Source of the DNA: Pseudoxanthomonas sp. Root65
Lineage (GTDB): Bacteria > Pseudomonadota > Gammaproteobacteria > Xanthomonadales > Xanthomonadaceae
Length of the DNA stretch: 64,000 nt
NCBI RefSeq assembly: GCF_001427635.1
Contig: NZ_LMHA01000001.1
Location: 1,205,501-1,269,500, forward strand
Direction: 5' to 3'
Shown piece after piece: positions 1 to 64,000 of this stretch. Position 1 is the stretch's first letter. Every line of letters begins with the position of its first letter. A model generated the notes under the pieces. It was given only the letters and a program-made list of their open reading frames with translations, was not told where the DNA came from and did not search any database. The translations under genes were made by a program, and so were the position numbers.

Positions 1-1112
1 CCGCTGGCGCGGCCCGGGTCCAGTTCCACGATCCGGCGTGCGATGGCTTCGGCAGCATCGTCGTCGCCGGCAGCATCCAGCACCGACATCTGCGCTTCCA
101 GCGCGGGCACGTGCTGCGGCATCGCCGCCACCCAGCGTTCGACCACCGCGCGGGCTTCGGCGCTGCCGACAGCCTCGAACAGCAGGCGGGCCAGCCACAG
201 GTCGTGCGCGTCGGCGGTGGTGGCCAAGGCGGCGTCGAGCGTGTTGCGGGCGTCGTCCTGCGCACCCAGGCGGCGCCAGGCCTCGATGATGGCGAGCACG
301 GTGTCGCGGTCGCGCGGCTGGCCGGCCAGGGCGATGCGCAGGGCCGCCAGCGCTTCCTCGTTCTGGCCGGCGGCCAGGCGCAGATGGCCGATATAGCGGT
401 GCAGGGCCGGCGCGTTGTTGATCGCGACCAGCGGCACCAGCTCGTCTGCCGCGTCGGCGGGGCGGCCCTGCCGGCGGATCAGGTCGGCAATCAGGCTGCG
501 CAGGTTGTCCGAGCCGGGCACCTTCTCGATCACGCCGCGGAAGGCCTGCTCGGCGAATGCCCAGTGGCCCAGCGCCATGTGGATGAAGCCCAGCGCATAG
601 CGCAGCTGCACGTCGTCCGGCGCCTGCTGCAGCGCGGCCGAGACGATCTTCAGCGCATCGTTGGCGTTGCCCCGGCGCAGGGCGACCATGCCGTCGATGG
701 CGGCCAGCTGCGGATGGTCCGGCGCCACACGCCCGGCCAGGCGGCTGAGGCGCTCGGCTTCGTCCAGGTCGCCGCGGCCGAGCGCCAACTGGCCCTGGAT
801 CACGTACGCGGTGAACTGGTTGGGGTCCAGCACGGTGGCCTGGCTCAGCGCCGCCTGCGCGTCCTCGTTGCGGCGGCTGCCCACCAGCACGCCGGCGCGG
901 GCCAGGTGCAGGTCGGCGTTGTCCGGCGCCAGCGCGATGGCGCGGTCGATGGTCGCCAGCGCGGCCTCGGGCTGGCCGCCCTGCATCTGCGACGTGGACA
1001 GCCAGCGCAGCGCCTGTGGGTCGTCGGGGCGCTCGGCCACCAGGGCGTCGGCGGCGGTCAGGGCCTCGGCCACGGCGCCACGGCGCAGGGCGTCCAGAAT
1101 CGGGTCGTACAT
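1..1112 (-). CDS. Tetratricopeptide repeat protein (3' end outside window)
   Basis: The minus-strand frame starting MYDPILDALRRG at 1112 stays open to the window edge (370 codons seen). It reads as tandem 34-residue helical units with TPR spacing: alanine-rich helix pairs, LAPDNADLHLARAG-type turns and repeated ALA..A..LDP elements. No signal peptide or membrane segment is visible. Proteins of this kind in Xanthomonadaceae sometimes carry a C-terminal 2OG-Fe(II) oxygenase-like domain, but that part lies outside the window, so no enzymatic role can be claimed. It sits 50 bp downstream of the YheT-like hydrolase on the same strand and may be co-transcribed with it. Confidence 0.75.
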   Translation of the reverse strand, partial: MYDPILDALRRGAVAEALTAADALVAERPDDPQALRWLSTSQMQGGQPEAALATIDRAIALAPDNADLHLARAGVLVGSRRNEDAQAALSQATVLDPNQFTAYVIQGQLALGRGDLDEAERLSRLAGRVAPDHPQLAAIDGMVALRRGNANDALKIVSAALQQAPDDVQLRYALGFIHMALGHWAFAEQAFRGVIEKVPGSDNLRSLIADLIRRQGRPADAADELVPLVAINNAPALHRYIGHLRLAAGQNEEALAALRIALAGQPRDRDTVLAIIEAWRRLGAQDDARNTLDAALATTADAHDLWLARLLFEAVGSAEARAVVERWVAAMPQHVPALEAQMSVLDAAGDDDAAEAIARRIVELDPGRAS

Positions 1113-1162
1113 TGCGGTTACCAGCGTTCGGTCAAACGCCGATTGTAGCGGGGCTTACCGGC

Positions 1163-2155
1163 TCAGGCGGCGCCGCCGGCCAGCCGCTCGGCCACCCAGC
1201 GCTCGGCGTAACCGTCGCCGGCGGCGTTCTCGATGAAGGCGCAGTGGCCGCCCCATGGCGCGATCTCCAGCGTGGCCTGCGTCGGCAGCACCCAGTCGCG
1301 GAAGGTGTCGAAGGGAATGACCGGGTCGTCCTCGGCCATCAGGATGTGCGCCGGCACGGTCAGGCCGGCCAGCCGGTCGCCCGAGATCGCATAGCCGTCG
1401 AAGTACGCGTCCAGCGTGCCGAACGCGGTATGCCGCTGCACCAGCCAGTCGGTCAGCGCGCGGATGTCCAGCGCCAGCACGGTGTCGTCGAAGTCGTGCC
1501 GCTGTGGGAACAGGCGGCGCTTGCGCTCCAGCGAGCGGCGCCACTTGCGGGAGAAATACCAGTCATAGAACGGCAGGCCGCTCTCGATGCGGTCCATGGT
1601 GATGGCCGGGTCCAGCAGCGGGCAGACCGCCGCCACGTGCGCCAGCGCCAGCCCGGCCTGCGGCGCGCGCAGCGCCAGCCGCAGCGCGAAGTTGCCGCCC
1701 AGCGAATACCCCGCCACCCGCATCGGCGCCTCGCCGGCGAACCGCCGCGACACGTCGAGGGCCGCGTGCACCACTTCGTCGAGCCGGTTGGAGTGGAACA
1801 GGTCCTCGTTGAGGTGATGGGTGTCGCCGTGGTCGCGGAAATTCAGCCGGAACACGTCGAAGCCGCGCGTGAGCAGTTGCGCGGCGGTCAGCCGCATGTA
1901 GTTGGAATCGGCACTGCCTTCCCAGCCGTGCAGCAGCATCACCAGCCCGCGCGCATCGCGGCCGGGCACCTGGCTGTGGAAGCCCTGCAGGCGCACGCCA
2001 TCGCCGCCGTCCACGATGTGCTCCAGCGTCACCGCGCCGCTGCCCGCCAGCGCGCGCAGCGCACGCCGGCGGCGCAGCGCACTGGACCCCAGCACCGATT
2101 GCAGGTGGGGGTTGCGAAGCCAGCGCGGGGGTCGGAAATCGGCGGCAGTGATCAT
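1163..2155 (-). CDS. Alpha/beta hydrolase, YheT family
   Basis: A 330-residue cytoplasmic hydrolase. The N-terminal FRPPRWLRNPHLQS block is typical of the YheT/ABHD1-3 family. Visible features are an oxyanion-region HGWEGS near residue 76, the nucleophile elbow GYSLGG with Ser151, an acid in AEDDP near residue 276, and the catalytic His in WGGHCAF near residue 304. The family is thought to be esterases or lipases of unknown physiological substrate. The frame extends 20 codons upstream to 2215, but the family N-terminus begins at the ATG at 2155. It is followed by the TPR gene and preceded by an acyltransferase, which loosely suggests a lipid context. Confidence 0.85.
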   Translation of the reverse strand: MITAADFRPPRWLRNPHLQSVLGSSALRRRRALRALAGSGAVTLEHIVDGGDGVRLQGFHSQVPGRDARGLVMLLHGWEGSADSNYMRLTAAQLLTRGFDVFRLNFRDHGDTHHLNEDLFHSNRLDEVVHAALDVSRRFAGEAPMRVAGYSLGGNFALRLALRAPQAGLALAHVAAVCPLLDPAITMDRIESGLPFYDWYFSRKWRRSLERKRRLFPQRHDFDDTVLALDIRALTDWLVQRHTAFGTLDAYFDGYAISGDRLAGLTVPAHILMAEDDPVIPFDTFRDWVLPTQATLEIAPWGGHCAFIENAAGDGYAERWVAERLAGGAA

Positions 2156-2243
2156 GGGGTCATCGCGGCAGCGTCGGCACGAGGGTGGCACCGGCGGGCC
2201 GAGTATTCCCTCCAATACGTCGCAAGGCCGTCATGCCGGCCGC

Positions 2244-3041
2244 TCAGGCATCGGCCATCGCCTGCACGATGCGTTCGCGCGACAGCTCGGCGATGCGCCG
2301 GCGGCCTTCGACGTCGGCCACGCGGATCGGTTCCAGGAAACAGATGTCGGCCGTGCGCGCCGGTTCGCCGAGCAGGCGCATGAAGTTGGCGAAGAAGCTT
2401 TCCTTCGGCCCGAACGCCACCACCGGCTGCGCGCTGCCCTTCGCGCCGTAGCGCAGCGCCACCGGCTGCACCGGCACGCCGGCTTCGACCGCAGCCAGGA
2501 AGATGCGCGCATGGAACGGCCCGACCGCATGGCCGTCGCGGGTCCGGCCCTCCGGGAACACGCCGACCGAGCGGCCCTCGCGCAGGCGCCGCATCATCGC
2601 CTGCAGCACGCCGCCCAGCGATTCCTGGCTGCCGCGCTGGTGGAAGATGGTCTGCCCCTGCGCCGCCAGCCAGCCCACCACCGGCCAGCCGCGGATCTCC
2701 TGCTTGGCCACGAAGCCCATCATGCGCTGGCTGTGCAGCGCCTCGATGTCGATCCAGCTCACGTGGTTGGCCACGAACATCGTGGCGCCCGGCAGCGGCG
2801 TGCCCACCCGGCGCAGGCGGAAGCCGAAGATGCGCATCAGCCCGCTGGACCACCGGCGCACGGCCACGTCGCCCAGGCTTTCGTCGCCCACGCGCATCCA
2901 CACCAGCAGCGGCGACAGGCACAGCAGGGTGATCGGCAGGAAGAGCAGCAGGTGGATGAGCAGCAACGGCACGCGGTACGCGTAGCGGAATACCCGCGCC
3001 ACGCCGCTGCCGCCAGCAACATGAACAGGGGGCGGCGTCAT
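2244..3041 (-). CDS. Lysophospholipid acyltransferase family protein (PlsC-like)
   Basis: A 265-residue membrane-bound acyltransferase. A hydrophobic segment at about residues 24-50 is followed by the H(X)4D catalytic box in NHVSWID (His93, Asp98) and the glycerophosphate-binding FPEGRTRDG near 162-170. Together these define the 1-acylglycerol-3-phosphate acyltransferase superfamily, which transfers an acyl chain to a lysophospholipid at the inner membrane. Whether it is the main PlsC or an accessory (for example ornithine-lipid or hopanoid-related) enzyme cannot be told. The start at 3041 is preferred over upstream codons because those read through the intergenic GAGTGAG hairpin. Confidence 0.88.
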   Translation of the reverse strand: MTPPPVHVAGGSGVARVFRYAYRVPLLLIHLLLFLPITLLCLSPLLVWMRVGDESLGDVAVRRWSSGLMRIFGFRLRRVGTPLPGATMFVANHVSWIDIEALHSQRMMGFVAKQEIRGWPVVGWLAAQGQTIFHQRGSQESLGGVLQAMMRRLREGRSVGVFPEGRTRDGHAVGPFHARIFLAAVEAGVPVQPVALRYGAKGSAQPVVAFGPKESFFANFMRLLGEPARTADICFLEPIRVADVEGRRRIAELSRERIVQAMADA

Positions 3042-3055
3042 GCCATCAAGATAAC

Positions 3056-3136
<81 letters not shown>

Positions 3137-3559
3137 CTAGCTCCTGGGTACGACGGCCAGGGTCAGTCGCGACACGCAGACCAGCTTGCCGTCGTCGTTC
3201 TCGATGCGGATCTCCCACAGCTGCGTGCTGCGGCCCACGTGCAGCGCCCGCGCCGTGCCGGTGACCACGCCACCGCGCATCGCGCGCACGTGGTTGGCGT
3301 TGATCTCCAGGCCCACCACCATCTCCTTCGTGATGTCCACGCACAGGTTGCCGGCCACGCTGCCCAGCGTCTCGGCCAGCGCCACCGATGCGCCGCCGTG
3401 CAGGATCCCGTACGGCTGCACGGTGCGCACATCCACCGGCATGGTGCCGCGCAGCCAGTCGTCCCCGGCCTCGGTCATGACGATGCCGAGGTGGGACACC
3501 AGCGTGTCGGCGGCGTGGGCGTTGATGGCGGCGAGATCGACGGGAGCGCGGAAGGCCAT
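3137..3559 (-). CDS. Hotdog-fold acyl-CoA thioesterase (PaaI/YdiI type)
   Basis: A 140-residue single-domain hotdog protein. HGGASVALAETLGSVAG near residues 54-70 is the PaaI/YdiI active-site helix, where the Glu in ALAE acts as catalytic carboxylate and the HGG forms the oxyanion site. YdiI relatives hydrolyse 1,4-dihydroxy-2-naphthoyl-CoA or aromatic acyl-CoAs. Which substrate is used here cannot be decided from sequence. The gene is bracketed on both sides by GAGTGAG hairpins, so it is probably a short transcriptional unit of its own. Confidence 0.87.
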   Translation of the reverse strand: MAFRAPVDLAAINAHAADTLVSHLGIVMTEAGDDWLRGTMPVDVRTVQPYGILHGGASVALAETLGSVAGNLCVDITKEMVVGLEINANHVRAMRGGVVTGTARALHVGRSTQLWEIRIENDDGKLVCVSRLTLAVVPRS

Positions 3560-3570
3560 GGCGGTTCTCT

Positions 3571-3660
<90 letters not shown>

Positions 3661-5637
3661 TTACAGAATCGGTACGAGCCCCGCGCCGAACGCGGTCAGC
3701 ACGCGCGTGTACAGCCACTTCGGCCCGACGTTGACCTCGGGGAAGTCGCCGACCGCCACGTAGCAGCGATGGAACGCGGGGTCCTTCGGGCCCACCGGCA
3801 GCGGGCAGTCGGGACCGGGCCGGAACTCGTAACTGGTGGCGTAGCGCCACGGCCAGATGTCGAAGATCGGCAATGCCTCGGACACCTTGCCCAGGCTGTA
3901 GTCCAGACCGGAGAACACCGGCGGCTTGGCGCGCGGCGCGATCACCCAGGCGTTTTCCGGCGCCATGTCGCGGCGGATGCTGCCGGCCAGCGCCTGTGCG
4001 AACACGGGATCCTCGATCACCACCGCCGCCTCGGTGTTGTAGTTCTCCGAGCGCGGGTCGAAGTTGTGGGTGCCGATCACCGCGATCCGGCCATCGATCA
4101 CCATCGACTTCGCATGCAAGCCCATGCGCACGCCGGCGCGCTTCAGCGGCAACGGCTCGGCCGCCGCGCCGCTGCTGAAGAACGACGGTCGCGATTCGGT
4201 ACGCTGCAGGCGACGCGTGGTCTCGCCGCCGCCGGTGCCGGAGGACCCGCCGGAAGACGGTCCGATCGAGCCCGACGGACCGCGGAGACCGCCACTGCCG
4301 CCGCGCCCGCCATCACCGGGCGACGCCACCGGCGGGCCTTCCGGCATCAGCGCGGCGTAATCGACCGGTGCGTCCTCCGGGAACGGCTTGTACTCGTGGA
4401 TCCGGAAGCCGAACTCGCGCAGGTAGCGGCGCTTGTACTTGAACGACATCGAATAAACGATCGGGTTGTCGGTCGCGGCCAGGCTGTTGGTCGACACGAT
4501 CACCTGCGGCGGCGGCTGGCGCTGGCGCATGTCGCGGAACATCGCCTGCGCCTGCTTCGACATGACCAGGTACGGCGTCTGCAGCAGCACTTCGTCCCGG
4601 GCGCTTCGGATCAGCGCCTCCAGCTCCGGCGCCGCCGGCGCATCGTCTTCGCGCCGCTCGCGCCGGTGCTTCTGCGGCAGGTCGGCGATGTAGCGCACCG
4701 CCCCGAGCGCGAACGCCGGTTCGACGAAGCGCGTCCGCATCACCTCGGGATCGCCCGCCTCCACGCGCGCCGCCTGCACCCGCTCGGGCCGCAGGTAGCG
4801 CGGCACCGGCATCGCCGGCACGCCGGTCTTCAACAGCGTCCGGCCGACATCGTTCAGGCGTTCGGCCGGCACGCTGCGCCGCGCATCCCAGAACGCCTGG
4901 AAATTCACCGCCATCGCCGCCGCTTCCGGCCCGGCGACCAGCACGTCGCGGTCGCGGAAGTTGTACTCCGCGTCCCAGTCGAAATAGTCGTCCTGGTAGT
5001 TGCGCCCGCCGCTGATGCCGATGCGGTCGTCCACCAGCAGCAACTTGGTGTGCATGCGCTGGTTGAAGCGGCGGAAGCAACACAGCACGCTGCCCGCGTA
5101 GTCGAAGTAGTTCAGCTTGGCCTTGCCGAAGCTGGGGTTGTAGATGCGGATGGAAAAGTTGCGGTGCGATCCGGACAGCGCGGCCAGGATCTCCAGGTCG
5201 GCGATCGCCGACAGCTGGTCGATCAGCACGCGCACCTGCACGCCGCGCCGCGCCGCCGCCAGCAGTTCGTCCAGCACCAGCCGCGCACTGTCGTCCTTGT
5301 CGAAGATGTAGGTCTGCAGGTCGATGCGCTGGCGCGCGCTGCGGATCAGGTTCAGGCGCGCCAGCAGCGCGTCCGAGCCCTGGTCCAGGATCACCGCGTA
5401 GTGGCGCGGCGCCGTGGGCGTGGAGCTGGCCTCGGCCTGGCCGGCCAGGTCGTACAGCGGCGACGGCAGCGCGCAGGCATCGGCCTGCGTGCACTCCACC
5501 ACGGTGGAGCGGGCGGCGGCGGCGATGCCGGCGGCGCGCTCGCGCTGGCGGTCGGACAGGCTGGCGCAGGCCGTGCCCAGCAGCGCAAGGCAGAGCACCA
5601 CGCAGCGCGCGGCCAGCTTGGGGAAATCGGGCTTCAC
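3661..5637 (-). CDS. Phospholipase D family lipoprotein (cardiolipin synthase-like)
   Basis: A 658-residue protein with a lipoprotein signal (LALLGTAC) and two HKD motifs: HTKLLLVDDRIGISGG in the first half and HAKSMVIDGRIAVIG in the second. This double-HKD layout is that of cardiolipin synthase/PLD transphosphatidylases. A C-terminal region of about 150 residues follows the second motif. Between the two motifs lies an unusual Gly/Ser/Pro-rich stretch of about 45 residues. The GTG start at 5637 is chosen because it overlaps the TGA of the yceI-like gene (GTGA) and gives the signal sequence at once. The longer frame to 5781 would have no signal. Likely translationally coupled to the two upstream genes. 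Confidence 0.88.
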   Translation of the reverse strand: MKPDFPKLAARCVVLCLALLGTACASLSDRQRERAAGIAAAARSTVVECTQADACALPSPLYDLAGQAEASSTPTAPRHYAVILDQGSDALLARLNLIRSARQRIDLQTYIFDKDDSARLVLDELLAAARRGVQVRVLIDQLSAIADLEILAALSGSHRNFSIRIYNPSFGKAKLNYFDYAGSVLCCFRRFNQRMHTKLLLVDDRIGISGGRNYQDDYFDWDAEYNFRDRDVLVAGPEAAAMAVNFQAFWDARRSVPAERLNDVGRTLLKTGVPAMPVPRYLRPERVQAARVEAGDPEVMRTRFVEPAFALGAVRYIADLPQKHRRERREDDAPAAPELEALIRSARDEVLLQTPYLVMSKQAQAMFRDMRQRQPPPQVIVSTNSLAATDNPIVYSMSFKYKRRYLREFGFRIHEYKPFPEDAPVDYAALMPEGPPVASPGDGGRGGSGGLRGPSGSIGPSSGGSSGTGGGETTRRLQRTESRPSFFSSGAAAEPLPLKRAGVRMGLHAKSMVIDGRIAVIGTHNFDPRSENYNTEAAVVIEDPVFAQALAGSIRRDMAPENAWVIAPRAKPPVFSGLDYSLGKVSEALPIFDIWPWRYATSYEFRPGPDCPLPVGPKDPAFHRCYVAVGDFPEVNVGPKWLYTRVLTAFGAGLVPIL

Positions 5638-6218
5638 GGGGTCTTGGCGCTCCGGACGCGTGCACGCAGCACGAAGACCACGCGGTCGCTGACGGCCAGC
5701 ATCCAGTCGTCCATGTCGTAGTCGCTGCGGCGCACCGCGCCGGTGGCCACCACGTCGCAGCCGATCGCGGGCAGCGAACATTCCGCCGGCGCCACCTGCA
5801 GGCTGCGCGGCCGGCTGATGCCCTTGATGCTCAGGTCGCCCTCCAGCGTGCCGCCGTCGTACAGCAGCATCGGGTCATAGGGTTTGGAGGTAAAGGTGAC
5901 CACCGGATAGCGGTCGGCGTCGAAGAACTGCCCACCGCGCGCCCACTCGCTGTAGCGCGGGTGCCCGTCGATCTCCACCTCGCGCGTGTACATGCGCAGG
6001 CGCACCTGCTGGCGGCCATCGGGCAGGTGCTCCACCGAGCCTTCGTAGCGCGGGAACAGGCCATCCAGTACCTGGCCCCAGCGCGTGCGCAGCTCGAATC
6101 CCAGCCGCGTGTGCGCGGGATCGAAATCGTTGCGTCCGTCCGCCAGGGCCGGCGCCGCCAGCAGCGCGCCCACCCCCAGCACGGCAAGCCGCACCACGCC
6201 GGGGAAGAACGGCGTCAT
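5634..6218 (-). CDS. YceI family periplasmic protein
   Basis: A 194-residue exported protein with a Sec signal (MTPFFPGVVRLAVLGVGALL, cleavage near ALA-DG). The mature part matches the YceI lipocalin-like fold: an FDPAHTRLGFEL opening, YPVVTFTSKPYD, and GTLEGDLSIKGISRP in the middle. YceI proteins bind polyisoprenoid or amphiphilic ligands in the periplasm. The relative here is short on direct functional evidence. The ATG at 6218 overlaps the stop of sixA (ATGA), so the three genes sixA, this one and the PLD-like gene form one coupled unit. Confidence 0.8.
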   Translation of the reverse strand: MTPFFPGVVRLAVLGVGALLAAPALADGRNDFDPAHTRLGFELRTRWGQVLDGLFPRYEGSVEHLPDGRQQVRLRMYTREVEIDGHPRYSEWARGGQFFDADRYPVVTFTSKPYDPMLLYDGGTLEGDLSIKGISRPRSLQVAPAECSLPAIGCDVVATGAVRRSDYDMDDWMLAVSDRVVFVLRARVRSAKTP

Positions 6219-6691
6219 GGCCACCAGAAGGCGGAGAGCTGCGCCACTCCCGGCTCGATCGCCGCGTCCACCGGCAGCGTCAGCACCACCACGCCGGCCG
6301 GCGGCATGCCGCGGTACTCGCTGGTCACACCGGAATACATCAGCGCCGCCAGCTGCTCGAAGCCCGGGTTGTGCCCCACCATCAGCAGACGCTCGGCCTC
6401 GCGGTGCTGGTCGGCCAGGTCGGCCAGCGTGCCGGGCGTGGCTTCGTAGATGCGCTCTTCCAGCCGCTGCTCCACGTAGCCCACGGCGCCCAGCACCGCC
6501 TCCAGGGTTTCGCGGGCACGGCGCGCGGGCGAGCACAGCACCCGATCCGGCACCAGGCCCTTGTCCAGCAGCCAGCGTGCGGCGGCTTCCGCCTCGGCCA
6601 GGCCTTGCGGCGACAGGGGACGGTCCAGGTCCGACTGCCCCGGGGTGACGGGCTCGGCATGGGCATGGCGCAGCAGGATCAGTTCACGCAT
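6215..6691 (-). CDS. sixA: Histidine phosphatase SixA family
   Basis: A 158-residue protein starting MRELILLRHAHAE: the RHA motif places the phosphorylated His at position 9. DRPLSPQG and SPARRARET follow, and the second catalytic His is in VGHNPG near residue 107. Length and motif set match SixA, a phosphohistidine phosphatase reported to act on Hpt domains such as ArcB. In lineages without ArcB the substrate may be the nitrogen PTS NPr. It heads the minus-strand unit with the yceI-like and PLD-like genes. Confidence 0.85.
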   Translation of the reverse strand: MRELILLRHAHAEPVTPGQSDLDRPLSPQGLAEAEAAARWLLDKGLVPDRVLCSPARRARETLEAVLGAVGYVEQRLEERIYEATPGTLADLADQHREAERLLMVGHNPGFEQLAALMYSGVTSEYRGMPPAGVVVLTLPVDAAIEPGVAQLSAFWWP

Positions 6692-6712
6692 GGGACAACG
6701 ACTCCTTAGGCC

Positions 6713-7345
6713 TCAGGCCTTCTTGATCCATTTCAGCAACGGTTCCCAGTCGGCCTGGTGCTCGCGCACCTGGGCCGAGCGGTAATCGAACAGGCTGCGG
6801 CCCAGGCCGGCCATCACCACATAGGCCTGGGTGTCGCGCAGCTGGGTGATGACCGGGTAGGGCCAGGTATTCAGCATCTCCACCGCCTGCTGCGAGGCGT
6901 TGGTCCACGGCTTGCTGCGATTGACCACCAGCCCCACCGGCAGCTTGCGCTTGTGCACGCGCGGCACCTTGGCCATGGTGTTGAGGAAGCCGACCGTGGC
7001 CTCGATGTCCAGCGCCGACGGCAGCACCGGCACCACCACCGCGTCGGCCTGTTCCAGGAAGCTCTCCAGGTCGTCGGCCATGGCGCCGGCCGGGGCATCG
7101 ATCACCACGCGCTCGGCGTCTTCCGGCAGCCAGGCCTTCCAGGCGCGCTTGCCGCTGGCGTCGATCGGCAGCACGGCGGTTTCCAGTTCCGCCCGGCGCT
7201 CGGCCCAGCGGGTGGAGGAATGCTGGGGATCCACGTCCACCAGCACGGTACGTTTGCCATCCAGTGCGAAATACGCCGCCAGATTGGTCGCCAGGGTGGT
7301 CTTGCCCGCGCCGCCCTTGGAGCTGGCGACCAGAATCGTCTTCAT
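6713..7345 (-). CDS. ParA family ATPase
   Basis: A 210-residue deviant Walker-A ATPase. [10 protein letters not shown] at residues 10-19 carries the signature lysine. VDVDPQHSS is the A' motif and VVIDAPAG the Walker B. No N-terminal DNA-binding domain is present and no parB follows, so it belongs with the short orphan ParA/MinD-like proteins that position cargo other than chromosomes. Its start region is divergent from a Ycf46-like AAA ATPase across a gap holding a GGGGAAT hairpin. Confidence 0.85.
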
Positions 7346-7403
7346 GCGCGCACCTCGTTGCTGGAGAACCCGGAGGGTACACCGGGGGCGGTGAAGCGGA
7401 AAC

Positions 7404-7569
7404 CGGGAATGGGGAATGGGGAATAGGGAATGAATTGTTCAGGGGCCGGTAGCTGCGTGGACCTGCCGATTAGGTCGCCCGATGAGCGTCGTTCGTCCTG
7501 GCACGTGCTCGCTCCCGCTGAGGCCACGATCCCCGTTTCCCCATTCCCCATTCCCCATTCCCCATTCCC
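7404..7569. repeat. Inverted GGGGAAT heptamer arrays
   Basis: Four GGGGAAT-type heptamers at 7404-7431 face about four complementary ATTCCCC heptamers at 7537-7569, separated by about 105 bp of unique sequence. The whole lies in the divergent promoter region between the parA-like gene and the AAA ATPase. The heptamer design mirrors the GAGTGAG hairpins elsewhere in the window. Confidence 0.8.
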
Positions 7570-7609
7570 GCCCCTGCTATCTTTCCCGTCCCCACGGACC
7601 GGATGCCCC

Positions 7610-9109
7610 ATGAACGAGCTGCAGGACCTCACCGCGCTGATCCGCGCCAACACCCCGCTGATCGTCATCGAGACCCAGGACGAGGGCCGTGTGGTGGAGC
7701 TGTTCCGACAGGCCCTGGGCCAGGTGTGGCGGGCGCTGTTCCGCTGGAGCATCACCGAGGGCCTGCGCCGGCTGGACATGGACCGCGAGGACGACGCCGT
7801 CGGCCCGCCCGACGCCAGCGCCGCCCTGCAGGCCATCAAGCAGGCCGAGCAGCGCGGCATCTACCTGCTGCTCGACTTCCACCCCTACCTGGGCTACGCC
7901 AGCAGCCAGCGCCAGCTGCGCGACATTCTGCAGCGCCGCCACAGCCTGCCGCACGTGGTGGTGCTGGTCGGGGCGAAGATCGAACTGCCGGCCGAACTGG
8001 ACGCCCTCGCCGTGCGCTTCAACCCGCGCCTGCCCGACGGCGCCGCGCTGCTGAAGATGGTGCGCGAAGAGGCCGAACATTACGCCCGCGAGCACGGCGG
8101 CCGCCGCATGGAAGCCGACGGCGAGGCAGTCAAGCAGATCGTGCGCAACCTGCAGGGCCTGAGCCTGGTCGACGCGCGCCGCATCGCCCGCCAGCTGATC
8201 TTCGCCGACGGCGCGCTGACCGCCAGTGACCTGCCGGCGCTGAACAAGCTGAAGTTCGAGCTGCTCAACCGCAGCGGCCACCTGCATTACGAATACGACA
8301 CCGCGAAGTTCGCCGACGTCGCCGGCGCCTCACGCCTCAAGCGCTGGATCGAGCAGCGCCGCGCGGTGTTCGTCTCCGGCAATCCGCCACCCGGCCTGGA
8401 CCTGCCCAAGGGTGTGCTGCTGCTCGGCGTGCAGGGCTGCGGCAAGTCGATGCTGGCCAAGGCCACCGCCGCCGGCTTCGGCGTGCCGCTGCTGCGGCTG
8501 GACTTCGGCACGCTGTACGACAAGTACCATGGCGAAACCGAGAAGAACCTGCGCGCCGCGCTGGCCTCGGCCGAACAGCTGGCGCCGTGCGTGCTGTGGA
8601 TCGACGAGATCGAGAAAGGCCTGGCCAGCGGCGGCAGCGAGGACGGCGGCGTGTCGCGCCGCGTGCTCGGCTACCTGCTCACCTGGATGGCCGAGCGCAA
8701 GGCCGGTGCCAGCAGTGGACAAGTGTTCCTGGTCGCCACCGCCAACCAGGTGCAGGACCTGCCGCCGGAACTGCTGCGCAAGGGCCGCTTCGACGAGATC
8801 TTCTTCGTCGACCTGCCCTCGCCCGACGCCCGCGTCGAGGTGCTGCGCGTCCACTTGTCGCGCCGACAGTTGGACCCGGACGCCTTCAACCTGCCCGCAC
8901 TGGCCGCCGCGGCCAACGGCTTCTCCGGCGCCGAATTGGAACAGGCCATCGTCTCGGCCCTGTACGCCGCCCACGCCGAACAGAAACCGCTCGACACCGA
9001 CCTGGTCATGCACGAGATCCGCACCACCCGCCCCCTGTCCGTGCTGATGGCCGAACAGGTGCAAGCCCTGCGCGACTGGGCGCAGGAGCGCACCGTACCC
9101 GCCGACTAA
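7610..9109 (+). CDS. AAA family ATPase, Ycf46-like
   Basis: A 499-residue protein with an N-terminal alpha/beta domain (MNELQDLTALIRANTPLIVI) and a C-terminal AAA module. The Walker A is GVQGCGKSMLAKA near residue 270 and the Walker B is CVLWIDEIEKG near residue 329. A sensor region (FLVATANQ) and an arginine-finger-like stretch (RKGRFDEIFFVD) follow. This layout matches the Ycf46 family of cyanobacteria, plastids and proteobacteria, whose role is not well established. The ATG at 7610 is used because the upstream extension reads through the GGGGAAT repeats. Confidence 0.85.
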   Translation: MNELQDLTALIRANTPLIVIETQDEGRVVELFRQALGQVWRALFRWSITEGLRRLDMDREDDAVGPPDASAALQAIKQAEQRGIYLLLDFHPYLGYASSQRQLRDILQRRHSLPHVVVLVGAKIELPAELDALAVRFNPRLPDGAALLKMVREEAEHYAREHGGRRMEADGEAVKQIVRNLQGLSLVDARRIARQLIFADGALTASDLPALNKLKFELLNRSGHLHYEYDTAKFADVAGASRLKRWIEQRRAVFVSGNPPPGLDLPKGVLLLGVQGCGKSMLAKATAAGFGVPLLRLDFGTLYDKYHGETEKNLRAALASAEQLAPCVLWIDEIEKGLASGGSEDGGVSRRVLGYLLTWMAERKAGASSGQVFLVATANQVQDLPPELLRKGRFDEIFFVDLPSPDARVEVLRVHLSRRQLDPDAFNLPALAAAANGFSGAELEQAIVSALYAAHAEQKPLDTDLVMHEIRTTRPLSVLMAEQVQALRDWAQERTVPAD

Positions 9110-9136
9110 GGCCAGCGGCCCCTCCCCATCCCTGGT

Positions 9137-9158
9137 GTGGGAGCGACGTAAGTCGCGA
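9137..9158 (+). repeat. Single REP unit
   Basis: One copy of the GTGGGAGCGACGTAAGTCGC element: a GTGG head followed by a GCGAC/GTCGC stem with a four-base loop. It lies in the convergent gap after the AAA ATPase gene. Confidence 0.8.
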
Positions 9159-9175
9159 GCTTTTGACGTCGCGGT

Positions 9176-9550
9176 TCAGCGCGCGCGGTTGTAACAGGCG
9201 GTCGACGCGTCCGTGTCGTAAGGGCCGCCGTTACGCCTTATATCCTCGTCCGTCTGGCCGGCCCCGCCACCTTGGCAAACGTGGGCGCAGCCGCCTCCGA
9301 CATGGGGCAGACCTCCGTTCGCTTCGCACGATATCTGACACTGATCGGACACTGCGCACCGCAGGGACAGCGCTCTCAGCTCGCAGACCCGCTGTGGAGA
9401 CAGCCTGCCGTCCTCCTTGATCCAAGAGACGTCGCACGCGGGATGCGCGGCGATTTGATGACGCGCGCCACAGCCCGCCAGAACGAGCATGGCAACGCAC
9501 ATGACGCCACCCCATCGTCCCCCGAACCTCAACGCCTGCCGCTTGTCCAT
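9176..9550 (-). CDS. Small cysteine-rich lipoprotein, unknown function
   Basis: A 124-residue predicted lipoprotein. A short basic N-terminus, a hydrophobic stretch and the lipobox LVLAGC are followed by a mature part with eight or so further cysteines, which suggests disulfides in the periplasm. I do not recognise the family. The ATG at 9550 is supported by a GAGGA ribosome-binding sequence a few bases upstream and by the signal peptide starting there. The longer frame to 9682 gives no signal. Confidence 0.6.
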   Translation of the reverse strand: MDKRQALRFGGRWGGVMCVAMLVLAGCGARHQIAAHPACDVSWIKEDGRLSPQRVCELRALSLRCAVSDQCQISCEANGGLPHVGGGCAHVCQGGGAGQTDEDIRRNGGPYDTDASTACYNRAR

Positions 9551-9657
9551 GCCGGGTCCTCGCTTTCCATCCCATCGACCGTCGTGACGGATCCTACCCA
9601 CTTCACCCACCGCATACGGTGAGCGGCGCATGCTGGCGTTCCCACCGAGACACCGCC

Positions 9658-10053
9658 ATGCCCCGCAAGCGCAGCCCCTCACGTGTCCTGGGCACGCAAT
9701 TGATCGATCTGGGAGCCGCGTCCGCGCCCGTCATATCGCGGCGCCTGATGCAGATGGCCACCGCCGGCGCCACCCCCTCCGCACGCGACCGCCGCGAGTT
9801 CAAACGCATGTCCAGCGAGAAGGTGTCCGCGGCGTGGGAGTCGTGGGGTGCGATGGCCGGTTACGCGATGACACTGAACACCGCGGCCACGCAGGCCGCG
9901 ATGGCGTTCTGGATGCCGTGGGCCTTCGCCGCCAAGCCGCTGCCGTCCGCCGAGGACGCGCTGATCTCGATGGCCTCCGCCGGCGTACAGCCCTACCGTC
10001 GCATCGCCGTGGCCAACCACCGCCGCCTGAGCAAGCGCACGCCGCGCCGCTGA
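9658..10053 (+). CDS. Conserved hypothetical protein (possibly phasin-like)
   Basis: A 131-residue, strongly basic, alpha-helical protein beginning MPRKRSPSR and ending in an Arg/Lys-rich tail (HRRLSKRTPRR). The middle is rich in Ala, Met and Trp (AAWESWGAMAGYAMT) and looks like an amphipathic helical bundle, as in granule-associated phasins. That resemblance is weak and is offered only as a possibility. No signal peptide. Codon use fits the genome. Confidence 0.5.
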   Translation: MPRKRSPSRVLGTQLIDLGAASAPVISRRLMQMATAGATPSARDRREFKRMSSEKVSAAWESWGAMAGYAMTLNTAATQAAMAFWMPWAFAAKPLPSAEDALISMASAGVQPYRRIAVANHRRLSKRTPRR

Positions 10054-10077
10054 TCGGCAGGTACGTCTGCGCCCTTT

Positions 10078-10100
10078 GGTAGGAGCGACGTCAGTCGCGA
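10078..10100 (+). repeat. Single REP unit, GTAG variant
   Basis: GTAGGAGCGACGTCAGTCGC: same stem as the other REPs but with a GTAG head and GTCA loop. It lies in a 57-bp gap between convergent genes. Confidence 0.65.
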
Positions 10101-10110
10101 CCGCACGCCG

Positions 10111-10455
10111 TCAGCGCACGCCCGCGCGAGGAAGCTTCACTGCGGCCGCCTCGACCTGCACACACGATGTTTCATAACCATGAAGGGGCAACGCCCTGAT
10201 CTTCTCCGCAAGCGCCGCCGGTTCATCCGTGGCGGCGACGGCATTGGCGATCGCGTGGATGGCGCTGGAATAGCACTGTCCCGCCGTGAACTGCTCGGAA
10301 AACGCGCCGAGCCAGAAGAAGAACGGCGCGGCCAGGATAATCGCCGCCAGGCCCAGCCACTTGCCCTTCCTTGTTGCGCCGCGCGCAGCAAGCAGGAAGA
10401 TCAGCGTCATGACGCCGAGGCCGATCAGCAGTACCAGCAGCAAGATCGCGATCAT
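10111..10455 (-). CDS. Small membrane protein of unknown function
   Basis: A 114-residue protein with two clear hydrophobic segments, about residues 2-23 and 35-50 (AAIILAAPFFFWLGAF), then a soluble C-terminal part of about 60 residues with two cysteines. I do not recognise the family. It is preceded by the DUF6624-like gene on the same strand at a distance of 117 bp. Confidence 0.5.
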   Translation of the reverse strand: MIAILLLVLLIGLGVMTLIFLLAARGATRKGKWLGLAAIILAAPFFFWLGAFSEQFTAGQCYSSAIHAIANAVAATDEPAALAEKIRALPLHGYETSCVQVEAAAVKLPRAGVR

Positions 10456-10572
10456 GGTGTCTTGGGAATCCTTTAAACAACGCAGCTTCTGTTCGGCATT
10501 CCCGCGAAGGCGAGAGGTGCTTTGAACAACCTGATCCGGTGACCAGAAGGATCCATTCCAGGCCCCTAAACA

Positions 10573-11133
10573 TCATTCTTCGGAACGGACACAGAACTGC
10601 GATACCACGGTGACGTACTCATGCATGGGAGGAAGGCCGACGCTGGCACGGCGGACATCGACCTCCTCAGGTTGCTCTATCTCCCGTGGCGCCCATTCGG
10701 ATTTACCGACGCATCGGCCTTGCGTACCAAATCGCTGCGGAGCATGCGTCCTGTCCCACAGGTAAGCGTAGTTGGAAGCGGTCGCTTCGCCCGAAGCCAC
10801 CAGAGGCTCCATCAAACTCAACGCCCGCTTCTGGAACGCAGGGTCCATGTCGGCATGCTGTGCCAGCAAGAAGGCGGCGTCTGCGCCATCCCTCCCGACG
10901 AGCGAATATGTCGGCCAACCATGGCGATCGACAATCTCCTTCAAGCGGGCGGTATTGCGTCTATCCACCATCGCGCCTGCCTCCGCCGTAACCGACGACT
11001 GTGTCCGGGCTTCCTGATCCGCGGCTCGCATCGCAAGGAGCTCGTCCCTGAGCGAAGGCTCGAGCGGCGCCTTGTCGGCCGCCTGTTGCCCCGTGGCAAG
11101 CGCAACGTAGAAGAGTGCTGAGATGATCTTCAT
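10573..11133 (-). CDS. DUF6624-like secreted protein
   Basis: A 186-residue protein with a short N-terminal hydrophobic segment (MKIISALFYVALATG), probably exported. The block EIVDRHGWPTYSLVGRDGAD followed by AAFLLAQHAD is the hallmark of DUF6624 proteins, whose biochemical role is unknown. They are often found in small variable gene clusters. It lies among other poorly characterised minus-strand genes (10.1-12.2 kb). Confidence 0.65.
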   Translation of the reverse strand: MKIISALFYVALATGQQAADKAPLEPSLRDELLAMRAADQEARTQSSVTAEAGAMVDRRNTARLKEIVDRHGWPTYSLVGRDGADAAFLLAQHADMDPAFQKRALSLMEPLVASGEATASNYAYLWDRTHAPQRFGTQGRCVGKSEWAPREIEQPEEVDVRRASVGLPPMHEYVTVVSQFCVRSEE

Positions 11134-11259
11134 GAGAATCGTGGCTCCATCAAACGGCCCTACGCGCTCGTTACCGAGACCGGGATCAGCTTATCTCTCT
11201 TCCCGATGATGGCATTCCGCCATGCGGTCTGACTCCGGCAGCGGATACATGGCGGGCGA

Positions 11260-11778
11260 TCAGGCCACATCCGCAAGAGGCCCCTGACGGTACCGGAGGA
11301 GGAGCCGCTTGATACCCGAACTGCCGAAGATCAGCCAGGCCGCGAGCGACAGCTCCGCTACCGTGGTGACGACACTGGCGATCTGCTCGTAACCCCACGG
11401 AACGTACGCCGCGCCCACCTGGCGGGAAAGCAGGAACAGGGTGGCCCAGTACAGCGCGTCCGGCAGTGCATAGGCCAACACCCAGACGCCCAGCAGGGTC
11501 AGCCCGACAGAGAGCGCCACCGAGCCGCTCATCGCGGTCTCGGAGCGCGGCTCGCGCATGGCAGGCAGCAGCTTTCTGGCGATGGTGAGCGGGAAGAACC
11601 AGAGCACCGCGCACACTGACAGGCTGCCCATCAGCACCACGCCGACCAGCACCAGCGAGGGTCGCGACTCCGGCTGATCGAGCAGCGCCATCGCGCTCGG
11701 AAACGAGCGCACCACGGTCACCAGCAGGAACACCGCGAAAATGCGTACGGCTACGGCAACGAGATCTTCCCTGGCCAT
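11260..11778 (-). CDS. Hypothetical integral membrane protein
   Basis: A 172-residue protein with four hydrophobic helices, at roughly residues 6-25, 38-60, 85-105 and 130-150. The ATG at 11778 starts just before the first helix. The frame continues upstream to 11994, but that part is charged and overlaps the MazG-like gene, so it is not used. No family is recognised. Confidence 0.55.
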   Translation of the reverse strand: MAREDLVAVAVRIFAVFLLVTVVRSFPSAMALLDQPESRPSLVLVGVVLMGSLSVCAVLWFFPLTIARKLLPAMREPRSETAMSGSVALSVGLTLLGVWVLAYALPDALYWATLFLLSRQVGAAYVPWGYEQIASVVTTVAELSLAAWLIFGSSGIKRLLLRYRQGPLADVA

Positions 11779-11870
11779 GCTGGTGCCCCCTGTGGCGTGG
11801 TGCTGGATGGAGGTTGCAGAATGCGGCGATCCAGGCCCGGCTTTCAAGCGACGCCGGTGTGCGCGAATGG

Positions 11871-12212
11871 TCAGCCGGTGCTGGTCTGACCTTCGAGCTC
11901 GCCCGCCACATGCGCCGCGATCTCCCGGGTGTTCTTTACGAACTCCGCCTCCAGGTCGATGCCGCATTTGTTGGCGAGGACCAGAATCGACCACAGGCAG
12001 TCCGACAGTTCATGGCCGAGCTTCGCCTTGTGGTCGTCGATGGTCCGGACGCCCGCCTCGGCCTGGATGAGCTTGGCCAGATCGCCCACATCCCCCACGA
12101 AGCCCAGCGCGAGTTCCTGCGTCGTCCACACCCGGCCATACCGCAGCGTCTCGAGCTGCTCGTACAGCGCGTTCAACTGCAGTGCCGATTTTTCGAGATC
12201 GCTGAAGTCCAC
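11871..12212 (-). CDS. MazG-like nucleotide pyrophosphohydrolase
   Basis: A 113-residue all-alpha NTP-PPase. The metal-binding signature is in LGHELSDCLWSILVLANKCG (E-x-x-D within the third helix) with a further acidic site at GDVGDLAK. Short single-domain MazG-like proteins hydrolyse non-canonical or excess (d)NTPs to monophosphates. The start is a GTG at 12212 with AGGGAG about 8 bp upstream. It is the last normal gene before the integron cassette. Confidence 0.75.
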   Translation of the reverse strand: MDFSDLEKSALQLNALYEQLETLRYGRVWTTQELALGFVGDVGDLAKLIQAEAGVRTIDDHKAKLGHELSDCLWSILVLANKCGIDLEAEFVKNTREIAAHVAGELEGQTSTG

Positions 12213-12311
12213 CTGTTCTCCCTTGTCGCCTCAAGTCTTTAGGTTTGCATGCTGGTTCCGGGGCGCCTCATCGATCACCCGGCATCACGCTAGCGCGCAC
12301 CGCAGCATATG

Positions 12312-12373
12312 AAGCAAGTAGGATGGTTGAGCCGCAGGCGGCTTTCAACGGCGAAGCCGGTTTACCCATCACG
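12312..12373. repeat. GTAGGATGG-type intergenic repeat
   Basis: The sequence GTAGGATGGTTGAGCCGCAG followed by a GGCTTTCAACGGCGAAGCC hairpin and TTACCCATC resembles the pair at 20171-20324. It lies beside the attC-like site that ends the DUF3644 cassette. Confidence 0.55.
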
Positions 12374-12444
12374 CGGAAGAAAAAAGCCAAGAACGAAGCG
12401 TCCTGCGCTGCATCTCTCAAACATGGCTCTCGACGGCGGTGACC

Positions 12445-12509
12445 GGAGTTACGCGCTTACCGCCTAAGCCGAGCCACGAAATAGTCTCGGCTTAAACGAA
12501 TTGTTAGCC
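12445..12509 (-). other. attC-like site of the DUF3644 cassette
   Basis: On the minus strand it reads GGCTAACAATTCGTTTAAGC (R'' and L'') and, after a short loop, GGCTCGGCTTAGGCG (L'). The arms TTAAGCCGAG/CTCGGCTTA pair. The terminal R' box, expected to be GTTAGCC, is degenerate (GTAAGCG), so the right crossover point looks lost. The ORF stop TAA lies within the R'' box. Confidence 0.7.
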
Positions 12510-13481
12510 CTTAGCTACGTAGTGCTTATCCAGCACGTTGAAAACAGCTTGGCTATACCACTCCTGCTTGACGCTCTTTGGATTATCTGGGTCGAGCTTC
12601 TTGACGTGGCAGTAGCGCTTATCTGCTTTTAGCGGATTGCGTATGTCATGGTATTTCTTGTTCTGTACGAAGTTCGAGTAACGGGCAGTACACGCAGCTG
12701 TCAGCGTCGCATAATTGAAGGGGTACTTGTCTTTCAAGTGCTCTTCTGTGAGCTGCACTTTCGGAGCGTTTGGGTCATTTGTCACTTGCACCTTGATTGC
12801 ATCATCGGCCTTTGATTTAAGGAACTTAAGTTCTACGTTCACTGACACTGCATAGTCAGCGTTTGGGTCGTTTGCAGCCTCAAGCGAGGATATAAAGGAC
12901 GCAACGTTCTTCTCTTCTTTGCTCAGGAGAAACGCATCGGCAGGTTGCTGATGGGCAACGAAAGCAAGAGGCATTAGGTAGAAGTTGTACTGCGAGAAGC
13001 CGACACCGAACCATGAATTTGCGGCTTTCGCATAGTTCTTAACAGAAGCACTTCCCACCTCCTGAAGCCTGATAGCAAAGACGCCGCTCTTGTTGTAGAA
13101 ATGAACGGAAGAGTCCCTGATCTCGCACAGAGCAATGATGTTTTTATGTGCGGCATCGGCCAGCGCCTTCTTCTCGGTCATTTTCTTGGCCAAGTAATCG
13201 AGGCTGTGCGTAAAGGGATTCCCTGACCCGGTCATTTTCACCTTGGCATGCTTGTAAGGCTTGCCATTGGGCCTCAGGCGTTTCTCGGTTACGTAGAGCG
13301 AACGGATCGCGTTGTTGTTGTCTCTGAGCCATTTCGCTTTCAGGAGAAGTTCCCACGCATTGATGGCTAGAATGGAAAATGTTTCTTCCCGGTACTTAAA
13401 GTCGGGTTTGTTATAAATCTCAATCGCCGAAATCATTGCTGCGATGCTCTTGTCCACTAGTTCTTGCGATCGAGCTTTCAT
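12504..13481 (-). CDS. DUF3644 HEPN-superfamily protein
   Basis: A 325-residue protein. The N-terminal block YNKPDFKYREETFSILAI followed by NAWELLLKAKWL is the DUF3644 signature. Within the helical bundle lies IRDSSVH, an R-X4-H motif (Arg122, His127) as in HEPN ribonucleases. HEPN/DUF3644 proteins recur in defence islands and toxin systems, but no antitoxin partner is seen next to it. The gene is far less G+C-rich than its neighbours (many AAA, AAT and TTT codons), consistent with recent transfer. It fills an integron cassette by itself, so it probably depends on an external promoter or its own weak one. Nuclease activity is inferred, not shown. Confidence 0.75.
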   Translation of the reverse strand: MKARSQELVDKSIAAMISAIEIYNKPDFKYREETFSILAINAWELLLKAKWLRDNNNAIRSLYVTEKRLRPNGKPYKHAKVKMTGSGNPFTHSLDYLAKKMTEKKALADAAHKNIIALCEIRDSSVHFYNKSGVFAIRLQEVGSASVKNYAKAANSWFGVGFSQYNFYLMPLAFVAHQQPADAFLLSKEEKNVASFISSLEAANDPNADYAVSVNVELKFLKSKADDAIKVQVTNDPNAPKVQLTEEHLKDKYPFNYATLTAACTARYSNFVQNKKYHDIRNPLKADKRYCHVKKLDPDNPKSVKQEWYSQAVFNVLDKHYVAKG

Positions 13482-13484
13482 AAG

Positions 13485-13559
13485 GCCTAACGCCGAGTAG
13501 ACCCCATACCCGGGCCGGTAGCGCGGATGTTCGTGTTCAGGCTAAATGACGTCAAGGCC
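13485..13559 (-). other. 75-bp attC-like site upstream of the DUF3644 cassette
   Basis: Ends (minus strand) in GGCGTTAGGC, a good GTTRRRY core box directly before the cassette ORF. It starts with GCCTTGACG, which can pair with the other end. About 70% identical by eye to the 75-bp site at 22205-22279, in the same orientation. Confidence 0.55.
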
Positions 13560-13682
13560 AATGCGAGTCTTCGCCGCAATGGGCTCAGGAACACACCATG
13601 TTGAAGGGGTAGCCCAGCGTCACTTGCATCCTGCCTTTCTGTGTTGCTCCCACCCGAGCGACAACGCAGCACCGCCGTTTCG

Positions 13683-14168
13683 CTACTCCTCTCCTGCCGG
13701 CTCCGTTGCTTTTGCAGTCCGTCTGCGCGACGGCCGCGCAAACCGCGATCCCAACTCCTTCATCTCCCCATCCACGCCTTCGCGCGCGCCCACCGCTTTG
13801 AGTACGGCGTAGATCGCCAGGGTGGTGGTCATCACGTCGCTGCCGAGGGCGGTCTGGGTGTCGGTCAGGCGCTGGTGCAGGTGGGCGATGCGCAGGCGCC
13901 ACCGGAACAACTGGTCCATCGCTTCCAGATCACGGACGCAACCATCGATGTCGAAGTCGCGCGGCATCAGGCCGGCGTGCTGCTGCGCCGCCTGCAACGC
14001 CCGCTCACAGAACCCCCGCGAGCTGTTGCCCATCTTGGTGATGCGCTGGCGCTGCCGGGGCGTGAGTGCGATCAGTTCGGTCAGGCGCGCATCCAGCGTG
14101 TCCAGCGCGCGTTCGATATCGGCCACGGCCTCGGCCGCGAAGTGGATGTCCACCAGGTTCTGACGCAT
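13683..14168 (-). CDS. Conserved hypothetical protein
   Basis: A 161-residue soluble helical protein (MRQNLVDIHFAAEAVADIE...). LTPRQRQRITKMGNSSRGF near the middle and the basic, Arg/Lys-rich C-terminus are its main features. I do not recognise a domain. The ATG at 14168 has an AAGGAG ribosome-binding site 6 bp upstream. Base composition matches the chromosome, so it is native sequence lying between the cassette and the exporter operon. Confidence 0.6.
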   Translation of the reverse strand: MRQNLVDIHFAAEAVADIERALDTLDARLTELIALTPRQRQRITKMGNSSRGFCERALQAAQQHAGLMPRDFDIDGCVRDLEAMDQLFRWRLRIAHLHQRLTDTQTALGSDVMTTTLAIYAVLKAVGAREGVDGEMKELGSRFARPSRRRTAKATEPAGEE

Positions 14169-14879
14169 CGTCGCTCCTTGATTCCCTGTCAGGGTCCGCC
14201 GCGGTCCTGCGGCGTGCACAGGCTAACGCCTGGTGCGCGGTGATGCGTGTGCGCCGCAATAATGTGAGAGCGCCGCGCGCGAGGCCGCGGCGTCGGCCTC
14301 TCAAACACGGCGCGTCGTGTCACGAAAACGGAGGTGCGTGTTGCGAGCGTCACAGGGGATGCTCCCGACACGATCCGCCGCGTCCACAGGACCACGTGCC
14401 GAGTTCAGAACCCGGAACGCCGCGTTCATCGCATCACGGACCGGGTTCCGAACACGGCCCTCCGCGTGCACACCCCGAACGTCCACGTCCCGAACACGCA
14501 CCGTCAACGCCAGAACCCCACGCCTCGCGTCCCCGACCCGCAGCGCCGCCTTCACTGCCCCGCACCCCGGCTCGACACCCTCGCGTGCCGGGTGCGCAAC
14601 GCCGCGCGACACGTTGGCGACACGGCATGCGGAGAAGAAGACCCGATGCCTGCAGACGAACACGCGGCGTGTCGGCACACCGACCCGGTGCGCCGCGCAC
14701 CGAACCCGGTCGCAGCACCGTCACACCCGACCGTCCGCGGTTGCACGCCCGCGCAGGCATCTGGGATGCTCTCGGTTCGACGCACAGGACACTCGACCGC
14801 CGCCCGCGTCCCGACCCACCGGTCGGGAACCTTGGCGGACCGGGGCGGTCGACAGCCACGAAGGAACGAAGGGGACACG
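14169..14879. other. Long gene-poor region with 21-bp periodicity
   Basis: A 711-bp gap. From about 14334 to 14753 it is built of degenerate 21-bp units (see the repeat entry). The remaining sequence is G+C-rich and holds no feature I can name. Three frames are open across much of it, which in this composition is not evidence of a gene. Confidence 0.6.
14334..14753 (+). repeat. Degenerate 21-bp tandem repeat array (about 20 units)
   Basis: Cutting the sequence every 21 bp from 14334 lines up a recurring pattern close to nnCCGCGTnCnnAACmCGnn. Translated in that frame, units read RRVHRTT, CRVQNPE, RRVHRIT, DRVPNTA, LRVHTPN and so on for about 20 heptads, fading after about 14640. The repeat sits directly upstream of the exporter operon. 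It may be DNA-level structure (21 bp is two helical turns) or a decayed repeat peptide. Confidence 0.7.
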
Positions 14880-15554
14880 ATGATCGAGTTGCAGGGCGTA
14901 CAGCGGCACTACGCCATGAGTGGACAGACCGTGCGGGCCCTGGCCGGAGTGGACCTGCACATCGGACAGGGCGAATTCGTCGCCATCACCGGCGCCTCGG
15001 GCTCGGGCAAGTCCAGCCTGCTGAACATCCTGGGCTGCCTGGACCGTCCCAGCACCGGCACCTACCGGTTCGAGGGCCGCGACGTGGCCACCTTCGACGA
15101 CGAGGCCAGCAGCGACCTGCGCAACCGTCGCATCGGCTTCGTGTTCCAGAGCTTCCACCTGCTGCCGCGGCTGACCGTGCTGGAGAACGTGATGCTGCCG
15201 CTGCGCTTCCACCGCCAGCCACCGCCGGGCACGCACGAGCGCGCGCTCGCCCTGCTCGACCGCGTCGGCCTGGCCGAACGTCGCGACCACCGCCCCAGCG
15301 AACTCTCCGGCGGGCAGATGCAGCGCGCCGCCATCGCCCGCGCCCTGCTGCTGCAACCGGCGCTGCTGCTGGCCGACGAGCCCACCGGCAACCTCGACTC
15401 GAAGAGCGCCGCCGACGTGCTGGCGCTGATCGACGAAGTGCACGCCGGCGGCCAGACCGTGGTGCTGGTGACCCACGACAACGACATCGCCGGGCGCGCG
15501 CCGCGCCAGGTGAAGCTGCGCGACGGCAAGGTGGAATCCGATGCGCTCCAGTAA
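14880..15554 (+). CDS. ABC transporter ATP-binding protein (MacB/LolD type)
   Basis: A 224-residue ATPase. Walker A GASGSGKSSLLN near residue 36, Q-loop FVFQSFHLLPR, signature LSGGQMQR near 142, Walker B LLLADEPTGNLD and the His switch VLVTHD are all intact. Size and motifs place it in the MacB/LolD/FtsE clade that drives mechanotransmission permeases. The ATG at 14880 is the family N-terminus (MIELQGVQRHY). The open frame upstream reads into the 21-bp repeats. Its stop overlaps the first adaptor gene by 14 bp. Confidence 0.9.
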   Translation: MIELQGVQRHYAMSGQTVRALAGVDLHIGQGEFVAITGASGSGKSSLLNILGCLDRPSTGTYRFEGRDVATFDDEASSDLRNRRIGFVFQSFHLLPRLTVLENVMLPLRFHRQPPPGTHERALALLDRVGLAERRDHRPSELSGGQMQRAAIARALLLQPALLLADEPTGNLDSKSAADVLALIDEVHAGGQTVVLVTHDNDIAGRAPRQVKLRDGKVESDALQ

Positions 15555-16515
15555 GTCCGTCCTGATGGCCCTGGTCCTGGCCGCCGCTCCCGCGCACGCG
15601 GTGGTGCTGACCGGCGAAGTGCGCGCGATCGACGCGCAGCAGATCCTCACCCCGCAGTCGAACAGCGCGCCGGTGGTGATCCGCTACTACGTGCCCGAGG
15701 GCGAACGGGTGAAGAAGGGCGAGGTGGTACTGCGCATCGACCCCGGCCAGTCCGCCAGCCGCATTCCCGACCTGGAGGCGCAGATCGAACAGGGCCGCGC
15801 CAAGGACGCCAAGGACGTGGCCGAACTGCAGGTCAAGGCGGTGCAGGCCGAGATGGCGCTGGTGGAAGCCGAAGCGGAGCTGGCCGCCGCCAAACTGGAC
15901 GCCACCATTCCGCGCGACCTGATCTCCGGCCTGGACTACGACCGCCACCAGGGCGAACTGGACCGCACCACCCGTGAGGTCGCGCTGAAGCGCAAGGACC
16001 TGGCCGCCGCCAACGCCGCCGTGCAGCGGCGCGTCCAGGACGGCCGCCTGCAGATCGAGAAGCTGGTGCTGCAACGCGACTACCACGCCGCCCTCGTGCG
16101 CACCTCGGAAGTGGTCGCCGACCGCGACGGCGTGGTGGTGCACGGCTTCAACAACAACTGGATCGGCGGGCGCATCGACGAGGGCTCCTCCACCATGCCC
16201 GGCAGCAAGGCCGGCGAGGTGGTCAGCAGCGGCCGCATGAACGTGCGCGCCTGGGCGCTGGAGCCCGACCGCCGCGGCCTGGCCGTCGGCCAGCCGGTGA
16301 CGCTGGCGTTCGATGCGGTGCCGGGACGCAAGGTGAGCGGCCGCATCGCCTTCATCTCCGGCGCGCCCGAGCGTCGCCCGGAATGGGGCGAAGGCCGCTA
16401 CTTCACCCTCGACATCACCCTCGACGCGCACACGCTGGCATTGATGCCGGGCATGAGCGTGCGCGTGATCGCGCCCCCGGCACACACGCCGGCCGGCCAG
16501 GGGAAGGCGCCATGA
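15541..16515 (+). CDS. HlyD-family periplasmic adaptor 1
   Basis: A 324-residue exported adaptor with a signal peptide ending AHA-VV. It shows a first lipoyl half (EGERVKKGEVVLRIDPGQ), a long coiled-coil hairpin (about residues 75-175, rich in Ala/Glu/Lys), the second lipoyl half (VADRDGVVVHG) and a beta-barrel with LMPGMSVRV near the C-terminus. Such adaptors link an inner-membrane ABC permease to an outer-membrane TolC-like channel. It overlaps the ATPase gene and shares an ATGA junction with adaptor 2. Confidence 0.87.
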   Translation: MRSSKSVLMALVLAAAPAHAVVLTGEVRAIDAQQILTPQSNSAPVVIRYYVPEGERVKKGEVVLRIDPGQSASRIPDLEAQIEQGRAKDAKDVAELQVKAVQAEMALVEAEAELAAAKLDATIPRDLISGLDYDRHQGELDRTTREVALKRKDLAAANAAVQRRVQDGRLQIEKLVLQRDYHAALVRTSEVVADRDGVVVHGFNNNWIGGRIDEGSSTMPGSKAGEVVSSGRMNVRAWALEPDRRGLAVGQPVTLAFDAVPGRKVSGRIAFISGAPERRPEWGEGRYFTLDITLDAHTLALMPGMSVRVIAPPAHTPAGQGKAP

Positions 16516-17483
16516 ACCCGCGTGTCTGCATGCTTTCACTGGCGCTGCTGGCGGTCCTGCCGGCGGCCCACGCCGCCACCCTGCGCGTGGATGGCGAGGT
16601 GTACGCGCAGCGCAGCGCGCAGCTGGTGCCGCCGGCGGTGGACCGCCTGTGGCAGTTCAACCTGACCCAACTGGCGCCCGACGGCAGCACGGTGAAGAAG
16701 GGCGAGATCGTGGTCGCCTTCGACACCAACGAACTGGTGCGCCAGCTGGCCGAGAAGCAGAGCCTGCTGCAGGAAAAGAAGCGCGAGCTGGAAAACCTGA
16801 CCCTGGACGTGGCCGAGCGCGAGCGCAGCCAGCGCCTGGCCACCGCCGAGGCCGAGGCCGAGCGCGACAAGGCCGCGCGCAAGACCCAGCAGCCGCGCGA
16901 GCTGATCGCCGCGCTGGACTACGACAAGCTGGTGGAGGACCGTCGCCGCACCGAGCGCCTGGCCGTGCTGGCGCAGCAGGCCGAGCGCGCCGCCGCCGAG
17001 CAGCGCCGGCAGGAACTGCGCCTGGTGACCGCGGAACTGCAACAGGCGCAGGCCGACGTCACCCGCCTGCAGACCTCGATCGCCGCGCTCACGCTGCCCG
17101 CGCCGCGCGACGGCGTGATCATGCACAAGAGCAACTGGAACGGCGAGAAGTTCGATGTCGGCTCGCAGGTCTGGCGCGGCCAGACCGTGGCCGAGATCCC
17201 CGACCCCGCGACCCTCGCGGTACGCGCGCAGTTGCCCGAGCGCGACCTGCAGCGGGTGAAGGAAGGCGTGCGTGCGCGCATCGTGGTGGAAGGCGGCGGC
17301 GGCAGCGCGTATCACGGCAAGGTGGCCGGCATCGGCCGCGCGGTGCGCAGCAAGTCGCAGGTGCAGCCGGTGCCGGTGCTCGACCTGGAGATCCGCTTGG
17401 ACGACGCCAAGGCCAAGCTGCGTCCTGGCCAGGCGGTGCGCGTGGAACTGACCGTGCCCGATATCGCCGGAGGTGCGAAATGA
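16512..17483 (+). CDS. HlyD-family periplasmic adaptor 2
   Basis: A 323-residue exported adaptor, signal peptide ending AHA-AT. GSTVKKGEIVVAFD (lipoyl half) is followed by an extended coiled coil of about 120 residues with QEKKRELENLTLDVAERERS. The returning lipoyl half is APRDGVIMHKSNWNG and the barrel ends with LRPGQAVRVEL. It is clearly related to adaptor 1 but diverged. The start ATG overlaps the stop of adaptor 1 by 4 bp and its own TGA overlaps adaptor 3. Confidence 0.87.
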   Translation: MNPRVCMLSLALLAVLPAAHAATLRVDGEVYAQRSAQLVPPAVDRLWQFNLTQLAPDGSTVKKGEIVVAFDTNELVRQLAEKQSLLQEKKRELENLTLDVAERERSQRLATAEAEAERDKAARKTQQPRELIAALDYDKLVEDRRRTERLAVLAQQAERAAAEQRRQELRLVTAELQQAQADVTRLQTSIAALTLPAPRDGVIMHKSNWNGEKFDVGSQVWRGQTVAEIPDPATLAVRAQLPERDLQRVKEGVRARIVVEGGGGSAYHGKVAGIGRAVRSKSQVQPVPVLDLEIRLDDAKAKLRPGQAVRVELTVPDIAGGAK

Positions 17484-18769
17484 TCCAGCGGATGCGATGC
17501 ACCGCGCTGCTGAGCGTCGGCCTGCTGCTGGCCGCCTGCGGCAGCGACGAGATGCCGGTGGCCAGCGAGACCGTGGCGAAGGGACCCGTGACGATCCATG
17601 TGCGCGGCGAAGGCGAACTGCGTTCGGCCAAGCCCACGCCGTTGAACGTGCCCGGCAAGAACTGGGCGCAGCGACAGGTCGAATGGATGCTGCCGGAAGG
17701 CAGCCTGGTGAAGAAGGGCGACGTGCTGGCCCGCTTCGTCTCGCCCGAGGGCGAGCAGCAGCTGGCGCAGGCGATGATCGACCTGCAGCGCAACGCGCTG
17801 GCGCGCGCGGCCAAGGAGAGCGGGCTGGATTCGGCCCAGGGCCGGGTGGAAGTGGACCTGTCGCGGGTGGCCGTGCAGCTGGGCATCGCCCAGCGCTACG
17901 CCGATGCCGACCTCAGCACGGTGGCGCGCAACCAGGTGCTGGATGCGATCGAGGACAAGGAATACCTGCAAGTGCGGCAGGGCGTGCTGCAATGGCAGCG
18001 CGACCAGTCCGGCGTGCGCGGCGGCGCCGAACTGGCGGTGCTGGACGCGCAGCGCGCCACCTTCGACATGAACGCGAAAACGCGCAAGGACGACCTGGAA
18101 GCGCTGGAACTGCGCGCCCCCAACGACGGCGTGCTGCTGCTGGCGGCCAACTGGTCGGGCGACAAGCCCACGGTCGGCGCCAACCTGCGCGCGGGCTTCG
18201 AGTTCGGCAGCCTGCCGGACACCTCGGCGATGGAAGTGGAGATCGACCTGCCGCAGATCGAGGCGCAGGGCGTGCAGGCCGGCGATGCGGTGGTGCTGCA
18301 TCCGCTGGGCCGCCCGGACCAGCGCATCGACAGCACGCTCTCGTGGGTGGCCAGCGCCGCCAAGGTGCGCAACCGCGAAAGCCCGGTGAAGTTCCTGTCG
18401 ATGCGCGCGCCGATTCCGGCCGACGCGATCGAGCGCTACCGGCTGATCCCGGGCCAGCGCTTCGCCGCCTCGGTGGTGCTGCTCGATGCCAAGGACGCGA
18501 TGGCGGTACCGAACGTGGCCATCGAACAGCGCGACGACCGCCACTGGGTGCAGGTGAAGCAGGGCAACGACTACGTGGCGCGCGAAGTGAAGCTCGGCGT
18601 GCGCGGCACCGCGCGTTCGCAGGTGCTGTCGGGCCTCAAGCCCGGCGACCAGGTGCGGCTGTCGCAGGTCGAGGTGCCCGCGCCCGGTGACGACGGCAAC
18701 GCGAAGGACAAGGACGCGACCGACGGCGAAGACGCCGCCACCGATGACGCAGAAGGAAAGACCGCATGA
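17480..18769 (+). CDS. Periplasmic adaptor 3 (lipoprotein, MFP family)
   Basis: A 429-residue adaptor with a lipoprotein signal (LLLAACGS), so anchored in the inner membrane by lipid. It has GSLVKKGDVLARF, a coiled coil, APNDGVLLLAANWSGD, then a membrane-proximal domain (LKPGDQVRLSQ) absent from the two shorter adaptors. The C-terminal 30 residues are very acidic (DGNAKDKDATDGED). It has a GGAGG ribosome-binding site and ATGA junctions on both sides, so it is made with the other operon members. Confidence 0.87.
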   Translation: MIQRMRCTALLSVGLLLAACGSDEMPVASETVAKGPVTIHVRGEGELRSAKPTPLNVPGKNWAQRQVEWMLPEGSLVKKGDVLARFVSPEGEQQLAQAMIDLQRNALARAAKESGLDSAQGRVEVDLSRVAVQLGIAQRYADADLSTVARNQVLDAIEDKEYLQVRQGVLQWQRDQSGVRGGAELAVLDAQRATFDMNAKTRKDDLEALELRAPNDGVLLLAANWSGDKPTVGANLRAGFEFGSLPDTSAMEVEIDLPQIEAQGVQAGDAVVLHPLGRPDQRIDSTLSWVASAAKVRNRESPVKFLSMRAPIPADAIERYRLIPGQRFAASVVLLDAKDAMAVPNVAIEQRDDRHWVQVKQGNDYVAREVKLGVRGTARSQVLSGLKPGDQVRLSQVEVPAPGDDGNAKDKDATDGEDAATDDAEGKTA

Positions 18770-20016
18770 CCGGCCTGTTCAACCGCCTGCCCACGGTCTG
18801 GCGCGAAGCGGTGGAGGAACTGTGGCGGCGCCGCCTGCGCACGCTGCTGACGCTGCTGGGCATGATCTTCGGCGTGGGCGCCATCGTGGCGATGCAGGCG
18901 GTGGGCGAAGGCAGCCGGCGCGAGGCGCTGCGGCTGGTCGAAGGCCTGGGCCTGCACAACCTGATCGCCGAGGCCAAGGCGCAGGACGAGGACACGCTGA
19001 AGGAAACCCGCGAGCGCAGCCTGGGCCTGACCGTCGCCGATGCGGATGCGGCACTGAGCGTGGTGCCCGGCGCGGAACGCCACGCCGCCGAGAAGCAGGT
19101 GCGCACGCACACGGTGTTCAGCGATACCGGCCGCAGCGATGCGCAGGCCAGCGGCGTCAGCGCCACCTGGTTTGAACTGTCCTCGCTGAAGATCGCCCAG
19201 GGTCGCGCGTTCACCGCCGACGATGAGGCCGCGCTGGCGGCGGTGGCGGTGCTGGGCCATCAGGCGGCGGCCGACCTGTTTCCGAAAGGCGATGCGGTGG
19301 GCGGATTGATCAAGGTCAATCATGTGTGGCTGGAAGTGATCGGCGTGCTGGCCGACCGCGACTTGGGCCAGGACGATTTCGAAGGCGTGCAGCTGGGCTC
19401 GGAGAGCAACCGCATCTACGCGCCGCTGGCCAGCGTGCGCGCGCGCTTCCGCTTCCAGCCGCAGGAAGACGAGGTGGACCGCTTCCTGCTGCGCCTCGAC
19501 GATCCGCAGCGCCTGGCCGCCGGGGCCGGCGTGCTGTCGGCGGTGCTGGACCAGCGCCACGCCGGTATGGCGGACTACCAGTTGATCGTGCCGCAGCAGC
19601 TGTTCCAGCAGCACCAGCAGACGCAGCGCATCTTTCAGATCGTGATGGGCGCGATCGCCGGCGTCAGCCTGCTGGTCGGCGGCATCGGCATCATGAACAT
19701 CATGCTGGCCAACGTGCTGGAGCGGCGCCGCGAGATCGGCCTGCTGCGTGCGCTCGGCGCGCGGCGGCGGGACGTGATCGCGCAGTTCCTGCGCGAGGCC
19801 ACGGTCATCTGCATCACCGGCGCACTGCTGGGCCTGGTGTTCGGCGGCGTACTGGCCTACCTGATCGCCACCTTCGCCGGCTGGCAGGTCGCGTGGGCGC
19901 CGCTGCCGATCCTGCTGTCGGCCGGCTTCTGCGCCGTGGTCGGCCTGGGCTTCGGCGTGTACCCCGCACGGCAGGCCGCGCAGCTGGACCCGATCGCGGC
20001 GTTGCGGCATGACTGA
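18766..20016 (+). CDS. MacB/FtsX-type ABC permease
   Basis: A 416-residue permease with the four-helix MacB topology. TM1 is at about residues 26-50 (LLTLLGMIFGVGAIVAM). A large periplasmic domain follows (about 55-285), then three TM helices, including SLLVGGIGIMNIMLANVLER and the family ending DPIAALRHD. MacB-type permeases do not move substrate through the membrane but transmit ATP-driven motion to adaptor and channel. Here it must work with three adaptors. No outer-membrane factor is encoded nearby. Confidence 0.88.
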   Translation: MTGLFNRLPTVWREAVEELWRRRLRTLLTLLGMIFGVGAIVAMQAVGEGSRREALRLVEGLGLHNLIAEAKAQDEDTLKETRERSLGLTVADADAALSVVPGAERHAAEKQVRTHTVFSDTGRSDAQASGVSATWFELSSLKIAQGRAFTADDEAALAAVAVLGHQAAADLFPKGDAVGGLIKVNHVWLEVIGVLADRDLGQDDFEGVQLGSESNRIYAPLASVRARFRFQPQEDEVDRFLLRLDDPQRLAAGAGVLSAVLDQRHAGMADYQLIVPQQLFQQHQQTQRIFQIVMGAIAGVSLLVGGIGIMNIMLANVLERRREIGLLRALGARRRDVIAQFLREATVICITGALLGLVFGGVLAYLIATFAGWQVAWAPLPILLSAGFCAVVGLGFGVYPARQAAQLDPIAALRHD

Positions 20017-20037
20017 GGCAACGCATCCGTCGGGAAG

Positions 20038-20121
20038 GTAGACCGGGTAAGGCTGAAAGCCGCACCCGGGGTGCATGCGCTCCCGTCGCGGACCCCGGAT
20101 GCGCTGCGCTTATCCGGGCTA
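20038..20121. repeat. Inverted intergenic repeat, CCGGGT/ATCCGGG type
   Basis: GTAGACCGGGTAAGGC at 20038 faces GCTTATCCGGGCTAC at 20107-20121, each part of a longer imperfect hairpin. This resembles widespread REP/BIME-like elements of gammaproteobacteria. Confidence 0.6.
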
Positions 20122-20129
20122 CGGTTCTC

Positions 20130-20159
20130 GATCCCACCGCGGCGTTGCGGCACGACTGA
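20130..20159 (+). pseudogene. Vestigial 3' end of a second ABC permease gene
   Basis: The 30 bp translate to DPTAALRHD plus stop, against DPIAALRHD plus stop at the end of the permease (19987-20016); 26 of 30 bases match. FtsX/MacB permeases end in this motif, so this looks like the tail of a deleted tandem permease or a small duplication around the REP-like element. Confidence 0.5.
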
Positions 20160-20170
20160 GGCGCGGCATT

Positions 20171-20324
20171 TGTAGGATGGGTTGAGCCGCAGGCGATACC
20201 CATTACGTGCAGTCTTGGAAGCCCAGCAGGAACGAGGTCTCCAGGATTTCGCCGTTCCAATATGCATTCCCACGAATGGGAACGAAGGTGATGGGTATCG
20301 CCTACGGCTCAACCTATCCTACGC
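20171..20324. repeat. Inverted pair of GTAGGATGGG repeats
   Basis: GTAGGATGGGTTGAGCCGCA (20172) and its near complement ending TCAACCTATCCTAC (about 20308-20321) flank about 80 bp. The right arm runs into the 3' end of the HEPN ORF and supplies its stop codon. Confidence 0.7.
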
Positions 20325-20931
20325 GCACGTGAAGTTTCTGTAGCTCACCAATTGTTGTTCGAAGTGCGCGTCGGTACCGGAACAGGTCGCCAAACGATAG
20401 TGAAACCTCATGGCCTGAGGCGGCGTCTGTAACGCCTGCTGATTCAAGTATGGAAACTGTTGAATCATTGAGGCGGCCACCGTTATGGACGAGCGCGTTG
20501 CGAAGAGCACACAGTTCAAGCATCCCGTTGGTCGCCCAATCGTACTTTGCGTCAATTCTTGCCTTTGCCCACTCAACTTTGTTCGTCAGGTAGTTGGGTG
20601 GCTGCACGCCAGCATTGAAAATTAGCTGCCCCAAGCACTCGTCCGCAAGAACGGCGAGATTGACAAAAAGCATCCTAACAATGTTCTCGGACAACCTCTG
20701 AAAGATCTCGTTGTAGTCCTTGCCATCAAGGTTAATTGAACCATCCTTGAACTGTTTGACCGGGAGATTTGAAGTAAATCCTGGGTCAGATCTGTTCCAG
20801 CCCTCCGCTGCATTGAGGCTCGTGACTAGAGTCGTCAGATTTCCGAATTTTATAGAGTCTGCGATGTGCAATGAGTGGGCGATCCCATAGACAGTTTGAG
20901 ACCACTTCAACATTTCGTCTTCAATGTCCAC
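20314..20931 (-). CDS. HEPN-domain protein in integron cassette
   Basis: A 205-residue helical protein with CALRNALVHNGG: Arg144-X4-His149, the HEPN ribonuclease-type motif. The flanking pattern of a long helix, then LRN.LVHNGG, is typical of the HEPN/AbiV/RiboL-PSP group. The start is GTG at 20931, with an in-frame ATG six codons later as alternative. Base composition is low in G+C compared with neighbours. It lies 28 bp past the attC of the Mrr-like cassette. No attC follows it; instead the last residues (VRVG) and stop codon fall inside a repeat element, so the native C-terminus may have been replaced. Confidence 0.65.
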   Translation of the reverse strand: MDIEDEMLKWSQTVYGIAHSLHIADSIKFGNLTTLVTSLNAAEGWNRSDPGFTSNLPVKQFKDGSINLDGKDYNEIFQRLSENIVRMLFVNLAVLADECLGQLIFNAGVQPPNYLTNKVEWAKARIDAKYDWATNGMLELCALRNALVHNGGRLNDSTVSILESAGVTDAASGHEVSLSFGDLFRYRRALRTTIGELQKLHVRVG

Positions 20932-20958
20932 CGAGTCGCCTTGAAGGTTGAATAAGAG

Positions 20959-21018
20959 GTCTAACGCCTGAGTTAAGACGCACCGCGAAGTAGCGTCGGC
21001 TTGAATGAAATGTCAGGG
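20959..21018 (-). other. attC site between the two cassettes
   Basis: A 60-bp site of classic layout. On the minus strand, R'' CCCTGAC, TTCATTCAAGCCGACGC, loop CTTCGCGG, GTCTTAACTCAGGC, then R' GTTAGAC matching GTTRRRY. The stop TGA of the Mrr-like ORF lies in R''. Orientation agrees with both cassette ORFs. Confidence 0.82.
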
Positions 21019-22188
21019 CCCAAGAAGCCTTTTGGGGGAGTATGGGTGGGCGTCAATGTCAGACCTCATTTCGGCAGGAAACATTGAAGTCCGGTGGTCA
21101 CCCAATGAATCAGGGGAAAACTCAAACTTGTTCCAACGTCCGCCCGCAGAAATATTTACCGCGTAACCAGCGAAGGGACCAAGATGCTGGTCGAAGTCAA
21201 CGTAAACATGTGGCTCAGAATGATAGTTGTCCCCTAGCTCATCGATGGCGATGATGCTCTCGTAAGGGACGAGAGCCATCACATCAAGCCACGCTTGATT
21301 CTCTTCCGGGAGAGTGCTCCAGAAGTCAAATATCTTTCTTCTAACCTCAAATCTGTCGCTTCTGTCGCTCCAATAGTCATGGTGGTCAGGTGCGTCGTTG
21401 AAAGACAGCGCGGCGTCCCACTGGAGCGGGTCTCTTGAGAGGTAGGCGAAGTAGCGATTAAATTGGAAAATCAGTCCGCGTGCGTGGAACTCGCGGAATC
21501 GCGCTGTTAGCCATCGTGGGCGTTCTTTGTGGTCTTCAGGGGGGTCCGGGTAGCTATCTTCACTTGCATCGCGCAGGAGTAGGTTGGCATGTGTCTTTCC
21601 GCTAAGGGAGCGATGCGCCTTACGCTTTGTGGCAAGTAGCTGGCCCAGTACGCTTTTCCGGCTTCTTCGGCGGATGCTAAGCGAGATGCCAAAGTATGCA
21701 AAAAGAAGATTGTCGTTTTTTGGGAGGAAGAGTTGGTCTTCAAGCTCCGCTTTTCCCCAGAGATGCCACTCCTGAATCCCGAGACTCTCACACTTCTGTC
21801 GAAACTCATCTCTCGACTTTTTTGAGAAATCACAAGCCGCGACAAAGATCAATCCATGCAGGGACTCGGAGTCTTTAAGGCTCACTTGGTCAAGATAAGT
21901 AGATAACTTCTTCGGTGAGATGATCTTTTCTCTCTTGCATTGAATTAGCCACAGGCGATCTGCCTGCTGCGGTGCAATCTCGTCCTCTGTTTCATTGTCT
22001 GCAGATTCTTCAACGGCAACAATTTCGTAGCCGCGAGCATCAAATCCATCATCGCTACCGGCACGACCAGTTGCCTCAAGTCTTCGCCAGACCTTGAAGT
22101 CGTAAGCGAGTTGGCGAACTAGATCTTCAAAGCGCTTTGGCTCCAGATCCTCGAAGTGAATTGGGCCGACCGTTCTTGAAGTAGCCAT
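21013..22188 (-). CDS. Mrr-like restriction endonuclease family protein
   Basis: A 391-residue protein. FEDLVRQLAYDF opens an Mrr-type PD-(D/E)XK nuclease domain. GSDDGFDARG (catalytic Asp near 46-50) and LIQCKRE (Q-x-K near 83-85) supply the active site. The remaining 250 or so residues form a separate domain rich in Trp and Asp that I do not recognise and that may sense modified DNA or another trigger. The chosen start MATSRTVGPIHFED at 22188 excludes upstream codons that read through the 75-bp recombination-like site. Low G+C, cassette-bounded, and followed by a HEPN gene, so a defence role is likely but inferred. Confidence 0.75.
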   Translation of the reverse strand: MATSRTVGPIHFEDLEPKRFEDLVRQLAYDFKVWRRLEATGRAGSDDGFDARGYEIVAVEESADNETEDEIAPQQADRLWLIQCKREKIISPKKLSTYLDQVSLKDSESLHGLIFVAACDFSKKSRDEFRQKCESLGIQEWHLWGKAELEDQLFLPKNDNLLFAYFGISLSIRRRSRKSVLGQLLATKRKAHRSLSGKTHANLLLRDASEDSYPDPPEDHKERPRWLTARFREFHARGLIFQFNRYFAYLSRDPLQWDAALSFNDAPDHHDYWSDRSDRFEVRRKIFDFWSTLPEENQAWLDVMALVPYESIIAIDELGDNYHSEPHVYVDFDQHLGPFAGYAVNISAGGRWNKFEFSPDSLGDHRTSMFPAEMRSDIDAHPYSPKRLLGP

Positions 22189-22204
22189 TCTGTTCGGTCT
22201 TGGG

Positions 22205-22279
22205 CCCTGACGCCCAGTAGACCCCATCCCCGTGGTGGTAACACGAATGTTCGAGTTTCGCCCAGCACGCGTCAAGGCA
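22205..22279 (-). other. 75-bp attC-like site upstream of the Mrr cassette
   Basis: Same length and about 70% identity by eye to 13485-13559, sharing GTAGACCCCAT and ATGTTCG blocks and GTCAAGGC at the far end (plus strand). The core box is GTCAGGG, one base off GTTRRRY. Confidence 0.5.
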
Positions 22280-22392
22280 GACGATGCATTACCGCACAGG
22301 GTCCTGGAGATTTAGCGGCACATGGGACGCGCGAGCGTCATCGACATACTTCGCCCGGAGGCAATTACCTCCGACCCAGGGCAACGCTCACC

Positions 22393-23235
22393 TCAATCCC
22401 CCACCCCAATCTCCACCGCCGTCCCGCTCACCCGCACTCCCTCGCTTACATCGACCGGCACCTCCACCCGCAACACACTCGGCCGCCCGAGATCGTGCCC
22501 CTGGTGGATGGTGAACCTGCGGTCGTCGGTCAACCGGTCCTGCGATGCCAGATACGCACCCAGCGCGGCGGCCGCGGCGCCGGTGGCCGGATCTTCCACC
22601 ACGCCGCCGGGCGGGAAGGGATTGCGTGCGTGCAGGGTGTGCGCGTCTTCGCGCCACACCAGGTTGATGGTGGTCCAGCCGCGTGCGGCCATCAGCGCGG
22701 CGAGCGCATCGAAGTCGTAGTGCAGGTCGGCGAGACGCGCGCGCGAGGCGGCGGCGATGACCGGATGCCATGCGCCCGCATACGCCAGCGCGGGCGGCAG
22801 TGCGGGATCGAGATCGTCGTGGCGCCAACCGAGCGTCGCGAGCACTGCATCGAGATCGGCGGACGACAACGCATCGACGCGTGGCGCGACGCTGGTCAGC
22901 GTGGCGGTGAAACCGGCATCGATGGTCACCCACACGGGTCCGGCCTGCGTGTGCAGCAGCACATCGCCGGGGCCATGCGCATGTGCCCGGGCGACCATCG
23001 ACGCGATGGTCGCGTGCCCGCAGAAATTCACTTCGGCCAGTGGACTGAAGTAGCGCACATCGAGATCGCCGTCCGTGCGCGGCGACAGGAACGCGGTTTC
23101 CGAATAGCCCACCTCGGCGGCGATGCGCTGCATGGCATCGGCCGACAGGCCACGCGCATCCAGCACCACGCCGGCGGGATTGCCGCCCTGCGGGTCGGTG
23201 GTGAAGGCGCTGTAGCGCAGCACGGCAGCGGTCAT
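22393..23235 (-). CDS. PhzF family isomerase/epimerase
   Basis: A 280-residue two-lobed protein of the PhzF/DapF-like fold. The N-terminal FTTDPQGGNPAGVVLDA is diagnostic, SETAFLSP carries the usual catalytic-region Glu, and FCGHATI and EDPATGAAAAALGAYL complete the signature. Family members isomerise small acids (DHHA in phenazine synthesis). No phenazine genes are near, so it is one of the many PhzF homologues of unknown substrate. Its ATG overlaps the stop of the YczE-like gene (ATGA), implying co-expression. Confidence 0.87.
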   Translation of the reverse strand: MTAAVLRYSAFTTDPQGGNPAGVVLDARGLSADAMQRIAAEVGYSETAFLSPRTDGDLDVRYFSPLAEVNFCGHATIASMVARAHAHGPGDVLLHTQAGPVWVTIDAGFTATLTSVAPRVDALSSADLDAVLATLGWRHDDLDPALPPALAYAGAWHPVIAAASRARLADLHYDFDALAALMAARGWTTINLVWREDAHTLHARNPFPPGGVVEDPATGAAAAALGAYLASQDRLTDDRRFTIHQGHDLGRPSVLRVEVPVDVSEGVRVSGTAVEIGVGD

Positions 23236-23909
23236 GGGGTTTCTCCGGCGACCGCCACCGGCGGATCGAGGCGCACCACCAGATAGCGCAGGAAGAACTG
23301 CGTCAGCGGGCCCACGCCGAACGCGAACAGCACGGTGCCGACACCGGCCACGCCACCGAGCAGCATGCCGATGATCAGCACGGTGACTTCGATCAGCGTG
23401 CGGATGCGGCGGATCGACCAGCCGGTGCGGCGCGCGAGGCCCGTCATCAATCCATCGCGCGGACCCGGCCCCAGCTGCGCGCCGATGTACATCGCCGTGG
23501 CGATCGCGCACAGCACCACGCCGGCGACCAGGTAGGCGCTGCGCAACGGCAGGCCCTCCGGCGTGCCCAGCAGAGCCAGGTTGAGGTCGGCGAACGGACC
23601 CAGCAGCAGCGTGTTGGCGAGCGTGCCCACGCCCGGCATCTGCCGCAGCGGAATCCACGCCAGCAACACGCCCACGGCGGTGAGCACCATCACCATGCCG
23701 AACGACAGCGGCACGTGCCGCGACACGCCCAGGTGGAAGACGTCCCACGGCGAGGCGCCGACCGCGCCTTCGATCATCAGCGCGATGGCCAGGCCGTACA
23801 GCCACAGGCCGACGAGCAGGCGCAGCAGGCGTTCCGGCAGGCGGCCGGCTTTCAGTTGGGCGAGGGGACCGAGATTGGCGAGGCCGTTGGGCGGGGTGAG
23901 TGGTTTCAT
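23232..23909 (-). CDS. YczE/YitT-like membrane protein
   Basis: A 225-residue protein with five hydrophobic helices: LLVGLWLYGLAIALMIEGA, GMVMVLTAVGVLLAWI, YLVAGVVLCAIATAMYIG and two more. GASPWDVFHLG and GPGPRDGLMTGLARR are the conserved YczE-type loops. YczE genes are commonly divergent from a MocR-type regulator, as here (next gene on the plus strand), and the protein is thought to be a transporter. Start at 23909 rather than 23951, because the shared operator-like repeats lie in between. Confidence 0.8.
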   Translation of the reverse strand: MKPLTPPNGLANLGPLAQLKAGRLPERLLRLLVGLWLYGLAIALMIEGAVGASPWDVFHLGVSRHVPLSFGMVMVLTAVGVLLAWIPLRQMPGVGTLANTLLLGPFADLNLALLGTPEGLPLRSAYLVAGVVLCAIATAMYIGAQLGPGPRDGLMTGLARRTGWSIRRIRTLIEVTVLIIGMLLGGVAGVGTVLFAFGVGPLTQFFLRYLVVRLDPPVAVAGETP

Positions 23910-23989
23910 GGGGCCACGATCACCAACATTGGCCCTTTTCTCCAGAGCCAATCCTGCGATAGTGGCCCCATGGAACGCTCATTGGCCCC
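23910..23989. promoter_or_regulatory. Candidate MocR operator region (repeated GGCCC/GCCAAT boxes)
   Basis: In the 60-bp divergent gap and the first codons of the MocR gene there are GGGGCCAC (23910), ATTGGCCC (23928), GAGCCAAT (23945), GTGGCCCC (23962) and ATTGGCCCC (23981): direct and inverted copies of one box. MocR regulators bind such repeats in yczE-type promoters. Binding here is inferred. Confidence 0.5.
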
Positions 23990-25421
23990 TGACCGCCTCG
24001 CCACGCTGGTCGGCGACTTCCCCCGCTCGCCCGCCTATCGCGGCCTGCGCCAGGCGCTGCAGGAACTGATCGGCGACGGCCGCATTCCCCTGGGCACGCG
24101 ACTGCCCAGCGAGCGCGCGGTTACCCGGGCCCTGGGCGTGTCGCGCAACACCGTGACCCGCGCCTACGCGGACCTGGTGGCCGCCGGCTTCGCCACCGCG
24201 CGACAGGGCGCCGGCACCTACGCCACCGTGCCCATCGACCGCCGCCGCGCGCACGACCATGCACTGCACAGCGTCGACAGCGCGCAAACGGCGGAAGGGG
24301 TGATCGACCTCAACTGCGCGGCCGGTGCGGCTACGCCCGGCGTCGCGGCGGCCTATGCGCGCGCGATGGAGGCGTTGCCCGCCTACCTGGCCAGCGACGG
24401 CTACCTGCCTTCGGGACTGCCGGCGCTGCGCGCACGCGTCGCCGCGGGCTACACGCAGCGCGGCCTGCCCACCATGCCGGAACAGATCGTCATCACCACG
24501 GGCGCGCTGTCGGCGACGGCGATCCTCGCGCGTGCGCTGACCCGGCCGGGCGACCGCGTGATGATCGAATCGCCGGTGTACTCGAACGCGATCGAAGCGC
24601 TGCGGCTCGGCGGCGGACGCCTCGTCAGTGCGCCGCTGGCCGATGCGCTGGGCGACGAAGGCTGGGACCTGGCGGCGATCGAGGCGACGCTGCGGCAGAC
24701 CGCGCCGCGCATCGCCTACCTGATTCCGGATTTCCAGAACCCCACCGGGTTCCTGATGGACGACGCGCAACGCGCGCGCTATGCCGCCGCGCTGCATGCC
24801 ACGCGCACGGTGGCGATCGTCGACGAGACGCTGCAGTCCACCGGGCTGAGCGACGCGGCCATGCCGGCGCCGTTCGCGTCGCATGCGCCAGGCACCTATA
24901 CCGTCGGCAGCGCCTCGAAGCTGTGCTGGGGCGGTCTGCGCGTGGGCTGGATCCGCGCACCGCGCGAGGCGGTGGACCGGCTGATCGCCGCGCGCGTGCA
25001 GATGGACCTGGGCAGCTCGCTGTTCGACCAGCTGGTGGTGACCGAGATGCTGGATGCCGACGACGTGCTGTGCGCGCGCCGCGAGCAGCTGCGACAACGC
25101 CGCGACGCACTGGCCGGCGCCCTGCGCGACCACCTGCCCGACTGGCGTTTCCGCCTGCCCGAGGGCGGCATGTCGCTGTGGGTGCGGATGCCGCACGGCA
25201 GCGCGACGCAACTGGCCGTGGACGCGGAACGCCACGGCGTGATGCTGGCGCCGGGACCGGTCTTCAGCGTCGAGGGCGGTGCGGACCAGTGGCTGCGCAT
25301 TCCGTTCGCGCGACCGGAGGAGCAGCTGGTGCAGGCGGTGCGCGTGATGGCGGAGACGTGGTCGGCACGCCCGCACGATGCCGGCACGTCGCCGCGACGC
25401 GGAACGCGGCTGATCGCGTGA
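23970..25421 (+). CDS. MocR family transcriptional regulator (GntR HTH + aminotransferase domain)
   Basis: A 483-residue fusion. The N-terminal winged helix of GntR type (about residues 15-80; LPSERAVTRALGVSRNTVTR) is joined to a type I aminotransferase domain. The PLP lysine is Lys317 in GSASKLCWGGLRVGW. DFQNPTG and the C-terminal RIPFARP complete the fold. MocR proteins sense PLP or a PLP-amino adduct. Being divergent from the yczE-like/phzF pair, it most likely controls that operon and itself. Confidence 0.88.
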   Translation: MERSLAPDRLATLVGDFPRSPAYRGLRQALQELIGDGRIPLGTRLPSERAVTRALGVSRNTVTRAYADLVAAGFATARQGAGTYATVPIDRRRAHDHALHSVDSAQTAEGVIDLNCAAGAATPGVAAAYARAMEALPAYLASDGYLPSGLPALRARVAAGYTQRGLPTMPEQIVITTGALSATAILARALTRPGDRVMIESPVYSNAIEALRLGGGRLVSAPLADALGDEGWDLAAIEATLRQTAPRIAYLIPDFQNPTGFLMDDAQRARYAAALHATRTVAIVDETLQSTGLSDAAMPAPFASHAPGTYTVGSASKLCWGGLRVGWIRAPREAVDRLIAARVQMDLGSSLFDQLVVTEMLDADDVLCARREQLRQRRDALAGALRDHLPDWRFRLPEGGMSLWVRMPHGSATQLAVDAERHGVMLAPGPVFSVEGGADQWLRIPFARPEEQLVQAVRVMAETWSARPHDAGTSPRRGTRLIA

Positions 25422-25454
25422 TGCCGGCGGCGTGGCGTTGTCGCGGCCGGTCGC

Positions 25455-25937
25455 TCAGTCGTCGGACACGTCCGCGCGCGCCTTGCCTCGCGACATGCGC
25501 CGCTCCATCCACGCCAGCACCGACAGCACGGCCAGCGTCAGCAGCGTGGCGAACAGGGCCAGCCAGCCATGGCCGAAGCCGACCGCCACGCCGATCACCG
25601 CCACCATCAACAGCGAGGCGGCGGTGGTGATGCCGGCGATGGTGCGGCCGCGCTGCGCGATCATGGTGCCGGCGCCGATGAAGGCGACGCCGGCGATCAC
25701 CGCTTCGACCAGCCGGAACGGATCGATCTGCACGCGATCTTCGTTGTGCTGCGCCTGCGCCAGCATCATCTCGCCCATGCCGGTGAGCATGGCGGCGGCC
25801 GCGGCGACCAGCGTATGCGTGCGGAAGCCGGCGGGCCGGTCCTTGATCTCGCGTTCCAGGCCGATCAGGCCGCCCAGCAGCATCGCGAAGGCGATGCGCG
25901 CGACCACCCACAGCTGCGATTCCCATCCCTCGAACAT
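25455..25937 (-). CDS. MgtC/SapB family membrane protein
   Basis: A 160-residue protein with four to five hydrophobic helices. AMLLGGLIGLEREIKDRPAG and GFRTHTLVA form the conserved MgtC N-terminal signature, and GVAFIGAGTM follows. Only the membrane domain is present, without the C-terminal ACT-like domain of Salmonella MgtC, so it is a short SapB-type member. Role in magnesium or membrane-potential homeostasis is by family only. Confidence 0.87.
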   Translation of the reverse strand: MFEGWESQLWVVARIAFAMLLGGLIGLEREIKDRPAGFRTHTLVAAAAAMLTGMGEMMLAQAQHNEDRVQIDPFRLVEAVIAGVAFIGAGTMIAQRGRTIAGITTAASLLMVAVIGVAVGFGHGWLALFATLLTLAVLSVLAWMERRMSRGKARADVSDD

Positions 25938-25994
25938 GGCGTGACCTCCGCCGCCGATGCTTCCACCGGCGCGGTCAACGCGATGCGAAGGTGG

Positions 25995-27143
25995 TCAGGG
26001 GGCGGTGGGCGGGGTGCCGGTCAGCAGGGCGCGATAGCGCGGGTTTTCCGGTTGCCAGCCAGCGGGCGGTTCGAGGGCGATGCCGTTAGCCTGCAACTGG
26101 TGGCGCATGGCGGCGAGTTCGCCCTCGCGCAGGAATACGTCGACATGATCGTCCGGCAGGCGCCGTGCATCCGCAGGGCGCTGGTACAGCTGCATGACGT
26201 TCTCGTACACCCAGGCGAACTGGCGCAGGCGCTCGCGGGCAGCCGCGCGTTCGGCATCGGTATCGGCCCACTGCACCAGTTGCGGCAGCGCGACGGCAGG
26301 CGTGATCACGATGGACGTGTCGTCAGCCATCAGCGTGTAGATGCGCTTGCAGGTGGATCGCGCATCGGCCGGCAATTCAGCGAGCTGCGGCCGGCATCGC
26401 TGCGTGATCGGCGACAGACTCGGGATGGCGATGGCCGCATTGATGCCCATCACCGCCATGCCGGCAAGGTCCTGCGGCGTGGCGGCCCGGCCGATCCTGA
26501 AGTCCTCGCCCATCGCGGCTGCCAACGCGGGATCCAGCGGCGGAACCCGCACCTGTCGCAGTGTGGTGGCCATCAACAGGCCGACATCACTGAAGTGCCC
26601 GCGGTAGTGGGTGGCGTTGGCGGCGGCCTGCCAGTACCGCTCGGCGGCGTCTGTGTCCTTGCGTTCGACGGCGTCGTGATAGGCGGCGAGCAGGACTTCG
26701 GCGTTGCCGGGATCGGCGGTCATCAGGCGTTGCAGCAGCCGTCCGCGGTCGCAGCGGACGCCGTTCTTCGGGCAGGCATTGAGCAGCGCCCAATCGACAA
26801 GCGGATCTTCGCCGGTGGACGCGGCGTAGGCGGCCTCGATCCATGCACCGGACTGGGCCCAGGCGCGTGCCTGGATGTCCACATCGTCGCCACTCCGCGG
26901 CCACAACCAGCCAGCGACCAGCAGGTCACGCGGCGTGCCGCGCGCGGCGACGGTGCGCAGGTGCGCTTCGACATTCGCACGCCAGGCGTCGTGCCAGGCC
27001 TGGCTGGCCGCCGCGAGCTGCGGATCGGATTCGACCCGTCCCGGCACCTCCGGTGGCGGACCTTCCTGCGCGATGGACGGCGATGCCACCCACACCGACG
27101 CCATCACCACCAGCCACGCACCGATCTGCATTGCCTTGCGCAT
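25995..27143 (-). CDS. Secreted hypothetical protein
   Basis: A 382-residue protein with a Sec signal peptide (MRKAMQIGAWLVVMASVWVA, cleavage near SIA-QE). The mature part is largely helical with repeated AERYWQAAANATH and RLLQRLMTADPGNAEVLLAA elements that look TPR/SEL-like but too degenerate to assign. A GGAGT ribosome-binding site precedes the ATG at 27143. Two cysteine pairs suggest periplasmic disulfides. Similar proteins of unknown function occur in Xanthomonadaceae, as far as I can judge. Confidence 0.6.
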   Translation of the reverse strand: MRKAMQIGAWLVVMASVWVASPSIAQEGPPPEVPGRVESDPQLAAASQAWHDAWRANVEAHLRTVAARGTPRDLLVAGWLWPRSGDDVDIQARAWAQSGAWIEAAYAASTGEDPLVDWALLNACPKNGVRCDRGRLLQRLMTADPGNAEVLLAAYHDAVERKDTDAAERYWQAAANATHYRGHFSDVGLLMATTLRQVRVPPLDPALAAAMGEDFRIGRAATPQDLAGMAVMGINAAIAIPSLSPITQRCRPQLAELPADARSTCKRIYTLMADDTSIVITPAVALPQLVQWADTDAERAAARERLRQFAWVYENVMQLYQRPADARRLPDDHVDVFLREGELAAMRHQLQANGIALEPPAGWQPENPRYRALLTGTPPTAP

Positions 27144-27400
27144 TGCCCACTCCTGTCGGGAACCGCGGCCACGTTCGCACGAACGCCGCGCCCTGCGCCA
27201 GCGACCTCTGCCTCTGGCATTCCCGCGAAGACGTGAAGCGCTTCTCAGCGGCCGAATGGCCAGTGAGCCGATGTCCCCCGCTTGCCGTGGCATAAAGTCG
27301 CTGGGTGACCGGCCATTCGGCCGTTGGGACGCGTTTCCCGCCTGACCAGACGTGCGTCTGGTGAAAGCCGCGGGGACGACGGAGGTTGTTGGGGCCGTCG
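27144..27400. other. Intergenic region with inverted repeat
   Basis: No gene seen. It holds CGGCCGAATGGCC (about 27248) and GGCCATTCGGCCG (about 27312), an inverted pair about 60 bp apart, and a CATTCCCGCGAAG motif also found at about 10497. Confidence 0.5.
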
Positions 27401-28318
27401 CTAGAGCACCAGCCGTCCCACTACCCACGCCCACAGCGGCAGCGTCACCAGCGACAGCAAGATGCCGTAGCCGACCAGGGCGGCGGCCAGCCGCGGTGCG
27501 AGCTGGTGCGCGATGGCCAGCGCGGCGGCGGTGATCATCGGCGGCATGGCCGATTCCAGCACGTTCGCCTGCAGCATCTCCCCGCTCATGCCGAATGCCA
27601 GCGACAGCGGCACCGCGAGCGCGGGCATCACCAGCAGGCGCAGCAGCAGGCCGATGGCGAGCGGCTTGAGTTCATCGCGCGGGAGCTTCAGCTGCAGGGT
27701 CAGGCCGACCGCCAGCATCACCAGTGGCAGCATCGCATCGGCGAGTTTCTGCAGCGCCGAGCCGATCCATGCCGGCGGCTGTTCCGGCATCAGCGTCAGG
27801 CCGAACAGCAGCGCCCACACCGGCGGAAACTTCAGGATGCGCAGCCCGATCTCGCGTGCCGTCGGTGGCGCATCGCCGCCATAACGGGCCAGCACGTACA
27901 AGCCGAACGTCGACAGCAGGATGAAGGTGCCGAACTGGTCGTACACCACCGCATAGGGCAGCGCCTGCTCGCCGAGCAGCGCGCGCACCATCGGGTAGCC
28001 GATGAAACTGCTGTTGCACAAGGCCACGCACAGCAGCAGCACGGCGTGCTCGTCGCGACGGAACTTCAGCACGCGCGTGGCCAGCGCGACCAGCGCGACG
28101 GTGGCCACGGTCAGCAGCCATGGGGTGACGATCACGCCGGTGAGCGAGATGTCCAGCCGCAGCCGCGGCACATAGGTCAGCACCGCCGCCGGCAGGCAGA
28201 CGTACAGCACCACGCGGTTGAGCACGTCGGCGGCATTGTCCGGAAACACGCGCAGGCGCGCGAACAGCATGCCGAGCAGCAGCAGGGTCAGGATCAGGGC
28301 GAAGGCATCGAATGCCAT
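27401..28318 (-). CDS. AEC family transporter
   Basis: A 305-residue permease with about ten hydrophobic helices. CNSSFIGYPMVRALLGEQAL in the fourth to fifth helix and AMPPMITAAALA near residue 262 are typical of the auxin efflux carrier (AEC/malonate transporter) family. The fold is that of bile-acid/sodium symporter relatives. Substrate cannot be told. Stands alone between intergenic repeats. Confidence 0.85.
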   Translation of the reverse strand: MAFDAFALILTLLLLGMLFARLRVFPDNAADVLNRVVLYVCLPAAVLTYVPRLRLDISLTGVIVTPWLLTVATVALVALATRVLKFRRDEHAVLLLCVALCNSSFIGYPMVRALLGEQALPYAVVYDQFGTFILLSTFGLYVLARYGGDAPPTAREIGLRILKFPPVWALLFGLTLMPEQPPAWIGSALQKLADAMLPLVMLAVGLTLQLKLPRDELKPLAIGLLLRLLVMPALAVPLSLAFGMSGEMLQANVLESAMPPMITAAALAIAHQLAPRLAAALVGYGILLSLVTLPLWAWVVGRLVL

Positions 28319-28569
28319 GGTGCGGCGGGCGCGGCGTGGGGAGGGCAGGATCGCATAGCGGTGCGCGACGCGCCGTCGGACCTTCGTCGCAGGCGATCAA
28401 CACCGTCATTCCTTACTCGTCACCCCGGCGCAGGCCGGGGCCCAGTGGCTCTTCTCGCTCCATGGGTAACCATCGCGGGATGACCCGCCGTTCGGCTGTT
28501 GCGAGCCGCCGGAATGACGGAACGTGGGGGCCGACATTCTCTTTCGCACCCAGGGCTTATCATGTCGCC

Positions 28570-29229
28570 ATGACCCATCCCGCCTTCCCCACCGCGTCCG
28601 CCCCGATCACCCTCGACGGTCCCGACGGCCCGCTGGAAGCGCATGTCGACTGGCCGGAAGACGGTGAGCCGGTCGCGCCGCTGACCGCCGTGGTCTGCCA
28701 TCCGCTGCCCACCGAAGGCGGCACGATGCACAACAAGGTCGTGGTGATGGCCGCGCGCAGCCTGCGCGAGCTTGGCGCGGTGACGGTGCGCTTCAACTTC
28801 CGCGGCACGGGCGCATCGGGCGGCCTGTTCGACCATGGCGATGGCGAAGTGGACGACCTGCGCGCGGTGGTGCAGTGGGTGCGCGAACAACGGCCCGGCA
28901 CGCAGCTGTGGCTGGCCGGCTTCAGCTTCGGCGCCTACGTGTCGCTGCGCGCGACTGAATCGCTGCAGCCCGATGCGCTGCTGTCGATCGCCCCGCCCGC
29001 CGGCCGCTGGGATTTCGCCGCGATCACCGCACCGACCTGTCCGTGGCTGGTGATCCAGGGCGAGCAGGACGAGATCGTCGAACCGCAGGCGGTCTATGAC
29101 TGGATCGACAGCCTGAAGCAGCCGCCGGAACTGATCCGCATGCCGGAGACCAGCCACTTCTTCCACCGCAAGCTGATGGACCTGCGCGGCGCCATCAAGC
29201 ACGCGATGAAAGGCTACGTGCCGGCGTGA
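28570..29229 (+). CDS. Alpha/beta hydrolase (COG2945 type)
   Basis: A 219-residue serine hydrolase. HPLPTEGGTMHNKVV is the family's oxyanion region, RFNFRGTGASGG a conserved loop, GFSFGAY the nucleophile elbow, GEQDEIV the acid and TSHFFH the catalytic His. Members of this group are general esterases of unclear substrate. The stop codon overlaps the ATG of zapE by one base (TGATG), so the two are translated together. Confidence 0.85.
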   Translation: MTHPAFPTASAPITLDGPDGPLEAHVDWPEDGEPVAPLTAVVCHPLPTEGGTMHNKVVVMAARSLRELGAVTVRFNFRGTGASGGLFDHGDGEVDDLRAVVQWVREQRPGTQLWLAGFSFGAYVSLRATESLQPDALLSIAPPAGRWDFAAITAPTCPWLVIQGEQDEIVEPQAVYDWIDSLKQPPELIRMPETSHFFHRKLMDLRGAIKHAMKGYVPA

Positions 29230-30380
29230 TGGCGGACGAAGCGAACAGCACGGCGCCGACGCCGTCGCAGGTGTACGCGCGCGGCGCTGCGCAGGGCCAG
29301 TGGCAGGACGATCCCGCGCAGCATCCGGCGCTGGCGGAGCTGGACCGCATCCACGCGGCGCTGCTGGCGGACGACGGCACGCCTGGCCTGTTCGGCCGGT
29401 TGTTTGGCAAGCCGCCGGAAACGGTGAAGGGCCTGTACTACTGGGGCGAGGTGGGACGCGGCAAGACCTTCCTGGTGGACCTGTTCTACGACAACCTGCC
29501 GCTGCCCACCTATTCGGTGTCGCAGAACAAGGCGCATGGCGAAGGCGGCGGCAAGTACCGCACGCACTTCCACCGCTTCATGCGCGGCGTGCACGAGCGC
29601 CTGCGCCTGCATGCGGGCGAGAGCGATCCGCTGGCGAAGATCGTGCGCGAGGCGCGCGGCAAGCTGCGCGTGCTGGTGCTGGACGAATTCTTCGTCACCG
29701 ACATCGGCGATGCGATGCTGCTGGCGCGGCTGCTGGAACGCATGTTCGCCGAGGGCATCGCGCTGGTGACCACGTCGAACACCGCGCCGGAGAACCTGTA
29801 CAAGGACGGCCTGCAACGCGCGGGCTTCCTGCCGGCCATCGAGCTGCTGCAGCAGCACTGCGTGGTGCTGCGCTCGGACGGGCAGGAGGATTACCGCCTG
29901 CGCGCGCTCACCCGCTCGCCGGTCTACCGCACACCGCTGGACGGCGCGGCCGACGACTGGCTGGCGATGCGCTGGCGCGAACTCAGCGGTGGCGAAGCGG
30001 CGCACGGCGGCAATATCGAGATCGACAGCCGCAAGATCCCGGTGCGCGGCCGCGGCAAGAGCATCGCGTGGTTCGATTTCGCCGCGTTGTGCGAGGGACC
30101 GCGCGGGACGACGGACTACATCGAGGTCGCGCACGAGTTCAACACCGTGTTGCTGGGCGGCATTCCGACGTTCGACCGCATGAACGAGGACGCGGCGCGC
30201 CGCTTCGTCAACCTGATCGACGAGCTGTACGACCGCCACGTCAACCTGGTCTGCACTGCCGCCGCCGCGCCGACCGCGCTGTACGACGGCACGCGGCTGC
30301 AGGGCGCGTTCGAGCGCACGGCGTCGCGCCTGATCGAGATGCAGAGCGCCGAGTACCTGGCCACGCCGCACAAGGCCTGA
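29229..30380 (+). CDS. zapE: Cell division protein ZapE (AFG1-like ATPase)
   Basis: A 383-residue P-loop ATPase of the AFG1/ZapE family. GLYYWGEVGRGKTFLVDLFY holds Walker A, VLVLDEFFVTDIGDA the Walker B and sensor acid, and TSNTAPENLYKDGLQR the family's sensor region. C-terminal HEFNTVLLGGIPTF is also conserved. ZapE acts on the Z-ring during late division in Escherichia coli; mitochondrial AFG1 handles respiratory proteins. A GTG one codon upstream is an alternative start. Confidence 0.9.
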   Translation: MADEANSTAPTPSQVYARGAAQGQWQDDPAQHPALAELDRIHAALLADDGTPGLFGRLFGKPPETVKGLYYWGEVGRGKTFLVDLFYDNLPLPTYSVSQNKAHGEGGGKYRTHFHRFMRGVHERLRLHAGESDPLAKIVREARGKLRVLVLDEFFVTDIGDAMLLARLLERMFAEGIALVTTSNTAPENLYKDGLQRAGFLPAIELLQQHCVVLRSDGQEDYRLRALTRSPVYRTPLDGAADDWLAMRWRELSGGEAAHGGNIEIDSRKIPVRGRGKSIAWFDFAALCEGPRGTTDYIEVAHEFNTVLLGGIPTFDRMNEDAARRFVNLIDELYDRHVNLVCTAAAAPTALYDGTRLQGAFERTASRLIEMQSAEYLATPHKA

Positions 30381-30383
30381 GCC

Positions 30384-31136
30384 ATGCAGCGCGTACCCGC
30401 CGCGATCGCCGACGCACTGCAGCGGACCATCGACGAGGGTGGCAAAGTCTGCGTGCTAACCGGCGCCGGCATGTCGGCCGAAAGCGGCATCCCCACCTTC
30501 CGCGGCACCCACGACAGCCTGTGGTCGCGCTTCGACCCGATGCGGCTGGCGACCGCCGAGGCGTGGCGCGAGGATCCTGCGCTCGTGTGGGGCTGGTACC
30601 GCTGGCGGATGCAGTTGGTTCGTGATGCACAACCGAATGCGGGGCACCGCGCACTGGCCGATCTCGCGCAGCGCATCCCGCTGTCGCTGGTCACCCAGAA
30701 CGTGGACGACCTGCACGAGCGCGCCGGCAGCGTCGTCGACGCGCACGTGCACGGCAGCCTGTTCGCCCTGCGCTGCTTCGCCTGCGGGCGCGCGCATGAC
30801 GGCCCGCTCGACGATTACGTGGACGGGATGCAGCGGGTCGAACCGATGCGGTGCGTCACCTGCGGCGACCGCATCCGCCCGGGCGTGGTGTGGTTCGGCG
30901 AAGCGCTGCCGGACGATGCGTGGGACGCCGCCACGGAAGCCGCGACGCGCTGCACGCTGATGCTGGTGGTGGGTACCTCGGGACTGGTGTATCCGGCGGC
31001 GGGGTTGCCCGCTGTCGCACGACGTCAGGGCGCCATCGTCATCGAGATCAATCCGGAACCGACCGCGTTGTCCGCGGACGCCGACCATGTGTGGCGCGCG
31101 ACGGCGGCAGTGGCGTTGCCTTTGTTGGCCCGCTAG
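30384..31136 (+). CDS. cobB: NAD-dependent protein deacylase (sirtuin)
   Basis: A 250-residue sirtuin. GAGMSAESGIPTFRG (26-40) binds NAD, QNVDDLH (105-111) follows, and the catalytic His123 lies in VHGS. Four Cys (131, 134, 157, 160) bind zinc. Tyr72 and Arg75 in WYRWR match the Tyr/Arg pair of class III (SIRT5-like) enzymes, which predicts desuccinylase as well as deacetylase activity. It follows zapE by 3 bp, so it belongs to the same operon as the hydrolase and zapE. Confidence 0.92.
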   Translation: MQRVPAAIADALQRTIDEGGKVCVLTGAGMSAESGIPTFRGTHDSLWSRFDPMRLATAEAWREDPALVWGWYRWRMQLVRDAQPNAGHRALADLAQRIPLSLVTQNVDDLHERAGSVVDAHVHGSLFALRCFACGRAHDGPLDDYVDGMQRVEPMRCVTCGDRIRPGVVWFGEALPDDAWDAATEAATRCTLMLVVGTSGLVYPAAGLPAVARRQGAIVIEINPEPTALSADADHVWRATAAVALPLLAR

Positions 31137-31536
31137 GGATGCAAACCCACCGCGTTGTTCAGCGGGATGCGCAAGAGGGCGAGCACGGTGTGGGTGGATA
31201 CGTAGCTCTGAGGTTCACCGTCATGCCTGGTGCGACGGTAGCGGCGCACAAGCAACGCGACTCCGTTCGCCCCTCACCCGCCCTCGGCACCCTCTCCCCG
31301 CTGACGCAGGGAGAGGGGAGTTCACCCTTTGCCAAGGCCTGACAGCGCCCTCGATACGGCCCTGCTTAGCGGCGCAGCCTTGATTCGAGCGGACGCTCAT
31401 TTCGATGCGCGAAGGCGAACGTCCATGCGTACTTGCAAGAGCTCCTCAGCGCCGTTCGGATCATGCATTGAGCGCTTCCCCTTCTTCCGCGCAGCGGAGG
31501 AGCGCTTGGAATCGAAGATGCGCGATCAAAGCGGGC
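31137..31536. other. Intergenic region, no gene seen
   Basis: About 400 bp after the sirtuin gene. The only structure is a perfect 9-bp hairpin CCCTCTCCC/GGGAGAGGG (31290-31317), of a type that recurs in related genomes and could end the operon transcript. Open frames across it do not look like protein. Confidence 0.5.
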
Positions 31537-31602
31537 GTGGGAGCGACGTGAGTCGCGATGAGGCGTTACCGATGGCCCATCGCGACTCACGTCGCTCCCA
31601 CA
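31537..31602. repeat. Inverted REP pair
   Basis: GTGGGAGCGACGTGAGTCGC and its exact complement face each other across about 22 bp, directly downstream of the hydrolase gene at 31615. Likely a REP doublet that folds into one long hairpin in RNA. Confidence 0.85.
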
Positions 31603-31614
31603 AAGATGCGTTGG

Positions 31615-32523
31615 TTACTGCAGGTAGCGTCGCACGAACGCATCCACTGCTTTCGTGTAGTCGGACGGCAACCCGAGCTCGCGATTCACTTCGGCGTGCG
31701 AGAGATCCTGCGGCAGCACCTCCATCGCCACGCCCAGCGTCCTCGCCTTCTCCACCATCGCGCGGCCCTGCGGACAGGCGTCCCTGCGGCGTGAGGAGCA
31801 GACGAACAGCATCGACACCGCGTCGCGCGTGAGCTGGTGGTACGGCGAGGCGGCGACCCAGTCGGTTGGGTTCCTGCCGAAGGCGGTGTCGTAGAGGCGC
31901 CGCAGCGGGGGGTTCTCCATCGTCAGCGGGACATCCAGCGCGCCGCTGTCCAGCGACACCACGCCGCGCGGCTCCTTGGCGCCGGCCTCGCGCCACAGCG
32001 CGGACGAGGCGCCGACCAGCGCTGCGAGATGCGCGCCGGCGGAGTGGCCCATCAGCAGCACGCGCGATGCATCGCCGTTCCACTCCGGTGCGCGTCGCTG
32101 TACGTCGGCCAGCGCGCGGGCAACATCGCGCGCCTGATCCAAGGGCGCGGTGTCGGGCCGCATGCGGTAGTTGGTGGACACCAGGATGTAGCCCTTCGGC
32201 AGCCAGTACGCGGCCTTGTTCTCGACCACGCCGGGATTGTCCTTGTTGCCGTTGGCCCAGCCGCCGCCATGGACGAAGAGCAGGATCGGCGCATTGCGCG
32301 GTTGCGCCGGCAGGTAGACGTCGAAGCGCTGGCGCGGATCGTCGCCGTAGGCGACATCGCGCAGCGCGCTTGCGCCTGCAGGGAGCGTCGGCGCACGTGC
32401 GGCGGGCTGGCGCGAGGCCTCGCGCGCCTGCTGCAGGCGTTCGCGGAAGGTCTGCGCCGCCAGCGGCGGCAGCATCACGGTCAGGCCGACGGCGAGCAGG
32501 CCGGCTCGGAACAGCATCTTCAT
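31615..32523 (-). CDS. Secreted alpha/beta hydrolase (HGGG carboxylesterase family)
   Basis: A 302-residue exported esterase with a signal peptide ending LAAQ. FVHGGGWANG is the oxyanion HGGG box, GHSAGAHLAAL the nucleophile elbow, and LSHAEVNRELG near the C-terminus supplies the likely catalytic His. This set is that of the hormone-sensitive-lipase/BD-FAE-like esterases. The ATG at 32523 has a GAGGTG ribosome-binding site. It lies downstream of the sensor kinase gene on the same strand, 26 bp away. Confidence 0.8.
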   Translation of the reverse strand: MKMLFRAGLLAVGLTVMLPPLAAQTFRERLQQAREASRQPAARAPTLPAGASALRDVAYGDDPRQRFDVYLPAQPRNAPILLFVHGGGWANGNKDNPGVVENKAAYWLPKGYILVSTNYRMRPDTAPLDQARDVARALADVQRRAPEWNGDASRVLLMGHSAGAHLAALVGASSALWREAGAKEPRGVVSLDSGALDVPLTMENPPLRRLYDTAFGRNPTDWVAASPYHQLTRDAVSMLFVCSSRRRDACPQGRAMVEKARTLGVAMEVLPQDLSHAEVNRELGLPSDYTKAVDAFVRRYLQ

Positions 32524-32549
32524 CGCATCACCTCGGGGGGACATCCGGT

Positions 32550-33815
32550 TCAGACGGCGCGCAACACCAGTTGCGCACGCAGGCCGTGCGGCGTGTTCGG
32601 CAGCAGCCGCAGCTCGCCGCCGTGCTGGCGGGCCACGCGCTCGACGATCGGCAGACCCAGGCCGCTGCCGCCCTGCGCCTGGTCGTGGACGAAGGGCTGG
32701 CGTGCACGTTCGGCAGCTTCAGCGGACAGGCCGGTGCCGCCATCGGCGACCTCGACCACCCAGGCCGGTCCTTCGGCCCACAGCTGCAGCGACAACGGCA
32801 ACGCACCATGCCGCTCGGCGTTGACCAGCAGGTTTTCCACCGCACGCAACAGCGCCATCGGCTTGCCGGGCAGCAGCGCGTGGTCGGGAAGTTGCACCCG
32901 CCAGTCCTTCGTGGACGCGGCCACGGCATGGCGGCAGATCGCGGCCAGGTCGACGGTCTCGCTGCCTTCGTCGCGCCCGTCGCGTGCGAAGGCGATGAAC
33001 TGGCCGAGGATGGCGTCCATCTCGGCGATGTCGCGATGCATGCTGCGGGTCAGGTCCGGATCGGTATCGGGGACCATCTCCAGCGCGAACTGCAGGCGCG
33101 TCAAGGGCGTGCGCAGATCGTGCGAGATGCCCGCGAGCAGCAGCGCGCGCTCATCCGCCGCGGCACGGACATCGCGGCTGGCATCGCCCAGCGCCTGCGC
33201 CAGGTCGGCGACCTCACGCGGGCCACGCGCATGCACCGGCGGTGGCGCATCGCCGCGCACGATGGTCGGCGCGGCCGCGGCGAGCTGGCGCAGCGGCTGC
33301 ACCAGGCGACGGGCGAAGTACGCCGCGGCCAGCCACACGAGCACCACGCAGCCGATCAGCATGAACACCGAGAACCGGCGCATGCCGGTACCCGGGCGCT
33401 CGTAGGCGAACGACACCCACAGCGGTTCGCGCGTGGCCGGTTTCAGCCAGATCACCCGCAATCCGCGACCGGCTTCCATCCGCAGCTCGCGCCCGCTGCC
33501 CAGCGTGTCCGCCGCCTGTTCGCGCAGTTCCCGCAGCAACGGCGCGAAGCGCGGTCGGGCGTCGGCCGGCGGCGTGCTGCGTACCTCCAGCCCGGCCTCA
33601 CGCAGCTGCTCGACGGTGCGCGCATGCGGCTGGTGTTGATCGAGCGCTTCGACGACGGCGGCGAACCCCTGCATCGCGCGCAGCAACTGGTCCGCCGCCG
33701 GCCGCGTGGCCAGTTCGCGCCCCAATAGCAGCATCAGCACGCCCGCGCCGATCAGCACCAGCGCGATCACCAGCACCAGTTGGCCGAACACGCTGCGCGG
33801 CAGCGGCGACCTCAT
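32550..33815 (-). CDS. Sensor histidine kinase (EnvZ-like)
   Basis: A 421-residue membrane kinase with TM1 at about residues 9-31, a periplasmic domain of about 115 residues, TM2 (FSVFMLIGCVVLVWLAAAYF), a HAMP domain, the H-box GISHDLRTPLTRL and the N box ENLLVNAERHG. The ATP lid ends GGSGLGLPIVERVA. ADGGTGL is a variant of the usual DxGxG G1 box. Its start overlaps the stop of the response-regulator gene (ATGA), so the two are one cognate pair. The signal is unknown. Confidence 0.88.
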   Translation of the reverse strand: MRSPLPRSVFGQLVLVIALVLIGAGVLMLLLGRELATRPAADQLLRAMQGFAAVVEALDQHQPHARTVEQLREAGLEVRSTPPADARPRFAPLLRELREQAADTLGSGRELRMEAGRGLRVIWLKPATREPLWVSFAYERPGTGMRRFSVFMLIGCVVLVWLAAAYFARRLVQPLRQLAAAAPTIVRGDAPPPVHARGPREVADLAQALGDASRDVRAAADERALLLAGISHDLRTPLTRLQFALEMVPDTDPDLTRSMHRDIAEMDAILGQFIAFARDGRDEGSETVDLAAICRHAVAASTKDWRVQLPDHALLPGKPMALLRAVENLLVNAERHGALPLSLQLWAEGPAWVVEVADGGTGLSAEAAERARQPFVHDQAQGGSGLGLPIVERVARQHGGELRLLPNTPHGLRAQLVLRAV

Positions 33816-34531
33816 GCCGCGGCCTCCGGCGGCACGAACACATAACCCACGCCCCAGACGGTCTGGATCAGGCGCGGCTGGCGCGGGTCTTCTTCCAGCA
33901 GGCGGCGCAGCCTGGCAACGGTCACATCCATGCTGCGCTCGAAGGCTTCGTGTTCGCGGCCGCGGGCCAGGCTCATCAGGCGATCGCGGCTCAGCGGCTG
34001 GCGCGGATGCCGCAGCAGCACCGCCAGCACGGCGAACTCGCCGCTGGTGAGCCGCAGCAGCGCGCCGTCGCGGGTGAGTTCGCGCCGCCCGAGGTCGAGG
34101 GTGAACGGTCCGAACACCACCTCGCCACCGTCAGCCTGCGGTGCGCCGGGCGTTGGACGCGTGCGCCGCAGCACCGAGCGGATGCGCGCCAACAGTTCGC
34201 GCGGATTGACCGGCTTGGGCACGTAGTCGTCGGCGCCGATCTCCAGCCCGACGATGCGGTCGATCTCGTCGCCCTTCGCCGTGAGCATGACGATGGGCGT
34301 GGCGTCGCCCTGGCCACGCAGGCGGCGGCAGATGTCCAGGCCGTTCTCGCCGGGGAGCATCAGGTCCAGCACGATCAGGTCGAAGTGGCCGCGGTCCAGC
34401 GCCTGCCGCAGCTGCACGCCATCGCCCACGCCGCGCACGTCGAAGCCCTGCGACTGCAGGTAGCGCTGCAGCAGCTCGCGCAGCCGCACGTCGTCGTCGA
34501 CCAGCAGTACACGGGGCAGGGCGTCTTCCAT
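33812..34531 (-). CDS. OmpR family response regulator
   Basis: A 239-residue regulator. The receiver domain has Asp12/13 acidic pocket residues, phospho-acceptor Asp56 in VLDLMLP, and Lys near 105 in PKPVN. The C-terminal winged helix includes LTSGEFAVLAVLLRH and the recognition helix SMDVTVARLRRLLE. The closest layout is OmpR itself. Divergent from it lie two small secreted-protein genes, which are reasonable targets. An AGCAGATGT/ACATCTGCT inverted repeat at 34591-34628 is a candidate binding site. Confidence 0.9.
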   Translation of the reverse strand: MEDALPRVLLVDDDVRLRELLQRYLQSQGFDVRGVGDGVQLRQALDRGHFDLIVLDLMLPGENGLDICRRLRGQGDATPIVMLTAKGDEIDRIVGLEIGADDYVPKPVNPRELLARIRSVLRRTRPTPGAPQADGGEVVFGPFTLDLGRRELTRDGALLRLTSGEFAVLAVLLRHPRQPLSRDRLMSLARGREHEAFERSMDVTVARLRRLLEEDPRQPRLIQTVWGVGYVFVPPEAAA

Positions 34532-34590
34532 GGAGCCACTATCGCCCGCCGCCGCGACGGCCGGCAAACCCCGCCGGCGGCCCCTTTGTA

Positions 34591-34628
34591 AGCAGATGTT
34601 TCCCGCGCCGCCCGCAGACACATCTGCT
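34591..34628. promoter_or_regulatory. Candidate response-regulator operator
   Basis: AGCAGATGT (34591-34599) and ACATCTGCT (34620-34628) form a perfect 9-bp inverted repeat with 20 bp between, within the divergent gap of the regulator gene and the Gly-rich secreted protein gene. Function is inferred from place only. Confidence 0.35.
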
Positions 34629-34725
34629 GTCAACCGCGACACACCTGCCGGCGTTGCCCGCCCTACCGTGGTCCTGCCGCCGCTTCCCCTGTGCGGCCAT
34701 CCCACACTCCGACGAGGATTCCGCC

Positions 34726-35250
34726 ATGAGCAAGACCCCGTTCCTGATCGCCACCGCCTTCGCCCTCTGCGCCACCACCCTGTTCGCCGCCCACGCCGAA
34801 GCCCGCGAGCGCAGCCGCGCCGTGCAGCGCACCGCGCAGGGTGGCAACGTGGCGGTCGAGCGCAGCAATGCGCGCTATGACAGCCAGCGCCAGCGCAGCT
34901 GGCAGGCCGACGGCCAGGGCAATGCGAGCGCCGCGCGCAGCGGCGCCATCAGCGGCGCGAACGGCGGCAATGCCGGCTACGACCGCAGCGCCTACCGCAA
35001 CGCCGACGGCAGCGCCGGTCGCCAGGGCAGCGCCTACGCCAACGGACCGAACGGCGGGACCGCCAGCACCAGCGGCGGCATCAGCCGCGACGCGGACGGC
35101 AACGTGACCGGTGCACGCAGCACCACCGCCACCGGCGCGAGCGGCAACGGCTACACCGGCAGCACGACGGTGTCCGGCGGCACGGTTTCGCACACCGGCA
35201 CCTGCACCAACGCCGGCGGCGAAACCATCGCCTGCCCGCGCGGCCACTGA
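34726..35250 (+). CDS. Secreted low-complexity Gly/Ser/Ala-rich protein
   Basis: A 174-residue exported protein with signal peptide ending AHA-EA. The mature chain is almost all Gly, Ser, Ala, Asn, Thr and Arg with imperfect repeats (YRNADGSAGRQGSAYANG, SGANGGNAGYDRSA) and ends with two Cys (CTNAGGETIACPRGH). No enzyme domain. Such chains are usually disordered or form extended surface material. A GAGGA ribosome-binding site precedes the ATG. Next to the two-component genes and an EF-hand gene, so envelope-related regulation is plausible. Confidence 0.7.
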   Translation: MSKTPFLIATAFALCATTLFAAHAEARERSRAVQRTAQGGNVAVERSNARYDSQRQRSWQADGQGNASAARSGAISGANGGNAGYDRSAYRNADGSAGRQGSAYANGPNGGTASTSGGISRDADGNVTGARSTTATGASGNGYTGSTTVSGGTVSHTGTCTNAGGETIACPRGH

Positions 35251-35353
35251 CGACCGCTCCTTTCCGCAGGCGCGACGGCAGGCACCCCCTATGCCGCATG
35301 GACGCCCTCCCACCTGTCGCGCCTGCACCTTCCTTCACTTTCTGGAGAACGCC

Positions 35354-35647
35354 ATGTCCCGAACCGTCCTGCTTCCCTTCGCCACCGTCCTGTCCGTGTT
35401 TTCGCTGGTGGCGCCCGCCCACGCACAGCAGCGCACGCTGACCGATGAGCAGAAAGCCACGTTGCAGGAACGCCTGAAGGCCGCCGACGCCAATGGCGAC
35501 GGCCTGATCGACAAGGCCGAGGCCGAAGCGAAGCTGCCGCGCATCGCCAAGCGGTTCGACACCCTGGATACGAACGGCGACGGCAGGCTTTCACCCGACG
35601 AAATGCGCGCAGCAGGCCAAAAGCTGGCCGAGCGGCGTGGGCGGTAA
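35354..35647 (+). CDS. Small secreted EF-hand protein
   Basis: A 97-residue exported protein, signal peptide ending AHA-QQ. Two canonical calcium loops are present: DANGDGLIDKAE and DTNGDGRLSPDE, each with Asp at 1, 3 and 5 and Glu at 12. It therefore binds Ca2+ in the periplasm or outside. In Xanthomonadaceae such calmodulin-like proteins are common but undefined. It follows the Gly-rich gene by 103 bp. Confidence 0.82.
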   Translation: MSRTVLLPFATVLSVFSLVAPAHAQQRTLTDEQKATLQERLKAADANGDGLIDKAEAEAKLPRIAKRFDTLDTNGDGRLSPDEMRAAGQKLAERRGR

Positions 35648-35656
35648 GGCCGCGCC

Positions 35657-36520
35657 ATGGAGGGCATGCGTGCTTTCGTCGGCCTGCCACTGCTGCTGTT
35701 CGCGCTGATCGCGGCGGTGGAAGCCGCGTGCCTCGTACGGCGCGGCGTGCGCTACGACTGGAAGGCGTACTGGGCGTCCTTCGGCGACGCCGCCGGCCGC
35801 GCCCTGACGGGCCTGCTGATCCATGGCGGCATTGTCGGCGTGCTGCTGTTCGCGATCTGGGAGTTCCGCCTGACCACGATCGCGATGGACCAGCCGTGGC
35901 ACTGGCTGGCGCTCTTCCTGGGCCAGGAGTTCTGCTACTACGGGATGCACCGGGCCGATCATCGCGTGCGCTGGTTCTGGCTGAACCATTCGGTGCATCA
36001 CTCGGCCGAGCAGTACAACCTGTCCACGGCGTACCGCCTCGGCTGGACCGGCAAGCTGACCGGCGCGGCAGTGTTCTTCGGCCCACTGGTCTGGCTGGGC
36101 TTCCCGGTGCCGTACGTGGTCGGCGCGCTGGCGCTGAACCTGCTGTACCAGTACTGGCTGCACACGGAACTGGTGCCGCGCCTGCCACGCCCCATCGAGT
36201 TCGTGTTCAACACGCCGGCGCACCACCGCGTGCACCACGCCAGCAATCCCGAGTACCTGGACTGCAACTACGGCGGCGTGCTGATCGTGTTCGACCGCCT
36301 GTTCGATACCTGCCGCGAGGAACGCCCCGGCGTTCCGATCCGCTACGGACTGGTGGATCCGGTGCGCAGCTACAACCCGGTGAAGATCGCCTTCCACGCG
36401 TGGGTGAAGCTGCTGCGCGACCTGCGGCGCGCGCGTGGCCTGCGGCAGGTGGGCATGACCCTGTTCGGCCCGCCCGGGTATGTACCCGGCGGCACGGACG
36501 ACGGTCGTCCGAAGGGTTGA
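35657..36520 (+). CDS. Sterol desaturase/fatty acid hydroxylase family protein
   Basis: A 287-residue membrane di-iron enzyme. Three His clusters are seen: HRADH near residue 99, HSVHH near 113, and HHRVHH near 191, which ligate iron in this superfamily. Four to five hydrophobic helices surround them. Family members hydroxylate or desaturate lipids or carotenoids; the substrate here is unknown. Starts 9 bp after the EF-hand gene, so likely co-transcribed with it. Confidence 0.85.
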   Translation: MEGMRAFVGLPLLLFALIAAVEAACLVRRGVRYDWKAYWASFGDAAGRALTGLLIHGGIVGVLLFAIWEFRLTTIAMDQPWHWLALFLGQEFCYYGMHRADHRVRWFWLNHSVHHSAEQYNLSTAYRLGWTGKLTGAAVFFGPLVWLGFPVPYVVGALALNLLYQYWLHTELVPRLPRPIEFVFNTPAHHRVHHASNPEYLDCNYGGVLIVFDRLFDTCREERPGVPIRYGLVDPVRSYNPVKIAFHAWVKLLRDLRRARGLRQVGMTLFGPPGYVPGGTDDGRPKG

Positions 36521-36594
36521 GAGTGGCCCGGGCCGGCGCGGCCGGCGACAATACGCGCCCCTCGCGGCCCCACGCCGCCCGTCCATCGAGTCCC

Positions 36595-37959
36595 ATGACC
36601 GCTTTCGTTACGCCCGACCGCATCCGCAGCCTGTTCGCCCAGGCCATGTCCGACATGTACCGCGCCGAGGTACCGCTGTACGGCGATCTGATCGAACTGG
36701 TCGGCGACATCAACGCCGAGACGCTGCGCCGCGATCCCGCGCTAGCCGAGCGCCTGCAGCGTGGCGGCGAGACCGAACGGCTGGACCTGGAGCGCCATGG
36801 CGCGATCCGCGTCGGCACGCCGGCCGAACTGGCGATGCTGGGCCGCGTGTTCGCGCTGATGGGCATGCACCCGGTGGGCTACTACGACCTGACCGTAGCC
36901 GGCGTGCCGGTGCACGCCACCGCCTTCCGTCCGCTGAGCGAGGAGGCGCTGGCCGCCAACCCGTTCCGCATCTTCACCTCACTGCTGCGGCTGGAATTGA
37001 TCGCCGATGCCGCGCTGGGCGCGGAAGCGGAAGCGATCCTGGCCAAGCGCGACATCTTCACCGCCGGCGCGCGCGCGCTGGAGGCGCAGGCCGAACGCGA
37101 CGGCGGCCTGGACGAGGCCGATGCGCAGCGCTTTGTCGCGGAAGTACTGGAAACGTTCCGCTGGCATGGCGATGCGACCGTGCCGCGGGAGACCTACCGC
37201 GCGCTGCACGGTCTGCACCGGCTGGTCGCCGACGTGGTCAGCTTCCGCGGCCCGCACATCAACCACCTGACCCCGCGCACGCTGGACATCGACGCCGCGC
37301 AGGCGGCGATGCTGGCGCGTGGCCTGCAGGCCAAGGCGCTGATCGAAGGCCCGCCGCGCCGCGCGGTGCCCATCCTGCTGCGGCAGACCAGCTTCAAGGC
37401 GCTGGAAGAGGAAGTCGCCTTCCCCGATGCCAACGGCACGCTGGTGCCCGGCAGCCACAGCGCGCGCTTCGGCGAGATCGAACAGCGCGGCATGGCGCTG
37501 ACGCCGGCCGGTCGCGAACTCTACGACCGTCTGCTGGCGCAGGTGCGCCAGGCCGGCGGGGCAGGCAACACCGCGGCGGACTATCCGCAGCGGCTGGCCG
37601 AGACGTTCGCGGCGTTTCCGGATGACGAAGACACGCTGCGCCGCGAAGGCCTGGGCTACTTCCGTTATCGCCTGACGGATGCGGGTGCCGCACTGCCGGC
37701 CGCCGAGCGCGCGGCGATGACGCCTGACGCGCTGGTCGATGGCGGCCATGCCACCGCCGATCCCATCGTCTACGAGGACTTCCTGCCGGTCAGCGCGGCG
37801 GGCATCTTCCAGTCCAACCTCGGCGGCGGCGAACAGCGCGCCTACGACGCGCATGCCAACCAGGACGCGTTCGAGGCCGCGCTGGGCAAGGCGATCCATG
37901 ACCCGTTTGCGCTGTACCAGCGGGCGCAGGACGCGTCGATCACCGCGTTGCGCGCGTGA
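36595..37959 (+). CDS. 2-oxoadipate dioxygenase/decarboxylase family (HglS/YdcJ, DUF1338)
   Basis: A 454-residue VOC-superfamily protein matching DUF1338. The likely iron ligands are His68 in LERHGAIR, His224 in GPHINHLTPR and Glu294 in RFGEIEQRG, at positions close to those of Pseudomonas HglS. HglS turns 2-oxoadipate to 2-hydroxyglutarate in lysine breakdown. No other lysine-pathway genes lie near, so the metabolic setting is unproven. The ATG at 36595 gives the family N-terminus. The longer frame upstream shadows the desaturase gene. Confidence 0.8.
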   Translation: MTAFVTPDRIRSLFAQAMSDMYRAEVPLYGDLIELVGDINAETLRRDPALAERLQRGGETERLDLERHGAIRVGTPAELAMLGRVFALMGMHPVGYYDLTVAGVPVHATAFRPLSEEALAANPFRIFTSLLRLELIADAALGAEAEAILAKRDIFTAGARALEAQAERDGGLDEADAQRFVAEVLETFRWHGDATVPRETYRALHGLHRLVADVVSFRGPHINHLTPRTLDIDAAQAAMLARGLQAKALIEGPPRRAVPILLRQTSFKALEEEVAFPDANGTLVPGSHSARFGEIEQRGMALTPAGRELYDRLLAQVRQAGGAGNTAADYPQRLAETFAAFPDDEDTLRREGLGYFRYRLTDAGAALPAAERAAMTPDALVDGGHATADPIVYEDFLPVSAAGIFQSNLGGGEQRAYDAHANQDAFEAALGKAIHDPFALYQRAQDASITALRA

Positions 37960-37961
37960 CG

Positions 37962-38036
37962 GCAGGAGTGAGTGGGTAGGAGTGAGGAGTGAGCAAAGGC
38001 GCTTTTCCTCACTCCTCACTCCTGCCCGCTCACTTC
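37962..38036. repeat. GAGTGAG heptamer hairpin, copy 3
   Basis: GGAGTGAGTGGGTAGGAGTG and further GAGTGAG units (37964-37993) pair with CTCACTCCTCACTCCTGCC (38008-38026). It begins at the stop codon of the dioxygenase gene and lies between it and the nrd promoter. Confidence 0.85.
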
Positions 38037-38086
38037 TACCCCGCTGGAATCCGTGAAACCCGCTTCGCACCGACATCCGCGGTTCC

Positions 38087-38134
38087 ACACAACATTTGGT
38101 GTTGACGCTTCCCGACACCCCCACTATCTTGTGG
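38087..38134 (+). promoter_or_regulatory. Two NrdR-box-like palindromes
   Basis: Box 1 ACACAACATTTGGTGT (38087-38102) and box 2 CCCCACTATCTTGTGG (38119-38134) match the NrdR consensus ACACWATATATWGTGT at 13 and 11 of 16 positions. They start 32 bp apart, about three helical turns, the spacing class seen for NrdR box pairs. They overlap the -35 and -10 of the nrd promoter. Confidence 0.6.
38102..38130 (+). promoter_or_regulatory. Sigma70-type promoter of nrdA
   Basis: TTGACG (38102-38107), a 17-bp spacer, then TATCTT (38125-38130). Transcription would start near 38137, exactly where the 5' strand of riboswitch helix P1 begins. Confidence 0.65.
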
Positions 38135-38136
38135 CC

Positions 38137-38397
38137 GTCGGTTCCGGTGGTGGCTAGCCTCCGGATGAAAAGGGAAGCCGGTGACGCGTTCGCGCCACTC
38201 CGGCACTGCCCCGCAGCGGTAATTGGGAACGACCCCGCCACCAGCACTGAGGCGCCATGCCTTGGGAAGCGGCGGATGTAGGTGGAGCAGGAGTGAGTGG
38301 GGAGAAGTGAGGAGTGAGGAGAAGCCGGACGGGGCTTCCGCTCACTCCTCTTCCCTCACTCCTCGCCCCAAGCCCATGAGTCCGAAGACCTGCCGAC
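38137..38397 (+). promoter_or_regulatory. Cobalamin riboswitch upstream of nrdA
   Basis: All conserved blocks are visible in order: 5' P1 strand GTCGG (38137), AAAAGGGAAGCCGGTG (38168), the B12 box region CACTGCCCCGCAGCGGTAA (38204), CACTGAGG...CCTTGGGAAG (38245-38270) and 3' AGTCCGAAGACCTGCC (38379-38394), followed by the P1 partner CCGAC. The aptamer is about 60-80 nt longer than usual because a GAGTGAG hairpin is inserted before the last block. B12 riboswitches control class Ia nrd operons in some bacteria that also have the B12-dependent class II enzyme. Confidence 0.9.
38290..38365. repeat. GAGTGAG heptamer hairpin, copy 4 (inside riboswitch)
   Basis: GGAGTGAG (38290) ... AGTGAGGAGTGAGG (38306) pair with CTCACTCCTCTTCCCTCACTCC (split over 38341-38362). 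It lies between the GGGAAG block and the AGTCCGAAGACC block of the aptamer, so it extends a peripheral stem. Confidence 0.85.
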
Positions 38398-38522
38398 AGC
38401 CGCGCGATGCACACCGCGCGGTGCCGGCCGCGGATTCTCCGGGGGGAGATGGCTGGCGAAGCAGGGCGCCCGCAGTCCGTCTGCGTGGTCGCGTCTCCTG
38501 CGACGCCGCTTCCCCACTGTGA

Positions 38523-38586
38523 TCCTCCATCCGGCCTTGCGCAGCCCTGCGAGGGACGGGCCGCCGCGTGCACCACGCATGGAGGA
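38523..38586 (+). promoter_or_regulatory. Possible Shine-Dalgarno sequestering stem of nrdA
   Basis: TCCTCCAT (38523-38530) is an exact complement of ATGGAGGA (38579-38586), which contains the ribosome-binding site of the nrdA GTG start at 38592. Pairing would hide the site, the usual expression platform of translational B12 riboswitches. Confidence 0.5.
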
Positions 38587-38591
38587 CTCTC

Positions 38592-41036
38592 GTGACCCAG
38601 ACCGACCCCGTCGTCGCCGACGCCGGCACCACCCCGTCCCAGAAGGACGCGTTCGCCCTGACCCCGCCGCCCACCGCCACTGCGATGAGCGTGACCAAGC
38701 GCAATGGCGGCCGCGAGCCGGTGGACCTCAACAAGATCGTGCGCGCGGTGCAGCGCAACTGCGAAGGCCTGCACGCCATCGACCCGATGCGCGTGGCCAC
38801 GCGCACCATCTCCGGCCTGTACGACGGCGCCAGCACGCGCGAACTGGACGAACTGTCGATCCGCACCGCCGCGCTGCTGACCGGCGAGGAACCCGAATAC
38901 AGCCGCCTGGCCGCACGCCTGCTGGCCGGCTACATCACCAAGGAAGTCACCGGCCAGGAGATCCATGCGTTCTCGCAGTCGGTGACGCGCGGCCACGAGG
39001 TCGGCCTGATCAACGACCGCCTGCTGAACTTCGTGCAGACCAACGCGCGCAAGCTCAACGACGCGCTGGATGCCTCGCTGGACCTGCACTTCGACTACTT
39101 CGGCCTGCGCACGCTGTACGACCGCTACCTGCTGCGCCACCCGCACACCCGCAAGGTGATCGAGACGCCGCAGCAGTTCTTCCTGCGCATCGCCTGCGCG
39201 CTGAGCGAGGACGTGCCGGAAGCGCTGGCGCTGTACCGCCGCATGGGCAATCTGGACTACCTGCCCAGCTCGCCCACGCTGTTCAACAGCGGCACTACGC
39301 ACGAGCAGCTGTCCTCGTGCTTCCTGCTGGATTCGCCGCAGGACACGCTGGAATCGATCTATGCCAAGTACGGCGACATCGCCCAGCTGAGCAAATTCAG
39401 CGGCGGCATCGGCGTGAGCTATACGCGCGTGCGTTCGCGCGGGTCGCTGATCAAGTCCACCAACGGCCACAGCAACGGCATCGTGCCGTGGCTGAAGACG
39501 CTGGATTCCTCGGTCGCGGCGGTCAACCAGGGCGGCAAGCGCAAAGGCGCGGCCTGCGTGTACCTGGAAACCTGGCACGCCGACATCGAGGACTTCCTGG
39601 AGCTGCGCGACAACACCGGCGACGAAGCGCGCCGCACGCACAACCTCAACCTCGCCAACTGGGTGCCGGACCTGTTCATGAAACGCGTCGAAGCGGACCA
39701 GGACTGGTCGCTGTTCGATCCTCGCGTGGTGCCGGAGCTGACCGACCTGTACGGCGCCGCGTTCGAGCTGGCGTATACGCAGGCCGAGACGCAGGGCAAG
39801 GCGATGAAGACCATCTCCGCCCGCAAGCTGTACGGCCGCATGATGCGCACGCTGGCCGAGACCGGCAACGGCTGGATGACGTTCAAGGACAAGTGCAACG
39901 CCGCCAGCAACCAGACCCTGCGCGCCGGCAACGTGATCCACCTGTCGAACCTGTGCACCGAGATCCTCGAGGTCACCTCGGCCGAGGAAACAGCGGTGTG
40001 CAACCTCGGCTCGATCAACCTGGCCCGCCATTTCGACAGCGACCCCGACACCGGCCGCGTCTGGTTCGATTTCGACAAGCTGGCCGAAACCGTCCGTCTG
40101 GCCGTGCGCCAGCTGGATCGCGTGATCGACCTGAACTTCTATCCCATCGAGACCGCGCGCCGCGGCAACCTGCGCTGGCGCCCGGTCGGCCTGGGCTGCA
40201 TGGGCCTGCAGGATGTGTTCTTCAAGCTGCGCCTGCCGTTCGACAGCGCCGAGGCGCGCACGCTGTCGGCGAAGATCGCCGAGACCATCTACTTCCACGC
40301 GCTGGAGACGTCGGTGGAACTGGCGCAGGAACGCGGTCGCCATCCGTCCTTCGCCGACACCCGTGCGGCGAACGGCGAACTGCAGTTCGATGCCTGGAAC
40401 GTGGTGCCGGAAAACGTGGAGCGCTGGGATGCGCTGCGCGCGCGCATCAAGGAACACGGCTTGCGCAACTCACTGCTGATCGCCATCGCGCCGACCGCGA
40501 CCATCGCCTCGATCGCCGGCTGCTACGAATGCGTGGAGCCGCAGGTGTCCAACCTGTTCAAGCGCGAGACGCTGTCGGGCGACTTCCTGCAGGTCAACCG
40601 CTACCTGGTGGACGAACTGAAGAAGCTGGGCCTGTGGACGGCGGAGACGCGCGATGCGATCAAGCTGTCCGAAGGCTCGGTACAGGGCCTGGCGCAGGTG
40701 CCGGACGCGCTGCAGCAGATCTACCGCACGGCGTGGGAAATCCCGATGCGTTCGCTGATCGACATGGCCGCCGGCCGAGGCGCCTTCATCGACCAGTCGG
40801 CCTCGCTCAACCTGTTCATGGAAAGCCCGAACATCGGCGCGATGTCGTCCATGTACATGTACGCGTGGAAACAGGGCATCAAGACCACCTACTACCTGCG
40901 CTCGCGCCCGGCCACCCGCATCGCCAAGACCACGGTCAGCAGCGCAGCGGTCACCGCGCCGCAGCGCGAGTACACGCCGACCGAAGCCATCGCCTGCTCG
41001 CTGGAAAATCCGGAAGCGTGCGAGGCGTGCCAGTAA
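38592..41036 (+). CDS. nrdA: Ribonucleoside-diphosphate reductase, alpha subunit (class Ia)
   Basis: An 814-residue catalytic subunit. The N-terminal ATP cone (VTKRNGGREPVDLNKIVRAV onward, about residues 30-115) senses ATP/dATP. The barrel includes SSCFLLDS, NLCTEILE (active-site Cys and Glu), ETARRGNLRWRPVGLGCMG and the C-terminal redox pair CEACQ. It reduces NDPs to dNDPs with the NrdB radical. The GTG start has GGAGGA 6 bp upstream. An alternative ATG lies 8 codons before it. Control appears double: NrdR boxes at the promoter and a cobalamin riboswitch in the leader. A strong terminator follows, before nrdB. Confidence 0.93.
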   Translation: MTQTDPVVADAGTTPSQKDAFALTPPPTATAMSVTKRNGGREPVDLNKIVRAVQRNCEGLHAIDPMRVATRTISGLYDGASTRELDELSIRTAALLTGEEPEYSRLAARLLAGYITKEVTGQEIHAFSQSVTRGHEVGLINDRLLNFVQTNARKLNDALDASLDLHFDYFGLRTLYDRYLLRHPHTRKVIETPQQFFLRIACALSEDVPEALALYRRMGNLDYLPSSPTLFNSGTTHEQLSSCFLLDSPQDTLESIYAKYGDIAQLSKFSGGIGVSYTRVRSRGSLIKSTNGHSNGIVPWLKTLDSSVAAVNQGGKRKGAACVYLETWHADIEDFLELRDNTGDEARRTHNLNLANWVPDLFMKRVEADQDWSLFDPRVVPELTDLYGAAFELAYTQAETQGKAMKTISARKLYGRMMRTLAETGNGWMTFKDKCNAASNQTLRAGNVIHLSNLCTEILEVTSAEETAVCNLGSINLARHFDSDPDTGRVWFDFDKLAETVRLAVRQLDRVIDLNFYPIETARRGNLRWRPVGLGCMGLQDVFFKLRLPFDSAEARTLSAKIAETIYFHALETSVELAQERGRHPSFADTRAANGELQFDAWNVVPENVERWDALRARIKEHGLRNSLLIAIAPTATIASIAGCYECVEPQVSNLFKRETLSGDFLQVNRYLVDELKKLGLWTAETRDAIKLSEGSVQGLAQVPDALQQIYRTAWEIPMRSLIDMAAGRGAFIDQSASLNLFMESPNIGAMSSMYMYAWKQGIKTTYYLRSRPATRIAKTTVSSAAVTAPQREYTPTEAIACSLENPEACEACQ

Positions 41037-41043
41037 AAAAGAA

Positions 41044-41071
41044 AAGGGGCCGACTTGCAGGTCGGCCCCTT
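41044..41071 (+). terminator. Hairpin terminator after nrdA
   Basis: AAGGGGCCGAC / GTCGGCCCCTT form a perfect 11-bp stem with loop TTGCAG, 8 bp past the nrdA stop. The U-tract after it is weak, so read-through into the next genes is possible. Confidence 0.8.
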
Positions 41072-41226
41072 GGTTGCTTCACCAAAACATCCAAACAGCT
41101 TGAGCGGGATGTCTTTGATCGGCACTTCGGCTAAGAAGTACGGCAACTATAACCTTCTATAGGTGAAATTGCTGCTAGCCGGTCAAAGTTTTAGCTCAAG
41201 CGCTCACTTCATCAGCAGAGGTAGCC

Positions 41227-41475
41227 ATGAGTAAGGGTAGAGATCGCACGGTGTTCCGCCGAGATGACGGAAATTGGGCAAACAAGAGGAATGATTCGGA
41301 TAGAGCTTCCAGCGTTCATTCCACGCAGAAAGCGGCGGAGCAATCAGCCCGCCAAATGCTCGGCAATCAGGGTGGCGGTGAGTTGACCACTAAGGGAGTG
41401 GACGGAAGGATCCGAAGCAAGGACACCATCTCTCCGGGTAACGATCCGAATCCACCGCGAGACCGCGAGCACTAA
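41227..41475 (+). CDS. DUF2188 domain protein
   Basis: An 82-residue hydrophilic protein. FRRDDGNWANKRNDSDRA, then a helix (TQKAAEQSARQMLGN), then GGELTTKGVDGRIRSKDT matches the DUF2188 pattern of a small beta-hairpin/helix unit. Function unknown. It has an AGAGG ribosome-binding site. Its base composition is clearly lower in G+C than nrdA and nrdB, and it splits the nrdA-nrdB pair, so it is probably an insertion. Confidence 0.75.
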   Translation: MSKGRDRTVFRRDDGNWANKRNDSDRASSVHSTQKAAEQSARQMLGNQGGGELTTKGVDGRIRSKDTISPGNDPNPPRDREH

Positions 41476-41575
41476 TAGTAGGGAAGCGATTTGGCACAAG
41501 GACGTGCCGACCTCGCCAAGTCAAACATCAGTCAATCTTCCAATACTTGGAAGAAAACAGAAGAAGATCCAATAC

Positions 41576-42595
41576 ATGTCTGCACAACCAAAACAAATGT
41601 TGCTCGACCCTGGTTTCGAACTGACGTTGCGCCCGATGCGCTATCCGCAGTTCTATGACATGTACCGCGACGCGATCAAGAACACCTGGACGGTGGAGGA
41701 GATCAACTTCCAGATCGACATCACCGACCTGCATGCGAAGATGACGCCGGCCGATCGCCACCTGATCCACCGGCTGGTCGCGTTCTTCGCCACCGGCGAT
41801 TCGATCGTCTCGAACAACCTGGTGCTGAACCTGTACCAGCACCTCAACGCGCCGGAAGCGCGCATGTACCTGTCGCGCCAGCTGTACGAGGAAGCGCTGC
41901 ACGTGCAGTTCTACCTGACCCTGCTGGACAACTACCTGCCCGACCCGTCGGAGCGCTTCAAGGCGTTCGCCGCGGTCGAGAACATCCCCGCGATCAAGAA
42001 GAAGGCCGACTTCTGCTTCAAGTGGATCGACAGCATCCAGGACATGAAGCGGATCGAGACGCGCGACCAGCGCCGCCAGTTCCTGCTCAACCAGATCTGC
42101 TTCGCCGCCTGCATCGAGGGCCTGTTCTTCTTCGCCGCCTTCGCCTACGTGTACTACTTTCGCTCGCGCGGCCTGCTGCCGGGTCTGGCCAGCGGCACCA
42201 ACTGGGTGTTCCGCGACGAGAGCTGCCACATGGAGTTCGCGTTCGAGTGCGTACGCACCGTGCGCGAGGAGGAGCCGGACCTGTTCGACGAACGCATGCA
42301 GCAGCAGGTCTACGACATGCTGGAGGAGGCCATCGAGTGCGAAGTGCAGTTCGCGGAGGATGTGCTGTCCGGCGGCGTGGCCGGCATCTCGACGCGCGAC
42401 ATGCGGCAGTACCTGCAGCACTGCGCCGACCAGCATTTCGCCAAGCTCGGCATGCCCAAGCGCTACGACGTGCGTAATCCGCTGCCTTTCATGGAACTGC
42501 AGGACGTGCAGGAATTGACCAACTTCTTCGAGCGCCGCGTCTCCGCCTACCAGCTGGGCGTGCAGGGCGAAGTGGGCTTCGACCACGCGTTCTGA
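41576..42595 (+). CDS. nrdB: Ribonucleoside-diphosphate reductase, beta subunit (class Ia)
   Basis: A 339-residue radical-generating subunit. EALHVQFY carries the ligand Glu and His and the radical Tyr in the E-x2-H-x3-Y spacing of class Ia R2. CIEGLFFF gives the next Glu, and DESCHMEF the last Glu and His. The di-iron site is therefore complete and the tyrosyl radical residue is kept. The ATG at 41576 is preferred to the frame start at 41504. nrdB follows the terminator and the DUF2188 gene by about 100 bp, so it may have its own promoter. Confidence 0.93.
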   Translation: MSAQPKQMLLDPGFELTLRPMRYPQFYDMYRDAIKNTWTVEEINFQIDITDLHAKMTPADRHLIHRLVAFFATGDSIVSNNLVLNLYQHLNAPEARMYLSRQLYEEALHVQFYLTLLDNYLPDPSERFKAFAAVENIPAIKKKADFCFKWIDSIQDMKRIETRDQRRQFLLNQICFAACIEGLFFFAAFAYVYYFRSRGLLPGLASGTNWVFRDESCHMEFAFECVRTVREEEPDLFDERMQQQVYDMLEEAIECEVQFAEDVLSGGVAGISTRDMRQYLQHCADQHFAKLGMPKRYDVRNPLPFMELQDVQELTNFFERRVSAYQLGVQGEVGFDHAF

Positions 42596-42621
42596 GACAT
42601 CGGGTCGCTGACGATACACAT

Positions 42622-42771
42622 GTGGGAGCGACGTAAGTCGCGATCGCGGCGATTAGCGCCTCGTGGTGCTGCAGCGTCGCATGCCATGTTGAGGACGAGG
42701 GCTGCGGTGCCCTTGGCCCAGCGACTGGCCGGACTCTTCATTCCTGCGTTCGCGACTCACGTCGCTCCCAC
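42622..42771. repeat. Distant inverted REP pair
   Basis: GTGGGAGCGACGTAAGTCGC (42622) and GCGACTCACGTCGCTCCCAC (42752-42771) in opposite orientation, about 107 bp apart, between nrdB and the thioesterase gene. The sequence between them does not look coding. Confidence 0.8.
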
Positions 42772-42853
42772 ATCGGGCTCCGCGAGCCTCACGACGGCCC
42801 GACATCCCGGCGCGCTATGCTGCCGCCGGGAGCACGCACACCGGAGCATCACC

Positions 42854-43264
42854 ATGACCGAACTGGCCACCGCCGAAGCGCGCCCCGTCGAGGCCCGCCT
42901 GCTGCACATGGTCTTCCCCGACCACACCAACCACCTGGGCACGCTGTTCGGCGGCCAGGCGCTGGCGTGGATGGACATGTCGGCCTTCATCGCCGCCTCG
43001 CGCTATGCGCGCACCACCGTGGTCACCGCGCGCTCGGAGCAGGTCGACTTCAACCAGCCCATCCACAAGGGCGACCTGGTGGAAGTGGTGGCGCGCGTGG
43101 TCAAGGTCGGGCGCAGCTCGATGAACGTCGACGTCGAAGTCATCACCGAGAACCTGCTGACCGGCGAGCGCAAGCTGTGTACGCGCGGGCACTTCGTGAT
43201 GATCGCACTCGACCCGCTGGGCCGGCCCACCCAGGCGCCGCCGCTCGCACCGAAGGAAACGTAG
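42854..43264 (+). CDS. Acyl-CoA thioesterase, YciA type
   Basis: A 136-residue hotdog protein. HMVFPDHTNHLGTLFGGQAL near residues 18-37 is the hallmark of the YciA/BACH acyl-CoA thioesterases (catalytic Asn/Asp region), followed by MDMSAFIAASRYA and EQVDFNQPIHKGDLVEV. It hydrolyses short to medium acyl-CoAs in the cytoplasm. Monocistronic between repeats and a serine hydrolase gene. Confidence 0.88.
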   Translation: MTELATAEARPVEARLLHMVFPDHTNHLGTLFGGQALAWMDMSAFIAASRYARTTVVTARSEQVDFNQPIHKGDLVEVVARVVKVGRSSMNVDVEVITENLLTGERKLCTRGHFVMIALDPLGRPTQAPPLAPKET

Positions 43265-43427
43265 AGCGGGCCTGGGCCCGCCGCCACGACACCGTGCATG
43301 TCCCGGAGCAGGCCATGGCGCGAAAAGGCGCTAAACGCGATCGCATCGAAGATCGCTCCGGACTCGGCGCGGGGTTCGGCGTGGTCGTTCGTCATGCTTC
43401 TGCAAGCTCCCTCTTCGTGCAGCCCCC

Positions 43428-44693
43428 ATGACGCCTGAAGCCGCTCCACGTTGCCCCCACCGCCGCCGCTGGTTGACCGCGCTCGCTGCAACGCCGCTGG
43501 CCGCCAGTGCCTGGCCACGCCTCACGTCCGCCGCCGCCTGCGACGATGCCGCGGGCTGGATCCCGCCCGACGCCTTCCTCGCCGATCTGCCGCGGCTGAT
43601 GCAGGCGCTGAGCGTGCCGGCGATCGGCATGGCGGTGGTGGAACGGGGCGAGGTGGTGTGGTCGCGCAACCTCGGCGTGCTGAATGCGGAGACGCGCGCG
43701 CCGGTGGCGGAGGACACGCTGTTCGAGGATGCCTCGCTGAGCAAGCCGGTGTTCGCCTATCTGGTGCTGCAGCTGGCGGACCAGGGCGTGATCGATCTGG
43801 ATGCGCCATTGGTGCGCTATCGCCGGATGGACTACCTGGCCGGCCATCCGTGGGTGGATCTGGTCACGGCACGCGACGTGCTGCGCCATTCCACCGGCCT
43901 GCCGAACTGGCGCAGGGATCCGGCGAACGAAACACTGGTGCCCGCAGTGAAGCCGGGCACGCGGATCGACTATTCCGGCGAGGCGATCTTCTGGCTGCAG
44001 CTGGTGGTGGAGACGCTGACCGGCGAGAGCCTGGATGAATCCATGCAGCGCCTGCTGTTCGGGCCGGCCGGCATGCGCGACAGCAGCTATACATGGAGCC
44101 GGGAGCTCGCCGCGCGTTCGGTATACGGGCACCGTGCGGTCGACGACGATGACCCCGCCATGCCGCCGCAAATGCTGCGCGATACCTGGAACGCCGCACA
44201 GACGATCGCCGATCGCTGGAACAAGCCGCTCTCGTCATGGCGTTATGCCGATGCCGAGCGCGCCCTGCCCGAGGTGCAGGCGATCACGCCGAAGGGGCTG
44301 GTGAACTGGCCCGGCGATGTCCTCGCCAACGCCGCGGCCAGCCTGCGTACCACGCCGACCGACTACGCCCGCTTCATGGCGCTGATGGTGCGCGTGCCGC
44401 GCGAGCCCTGGCAGATCACCGAAGCCACGCGCACCGCGATGCTGACGCGGCAGATCGACGTGCCCGGGCGCTGGACCGACAAGGGCCTGGGCTGGAATCT
44501 GGAATCCACGCCGCGCGGGCCGGTCTTCTACCACTCGGGCAGCAACGGCGGCATCTTCAAGAACTTCGCGCTGGGCGACGCCCGTGGCCAGCGCGCGCTG
44601 GTGGCGCTGACCAACGGCGGCAGCGGCAACGTGCTGTACCGGCGCGTAGTGCGCGCGGCCACCGGGCACGACCTGCTGGCGTTCGACCTGTAG
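43428..44693 (+). CDS. Serine hydrolase, beta-lactamase/esterase class C family
   Basis: A 421-residue exported protein with a Tat-like or Sec signal (RRRWLTALAATPLAASA). SLSK is the S-x-x-K nucleophile motif near residue 103, YSG replaces the Y-x-N motif, and HSGSNGG stands for the K-T-G box. This pattern is that of penicillin-binding-protein-like esterases and D-aminopeptidases rather than true beta-lactamases. Substrate unknown. ATG at 43428. Confidence 0.83.
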   Translation: MTPEAAPRCPHRRRWLTALAATPLAASAWPRLTSAAACDDAAGWIPPDAFLADLPRLMQALSVPAIGMAVVERGEVVWSRNLGVLNAETRAPVAEDTLFEDASLSKPVFAYLVLQLADQGVIDLDAPLVRYRRMDYLAGHPWVDLVTARDVLRHSTGLPNWRRDPANETLVPAVKPGTRIDYSGEAIFWLQLVVETLTGESLDESMQRLLFGPAGMRDSSYTWSRELAARSVYGHRAVDDDDPAMPPQMLRDTWNAAQTIADRWNKPLSSWRYADAERALPEVQAITPKGLVNWPGDVLANAAASLRTTPTDYARFMALMVRVPREPWQITEATRTAMLTRQIDVPGRWTDKGLGWNLESTPRGPVFYHSGSNGGIFKNFALGDARGQRALVALTNGGSGNVLYRRVVRAATGHDLLAFDL

Positions 44694-44763
44694 GCACGGC
44701 CGTCGGCCCACGCGGACCGGCGATGTGCTAAACAGCGATCCTCACCGCACCGGAGACGCTGCC

Positions 44764-45081
44764 ATGACCTTCCCCCGTTCGTTCCGTCGCTCATCCCTCC
44801 GTGGCCTTGGCGTGATCGCCGGCGCCCTGGGCGTGTCCGCCTGCGTCAGCACACCGGGCCCGCAGGTCGCCGGCGACGGCCGGTGCAGCGATGCGACGCT
44901 GGGGTGGGCGGTCGGGCAGCCGGCGGACGAGGCCACGCTCAAGCGCCTGTCGCGTGAAAGCGGCGCAGGACTGGTGAATCCGATCGCACCGTCCACCGCC
45001 GTCAGGCACGACTCGCGGACCGACCGCCTGCGCGTGTACATCGACGCGCAGAACCGCATCACTGCCGCCCGTTGCGAATAA
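44764..45081 (+). CDS. I78-family peptidase inhibitor lipoprotein
   Basis: A 105-residue lipoprotein (GALGVSAC lipobox). The mature part CSDATLGWAVGQPADEATLK, followed by a stretch ending HDSRTDRLRVYIDAQNRIT and a final Cys, is the inhibitor I78 pattern: two Cys and a conserved Asp-x-R-x-x-RL segment. I78 proteins inhibit serine proteases. Probably guards the envelope against secreted proteases of the same cell. Confidence 0.78.
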   Translation: MTFPRSFRRSSLRGLGVIAGALGVSACVSTPGPQVAGDGRCSDATLGWAVGQPADEATLKRLSRESGAGLVNPIAPSTAVRHDSRTDRLRVYIDAQNRITAARCE

Positions 45082-45095
45082 TCCACGCCGCCCCA

Positions 45096-45947
45096 ATGCG
45101 CCACGACCACATCCTGACCCTCTCCTGCCCGGACACCACCGGCATCGTCTACCGCGTCACCGGCCTGCTGTACGCGTCGGGCTGCAACATCCTGGACGCG
45201 CAGCAGTTCGGCGACGAGGAGTCGGGACGGTTCTTCCTGCGCGTGCATTTCGACGTGCCGGGCGCGACCGAGATCGACGTGCTGCACGAAGGCTTCGCCT
45301 CGCTGGCGGCGATGTTCGGCATGGACTGGCGCATCCACGACGCCCGCCGCAAGGCCCGGCTGATGGTGCTGGTCAGCAAGCAGGGCCATTGCCTCAACGA
45401 CCTGCTGTTCCGCGTGCACAGCCGGCAGCTGCCGGTGGAGATCGCCTGCATCGCCTCCAACCATGCCGACTTCGCGGCGTTGGCGCAGTCGTACGGCGTG
45501 GCGTTCCACCACCTGCCGGTGACGGCCGACAACCGCGCCGCGCAGGAACGGCAGATCGTCGACTTGGTGGAACGCGAGCAGATCGACCTGGTGGTGCTGG
45601 CGCGCTACATGCAGATCCTCTCGCCCGCCCTGTGCGATGCGCTGGCCGGCCGCGCCATCAACATCCACCACAGCTTCCTGCCCAGCTTCAAGGGCGCCAG
45701 GCCTTACCACCAGGCGCACCAGCGCGGGGTCAAGATCATCGGTGCCACCGCGCACTACGTGACCCGCGACCTGGATGAAGGCCCGATCATCGAACAGGAC
45801 GTGGCCCGCGTGGACCACGCGATGACGCCGAAGGAACTGGTGCGGATGGGCAGCGACATCGAATCGCTGGTGCTGGCGCGCGCCGTACGTCGCCATGTGG
45901 AGCACCGCATCCTGTTGAACGGGCACCGGACGGTGGTGTTCCGCTGA
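45096..45947 (+). CDS. purU: Formyltetrahydrofolate deformylase
   Basis: A 283-residue enzyme with an N-terminal ACT domain (ILTLSCPDTTGIVYRVTGLL, residues 5-80) and a C-terminal formyltransferase-like domain. NIHHSFLPSFKGARPYHQA carries the catalytic Asn and His, and TRDLDEGPII the Asp. It hydrolyses 10-formyl-THF to THF and formate, balancing one-carbon pools. ATG at 45096 gives the family length. 14 bp after the I78 gene. Confidence 0.92.
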   Translation: MRHDHILTLSCPDTTGIVYRVTGLLYASGCNILDAQQFGDEESGRFFLRVHFDVPGATEIDVLHEGFASLAAMFGMDWRIHDARRKARLMVLVSKQGHCLNDLLFRVHSRQLPVEIACIASNHADFAALAQSYGVAFHHLPVTADNRAAQERQIVDLVEREQIDLVVLARYMQILSPALCDALAGRAINIHHSFLPSFKGARPYHQAHQRGVKIIGATAHYVTRDLDEGPIIEQDVARVDHAMTPKELVRMGSDIESLVLARAVRRHVEHRILLNGHRTVVFR

Positions 45948-45965
45948 GCGCCGTGGCCGCTTCCT

Positions 45966-46035
45966 GTGGGAGCGACGTAAGTCGCGAGCTCTTCCTCTGG
46001 CAACACCAAAAGCTCGCGACTTACGTCGCTCCCAC
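45966..46035. repeat. Inverted REP pair
   Basis: GTGGGAGCGACGTAAGTCGC with GAGCT extension and its exact complement, about 20-bp loop, between the convergent purU and amino acid permease genes. Good candidate for a bidirectional transcript end. Confidence 0.85.
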
Positions 46036-46062
46036 CACTGGCTGTCCCACCATTCCTGCCGC

Positions 46063-47400
46063 TCAGGCCCCCACGCGCCGCCGCAGCCCCACCAGCACCG
46101 CGTACACCACCGCCAGCACCACGACGGCCACGCCGATCGCCGTCCACTCGCGTGCGCTCAGCGTGGTGAGGATGGCGAGCATGCCGAACACCGCTAGGCC
46201 GGGGACCAGCGGACCGCCGCGCAGCACGAACGGCTCGCCGCGCTCGCGCAGGTCGGTGCGCTGGGCGCGCCAGGCGGCGATGCCCACCATCACGTACACC
46301 AGGCAGACCGCGCCGCCGGAGATCAGCACCAGCGCTTCGAAGTTGCCCAGCACCGCCAGCACGCAGGCGATGCCGGCATGCGCGGCCAGCGCCAGCAGCG
46401 GCACGCGGTGGGCGGCGCTGACCCGGCCAAAGGCCTGCGGCAGGTAACCATCGCGTCCCAGTGCGAACAGCAGCCGCGACGAGCCCAGCAGATTGCCGAG
46501 CAGGAAACCGGCCATCGACACGCAGGCGGTCACCAGCAGGGCGATGCGCGCCGGATCCCACAACTTCCCTGCCGCCTCGGCGATCGGCACGCTGCTGCTG
46601 GCCAGCGCCGGCCCCAGCACGCCCTGGCAGACGATCTGCAGGCCGAGGTACAGCAGCACCACCAGCAGGATCGCACTGAGCGCGGCGCGCGGCACGCTGC
46701 GCGAGGGATCGCGCACTTCGCCGCCGGGAATCAGCGCCGTTTCCACGCCCGAGTAGGCGAATACCACCATCACCATCGCCGCGCCCAGCGCCGTCCATGA
46801 CGGCACATCGGCGAACGCGAAGCTGATCTGCGTGGTGTCGACGAAGGCCAGCCCCACGACCACCAGCAGGAACAGCGGCACCAGCTTCAATGTGGCCAGC
46901 GCCATCACCGCGCGTGCGCCCAGCTTCACGCCGAAGGCATTGAGCGCGTAGATCGCCGCGTACACGCCCAGCAGCAACAGCGCGCGCGGCAGCGGCGCAT
47001 CGAACACGGGCCACAGGCTGGCGACCTGCAGCGACAGCGCGGCGGCGACGCCGGCACTGGACGCTACGTTGCAGATCCACATCAACGCGCCGGCCAGGAA
47101 ACCCGGCAGCGTGCCGAACACCGCGCTGACGTAGGTGTACGGCCCGCCGGTCGCGGAAGCGCGGCTGCCGATGGCGGCGAAGCACAGCGCCACCGGCACC
47201 ATCACCAGCGCGCCGGCCAGCAACGCCAGCGGTGCGGCCGCACCGACCTGCGCCGACAGCGCGGCCGGCATCTTGAAGATGCCGCCGCCGACGATGATGT
47301 TGATGACCGCCGCCGCCAGCGCCAGGCTGCCGACCGCGCGCAGCAAGGCGGCATCACCCTGCAGTGGGCGGGAGGGAGCGGGATCGGCGTCGCGGGTCAT
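46063..47400 (-). CDS. APC-family amino acid permease
   Basis: A 445-residue transporter with about twelve hydrophobic helices. The first helix has the APC signature (AAVINIIVGGGIFKMP). VFAYSGVETALIPGGEVRDP in helix 6 is the conserved unwound-helix region of the family. Substrate cannot be told. It starts at the ATG at 47400; 31 more codons are open upstream but are Arg-rich and lack membrane character. Confidence 0.85.
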   Translation of the reverse strand: MTRDADPAPSRPLQGDAALLRAVGSLALAAAVINIIVGGGIFKMPAALSAQVGAAAPLALLAGALVMVPVALCFAAIGSRASATGGPYTYVSAVFGTLPGFLAGALMWICNVASSAGVAAALSLQVASLWPVFDAPLPRALLLLGVYAAIYALNAFGVKLGARAVMALATLKLVPLFLLVVVGLAFVDTTQISFAFADVPSWTALGAAMVMVVFAYSGVETALIPGGEVRDPSRSVPRAALSAILLVVLLYLGLQIVCQGVLGPALASSSVPIAEAAGKLWDPARIALLVTACVSMAGFLLGNLLGSSRLLFALGRDGYLPQAFGRVSAAHRVPLLALAAHAGIACVLAVLGNFEALVLISGGAVCLVYVMVGIAAWRAQRTDLRERGEPFVLRGGPLVPGLAVFGMLAILTTLSAREWTAIGVAVVVLAVVYAVLVGLRRRVGA

Positions 47401-47550
47401 GGGCGTGCGGGGTGGTCGGCGGCCTGCGAGCCTGCCACGCGCACGCGTCGAATGCGAGCCGCGCGCCCGCATGCGCTCATGGCGATTCGCCATTGGACGC
47501 GCGCGCCGCCCGGGCTAGCATCGGGCTCCGCCCACGCTGCGTCCCTTGCC

Positions 47551-48864
47551 ATGTCCCATTGCCACCGACGTTCCCTGCAGGCGGCCTGCCTGCTCGCGCT
47601 CTCCACGCTGCTGGCGCCGGCCGGCCATGCCGCAGAGTCGACCGCCGTTGCAGCGCTGGAGCAGGCACAGCCCAACCTCGTGCAGTGGCGCCGCGACATC
47701 CACCAGCATCCGGAACTCGGCGAACAGGAAACGCGCACGGCGAAGCTCGTGGCCGATCACCTGCGTTCGCTCGGCCTCACCGTGCGCACCGGCGTCGGCA
47801 AGACCGGCGTGATCGCGGTGCTGAAAGGCGCCAAGCCCGGCCCGCGGATCGCGCTGCGTGCCGACATGGATGCACTGCCCGTCACCGAGCAGACCGGCCT
47901 GCCGTTCGCGTCCAAGGTCAAGGCCGAGTACCGCGGCCAGCCGGTCGGCGTGATGCACGCCTGCGGCCACGACGCGCACGTCGCCATCCTGATGGGCGTG
48001 GCGCAGGCGCTGGTCGCGGCGAAGGACGACCTGCCGGGCGAGGTGATGTTCGTGTTCCAGCCGGCCGAAGAAGGTCCGCCGGTCGCCGGCGAGGTGTTCG
48101 GTGCGGCGCTGATGCTGAAGGAAGGCGTGTTCAAGGACTTCACGCCGGACGCCGTGTTCGGCCTGCATGTATGGGCGGGCCTGCCGGTCGGCAGCGTGGG
48201 CTACCGCAGCGGCCCGCTGATGGCGGCAGCGGACGAATGGTCGCTGACCGTGCGCGGCAAGCAGACGCACGGTTCGCGGCCGTGGGACGGCGTGGACCCG
48301 ATCACCTTGGGCGCGCAGATCCTGCTGGGCACGCAGAGCATGATCGCGCGCCAGATCAACATTGCCACCAGCCCCGTGGTGCTGACCGCGGGCCAGTTCC
48401 AGGCCGGCGTGCGCTTCAACATCATTCCGGACGAGGCGAAGCTCGTGGGCACGCTGCGCACCTTCGATCCAGCGGTGCGCGAGGACGTGATCGCGCGTTT
48501 CCGGCGCATCGCCACCGACTACGCGCACGCCAGCGAGGGCACCGCGGAACTGCAGGTGGTCAACAACGCACCGGCGACGATCAACCAGCCTGCCCTGACG
48601 CAGCGCGTGCGGCCGTCGCTCGAGAAGGCGGTCGGTGCGGCGAACGTGGTGGAGATGCCGCTGGTGACGGTGGCGGAGGATTTCTCGCAGTTCGCCAATA
48701 CTGTGCCAGGCTTCTACTTCTTCGTCGGTTCCACGTCCAAGGGCATCGATCCGGCCACCGCGCCGATCAACCACTCGCCGCAGTTCCTGCTCGACGAACA
48801 GGCGCTGGAAACCGGCAGCAAGGCGATGCTGCAGGTGGCGCTGGATTACCTGCGCACCCCTTGA
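47551..48864 (+). CDS. Secreted M20 family amidohydrolase (paralogue A)
   Basis: A 437-residue exported metallopeptidase, signal peptide ending GHA-AE. DIHQHPELGEQE, LRADMDALPV, HACGHDAHVAIL and FVFQPAEEG are the IlvD/AmhX-type M20 di-zinc motifs, with Asp, His and Glu ligands in place. THGSRPWDGVDPI lies in the dimerisation lid. These act on N-acyl amino acids or hippurate-like amides. Closely related to the gene at 50081. Confidence 0.87.
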   Translation: MSHCHRRSLQAACLLALSTLLAPAGHAAESTAVAALEQAQPNLVQWRRDIHQHPELGEQETRTAKLVADHLRSLGLTVRTGVGKTGVIAVLKGAKPGPRIALRADMDALPVTEQTGLPFASKVKAEYRGQPVGVMHACGHDAHVAILMGVAQALVAAKDDLPGEVMFVFQPAEEGPPVAGEVFGAALMLKEGVFKDFTPDAVFGLHVWAGLPVGSVGYRSGPLMAAADEWSLTVRGKQTHGSRPWDGVDPITLGAQILLGTQSMIARQINIATSPVVLTAGQFQAGVRFNIIPDEAKLVGTLRTFDPAVREDVIARFRRIATDYAHASEGTAELQVVNNAPATINQPALTQRVRPSLEKAVGAANVVEMPLVTVAEDFSQFANTVPGFYFFVGSTSKGIDPATAPINHSPQFLLDEQALETGSKAMLQVALDYLRTP

Positions 48865-48876
48865 TCCAGGCTGGTT

Positions 48877-48948
48877 GTGGGAGCGACGTGAGTCGCGAGC
48901 TTTTCCTTCGGGCAAGGGAAAAAGCATCGCGACTCACGTCGCTCCCAC
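48877..48948. repeat. Inverted REP pair
   Basis: GTGGGAGCGACGTGAGTCGC and complement, with a GCTTTTCC/GGAAAAAGC inner stem. Lies between convergent genes for the amidohydrolase and the TSUP permease. Confidence 0.85.
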
Positions 48949-48957
48949 AACAACCGA

Positions 48958-49743
48958 TCAAAGACCGAGCGACACCCGCAGCGGATGCTGCGGATCCGCC
49001 AGCAGGCGGATCGCCAACGCGATGGAGACGGTCACCAGCAGTGGCTTGATGATGCGGGCGCCCTGCTTCATCGCGAAGCGCGAGCCGAGTTGCGCGCCGA
49101 GGAACTGGCCTGCGCCCATCAGCAGGCCGATCTTCCACAGCACCGCGCCGTGGGCGAGGAACACCGCGAATGCACCGAGGTTGGAGCCGAAGTTGAGGAA
49201 CTTGGTGTGCGCGGTGGCCTTGAGGATGCCGAAGCCGGCCAGCGCCACGAAGCCCAGCATCAGGAACGAGCCGGTACCGGGCCCGAACACGCCGTCGTAG
49301 AAGCCGATCGCCGGCACGAAGGTCAGCGCGAACACCTGCGGGCGCATGCGCTGGTGCCGATCGACGTGGCCGATGTCGGGCTTGAATCCGAAATAGAGGG
49401 CGATGCCGACCAGCAGGAACGGCAGCGCCCACTTCAGCCATTCGACCGGAATCACCGTCGCCAGCAGCGCGCCGCCAACGGCACCGAGCGCCGCGGTCAG
49501 CACCATCGGCAGCTGGCCCTTGAGATCGACATGGCCGTGCCGGGCATAGGCCCAACTCGCGGACCCGGAACCGAACAGCGACTGCAGTTTGTTGGTGCCC
49601 AGCACCTGCAGCGGCGGAATGCCGGCCAGCAGCATGGCGGGAATAGTCACCATGCCGCCGCCACCGGCGATGGCATCGATGAAGCCCGCCAGCATCGCGG
49701 CGAGGAACAGCAGCAGGAGCACCTGCAGGGCGAGGTCGGGCAT
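48958..49743 (-). CDS. TauE/SafE (TSUP) family permease
   Basis: A 261-residue membrane protein with eight hydrophobic helices. AGFIDAIAGGGGMVTIPAML and GTNKLQSLFGSGSA in the first half, and GFYDGVFGPGTGSFLM in the second, are the two inverted-repeat TSUP signatures. Family members export sulfite, sulfoacetate or similar anions. The ATG at 49743 is the family start. It lies between two paralogous amidohydrolases. Confidence 0.86.
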   Translation of the reverse strand: MPDLALQVLLLLFLAAMLAGFIDAIAGGGGMVTIPAMLLAGIPPLQVLGTNKLQSLFGSGSASWAYARHGHVDLKGQLPMVLTAALGAVGGALLATVIPVEWLKWALPFLLVGIALYFGFKPDIGHVDRHQRMRPQVFALTFVPAIGFYDGVFGPGTGSFLMLGFVALAGFGILKATAHTKFLNFGSNLGAFAVFLAHGAVLWKIGLLMGAGQFLGAQLGSRFAMKQGARIIKPLLVTVSIALAIRLLADPQHPLRVSLGL

Positions 49744-50080
49744 GGGGGTTCCGGGGCGGTGACGATGCGTGTCCACCCAACGACCGACGGGCACGACGCG
49801 CGCTCATTCTAGTGGAGACCGGAACCGCGGGCGTCGTTCGTGGTGAGCTTCGGGCTCCGTTCGTGGTGAACCTGTCAAGCCACGCCTCGCGCGGAAAAGC
49901 GGGTCGTTCTGGTGCCTCGATTCAAAGCAAGCAGCGTGGTTCGACAGGCTCACCACGAACGGAATCCAGGCGCGTTGGCCGACGCGGTCGTTCGTGTCCG
50001 GTCGCGAGCATCGATGTACGTCCCAACCCCACAGGGCCAATGCGGTTAGCATCGCCCTATCCCGTCCGGAGTCCGACACG
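49744..50080. other. Intergenic region with GTTCGTGGTGA inverted repeats
   Basis: A 337-bp divergent gap with no gene. CCGTTCGTGGTGAACCTGTC (49857) faces its complement ending CTCACCACGAACGG (49949-49962), with an extra GTTCGTGGTGAGC at 49836. This is another intergenic repeat family, distinct from the REP and GAGTGAG types. Confidence 0.65.
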
Positions 50081-51412
50081 ATGCGCCACGCACGCCTGTT
50101 TGCCGCTTCCCTGCTGACCACCGCACTGGCGGCTGCCCTTCCTGCCGCCGCACAGGACGGCGCAACCACGCAGCGTCCCGAAGTCGCCGCCGCCGGCAAG
50201 GCCGTGCAGCAGCAGGTGATCGACTGGCGCCGGCACTTCCACCAGTACCCGGAGCTGTCCAACCGCGAAGAGCAGACCGCCAAGCGCGTGGCCGAGGAGC
50301 TGCGAAAGCTGGGCCTGCAGCCGCGCACCGGCATCGCCCGGCATGGCGTCACCGCGGTGATCAAGGGCGGCAAGCCCGGCCCGCGCATCGCGCTGCGTGC
50401 GGACATGGATGCTCTGCCGGTGACCGAGCGCAACGAGCTGCCGTTCGCATCGAAGGCCACCGCCACGTACCGCGGTGAAACGGTCGGCGTGATGCACGCC
50501 TGCGGCCACGATGCGCACACCGGCATCCTGCTGGGCGTGGCGAAGGCGCTGGTCGGGATGAAGGACACCTTGCCGGGCGAAGTGCTGCTGGTGTTCCAGC
50601 CCGCCGAGGAAGGCGCGCCGGCCGGCGAAGAGGGCGGTGCGTCGCTGATGCTGGCCGAAGGCGTGTTCAAGGACTTCAAACCGGAAGCGGTGTTCGGCCT
50701 GCACGTGTTCTCGTCGATCCCGGTCGGCCAGATCGGCGTGCGTCAGGGGCCGCTGATGGCCGCGTCGGACAGCTTCACGCTGAAGGTCATCGGCCGGCAG
50801 ACGCACGGCTCGCGCCCGTGGGGCGGCGTGGATCCCATCGTCGCAATGGCCGACGTGATCGGCACGACCCAGACCATCGTCAGCCGCCGCACCGACATCT
50901 CCAAGCTGCCGGCGGTGGTCAGCTTCGGCGCCATCAAGGGCGGCATCCGTTACAACATCATCCCCGACGACGTGGAAGTGGTCGGCACCATCCGCACCTT
51001 CGACGAAGGCATGCGGCAGAAGATCTTCGCCGACCTGAAGAATGTCGCCAGCCACGTCAGCGCCGCGCACGGTGCGAAGGTGGAGGCCAGCGTGCCGGAC
51101 AACGACGGCAATCCCGTCACCGTCAACAACCCGGAACTCACCGCGCGCATGCTGCCCAGCCTGCAGGCCGTGGTCGGCGCCGACAACGTCATCACCCCGC
51201 CGCTGCAGATGGGCGCGGAGGACTTCTCGTTCTATGCGCGCGAAGTGCCGTCGATGTTCTTCTTCGTCGGCAGCACGGCCAAGGGCACGGATCCGGTGAC
51301 CGCGCCGAGCAACCATTCGCCGGAGTTCATGCTGGACGAGGGCTCGCTCGACATCGGCCTGCGGTCGCTGCTGCAGGTGACGCTGGACTATTTGAGAGCA
51401 TCGCACGGCTGA
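50081..51412 (+). CDS. Secreted M20 family amidohydrolase (paralogue B)
   Basis: A 443-residue exported hydrolase with signal peptide ending AAA-QD. HFHQYPELSNREEQTAKRVA, RIALRADMDALPV, HACGHDAHTGIL, LVFQPAEEGAPAGEEGGA and GAEDFSFYAREVP cover the M20 di-zinc site and lid. About 60% identical by eye to the product of 47551-48864, so a duplication. Substrate is likely an N-acyl or aromatic amide. Confidence 0.87.
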   Translation: MRHARLFAASLLTTALAAALPAAAQDGATTQRPEVAAAGKAVQQQVIDWRRHFHQYPELSNREEQTAKRVAEELRKLGLQPRTGIARHGVTAVIKGGKPGPRIALRADMDALPVTERNELPFASKATATYRGETVGVMHACGHDAHTGILLGVAKALVGMKDTLPGEVLLVFQPAEEGAPAGEEGGASLMLAEGVFKDFKPEAVFGLHVFSSIPVGQIGVRQGPLMAASDSFTLKVIGRQTHGSRPWGGVDPIVAMADVIGTTQTIVSRRTDISKLPAVVSFGAIKGGIRYNIIPDDVEVVGTIRTFDEGMRQKIFADLKNVASHVSAAHGAKVEASVPDNDGNPVTVNNPELTARMLPSLQAVVGADNVITPPLQMGAEDFSFYAREVPSMFFFVGSTAKGTDPVTAPSNHSPEFMLDEGSLDIGLRSLLQVTLDYLRASHG

Positions 51413-51482
51413 CCCTCCCCGTTGCCGCAAGCAAGGCGCGCGGCGACAATGCCGCGCCCAGCCCCCTCACTTCCCGCCTCAC

Positions 51483-54371
51483 ATGAGCCCGGCCCTCACC
51501 CGCGCGTTGGCACTGTTCGACGACTGCGTGGCGATGTCGCCCGCGGAGCGGAGCGTCCTGCTGGCCGAACTCGCCCACCAGGACCCCGACACGCATCGTG
51601 CGCTGCTGAGCCTGCTGGCGTCGGACGATGCCCTGCAGAGGGCGGGGGAACACGACCTGCTACCTCGTGCGGACTTCGACGCCCTGCCCGGTCGGTCCTT
51701 CGCCATGACGGCCGACGGCGGCGACGGCCCTGCTGACGCGCGCGTCGGCAGCCGGCTAGGCCCCTGGCGGATCAAGCGGATGTTGAGTTCCGGTGGTATG
51801 GGCACGGTGTATGAAGCCTGGCGCGACGATGGCCAGTACCAGCAGCGCGTCGCACTGAAGTGCATCCGCACTGAACTGACCTCGCCGCGCCTGGTCGAGG
51901 GCTTCCGCCGCGAACGCGAGACCTTGGCTGCATTGGACCATCCCGGCATCGCGACGCTGTTCGACGGCGGCATTGAGCCCGACGGCCAACCTTGGTTTGC
52001 CATGCGCTATGTGCAGGGCGAGCAGCTCGATACCTGGTGCGACACCCGCAAGGCAGGTCTGCGCCAACGCGTGGAGTTGCTGGTGCAGGTCTGTGACGCC
52101 CTCGTTTATGCGCATCAGCGACAGGTGCTGCACCAGGATATCAAGCCTTCCAACCTGATGGTCAACGACACCGGCCAGGTGCAGGTGCTCGACTTCGGCC
52201 TGACCGCATCGCTCGTCGCCGGGGAAAGCCAGCCGCGCCTGGCCGCCTCCGATGGCTATACGGCGCCCGAAGCCCTTGCCGGGGCCATGCCCGCGGTAAC
52301 CATGGATGTCTGGTCCCTGGGCATGCTGGCGTACCGCCTGCTCAGTGGCGTGCTGCCACGCGTGTCTTCCCCTTTGCTGTCGACCGTACTGGAGCGCGAG
52401 CAAGGAGACGGACCGCCGTACATGTCGAACCTCGCCGCGCGGGGCACGGCGACCGAGGCGCATCTGCGCGGGTTCGACCATGCCGAGACGCTCGCGCGCG
52501 CGCTGTCAGGCGACCTCGATGCCATCGTCGCCCGCAGCGTCGCCTTGGCGCCCGATGCGCGTTATTCCTCAGTCGCCGCGTTGCGCGAAGACCTGCTGGC
52601 ATGGCTGCACACCCGACCGGTAAAGGCGCGCAACGGAGGCGTGCTCTACCGCAGCGCGCGCCTGCTGGCGCGTCATCGGCTGGTCGCCTCACTGGGAGCG
52701 TTGACGCTCGTAGTGCTGGCAAGCAGCCTGGGTGTGCTGTTTTGGCAGGAGCGCCGCGCGGCGCGGGAGACCGCGTCCAGTCTCGCGCTGTCGCAGGTGT
52801 TCGAACACATGCTGGGCACCGCCACACTGTCCGGCCTCGGCGATACCCCGATGTCCTCGCGCTCGCTGCTGCAGGACACCGAGCGCCAGGTCCGTTCCCT
52901 GCCGCTGGACGAGCATCCTGTCGTACTTGCCCGCGGCCTGTCGATGCTGGCTCGCAACTACAGCGTACTCGGGGACTACCAGCAAGCGACCCGGCTCGCG
53001 CACGAGGCCACCGTACTGCAAGGCGAGGACGCGCTGGCGCAGGCCAGCGCACAGGCCACGCTGGCCGCGCTGCTCAACCTGCAGGGCAAGTCGCGCGACG
53101 CGCAGTCCGCGGCGCGCGAGGGCCTCGCCGCGCCGGGCGGCGTGGACGACACCGCCACACGCCTCCAGCTGCTGACCGAACTGGCGCGCAGCCATTGGGA
53201 CCTGGGCGACCCGGAGACCGCGCGGCGTACGCTGGACAGGGCACTGATGCTTGCCGAACGTAGCGCACTTCCGATCGCACAGGCCGAACTGCTGATCCTG
53301 CGTGGGTACTGGCGCACACGTTTGGCTCAGTTCGCCGACGCCGACGCCGACCTGCAGCGCGCGATCGCCCTGACCTTGCGGGTGTCTCCGCTGGTCGCGA
53401 ACGAGGCACGCCACATCCGGGCACAGAACCTGCTGCTGCAGGAGCGCATCAAGGATGGCACTCGGGTCGCCAGTGACCTGCTCGCCGATTACCGCCGTCG
53501 GCTGGGCGATTCGCATCCGCTGGTAGGCCGTGCATGGCGGGTGGTCGCCAACCTGCAGTGCTCGGGTGGAGAACTCGATGCCTGCGCGGCATCCATCGCC
53601 CAGGCCGAACGGATTGTCCGTCTCCACTACGGTGAGACGCACCCTGAGTTCGCCGACGTGCTCCGCGTGCGTTCGCTGCTGGGTGTGTTCGGCCAGGCTA
53701 GGGCAGATGAGGGCATCACGCTGGTGCGCCGCGCGGAGGCGCTTCTCACTGCCAGCTATCCAGAGCGGCACGAAACCGTGTCGCGCATCCGCACGATGCT
53801 CGCCCGGCGCCTTATCTTCCAGCACGATGCGGCATCGCATAGGGCGGCCCTGGATGAAGCCATCGCACTGATGCAGTCGGTGCACGCAGCCCATACCGAG
53901 GGCCACCTGCCGCTGCAGCCGTTGCACCGCATTACATTGGCCCAGGCGCTGACGCGCCGCGGTGGCGAAGGCGACCAGGCACGAGCACAGCAGCTGCTGG
54001 AACAGAACGAACACGCACTGCGTGCCTATCCTCCGGCCTACAGCATGACCTTCTACAACCGCTACCTGCTGGCGCGGGCCGCTTACGTGGAAGGTGACAC
54101 CACGCGTGCCGACACCCTGCTGGCCGGCATGGTCGCGCCAATGCGGCTGCACCTGGACAGCACCAACAACCGCTTCATATTGCGCGACGTGCTGATGCTG
54201 CGCGCGCGGATCGCACTCGATGGCGGCGACAAGATGGCGGCGAACGAACTTCTCACCCTGGCCGTCGCGCACATGGAGTCCACCTTCGGCCCCGACCACG
54301 TCGGTACCGTCAGGACACGCAATGCGCTAAAGGCGATGGGCGAAACCGGCACCTTCGCGCTGCTGAACTAG
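51483..54371 (+). CDS. Transmembrane Ser/Thr protein kinase with helical-repeat C-terminus
   Basis: A 962-residue Hanks-type kinase. Gly loop SSGGMGTVYEAW near residue 101, catalytic Lys in RVALKCI, HQDIKPSN (the usual HRD Arg is Gln, so a non-RD kinase), DFGL and YTAPEAL. A single TM helix near residue 405 (LGALTLVVLASSLGVLFW) follows the kinase domain. The 500 or so residues after it show TPR-like repeats and would be periplasmic. This architecture is common in Xanthomonadaceae. Substrates unknown; no cognate phosphatase nearby. Confidence 0.87.
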   Translation: MSPALTRALALFDDCVAMSPAERSVLLAELAHQDPDTHRALLSLLASDDALQRAGEHDLLPRADFDALPGRSFAMTADGGDGPADARVGSRLGPWRIKRMLSSGGMGTVYEAWRDDGQYQQRVALKCIRTELTSPRLVEGFRRERETLAALDHPGIATLFDGGIEPDGQPWFAMRYVQGEQLDTWCDTRKAGLRQRVELLVQVCDALVYAHQRQVLHQDIKPSNLMVNDTGQVQVLDFGLTASLVAGESQPRLAASDGYTAPEALAGAMPAVTMDVWSLGMLAYRLLSGVLPRVSSPLLSTVLEREQGDGPPYMSNLAARGTATEAHLRGFDHAETLARALSGDLDAIVARSVALAPDARYSSVAALREDLLAWLHTRPVKARNGGVLYRSARLLARHRLVASLGALTLVVLASSLGVLFWQERRAARETASSLALSQVFEHMLGTATLSGLGDTPMSSRSLLQDTERQVRSLPLDEHPVVLARGLSMLARNYSVLGDYQQATRLAHEATVLQGEDALAQASAQATLAALLNLQGKSRDAQSAAREGLAAPGGVDDTATRLQLLTELARSHWDLGDPETARRTLDRALMLAERSALPIAQAELLILRGYWRTRLAQFADADADLQRAIALTLRVSPLVANEARHIRAQNLLLQERIKDGTRVASDLLADYRRRLGDSHPLVGRAWRVVANLQCSGGELDACAASIAQAERIVRLHYGETHPEFADVLRVRSLLGVFGQARADEGITLVRRAEALLTASYPERHETVSRIRTMLARRLIFQHDAASHRAALDEAIALMQSVHAAHTEGHLPLQPLHRITLAQALTRRGGEGDQARAQQLLEQNEHALRAYPPAYSMTFYNRYLLARAAYVEGDTTRADTLLAGMVAPMRLHLDSTNNRFILRDVLMLRARIALDGGDKMAANELLTLAVAHMESTFGPDHVGTVRTRNALKAMGETGTFALLN

Positions 54372-54384
54372 CGTGGGCACCCGC

Positions 54385-54768
54385 TTACGCTTGATCGCCG
54401 TCGAGGTAGTACCAGCGACCCTCCACCCGCACGAAACGGCTGCGCTCCTGCATGCGCACCGCACTGCCGCCGCCGATGCGATAGCGCGCCACGAATTCCA
54501 CCTCGGCCGTGTCCGTGCCGGTGACGCGATGCACCTTCACGGCCAGGCCCAGCCAGGTGGTTTTCGCCGACCCCGGCGTGTCCAGGCCGAGTTCCTCCGG
54601 ACGCGTGTCCGGATGCCAGCTGGCGCGCAGGTAGGCGGCATCGCCGAGGACGTAGGCGCTGTAGCGCGAGCGCATCAGCGCTTCGGCATCGGGCGCGGGC
54701 TCACCGGCGTGGTACCGGCCACAGCAGGCGGCGTAGTCGCGACCGGGGCCGCAGGGACAGGGGTTCAT
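54385..54768 (-). CDS. YchJ family protein (SEC-C motif)
   Basis: A 127-residue protein starting [20 protein letters not shown]: an N-terminal SEC-C zinc motif with four Cys/His. The NTF2-like body contains [18 protein letters not shown], the UPF0225 signature. Function unknown; the SEC-C motif binds zinc and, in SecA, SecB and ribosome. ATG at 54768; the frame upstream reads through a REP element. Confidence 0.85.
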
Positions 54769-54784
54769 GGCGGGGTTGCTTCTC

Positions 54785-54849
54785 GTGGGAGCGACGTAAG
54801 TCGCAAAGGCGCCGCCGCGGCCGTTCATCGCGACTTACGTCGCTCCCAC
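54785..54849. repeat. Inverted REP pair
   Basis: GTGGGAGCGACGTAAGTCGC and its complement around a GC-rich 25-bp loop, filling the gap between ychJ-like and folE genes, both on the minus strand. Confidence 0.85.
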
Positions 54850-54860
54850 GACCGCGTTGC

Positions 54861-55466
54861 TCAACGCCTTCCGTTGCCCGTCTCGATGAAGCGCAGGAAT
54901 TCCGCCCGCGTGCGCGCATCCTCGCGGAAGGTGCCCAGCATCTTGCTGGTCACCATGCTGACGCCGCGCTTGTGCACGCCGCGGGTGGTCATGCATTCGT
55001 GCGCGCCGTCGACCACGACCGCCACGCCGCGCGGGTGCAGCACGTCCTGGATGCACTGCGCGATCTGCGCGGTCATCTTCTCCTGCACCTGGAAGCGGCG
55101 CGCATACACGTCCACCACGCGGGCCAGCTTGCTGATGCCCACCACCTTGCCGTCGGGCAGGTAGCCCACGTGGGCGCGGCCGATGATCGGCGCCATGTGG
55201 TGCTCGCAGTGGCTCTCGAACTCGATGTCGCGCAGCACGATCATCTCGTCGTAACCGGCGACTTCCTCGAAGGTGCGCGCCAGGTACTCGCGCGGATCGA
55301 TCTGGTAACCGCTGAACCAGTCGCGGTAGGCCTTGGCCACGCGCTTGGGCGTGTCCAGCAGACCCTCGCGCGTGGGATCCTCGCCCGCCCATTCGAGCAG
55401 CACGCGCACGGCGTCCTCGGCCTGCGCCTGGCTCACCTTGGCGGATTTGTCGTCGGACTGGCTCAT
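54861..55466 (-). CDS. folE: GTP cyclohydrolase I
   Basis: A 201-residue enzyme with complete zinc site: Cys87 and His90 in SHCEHHM and Cys158 in [22 protein letters not shown] matches the family C-terminal block. It opens GTP to dihydroneopterin triphosphate, first step to folate. Length and motifs match the prokaryotic type IA enzyme. ATG at 55466. Confidence 0.95.
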
Positions 55467-55699
55467 CGCGTGGATTCCTGCGGGGGGCGTGGAGGATAAC
55501 GCATCTGTCTCGCCGAGCCCTTACGGCGCCGCCGCAGGACTGGATGCAGTCCGCGCACGTTGCGCAACGTGGCGGGATGCGCGGCCGCGCCTCCCGCGCC
55601 GCCGCGGCACTCGCCAAGCCGGGCACGGCGGCGCAAGCTAGACAGGCCACCGCGACGGGTGCACCCGTCGTTTTCCACTGCCTGTTCCGGAGTCACTCC

Positions 55700-57841
55700 A
55701 TGCTGCGTACGCTGTTGCTCTCCTCCGCCATCGCCGTCGCCCTGTCCGCCTGCGGCGACCGCCCCGCTGCCGAATCCGCCATGCCCGCCGACACCGCTAT
55801 CCAAGACCACAATCCCCTTTACGTCGCCAGTGCCCTGCCGTTCCAGGCGCCGCCGTTCGACAGGATCAAGGACGCCCACTACCAGCCCGCGATTGAAGAA
55901 GGCATGCGGCGACATCTGGCCGAGGTACGCAAGATCGCCGACAACCCCGAGCCAGCCACGTTCGCCAACACCTTCCTCGCGCTGGAACAGAGCGGCATGC
56001 TGCTGACGCGTGCGAGCAGCGTGTTCTTCGCGATGACGGGCGCCCACACCAATCCCACGCTGCAGGCCGCCGAGGAGGCGCTGGCGCCCCAGCTGGCCGA
56101 GCACAGCGACGCCATCCACCTCGATCCCACGCTCTTCGCCCGCGTGAAGTCGGTCTACGACGCCCGCGACACGCTCGGCCTGACGCCCGAGCAGAAGACC
56201 GTGGTCGAGCACACCTATGACGGCTTCGTGCGTGCCGGCGCACAGCTGTCCGATGCCGACAAGGCCGAGCTGCGCAAGCTCAACAGCGAGGAATCCTCGC
56301 TGACCACGGCGTCCGGCACCAAGCTGCTGGCCGCGGGCAATGCGGGCGGCGTGTTCGTTAGCGACAAGGCGAAGCTCGATGGCATGGACGAGGGCGCGAT
56401 CGCCGCCGCGGCCGATGCGGCCAAGGCCGCGGGCAAGGACGGCCAGTGGCTGCTGAGCCTGCAGAACACCACCCAGCAGCCGGTGCTGGCCTCGCTGAAG
56501 GACCGCGCGCTGCGCGAGCAGGTGATGGCCGCCTCGCTGGGCCGCGCCGAGAAGGGCGACGGCAACGACACCCGCGCGACCATCCAGCGCCTGGCCGAAC
56601 TGCGCGCGCGCAAGGCGCAGCTGCTGGGCTTCCCGAACTACACCGCCTACAGCATCGCCGACCAGATGGCCGGCACGCCCGAGGTCGCGCTGAAGCTGCT
56701 GACCGACACCGTGCCCGCGGCCACCGCGCGTGCGCGTGCGGAACTGGCCAAGATCCAGGGCGTGGTCGACGCGCAGCGGGGCGGCTTCACCGCCGGCGCG
56801 GCCGACTGGGATTTCTATGCCGAGCAGGTCCGCAAGGCCGAGTTCGACCTGGACGAATCGCAGATCAAGCCGTACTTCGAGCTGGACCGCGTGCTGAAGG
56901 ACGGCGTGTTCTTCGCCGCGCACGAGCTGTACGGCATCACCGCGAAGGAGCGCAAGGACATCCCGGTCTACCACCCGGATGTGCGCGTATTCGACATCAT
57001 CGACGCCGACGGCAAGCAGCTGGCGCTGTTCTACCTGGATCCGTTCAAGCGCGAGAGCAAGCAGGGCGGCGCGTGGATGGGGAACTTCGTCGAGCAGAAC
57101 GGCCTGACCGGCGACATCCCGGTGGTCTACAACGTGGAGAATTTCACCAAGCCCGCCGCCGGCCAGCCCGCGCTGCTCAGCTTCGACGACGTCACCACGC
57201 TGTTCCATGAGTTCGGCCATGCGCTGCACGGCTTCTTCTCGAAGACCCAGTATCCCAGCGTGGCCGGCACCAACGTGCCGCGCGACTTCGTCGAGTTCCC
57301 GTCGCAGTTCAACGAGCACTGGGCGCTGGACCCCAAGGTGTTCGCCCACTACGCCAAGCACCACCAGACCGGCGAGGCGATGCCGCAGGCGCTGGTCGAC
57401 AAGATCGTCAAGGCGCGCACCTTCAACCAGGGCTACGCCACCACGGAATACCTGTCGGCCGCGCTGCTGGATCTCGCCTGGCATCTGCAACCGCCCGGCG
57501 CCGGCAAGCAGGACGTGGATGCGTTCGAGACGCAAGCGCTGGCGAAGTACAGGGTGGACATCGCGGCGGTGCCACCGCGCTACCGCACCAGCTACTTCAG
57601 CCACATCTGGGGCGGCGGCTACGCGGCCGGCTACTACGCCTACTTCGGCGCGGAAGTGCTCGACCACGACGCCTTCCAGTGGTTCCGCGAGCACGGTGGG
57701 CTGACCCGCGAGAACGGCCAAGTCTTCCGCGACAAGGTGCTGTCGATCGGCCACTCGCGCGACCTGGCTGCGGCCTACCGCGACTTCCGCGGCAAGGACC
57801 CCAGCGTCGAACCGCTGCTGGAGCATCGCGGGTTGAAGTAG
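55700..57841 (+). CDS. M3 family peptidyl-dipeptidase (Dcp-like) lipoprotein
   Basis: A 713-residue thermolysin-like metallopeptidase. HEFGHALHG near residue 510 is the zinc-binding HEXXH; the third ligand Glu follows in DFVEFPSQFNEHW. A lipoprotein signal (AIAVALSACGD) directs it to the envelope, where Dcp-type enzymes clear oligopeptides by removing C-terminal dipeptides. The ATG at 55700 gives the signal directly; the open frame upstream to 55544 is Arg/Ala-rich and not used. A terminator follows. Confidence 0.9.
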   Translation: MLRTLLLSSAIAVALSACGDRPAAESAMPADTAIQDHNPLYVASALPFQAPPFDRIKDAHYQPAIEEGMRRHLAEVRKIADNPEPATFANTFLALEQSGMLLTRASSVFFAMTGAHTNPTLQAAEEALAPQLAEHSDAIHLDPTLFARVKSVYDARDTLGLTPEQKTVVEHTYDGFVRAGAQLSDADKAELRKLNSEESSLTTASGTKLLAAGNAGGVFVSDKAKLDGMDEGAIAAAADAAKAAGKDGQWLLSLQNTTQQPVLASLKDRALREQVMAASLGRAEKGDGNDTRATIQRLAELRARKAQLLGFPNYTAYSIADQMAGTPEVALKLLTDTVPAATARARAELAKIQGVVDAQRGGFTAGAADWDFYAEQVRKAEFDLDESQIKPYFELDRVLKDGVFFAAHELYGITAKERKDIPVYHPDVRVFDIIDADGKQLALFYLDPFKRESKQGGAWMGNFVEQNGLTGDIPVVYNVENFTKPAAGQPALLSFDDVTTLFHEFGHALHGFFSKTQYPSVAGTNVPRDFVEFPSQFNEHWALDPKVFAHYAKHHQTGEAMPQALVDKIVKARTFNQGYATTEYLSAALLDLAWHLQPPGAGKQDVDAFETQALAKYRVDIAAVPPRYRTSYFSHIWGGGYAAGYYAYFGAEVLDHDAFQWFREHGGLTRENGQVFRDKVLSIGHSRDLAAAYRDFRGKDPSVEPLLEHRGLK

Positions 57842-57867
57842 CACCACGCCGCAATCGCAATATCGGA

Positions 57868-57897
57868 GAAGGCCCGCGAAAGCGGGCTTTCTGTTTG
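57868..57897 (+). terminator. Rho-independent terminator of the M3 peptidase gene
   Basis: GGCCCGC-GAAA-GCGGGC hairpin (57871-57887) with GNRA-like loop followed by TTTCTGTTT, 30 bp past the stop. Confidence 0.85.
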
Positions 57898-58001
57898 CCG
57901 ACAGGCATTCACCTCAGTGAGGACGGATGGTTTGTCGTACACGGGTGTACGCACTAGAGTGCGGCGGCATCGGATAGCCGTGCTTGTCCAAGGATCACGT
58001 G

Positions 58002-58412
58002 ATGACGGACGCATCAACCAGCAGCCTGCACGTGCCTCATCATCGTCTGCCAGGCAGCCTGATGGCGCTCGTGCTTTCCACACTCACCGCTTGCGCGGAC
58101 AAGGCCTTGGAACCGGACTACGCCCGGGAGGCCGTACAGCCTGTGGTCGTGCAGGCAGCCGCTGACGGCGAGGCACGCATCCGCTTCGCCTCGCCGCCGG
58201 AAAGCCTGTACTACGCGGCCGGCGTGTCCTACCGGGCGAGGCGCGATGAACTGCAGGTCGTGATCGACCGCTGCCCCATCCGCGGCGACTGCATCACGAT
58301 GGCGAAGGGGACGCGCCTCGGCGACGGGCGCACGACGGAGGTCCGCGTGCCGCTCGATGGCAGACGTCTGATCGTGATCCATGCCGACGGCGTGGAGTCC
58401 CTCGTTCCGTAA
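58002..58412 (+). CDS. Small lipoprotein, unknown function
   Basis: A 136-residue protein. About 35 residues in, LMALVLSTLTAC forms a lipobox-like sequence, long for a signal peptide, so a start nearer (for example the internal ATG in GSLMAL) is possible. The mature part is beta-rich (VQAAADGEARIRFASPPES) with one CPIRGDC pair. I do not recognise the family. AAGGA lies before the ATG at 58002. Confidence 0.5.
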   Translation: MTDASTSSLHVPHHRLPGSLMALVLSTLTACADKALEPDYAREAVQPVVVQAAADGEARIRFASPPESLYYAAGVSYRARRDELQVVIDRCPIRGDCITMAKGTRLGDGRTTEVRVPLDGRRLIVIHADGVESLVP

Positions 58413-58465
58413 CGGCATCCGAGGTGTCGACGCAGCGTGGATGCAGCGATGCGTATCCTGCACGC

Positions 58466-59668
58466 ATGAAGCTGCTGATCATCACCTACGGTACCGAGGG
58501 CGATACGCGTCCGCTGGCGGCGCTGGGACATGCGCTGATGCAGGCAGGGCATCAGGTCGACCTGCTCGGCGATGCCAGCACGCTCGGCGTCGCGCAAACG
58601 CTGGACATACCGGCTCGCGCAGTGGCCGGCGACATCCGCGCGACGATCGCCGCCGACGGGGCGATGCGCGACATCACGCGCAACCTCGCCCGCCTCACCA
58701 TCGCGCACAGTGGCGACTGGCTGGGCCAGGCCATCGAGGCCGGCCGGGGATGCGACGCGATCATCGTTTCCGGACTGGCGGGCTTGGTCGGCCTGTCGGC
58801 GGCGGAAGCGCTGCGCGTGCCGGCGATCGGCGCGATGCTGATCCCGATCTCGCCGACCGCTGCGTTCGCCTCGCCGTTCCTGCCGCTCACGCCGCCGCGC
58901 CTGTTCAATCGCGCCAGCCATCACCTGTTCGGCGAACTCAGCTGGCGCGTGTTCCGCACCGCGACCAACCGGGCACGTGCGCAGGCGGGTCTGCCGCCGC
59001 GGCGGTCACTGTGGACCGACCATCCGATGCTCTACGGTGTCTCGCCCGCGCTGGTGCCGCGCCCTGTCGACTGGCCGGACAACGCGCACGTCTGCGGGCA
59101 GTGGGTGCCGCCGCTGGCGTCGACCTTCACGCCACCCGATGACCTGCGCGCCTTCCTCGATGCCGGCGAACCGCCGGTTTACATCGGCTTCGGCAGCATG
59201 GCCGGCTTCGACAACACGCGGCTGATGAAAGCTGTGACCGGCGCCGTCGGTGACCGGCGCGCGCTGTTCAACGCGGGCTGGAGCGGCATCGACACGACGC
59301 GGTTGCCCGCCAACGTCCATGCCGTCGGCCACGTGCCGCACGACTGGCTGCTGGCACGCTGCGCGCTGGCCATCCATCACGGCGGCTCCGGCACCACGCA
59401 TTCCGCCTGCCGCGCCGGCATTCCCTCGGTGATCGTGCCGTTCGCCGGCGACCAGTTCTTCTGGAACGCGCGCCTGCGCGCTGCCGGCGTGATGCACCAC
59501 GCACTGAAGGGCGCCACGATCACCGCCGATGCGCTGGGCGCCGCGCTTGCCTACGCCGGCAGCGAAACCGCGCGTAACAGCGCGAAGGCGATCGGCCAGG
59601 CCATGCAGCACGAAGACGGCTGCACGACCGCTGTGCGCCTGGTGGAGCGCTACGCGACGCGGCGCTGA
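58466..59668 (+). CDS. UGT-like glycosyltransferase (GT1 family)
   Basis: A 400-residue GT-B enzyme. N-terminal MKLLIITYGTEGDTRPLAAL is the usual GT1 start. The C-terminal nucleotide-sugar block is HHGGSGTTHSACRAGIPSVI with FAGDQFFWNARL, as in sterol- and macrolide-type glycosyltransferases. It probably transfers a hexose to a lipid or secondary metabolite. No biosynthetic cluster is nearby. ATG at 58466. Confidence 0.87.
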   Translation: MKLLIITYGTEGDTRPLAALGHALMQAGHQVDLLGDASTLGVAQTLDIPARAVAGDIRATIAADGAMRDITRNLARLTIAHSGDWLGQAIEAGRGCDAIIVSGLAGLVGLSAAEALRVPAIGAMLIPISPTAAFASPFLPLTPPRLFNRASHHLFGELSWRVFRTATNRARAQAGLPPRRSLWTDHPMLYGVSPALVPRPVDWPDNAHVCGQWVPPLASTFTPPDDLRAFLDAGEPPVYIGFGSMAGFDNTRLMKAVTGAVGDRRALFNAGWSGIDTTRLPANVHAVGHVPHDWLLARCALAIHHGGSGTTHSACRAGIPSVIVPFAGDQFFWNARLRAAGVMHHALKGATITADALGAALAYAGSETARNSAKAIGQAMQHEDGCTTAVRLVERYATRR

Positions 59669-59674
59669 GCGGGC

Positions 59675-60586
59675 TCAGACCGCCGCCTCGTTCTCACCTG
59701 CATCTTCCAGCAGGAAATCGCGCAACAGCCGCGCACTGGGGCCGATGCGGCGGCCGTGCACCAGAAAGATCTCGAGCGGCGCGGTCTCCACCTCGGGCAG
59801 CACGCGGACCAGTTCGCCGGACGCCAGCGGTGCGGCGGCATCGTAGGCGGGCAAGCGCGCGATGCCTTCCCCGGCCAGCACGAAGGCCAACCGCGACGCC
59901 GCGCTGTCGGTGACCAGGTCGCCCTGCACCGGCACATCGACGGCGTGGCCGTTCTCGCGCACCGTCACCGAGCGCAGGCTGGGCGGATAGATCACCCAAC
60001 GGTGCTGGTCCAGCTCCGCCACCGTGGCCGGTGCGCGGTAACGGCGCAGGTAGGCCGGCGCAGCGCACAGCAGGGTCGGCTCGCGCACCAGGCGACGTGC
60101 GACCAGGTCGGAATCGGCGAGCGGGCCGGCCCGCACCGCCAGCTCGATGCCCTGCTGCACCAGGTCCACGTTGGCGTCGTTCATCGCCACGTGCAGGCGG
60201 ATGGCCGGATAGCGGCGTCGGAATTCCAGCAGCGCCGGCAGGATGCGCTTGTTGCCGAAGTGGTGCGAACAGGTGATGCGCACTTCGCCGCGTGGTTCGG
60301 CGCGCAGCAACTCCATCCCGCGGATACCGTCGTGCGCCTCGTCGAGCAGGCGCTCGCAATGCACGCGGAAGGCCTCGCCCGCCGGCGTCAGGCTGAAGCT
60401 GCGCGTGCTCCGCTGCGCCAGCGGCACGCCGAGTTTGGTTTCGAGCACGCGGATGTGGTGGCTGACCACCGCGCGGGTCAGCCCCAGCGCGCGGGCACCC
60501 GCGGCGAAGCTGCCGCTGCGCACGACGGTGGCGAAGACCGCCATGGCCCGCAGTTCGTCGAGGATCGGGGACGGATGATGACTCAC
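59675..60586 (-). CDS. LysR family transcriptional regulator
   Basis: A 303-residue regulator. An N-terminal winged helix (AGARALGLTRAVVSHHIRVLE, residues 28-48) and a periplasmic-binding-like effector domain (from about residue 95). It is divergent from a DJ-1/PfpI gene over a 125-bp gap that holds a perfect T-N11-A palindrome. The start is a GTG at 60586. Likely controls the neighbouring gene pair and itself; effector unknown. Confidence 0.88.
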   Translation of the reverse strand: MSHHPSPILDELRAMAVFATVVRSGSFAAGARALGLTRAVVSHHIRVLETKLGVPLAQRSTRSFSLTPAGEAFRVHCERLLDEAHDGIRGMELLRAEPRGEVRITCSHHFGNKRILPALLEFRRRYPAIRLHVAMNDANVDLVQQGIELAVRAGPLADSDLVARRLVREPTLLCAAPAYLRRYRAPATVAELDQHRWVIYPPSLRSVTVRENGHAVDVPVQGDLVTDSAASRLAFVLAGEGIARLPAYDAAAPLASGELVRVLPEVETAPLEIFLVHGRRIGPSARLLRDFLLEDAGENEAAV

Positions 60587-60592
60587 GGCGGG

Positions 60593-60615
60593 ATTGTCTT
60601 ATCTGATGTGACAAT
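60593..60615. promoter_or_regulatory. LysR-type operator palindrome
   Basis: ATTGTC (60593-60598), 11 bp, GACAAT (60610-60615): perfect 6-bp dyad of the T-N11-A type that LysR regulators bind, immediately upstream of the LysR gene start. Confidence 0.6.
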
Positions 60616-60711
60616 GCGTCAATCGCGGCGGTGCTACCGGCACCGCCGGCATGCGCCTACTGTTCGTTTCACCCGGAAACCCCGGGCCTATCGAACCCCA
60701 AGGAGCGTGTC

Positions 60712-61389
60712 ATGAGTGTCAAGCATGTCCTGTTTGTTGTGACAAACGCCGGCAAGATCGGGCCGCACGAGCGCCCGACCGGCTTCTTCTTCCCCGAGAT
60801 CGCCCACCCGTTCGAGGTGCTGGACCGGGCCGGCATCGCGGTCGAATTCGCCTCGCCGCAGGGCGGCCAGACCCCACACGATGGCTTCGACGGCAGCGAC
60901 CCGGCGCAAGCCACGTTCCTGGACAGCGCCGCGTTCCGCCGCCTCAACCGCAGCCGCCGACTGTCCGAGGTGGACGTGCTGGACTATGACGCGGTGTTCT
61001 TCCCCGGCGGCCTCGGCCCGATGGTCGACATCACCGGCAATCCGGAGGTGCAGGCGCTGGTCCGCCGCGCCTGGGACGCCGGCAAGATCGTCGCTGCCGT
61101 CTGCCACGGCCCGGCGGCGCTGCTCGGCGTCACGCTCGCCGACGGCACGCCGCTGGTGCGTGGTCGCCAGGTCACCGGGTTCTCCACCGCCGAAGAAGAT
61201 GGCTACGCGCGCGCCGACGTGCCGTTCGACCTGGAAAGCGCGCTGCGCGAGGAAGGCGCCGTCTACGAGGCCGCCACCCCGTGGCAGCCGCACCTCAAGG
61301 TCGATGGCCGCCTGATCACGGGACAGAATCCCGCCTCGGGCACGCTGGTCGGCGAAGCCATCGTCGCGGCACTGCGGAGCGGGCGCTGA
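60712..61389 (+). CDS. DJ-1/PfpI family protein (Hsp31-like)
   Basis: A 225-residue class I glutamine-amidotransferase-like protein. The nucleophilic Cys is in AAVCHGPAALLG near residue 128, with acidic partner in FFFPEIAHPFE near 26-36. HEAT: this length and the FPGGLGPMVD loop match the Hsp31/YDR533c-like glyoxalase III/chaperone subgroup. Proposed role is detoxification of methylglyoxal or repair of glycated groups. AAGGAG precedes the ATG. The stop overlaps the next start (TGATG). Confidence 0.85.
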   Translation: MSVKHVLFVVTNAGKIGPHERPTGFFFPEIAHPFEVLDRAGIAVEFASPQGGQTPHDGFDGSDPAQATFLDSAAFRRLNRSRRLSEVDVLDYDAVFFPGGLGPMVDITGNPEVQALVRRAWDAGKIVAAVCHGPAALLGVTLADGTPLVRGRQVTGFSTAEEDGYARADVPFDLESALREEGAVYEAATPWQPHLKVDGRLITGQNPASGTLVGEAIVAALRSGR

Positions 61390-61688
61390 TGGACACGGCT
61401 ACCACGATCACCGTGCTCGCGCAGTGGCGCGTGCAGGAAGGCCGCCTCGACGACGTGCTCGCGCACGTCGCCGGGCTGCGCACCGCGTCGCTGGCCGAAC
61501 CGGGCTGCCTGCACTACGCGGTCTTCCGCTCCCTGGACGCGGCCGACACGCTGCTGCTGGTCGAACGCTATCGCGACGCCGACGCGCTGGACGCGCATCG
61601 CCAGTCGGCGCATTACCGGGCGCTGGTGGTGGAACGGATCCTGCCGCTGCTGGCCGATCGCCAGGTGGATCTGCTGCAGGCCCGCTGA
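61389..61688 (+). CDS. Antibiotic biosynthesis monooxygenase (ABM) domain protein
   Basis: A 99-residue ferredoxin-like alpha+beta barrel protein. ITVLAQWRVQEGRLDDVLAH opening, EPGCLHYAVFRSLDAADTLL core and HRQSAHYRALV are the ABM signature. Such small dimers act as quinol or antibiotic monooxygenases or degrade signal molecules. It is translationally coupled to the DJ-1-like gene, which suggests a joint role in handling reactive metabolites under the LysR regulator. Confidence 0.82.
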   Translation: MDTATTITVLAQWRVQEGRLDDVLAHVAGLRTASLAEPGCLHYAVFRSLDAADTLLLVERYRDADALDAHRQSAHYRALVVERILPLLADRQVDLLQAR

Positions 61689-61704
61689 GCGGTCGCGGGG
61701 CAAC

Positions 61705-62253
61705 TCACTCCGCCGCGACCGGCGCGCCCATGGTGCCCTTGCTGTACATGCCCGAGCGGTCGAAGCAGCAGGCGCGGCGCTTGCCGGACGCGAGCATGTC
61801 GCAGGCGGTGGCGATGCGCTTGGTGCGCGTCTCGGCCTTCTTGCCCGAGGTGATCCAGTGGATCCAGTCGCGACGCGCCACCGGCGTCAGGCTGGTCCAC
61901 ACCGCCTTGGCGGCGGGCGAGGCAGCGAGCGCCTTGTGCAGGTCGGGCGGCACCGCCGGCTCGGGTTCTTCCTTCACCGGCGCGATCACCAGGGCGACCT
62001 TGTCGCCGGCCGCGACACCGGCGGCCTCGCGCAGTGTCTTATCCACCTTCAGCCAGTGGCTGCCTTCGCCATCGGGTTCCAGCGTGGCCTGGAACGGCGC
62101 GCCCGCGAACGTGCCCTCCACCGTCGTCATGCTGCGCGCGGGCAACTTCGCGCTGGCCGCCTTCGGCAGCACCAGGAAGGTCCAGGTGGCGTTATCCGGT
62201 TCGGCGGGGCGATGCAGCACCGCCGTGAAACGAATGGATGCGGTCGGGGTCAT
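61705..62253 (-). CDS. YdeI/OmpD-associated family protein (DUF1905)
   Basis: A 182-residue protein with an N-terminal DUF1905 beta-barrel (FTAVLHRPAEPDNATWTFLV, SMTTVEGTFAGAPFQATLEP) and a C-terminal YdeI-type helical part (WTSLTPVARRDWIHWITSGK, AETRTKRIATACDML). Function unknown; YdeI relatives bind or respond to cationic peptides. The ATG at 62253 is used; the open frame upstream overlaps the broken isochorismatase gene. Confidence 0.85.
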   Translation of the reverse strand: MTPTASIRFTAVLHRPAEPDNATWTFLVLPKAASAKLPARSMTTVEGTFAGAPFQATLEPDGEGSHWLKVDKTLREAAGVAAGDKVALVIAPVKEEPEPAVPPDLHKALAASPAAKAVWTSLTPVARRDWIHWITSGKKAETRTKRIATACDMLASGKRRACCFDRSGMYSKGTMGAPVAAE

Positions 62254-62306
62254 GGCGTGATGGTAGCGCTGGACGACGGAGGGCGGCTGCGCACGGCCCG
62301 TCTTCA

Positions 62307-62816
62307 TTATGCTCCGGGGAACACGCCCTCCAGCGCGCGCACCGACCGTACGCTGGCGCCCAGCGTCTGCGCCAGCAGCGCCAGTGCCGTACGCCGTCGC
62401 GCCGGACTGATCGCGGCAACCGCGTCCTGCGGCACGCACAGCGCGAACTCGCGCATGTTGGCGTCCTGCGCCGTGGCCAGCACGCATGAATCGGCCGACA
62501 CCCCGGTCAGCACCCGCCGGCGTACGCCGAGCTTGTCCAGCAGGATCGGCAACGGCGTGGCGAGGAAACCGGAACGCTTCGGCTTCAGCACGTGGTCGTC
62601 GTGCGGGCGCGGCGGCAAGCGCCGCACGATGGCGGCCGACGCACCGCCGGCTTCATGGCAGGCCGCCAGCAGATCGTCGAAGCCGCCCTGCCAGCGCGCG
62701 ACGTGTTCGTTCATGTAGATCGTCGGCTAGCGCGCGGCGTTGAAGCGTGCACGCAGCGCCGTGATCGTCGCCGCGCCCGTTCCACCTTGTGAACGTCGTG
62801 CATGCACGTTCGTCAC
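62307..62816 (-). pseudogene. Isochorismatase-family hydrolase, broken
   Basis: From 62714 the frame reads MNEHVARWQGGFDDLL ... VLKPKRSGFLATPL ... LTGVSADSCVLATAQDANM, the C-terminal two thirds of a cysteine hydrolase with catalytic Lys and Cys present. Upstream, in frame, lies TAG (62727-62729) directly between RFNAAR and PTIYMNEH, which is where homologues read through. Beyond the stop about 28 codons remain to a possible GTG at 62816, and the N-terminal catalytic Asp segment (DMxNDF-like) is missing. Nicotinamidase/isochorismatase-type function is therefore lost unless the shorter product has another role. Confidence 0.75.
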
Positions 62817-62874
62817 CTCGTGTTTCCTCCCGTGCGCCTAAAAACAAGGCTCTTTTCCATCACGGAGTCCAGCC

Positions 62875-63495
62875 ATGGCACGTTCCGGCCACGTCAACAA
62901 GGCGCAAGTCCATGAACTGCTGCTGCAGGCGCTCGAGACCGAGCGCGGCGGCATCCAGATCTACACCACCGCAATCAAGGCGGCGGTGAACAAGGACCTG
63001 AAGAAAGAGTGGGGCGAGTATCTCGACGAAACCCGCACCCATGAGCAGGTGCTCACGCGCGTGTTCGAGCAGCTCGGCATGGATACCGAAGAGGCATCCC
63101 CTGGCCGTGCCGTCGTCGCACACCAGGGCGCGTCGCTGGTGGAAGCCATCGAGATGGCCATGAAGCACGGTACACCCGAAGCGGCCGAACTGGTCGCCGC
63201 CGAGTGCGTGGTGCTGGCCGAGACCAAGGACCACCAGAACTGGGAACTGATCGGCAAGATCGCCGAACAGGGTGGCGAGCTGGCGAAGGTGCTGGAACCG
63301 GCCTACAAGGCGGTCGAAAGCGACGAGGATCACCACCTCTACCACACGATGGGCTGGTGTCGGGAACTGTGGATCCAATCGCTCGGCATGCCGGCCGTGC
63401 TGCCGCCGCCGGAAGAGGTCAAGCAGGTCGAAACCGCCATCGGCGCTTCGCGGGCCGAGCAGGCGCGCGATCAGATGCTGGGCCGCAAGCACTGA
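62875..63495 (+). CDS. Ferritin-like domain protein
   Basis: A 206-residue four-helix protein. ETERGGIQIYTTAIK, DETRTHEQVLTRVF (E-x5-H), ECVVLAETKDHQNWELI and SDEDHHLYHTMGW supply the Glu and His ligands of a di-metal site in ferritin-like/rubrerythrin order. No signal peptide. Probable iron or oxidative-stress protein. Homologues of this length are listed as hypothetical proteins as far as I know. Followed by a hypothetical gene 10 bp later. Confidence 0.75.
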   Translation: MARSGHVNKAQVHELLLQALETERGGIQIYTTAIKAAVNKDLKKEWGEYLDETRTHEQVLTRVFEQLGMDTEEASPGRAVVAHQGASLVEAIEMAMKHGTPEAAELVAAECVVLAETKDHQNWELIGKIAEQGGELAKVLEPAYKAVESDEDHHLYHTMGWCRELWIQSLGMPAVLPPPEEVKQVETAIGASRAEQARDQMLGRKH

Positions 63496-63505
63496 CGGCC
63501 GCACG

Positions 63506-63934
63506 ATGCCACGCCCCGATGCATCCGCCACCGGCATGCACCGCGCCACCGATGTGCCGCCCGTCGATCCCGCCCTGCTGACCTTCGGGATCGATGTTTT
63601 CCAGGCGGTGATGACCGGTGCCATGCCGGTGGCCGAGTACGACGGCGACGACCTGCCGTGCCTGGGCATGAATGCAATCACCCGGCAGGTCAGCGGTCAC
63701 GGACTGACGCCGCAGGAAGAAGCGGCGCTGGTGCTGCGCGTGGTCGCATTCGGCGAACTGATCGGCCAGGCCGAACACGACCACCGCATCGCCGGTCACG
63801 TCGCCGTGGCGGGCTCGGGCTACCACATCACCCCCGCGTTCCTGCAGGCGGCGGCCGGCGCGGACATCGTGCAGCGCGCCGATGGTGGCTTCGCCTACGA
63901 TCTGGAAAGCGTCGCCGCGCGGCTGGTTCACTGA
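63506..63934 (+). CDS. Conserved hypothetical protein
   Basis: A 142-residue soluble protein with no motif I recognise. Acidic middle (VAEYDGDDLPCLG) and a helical C-terminal half (QEEAALVLRVVAFGELIGQA). It follows the ferritin-like gene by 10 bp and probably shares its mRNA. An in-frame ATG ten codons later is an alternative start. The 3' end overlaps the opposite gene by 7 bp. Confidence 0.5.
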   Translation: MPRPDASATGMHRATDVPPVDPALLTFGIDVFQAVMTGAMPVAEYDGDDLPCLGMNAITRQVSGHGLTPQEEAALVLRVVAFGELIGQAEHDHRIAGHVAVAGSGYHITPAFLQAAAGADIVQRADGGFAYDLESVAARLVH

Positions 63935-64000
63935 TCGTCGGGCGCGTCCCTGTCCTTGCGGCGGATGAAGGTGATCTCGCCGGACGACTCCAGCACCGCC
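63928..64000 (-). CDS. C-terminal end of an unidentified gene (possibly DUF421/YetF)
   Basis: Only the last 24 codons are in the window: AVLESSGEITFIRRKDRDAP and a short acidic tail. The ending AVLE-x-x-GEI-x-x-IRR resembles the C-terminus of DUF421/YetF membrane proteins. The rest lies outside the window. Confidence 0.3.
   Translation of the reverse strand, partial: AVLESSGEITFIRRKDRDAPDDQ

Follow-up and report, generated by a model that had tools for sequence, protein, structure and literature searches.

The 64,000-nt stretch of the Pseudoxanthomonas sp. Root65 genome that was analysed (the window) contains two arrays of integron-type cassettes on its minus strand. One carries an Mrr-type nuclease gene and a HEPN-type gene, and the other a single DUF3644-family gene. 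These are the window's only two attC-bearing arrays, and an attI site, A or B, lies immediately 5' of each. The features are as follows (window coordinates, strand, description and basis).

12455..12508, minus: attC of the platform B cassette, with a degenerate 3' half (covariance model R2, 31.5 bits, E 1e-5)
12504..13481, minus: gene in the platform B cassette for a 325-aa protein of the DUF3644 HEPN family, PADLOC candidate PDC-S19 (Pfam, PADLOC)
13484..13557, minus: orphan attI B, the window's other platform without an integrase (I-only profile, 25.4 bits, E 5.6e-7; four syntenic loci)
18766..20016, plus: gene for a MacB-like ABC transporter permease, on the far side of A, between A and B (Pfam MacB_PCD, FtsX)
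20172..20322, unstranded: REP-like inverted repeat pair at which the HEPN cassette now stops (the genome has related copies at other places)
20314..20964, minus: cassette 2 (HEPN cassette), 3' end without attC (begins at the TT of GTTAGAC)
20314..20931, minus: gene for a 205-aa HEPN-type protein with an RNALVH motif, GTG start (homologues, conserved motif)
20959..21018, minus: attC of the mrr cassette, 60 bp (covariance model R2, 48.2 bits, E 3.5e-10)
20965..22210, minus: cassette 1 (mrr cassette), 1246 bp (5' end complementary to its own R'' at 7/7 positions)
21013..22188, minus: Mrr-type PD-(D/E)XK restriction endonuclease-like gene, 391 aa (Pfam, homologues, motif)
22206..22278, minus: orphan attI A, an integrase-less integron attachment site (I-only profile, alignment, synteny)
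22397..23235, minus: phzF-like gene, upstream neighbour of platform A (Pfam PhzC-PhzF, 234.7 bits)

A first-pass annotation had described two low-G+C minus-strand ORFs separated by a 60-bp attC and had proposed a covariance model as the check. Indeed, a model trained on 15 other attC sites (13 from the genome's own integron and two from one congener), with the mrr attC excluded, called precisely this site. The mrr stop codon, as that annotation held, falls inside the R'' box (CCCTGAC), and the R' box, GTTAGAC, belongs to the HEPN cassette, at whose start it lies. At the opposite end, the first bases, G|TCAGGG at 22211-22205, are the exact complement of R'', and thus the mrr cassette extends from 22210 to 20965, with GTC in place of GTT as its core. 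The description of a two-cassette array stands for both cassettes and for the attC between them, but the HEPN cassette has no attC of its own and runs into the REP-like repeat; none was called at its 3' end, the window's one other attC being that of platform B. The attI in front of mrr and the platform at 12.4-13.6 kb had been overlooked.

The Mrr-type protein scores 19.7 bits against Pfam Mrr_cat (PF04471), just under the curated cut-off of 21, and a protein search returned 2268 homologous proteins. Its GSDDGFD...QCK residues correspond to the PD-(D/E)XK catalytic motif of Mrr_cat, and in an alignment of 44 relatives all of them except the serine are either invariant or conserved at 90% or more, which upholds the pattern recognised in the first pass. 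The R-X4-H motif assigned to the second product is likewise conserved: among 40 sequences, R, N, A, V and H of RNALVH are each at least 90% conserved, including R144 and H149 of the R-X4-6-H motif of the HEPN superfamily. Of the 67 homologues of this 205-aa protein, two carry the name RiboL-PSP-HEPN in a source. The protein gave no hit in Pfam, PADLOC, NCBIfam or PHROGs, its sequence has no credible relative in the PDB, and a profile comparison of its family with the DUF3644 protein was not significant. The platform B protein matches Pfam PF12358 at 180.4 bits and PADLOC PDLC04954 at 454.1 bits. The cargo thus shares catalytic motifs with Mrr-type (type IV) endonucleases and with the HEPN families AbiV, AbiTii and DUF3644, as these are described in PMC3710099, but differs from the known families in that the Mrr falls slightly short of the Pfam cut-off and the HEPN protein of 205 aa is without a library match. 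Across 397 genomes of the order, the mrr family gave one full-length match (the window's own) and two weak partial ones, and the HEPN family one full-length match, again the window's own. In 72,556 plasmid records, mrr relatives occurred in six, all less than 60% identical, and the HEPN gene in none; no HEPN relatives were found in viral contigs.

The attI sites were detected with a profile built from 12 intI-linked sites of this genome and its congeners, with no orphan site in training (the I-only profile). It matched the window twice, at A (26.8 bits, E 2e-7 in the 64-kb window) and at B, with a third-best score of 2.9 bits; the best score on 20 block-shuffled windows was 10.9 bits. Site A aligns with the 12 intI-linked sites over ~70 bp, and crossover is expected between G 22211 and T 22210. 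It contains TTGACG-N17-GAACAT where the intI-linked sites have TTGACG-N17-AATACT, likely a weakened cassette promoter. A consensus scan of A returned no sigma-70 match and no intact hexamers, and so lends no support to a Pc promoter there.

The genome encodes a single integron integrase, at C3:244125-245063 on another contig, the sole match over the TIGR02249 cut-off, in agreement with the earlier remark that the window holds no integrase. By that cut-off there is no integrase gene beside attI A or B, and the genome has three integrase-less attI sites in all (A, B and C). A fourth integrase-less locus is a cluster of five attC at C1:1330242-1332773. A search detected no attI there, indicating that not every integrase-less cluster has one.

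To place these sites in context we searched the genus with a model that, unlike the I-only profile, includes orphan sites. This gave 23 attI matches of at least 40 bits that are distant from every over-cut-off intI; they are spread over 13 of the 38 genomes. Such strong orphan sites were present in 13 of the 26 genomes with an over-cut-off integrase, the other 13 intI-positive congeners having none, and in 0 of the 12 without (Fisher p 0.0026, relatedness ignored). Weak matches (17.8-27.7 bits) occurred in five of these 12 (G211, G286, G761, G765 and G776). In two single-contig genomes the separation is more than 1 Mb: G775 has attI at 111260 and 4054440 and intI at 2549350, and G235 has attI at 22055 and intI at 1650311. 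G788 is ambiguous, with attI ~20 kb from intI across contig ends. Elsewhere in the family, 23 attI matches in other genera were distant from intI; of the 20 fetched, 13 have same-strand attC downstream and seven do not, six of the latter having less than 1 kb of downstream DNA.

By their upstream flanks, the orphan sites fall into three syntenic groups, A (9 loci), B (4) and C (11), with differing cassettes. At six of the nine group A loci phzF directly adjoins the attI, including G302, G768, G775, G235 and G385 besides the window; one gene intervenes in G357, and G769 and G766 were joined through looser flank similarity. Relatives of the MacB-like permease, at least 95% identical, occur in the hotspot DNA of G302, G357, G235, G775, G766 and G389. 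Some A sites are non-significant by the I-only profile alone (L079, 11.4 bits; L084, 12.3; L133, 15.4), and their assignment therefore rests on synteny. In five species the spacing from phzF to attI is only 104-118 bp, and across these (5/9 A sites) attI is better conserved than the adjoining intergenic DNA in 10/10 pairs. The first ORFs at A, read by eye, encode nine different proteins. Across 29 platforms the 5' end of the first cassette matches the R'' of its own attC at 6.59/7 positions, versus 5.90/7 for the R'' of other platforms (permutation test, 0/20000; 75/20000 for the eight testable A/B sites alone). The A and B sites form one attI lineage, apart from the intI-linked and C sites (FastTree support 0.996).

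The locus thus shows attI homology, attC sites, cassette ends that match the attI crossover and no nearby integrase, and in sister species the attI recurs at the equivalent chromosomal position but is followed by other cassettes. The mrr and HEPN cassettes sit directly behind this orphan attI, into which they were probably inserted in trans by the single integrase on another contig. The sites may be read as a dispersed integron, in which one integrase would serve several fixed attI ports. IntI expressed from the main integron would bring the remote attI together with a circular cassette, through the folded attC of the latter, and would make the crossover at G|TT. The attI would supply a promoter for transcription of the first cassette, such that a cassette parked there would remain at an expression site permanently, separate from the main array.

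The strongest competitor to insertion in trans is that these are decayed integrons, each platform having been loaded by its own cis intI that was later deleted, leaving the attI, promoter and a few cassettes as relics. Formation of CALINs through intI loss is an accepted route according to PMC8618304. The weak attI in G761, G765 and G776, one each, adjoin intI fragments, so that decayed integrons exist in the genus, and IntI fragments beside three orphan attI of other lineages (L135, 82 aa, 50%; L182, 24 aa, 71%; L201, 102 aa, 40%) indicate that some sites did lose a cis integrase that they once had. However, no significant IntI remnant was found in the 1.1-3 kb upstream of any A, B or C site (one of 31 flanks, that of a G764 site, was positive), the phzF-attI gap at A is short in five species, first cassettes at A vary among species by eye without a cis integrase, and strong orphan attI are confined to intI-positive genomes. 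We therefore regard decay as unlikely for the window. Far less probable still is off-target insertion by IntI at a non-classical (attG) site, or chance insertion beside phzF. Off-target integration is reported for integrons (PMC12901181; PMC12444791), but attG insertions scatter widely, as described in PMC12444791, and here the insertion position is conserved across species and ~70 bp of the target share homology with the intI-linked attI.

The first-pass annotation had proposed that a DNA-targeting nuclease next to a HEPN RNase would make a plausible two-part defence module. On this reading, a dedicated module would happen to be carried as cassettes. The two proteins are adjacent and both have conserved nuclease-type motifs, yet each gene has its own cassette boundary, and the pair was not seen together in the loci of relatives that could be read. 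A scan of 84,980 species-level genomes gave one HEPN locus, that of Stenotrophomonas koreensis, where the gene forms a cassette by itself and mrr is absent from the 13 kb examined. Seven mrr relatives on viral contigs (two only 25% identical) have neither a HEPN gene nor an attC of the window's family. The pair was thus together in 0 of 8 readable relatives' loci (one HEPN, seven mrr), a small test in which HEPN homologues (for example in Dechloromonas and Aromatoleum) and thousands of mrr homologues, the majority of each family, are without readable surroundings. On co-occurrence in these few loci the module was rejected, and we consider it very improbable. The window's cargo, namely the Mrr-type nuclease, the HEPN RNase-like protein and the DUF3644 HEPN protein, is predicted to act as separate anti-phage genes rather than one module.

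Tools of the IntegronFinder type would class both arrays with CALIN and SALIN elements, which likewise bear attC without a nearby integrase. As a CALIN has two or more attC (PMC12444791), SALIN being the term for a single attC lacking an integron integrase (PMC9229058), and A and B have one attC each, each array is a single-attC SALIN. The definition of these elements is silent on attI, whereas in both window arrays the first element is an attI that shares homology with the intI-linked site. IntegronFinder 2.0 is described as not detecting attI outside class 1 integrons (PMC9024848), and hence orphan attI ports would escape it. In Xanthomonas, a genus inferred to be related, CALINs at conserved positions are also attC clusters at fixed loci away from intI; the passages on them in PMC12444791 give ancestral integron activity as the cause and name no attI. 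A sedentary chromosomal integron is alike in attI sequence, 60-bp attC family and cassette logic but has intI and attI in cis; here, A, B and C are without intI, and one integrase is accompanied by dispersed attI. A and B have the attI before the first cassette of a complete integron but not the adjacent integrase. Insertion by an integrase encoded elsewhere is shared with attG sites, but these are described as diverging from classical att sites (Loot et al. 2024, as cited in PMC12901181 and PMC12444791), whereas sites A, B and C occupy conserved loci and are homologous to attI. Clusters of attC without an integrase are common, and they have been attributed to off-target insertion, intI loss or rearrangement (PMC8618304). 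A conserved orphan attI is a testable fourth route that would explain their fixed positions. If IntI acts in trans, a genome would have several expression platforms, and a few cassettes could be kept permanently expressed while the main array shuffles.

A broader scenario, which we offer tentatively and hold to be possible rather than probable, is that this family of bacteria runs a dispersed integron, with a single integrase loading several dedicated attI ports across the chromosome. The A/B lineage would then serve as a lasting platform for the expression of immunity cassettes (Mrr, HEPN, AbiV, AbiTii, DUF3644), swapped species by species as phages change, and would be separate from the main array as a silent reservoir. 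Pfam and PADLOC match defence families in the gene at B and in those of two sister A sites. Recognised defence families account for 3 of the 13 A/B first cassettes (AbiV, AbiTii and DUF3644; 4/13 with the sub-threshold Mrr) and for none of the 25 cassettes that were scanned from intI-linked and C arrays, a comparison in which the cassettes were chosen after their sequences had been read. The 25 comprise 19 of 22 first cassettes with an ORF (L125, L174 and L178 were omitted for doubtful ORFs, and an internal start was used for L130) and 6 of the 20 further cassettes of the genome's own intI array; the other 14 own-array cassettes and all site C cassettes beyond the first lie outside the scan. 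The cargo of the window and of some sister sites points to phage defence as one use. The stricter proposition that defence genes occur only at A/B was not upheld. A weak match to HEPN_RiboL-PSP (E 0.0097) came from one of nine mixed cassettes (five A/B first cassettes and four from other platforms or positions). By eye, an R-X4-H motif was seen in two cassettes, one from a C site and one from G764, and L130 showed a PD-(D/E)XK-like motif in its first C cassette.

A two-part defence module had been proposed in the first-pass annotation, consisting of an Mrr-type nuclease and a HEPN cassette at 20314..22279 with an attC (cassette site) between them. Both ORFs and the attC lie where it placed them, and a covariance model built from 15 other attC sites called the attC at 20959-21018(-) with 48.2 bits (E 3.5e-10). 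What that account overlooked is an attI, the integron docking site, in front of mrr. In an empty-site search, the phzF flank of the locus was compared with congeners; similarity to the two nearest extends ~190 bp beyond phzF and ends within ten bases of the mrr cassette start. This short post-phzF sequence recurs in congeners, followed by different cassettes, while in some (e.g. locus L033) the genes after phzF are different ones and attI is absent. It can be aligned to the attI of the genome's own integrase gene, intI, with a 5' TTGACGC, a CCC...GGGG segment and a 3' GGCGTTAG. As an independent test, a profile trained solely on 12 intI-linked attI sites was run and found this site and a second one, both orphan attI (lacking an adjacent integrase gene); the third-best match in the window scored 2.9 bits and the best of 20 block-shuffled windows 10.9. 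The features are as follows.

22275-22206, minus strand: orphan attI A (intI-linked-only profile, E 2e-7)
22210 to 20965, minus strand: mrr cassette, end to end
20965-20959, minus strand: R' box GTTAGAC, start of the HEPN cassette, next after mrr
13554-13485, minus strand: orphan attI B (intI-linked-only profile, E 5.6e-7)

The mrr cassette begins with GTCAGGG, the first G from attI; this is perfectly complementary to CCCTGAC (21018-21012), the R'' box of the same cassette. The HEPN gene is of approximately full length relative to homologues and terminates on a REP-like inverted repeat with relatives elsewhere in the genome; the covariance-model search of the window found no attC 3' of it. Platform B, which lay outside the first-pass finding, occupies 12455-13557 (-) and comprises attI, a 325-aa DUF3644/PDC-S19 gene (Pfam DUF3644, 180.4 bits; PADLOC PDC-S19, 454 bits) and a degenerate attC, the second of the two in the 64 kb (12455-12508(-), 31.5 bits, E 1e-5). 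DUF3644 has been counted among the HEPN families (PMC3710099). A and B are 8.7 kb apart with ABC-transporter genes between them, and this arrangement recurs in genomes G357 and G302 with a spacing of ~9.1 kb.

The genome (3.89 Mb, 6 contigs; window at C1:1205501-1269500) also carries, by the covariance model, a 21-attC array adjoining intI on contig C3. On C1 there are 13 attC at 1530-1535 kb (14 if one weak site is counted), five at 1330-1333 kb and the two single sites in the window. The first of these clusters (L119, C1:1530492-1535637) starts with a third orphan attI, site C, ahead of 13-14 attC cassettes of small proteins. The second (L170, C1:1330242-1332773), with five attC and no detectable attI, is an ordinary CALIN, an attC cluster lacking an integron integrase.

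To survey the genus, an attI model of 21 sites (12 intI-linked, 9 orphan) was run over 38 genomes; since 9 of the training sites are orphans, the model takes these in. Matches of at least 40 bits that are not beside intI numbered 23, in 13 genomes. An over-cut-off integron integrase was present in 26 of the 38 genomes, including, elsewhere in the genome, all 13 of these. None of the 12 genomes without such an integrase had a match of at least 40 bits away from intI; weaker matches (17.8-27.7 bits) occurred in five of them, in three with an intI fragment beside a weak match. Grouped by upstream flank, the orphans comprise A (9), B (4), C (11), four sites in draft genome G764 and three singletons. 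Group A has phzF directly upstream at six sites (own, G302, G768, G775, G235 and G385); one gene intervenes in G357, and in G769 phzF is 2.5 kb upstream. G769 is tied at 70% identity to G766, which is itself tied to G357 by a 540-bp common flank; phzF was not found in the flanking DNA examined at G766. A MacB permease gene is also near the A sites of G302, G357, G235, G775 and G766. The group C neighbor is, by eye, a hybrid histidine kinase with a transporter domain. IntI remnants were present upstream in one of 31 orphan flanks (1.1-3 kb examined). G764 carries attI in five copies that are nearly identical and lie on different contigs (L134-L137 and contig C30), one an orphan with an IntI remnant, reflecting either recent multiplication or assembly splitting.

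Cassettes appear to have been inserted at the orphan attI. For each platform, the 5' seven bases of the first cassette were compared with R'' of that platform's first attC: over 29 platforms the match was 6.59/7 with the own R'' versus 5.90 with those of other platforms (0/20000 permutations as good), and over the eight testable A/B sites 6.38 versus 5.48 (75/20000). This comparison excluded four A and two C sites at which the pattern found no attC in 2.6 kb, as well as one B site lacking a core. The A and B sites group as a single lineage (FastTree support 0.996); at the position of AATACTC in intI-linked and C sites, most of them show GAACATCC or something close to it. Among five species compared at A, 10/10 pairs, which are not independent, are more similar in attI than in neighboring intergenic DNA (e.g. 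77.9% versus 66.4%). In G302 (L120 with L176) and G763 (L125 with L064) the C attI is nearly identical to the same genome's intI-linked attI, unlike those of other species, a sign that platforms may exchange sequence through concerted evolution or gene conversion. The site C cassette protein C_3462 is near-identical to I_17547 of the main intI array, suggesting cassette exchange between the two.

Among 247 genomes of the family, 39 had an attI match at E 1e-5 or better, 34 of them outside the genus, with intI located in 32 of the 34. Outside the genus, 23 matches in 18 genomes (ambiguous G788 included) lie away from intI; three begin less than 1.5 kb from where a contig ends and were omitted. 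Of the remaining 20, 13 (G788 included) have an attC downstream on the same strand. Six of the other seven had <1 kb of DNA left, and at L189 no attC followed within 3.9 kb. Because IntI fragments adjoin attI at two of the 20, some of these orphan sites are former integrons.

Attachment-site homology, conserved position, matched cassette ends, species-specific cargo and no cis integrase together indicate that several fixed attI ports likely share one integrase. The integrase would recombine cassettes into remote attI in trans, the attI promoter would drive their expression, and the cassette genes would act in phage defense. The accessible text of PMC12444791 places CALIN loci at conserved positions in Xanthomonas and names no attI at them, and that of PMC8618304, PMC9024848, PMC9229058, PMC12690207, PMC12901181 and PMC3710099 describes no orphan or multiple attI. 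We found no prior description in the literature, which is weak evidence because most subscription journals and preprints fall outside the coverage.

Four of 13 A/B first cassettes belong to defense families, Mrr (below cut-off), AbiV (111 bits), AbiTii (39.5 bits) and DUF3644 (180 bits); the other nine matched no recognized one above threshold, nor did any of the 25 cassettes scanned from intI-linked and C arrays. Visual inspection showed nuclease-like or R-X4-H motifs in two C cassettes. A/B sites have longer first-cassette ORFs than C and intI-linked sites (Mann-Whitney p 0.0099). This cargo difference, from small sets of related species whose sequences were read before the comparison, is suggestive only.

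The mrr and HEPN families are each rare in genomes. The 391-aa Mrr-like protein scored 19.7 bits against Pfam Mrr_cat, just under the 21-bit cut-off, and has 2268 homologues; among 120 listed, many come from short metagenome contigs and some carry the name restriction endonuclease. The 205-aa HEPN protein has 67 homologues, two named RiboL-PSP-HEPN by a source, and no family-library match. Full-length matches to both families were confined to this genome among 397 of the order, and the mrr family at E 1e-30 to one of 369 genomes of the class. A species-level scan gave one HEPN locus, in Stenotrophomonas koreensis, and is non-exhaustive, since the protein search gives homologues in other named genomes. 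In S. koreensis the gene is a cassette with an attC on either side and no accompanying mrr; its array is broken by an IS110-type transposase gene (family assigned by eye).

Transposase genes inside or beside attC were also noted by eye at L011 1401-2534 (IS110-type, S. koreensis) and L080 from about 2400 (IS3-type, G768). The window further contains a low-G+C stretch at 41001-42000 (G+C 0.552) with no attC or attI call and a cobalamin riboswitch at 38122-38411 (+; 96.6 bits). Many cassette ORFs in L084, L120, L122, L126, L127, L128, L132 and L137 have the same or nearly the same C-terminal tail, NNSFKPNPLRGSA, which the attC they run into likely encodes.
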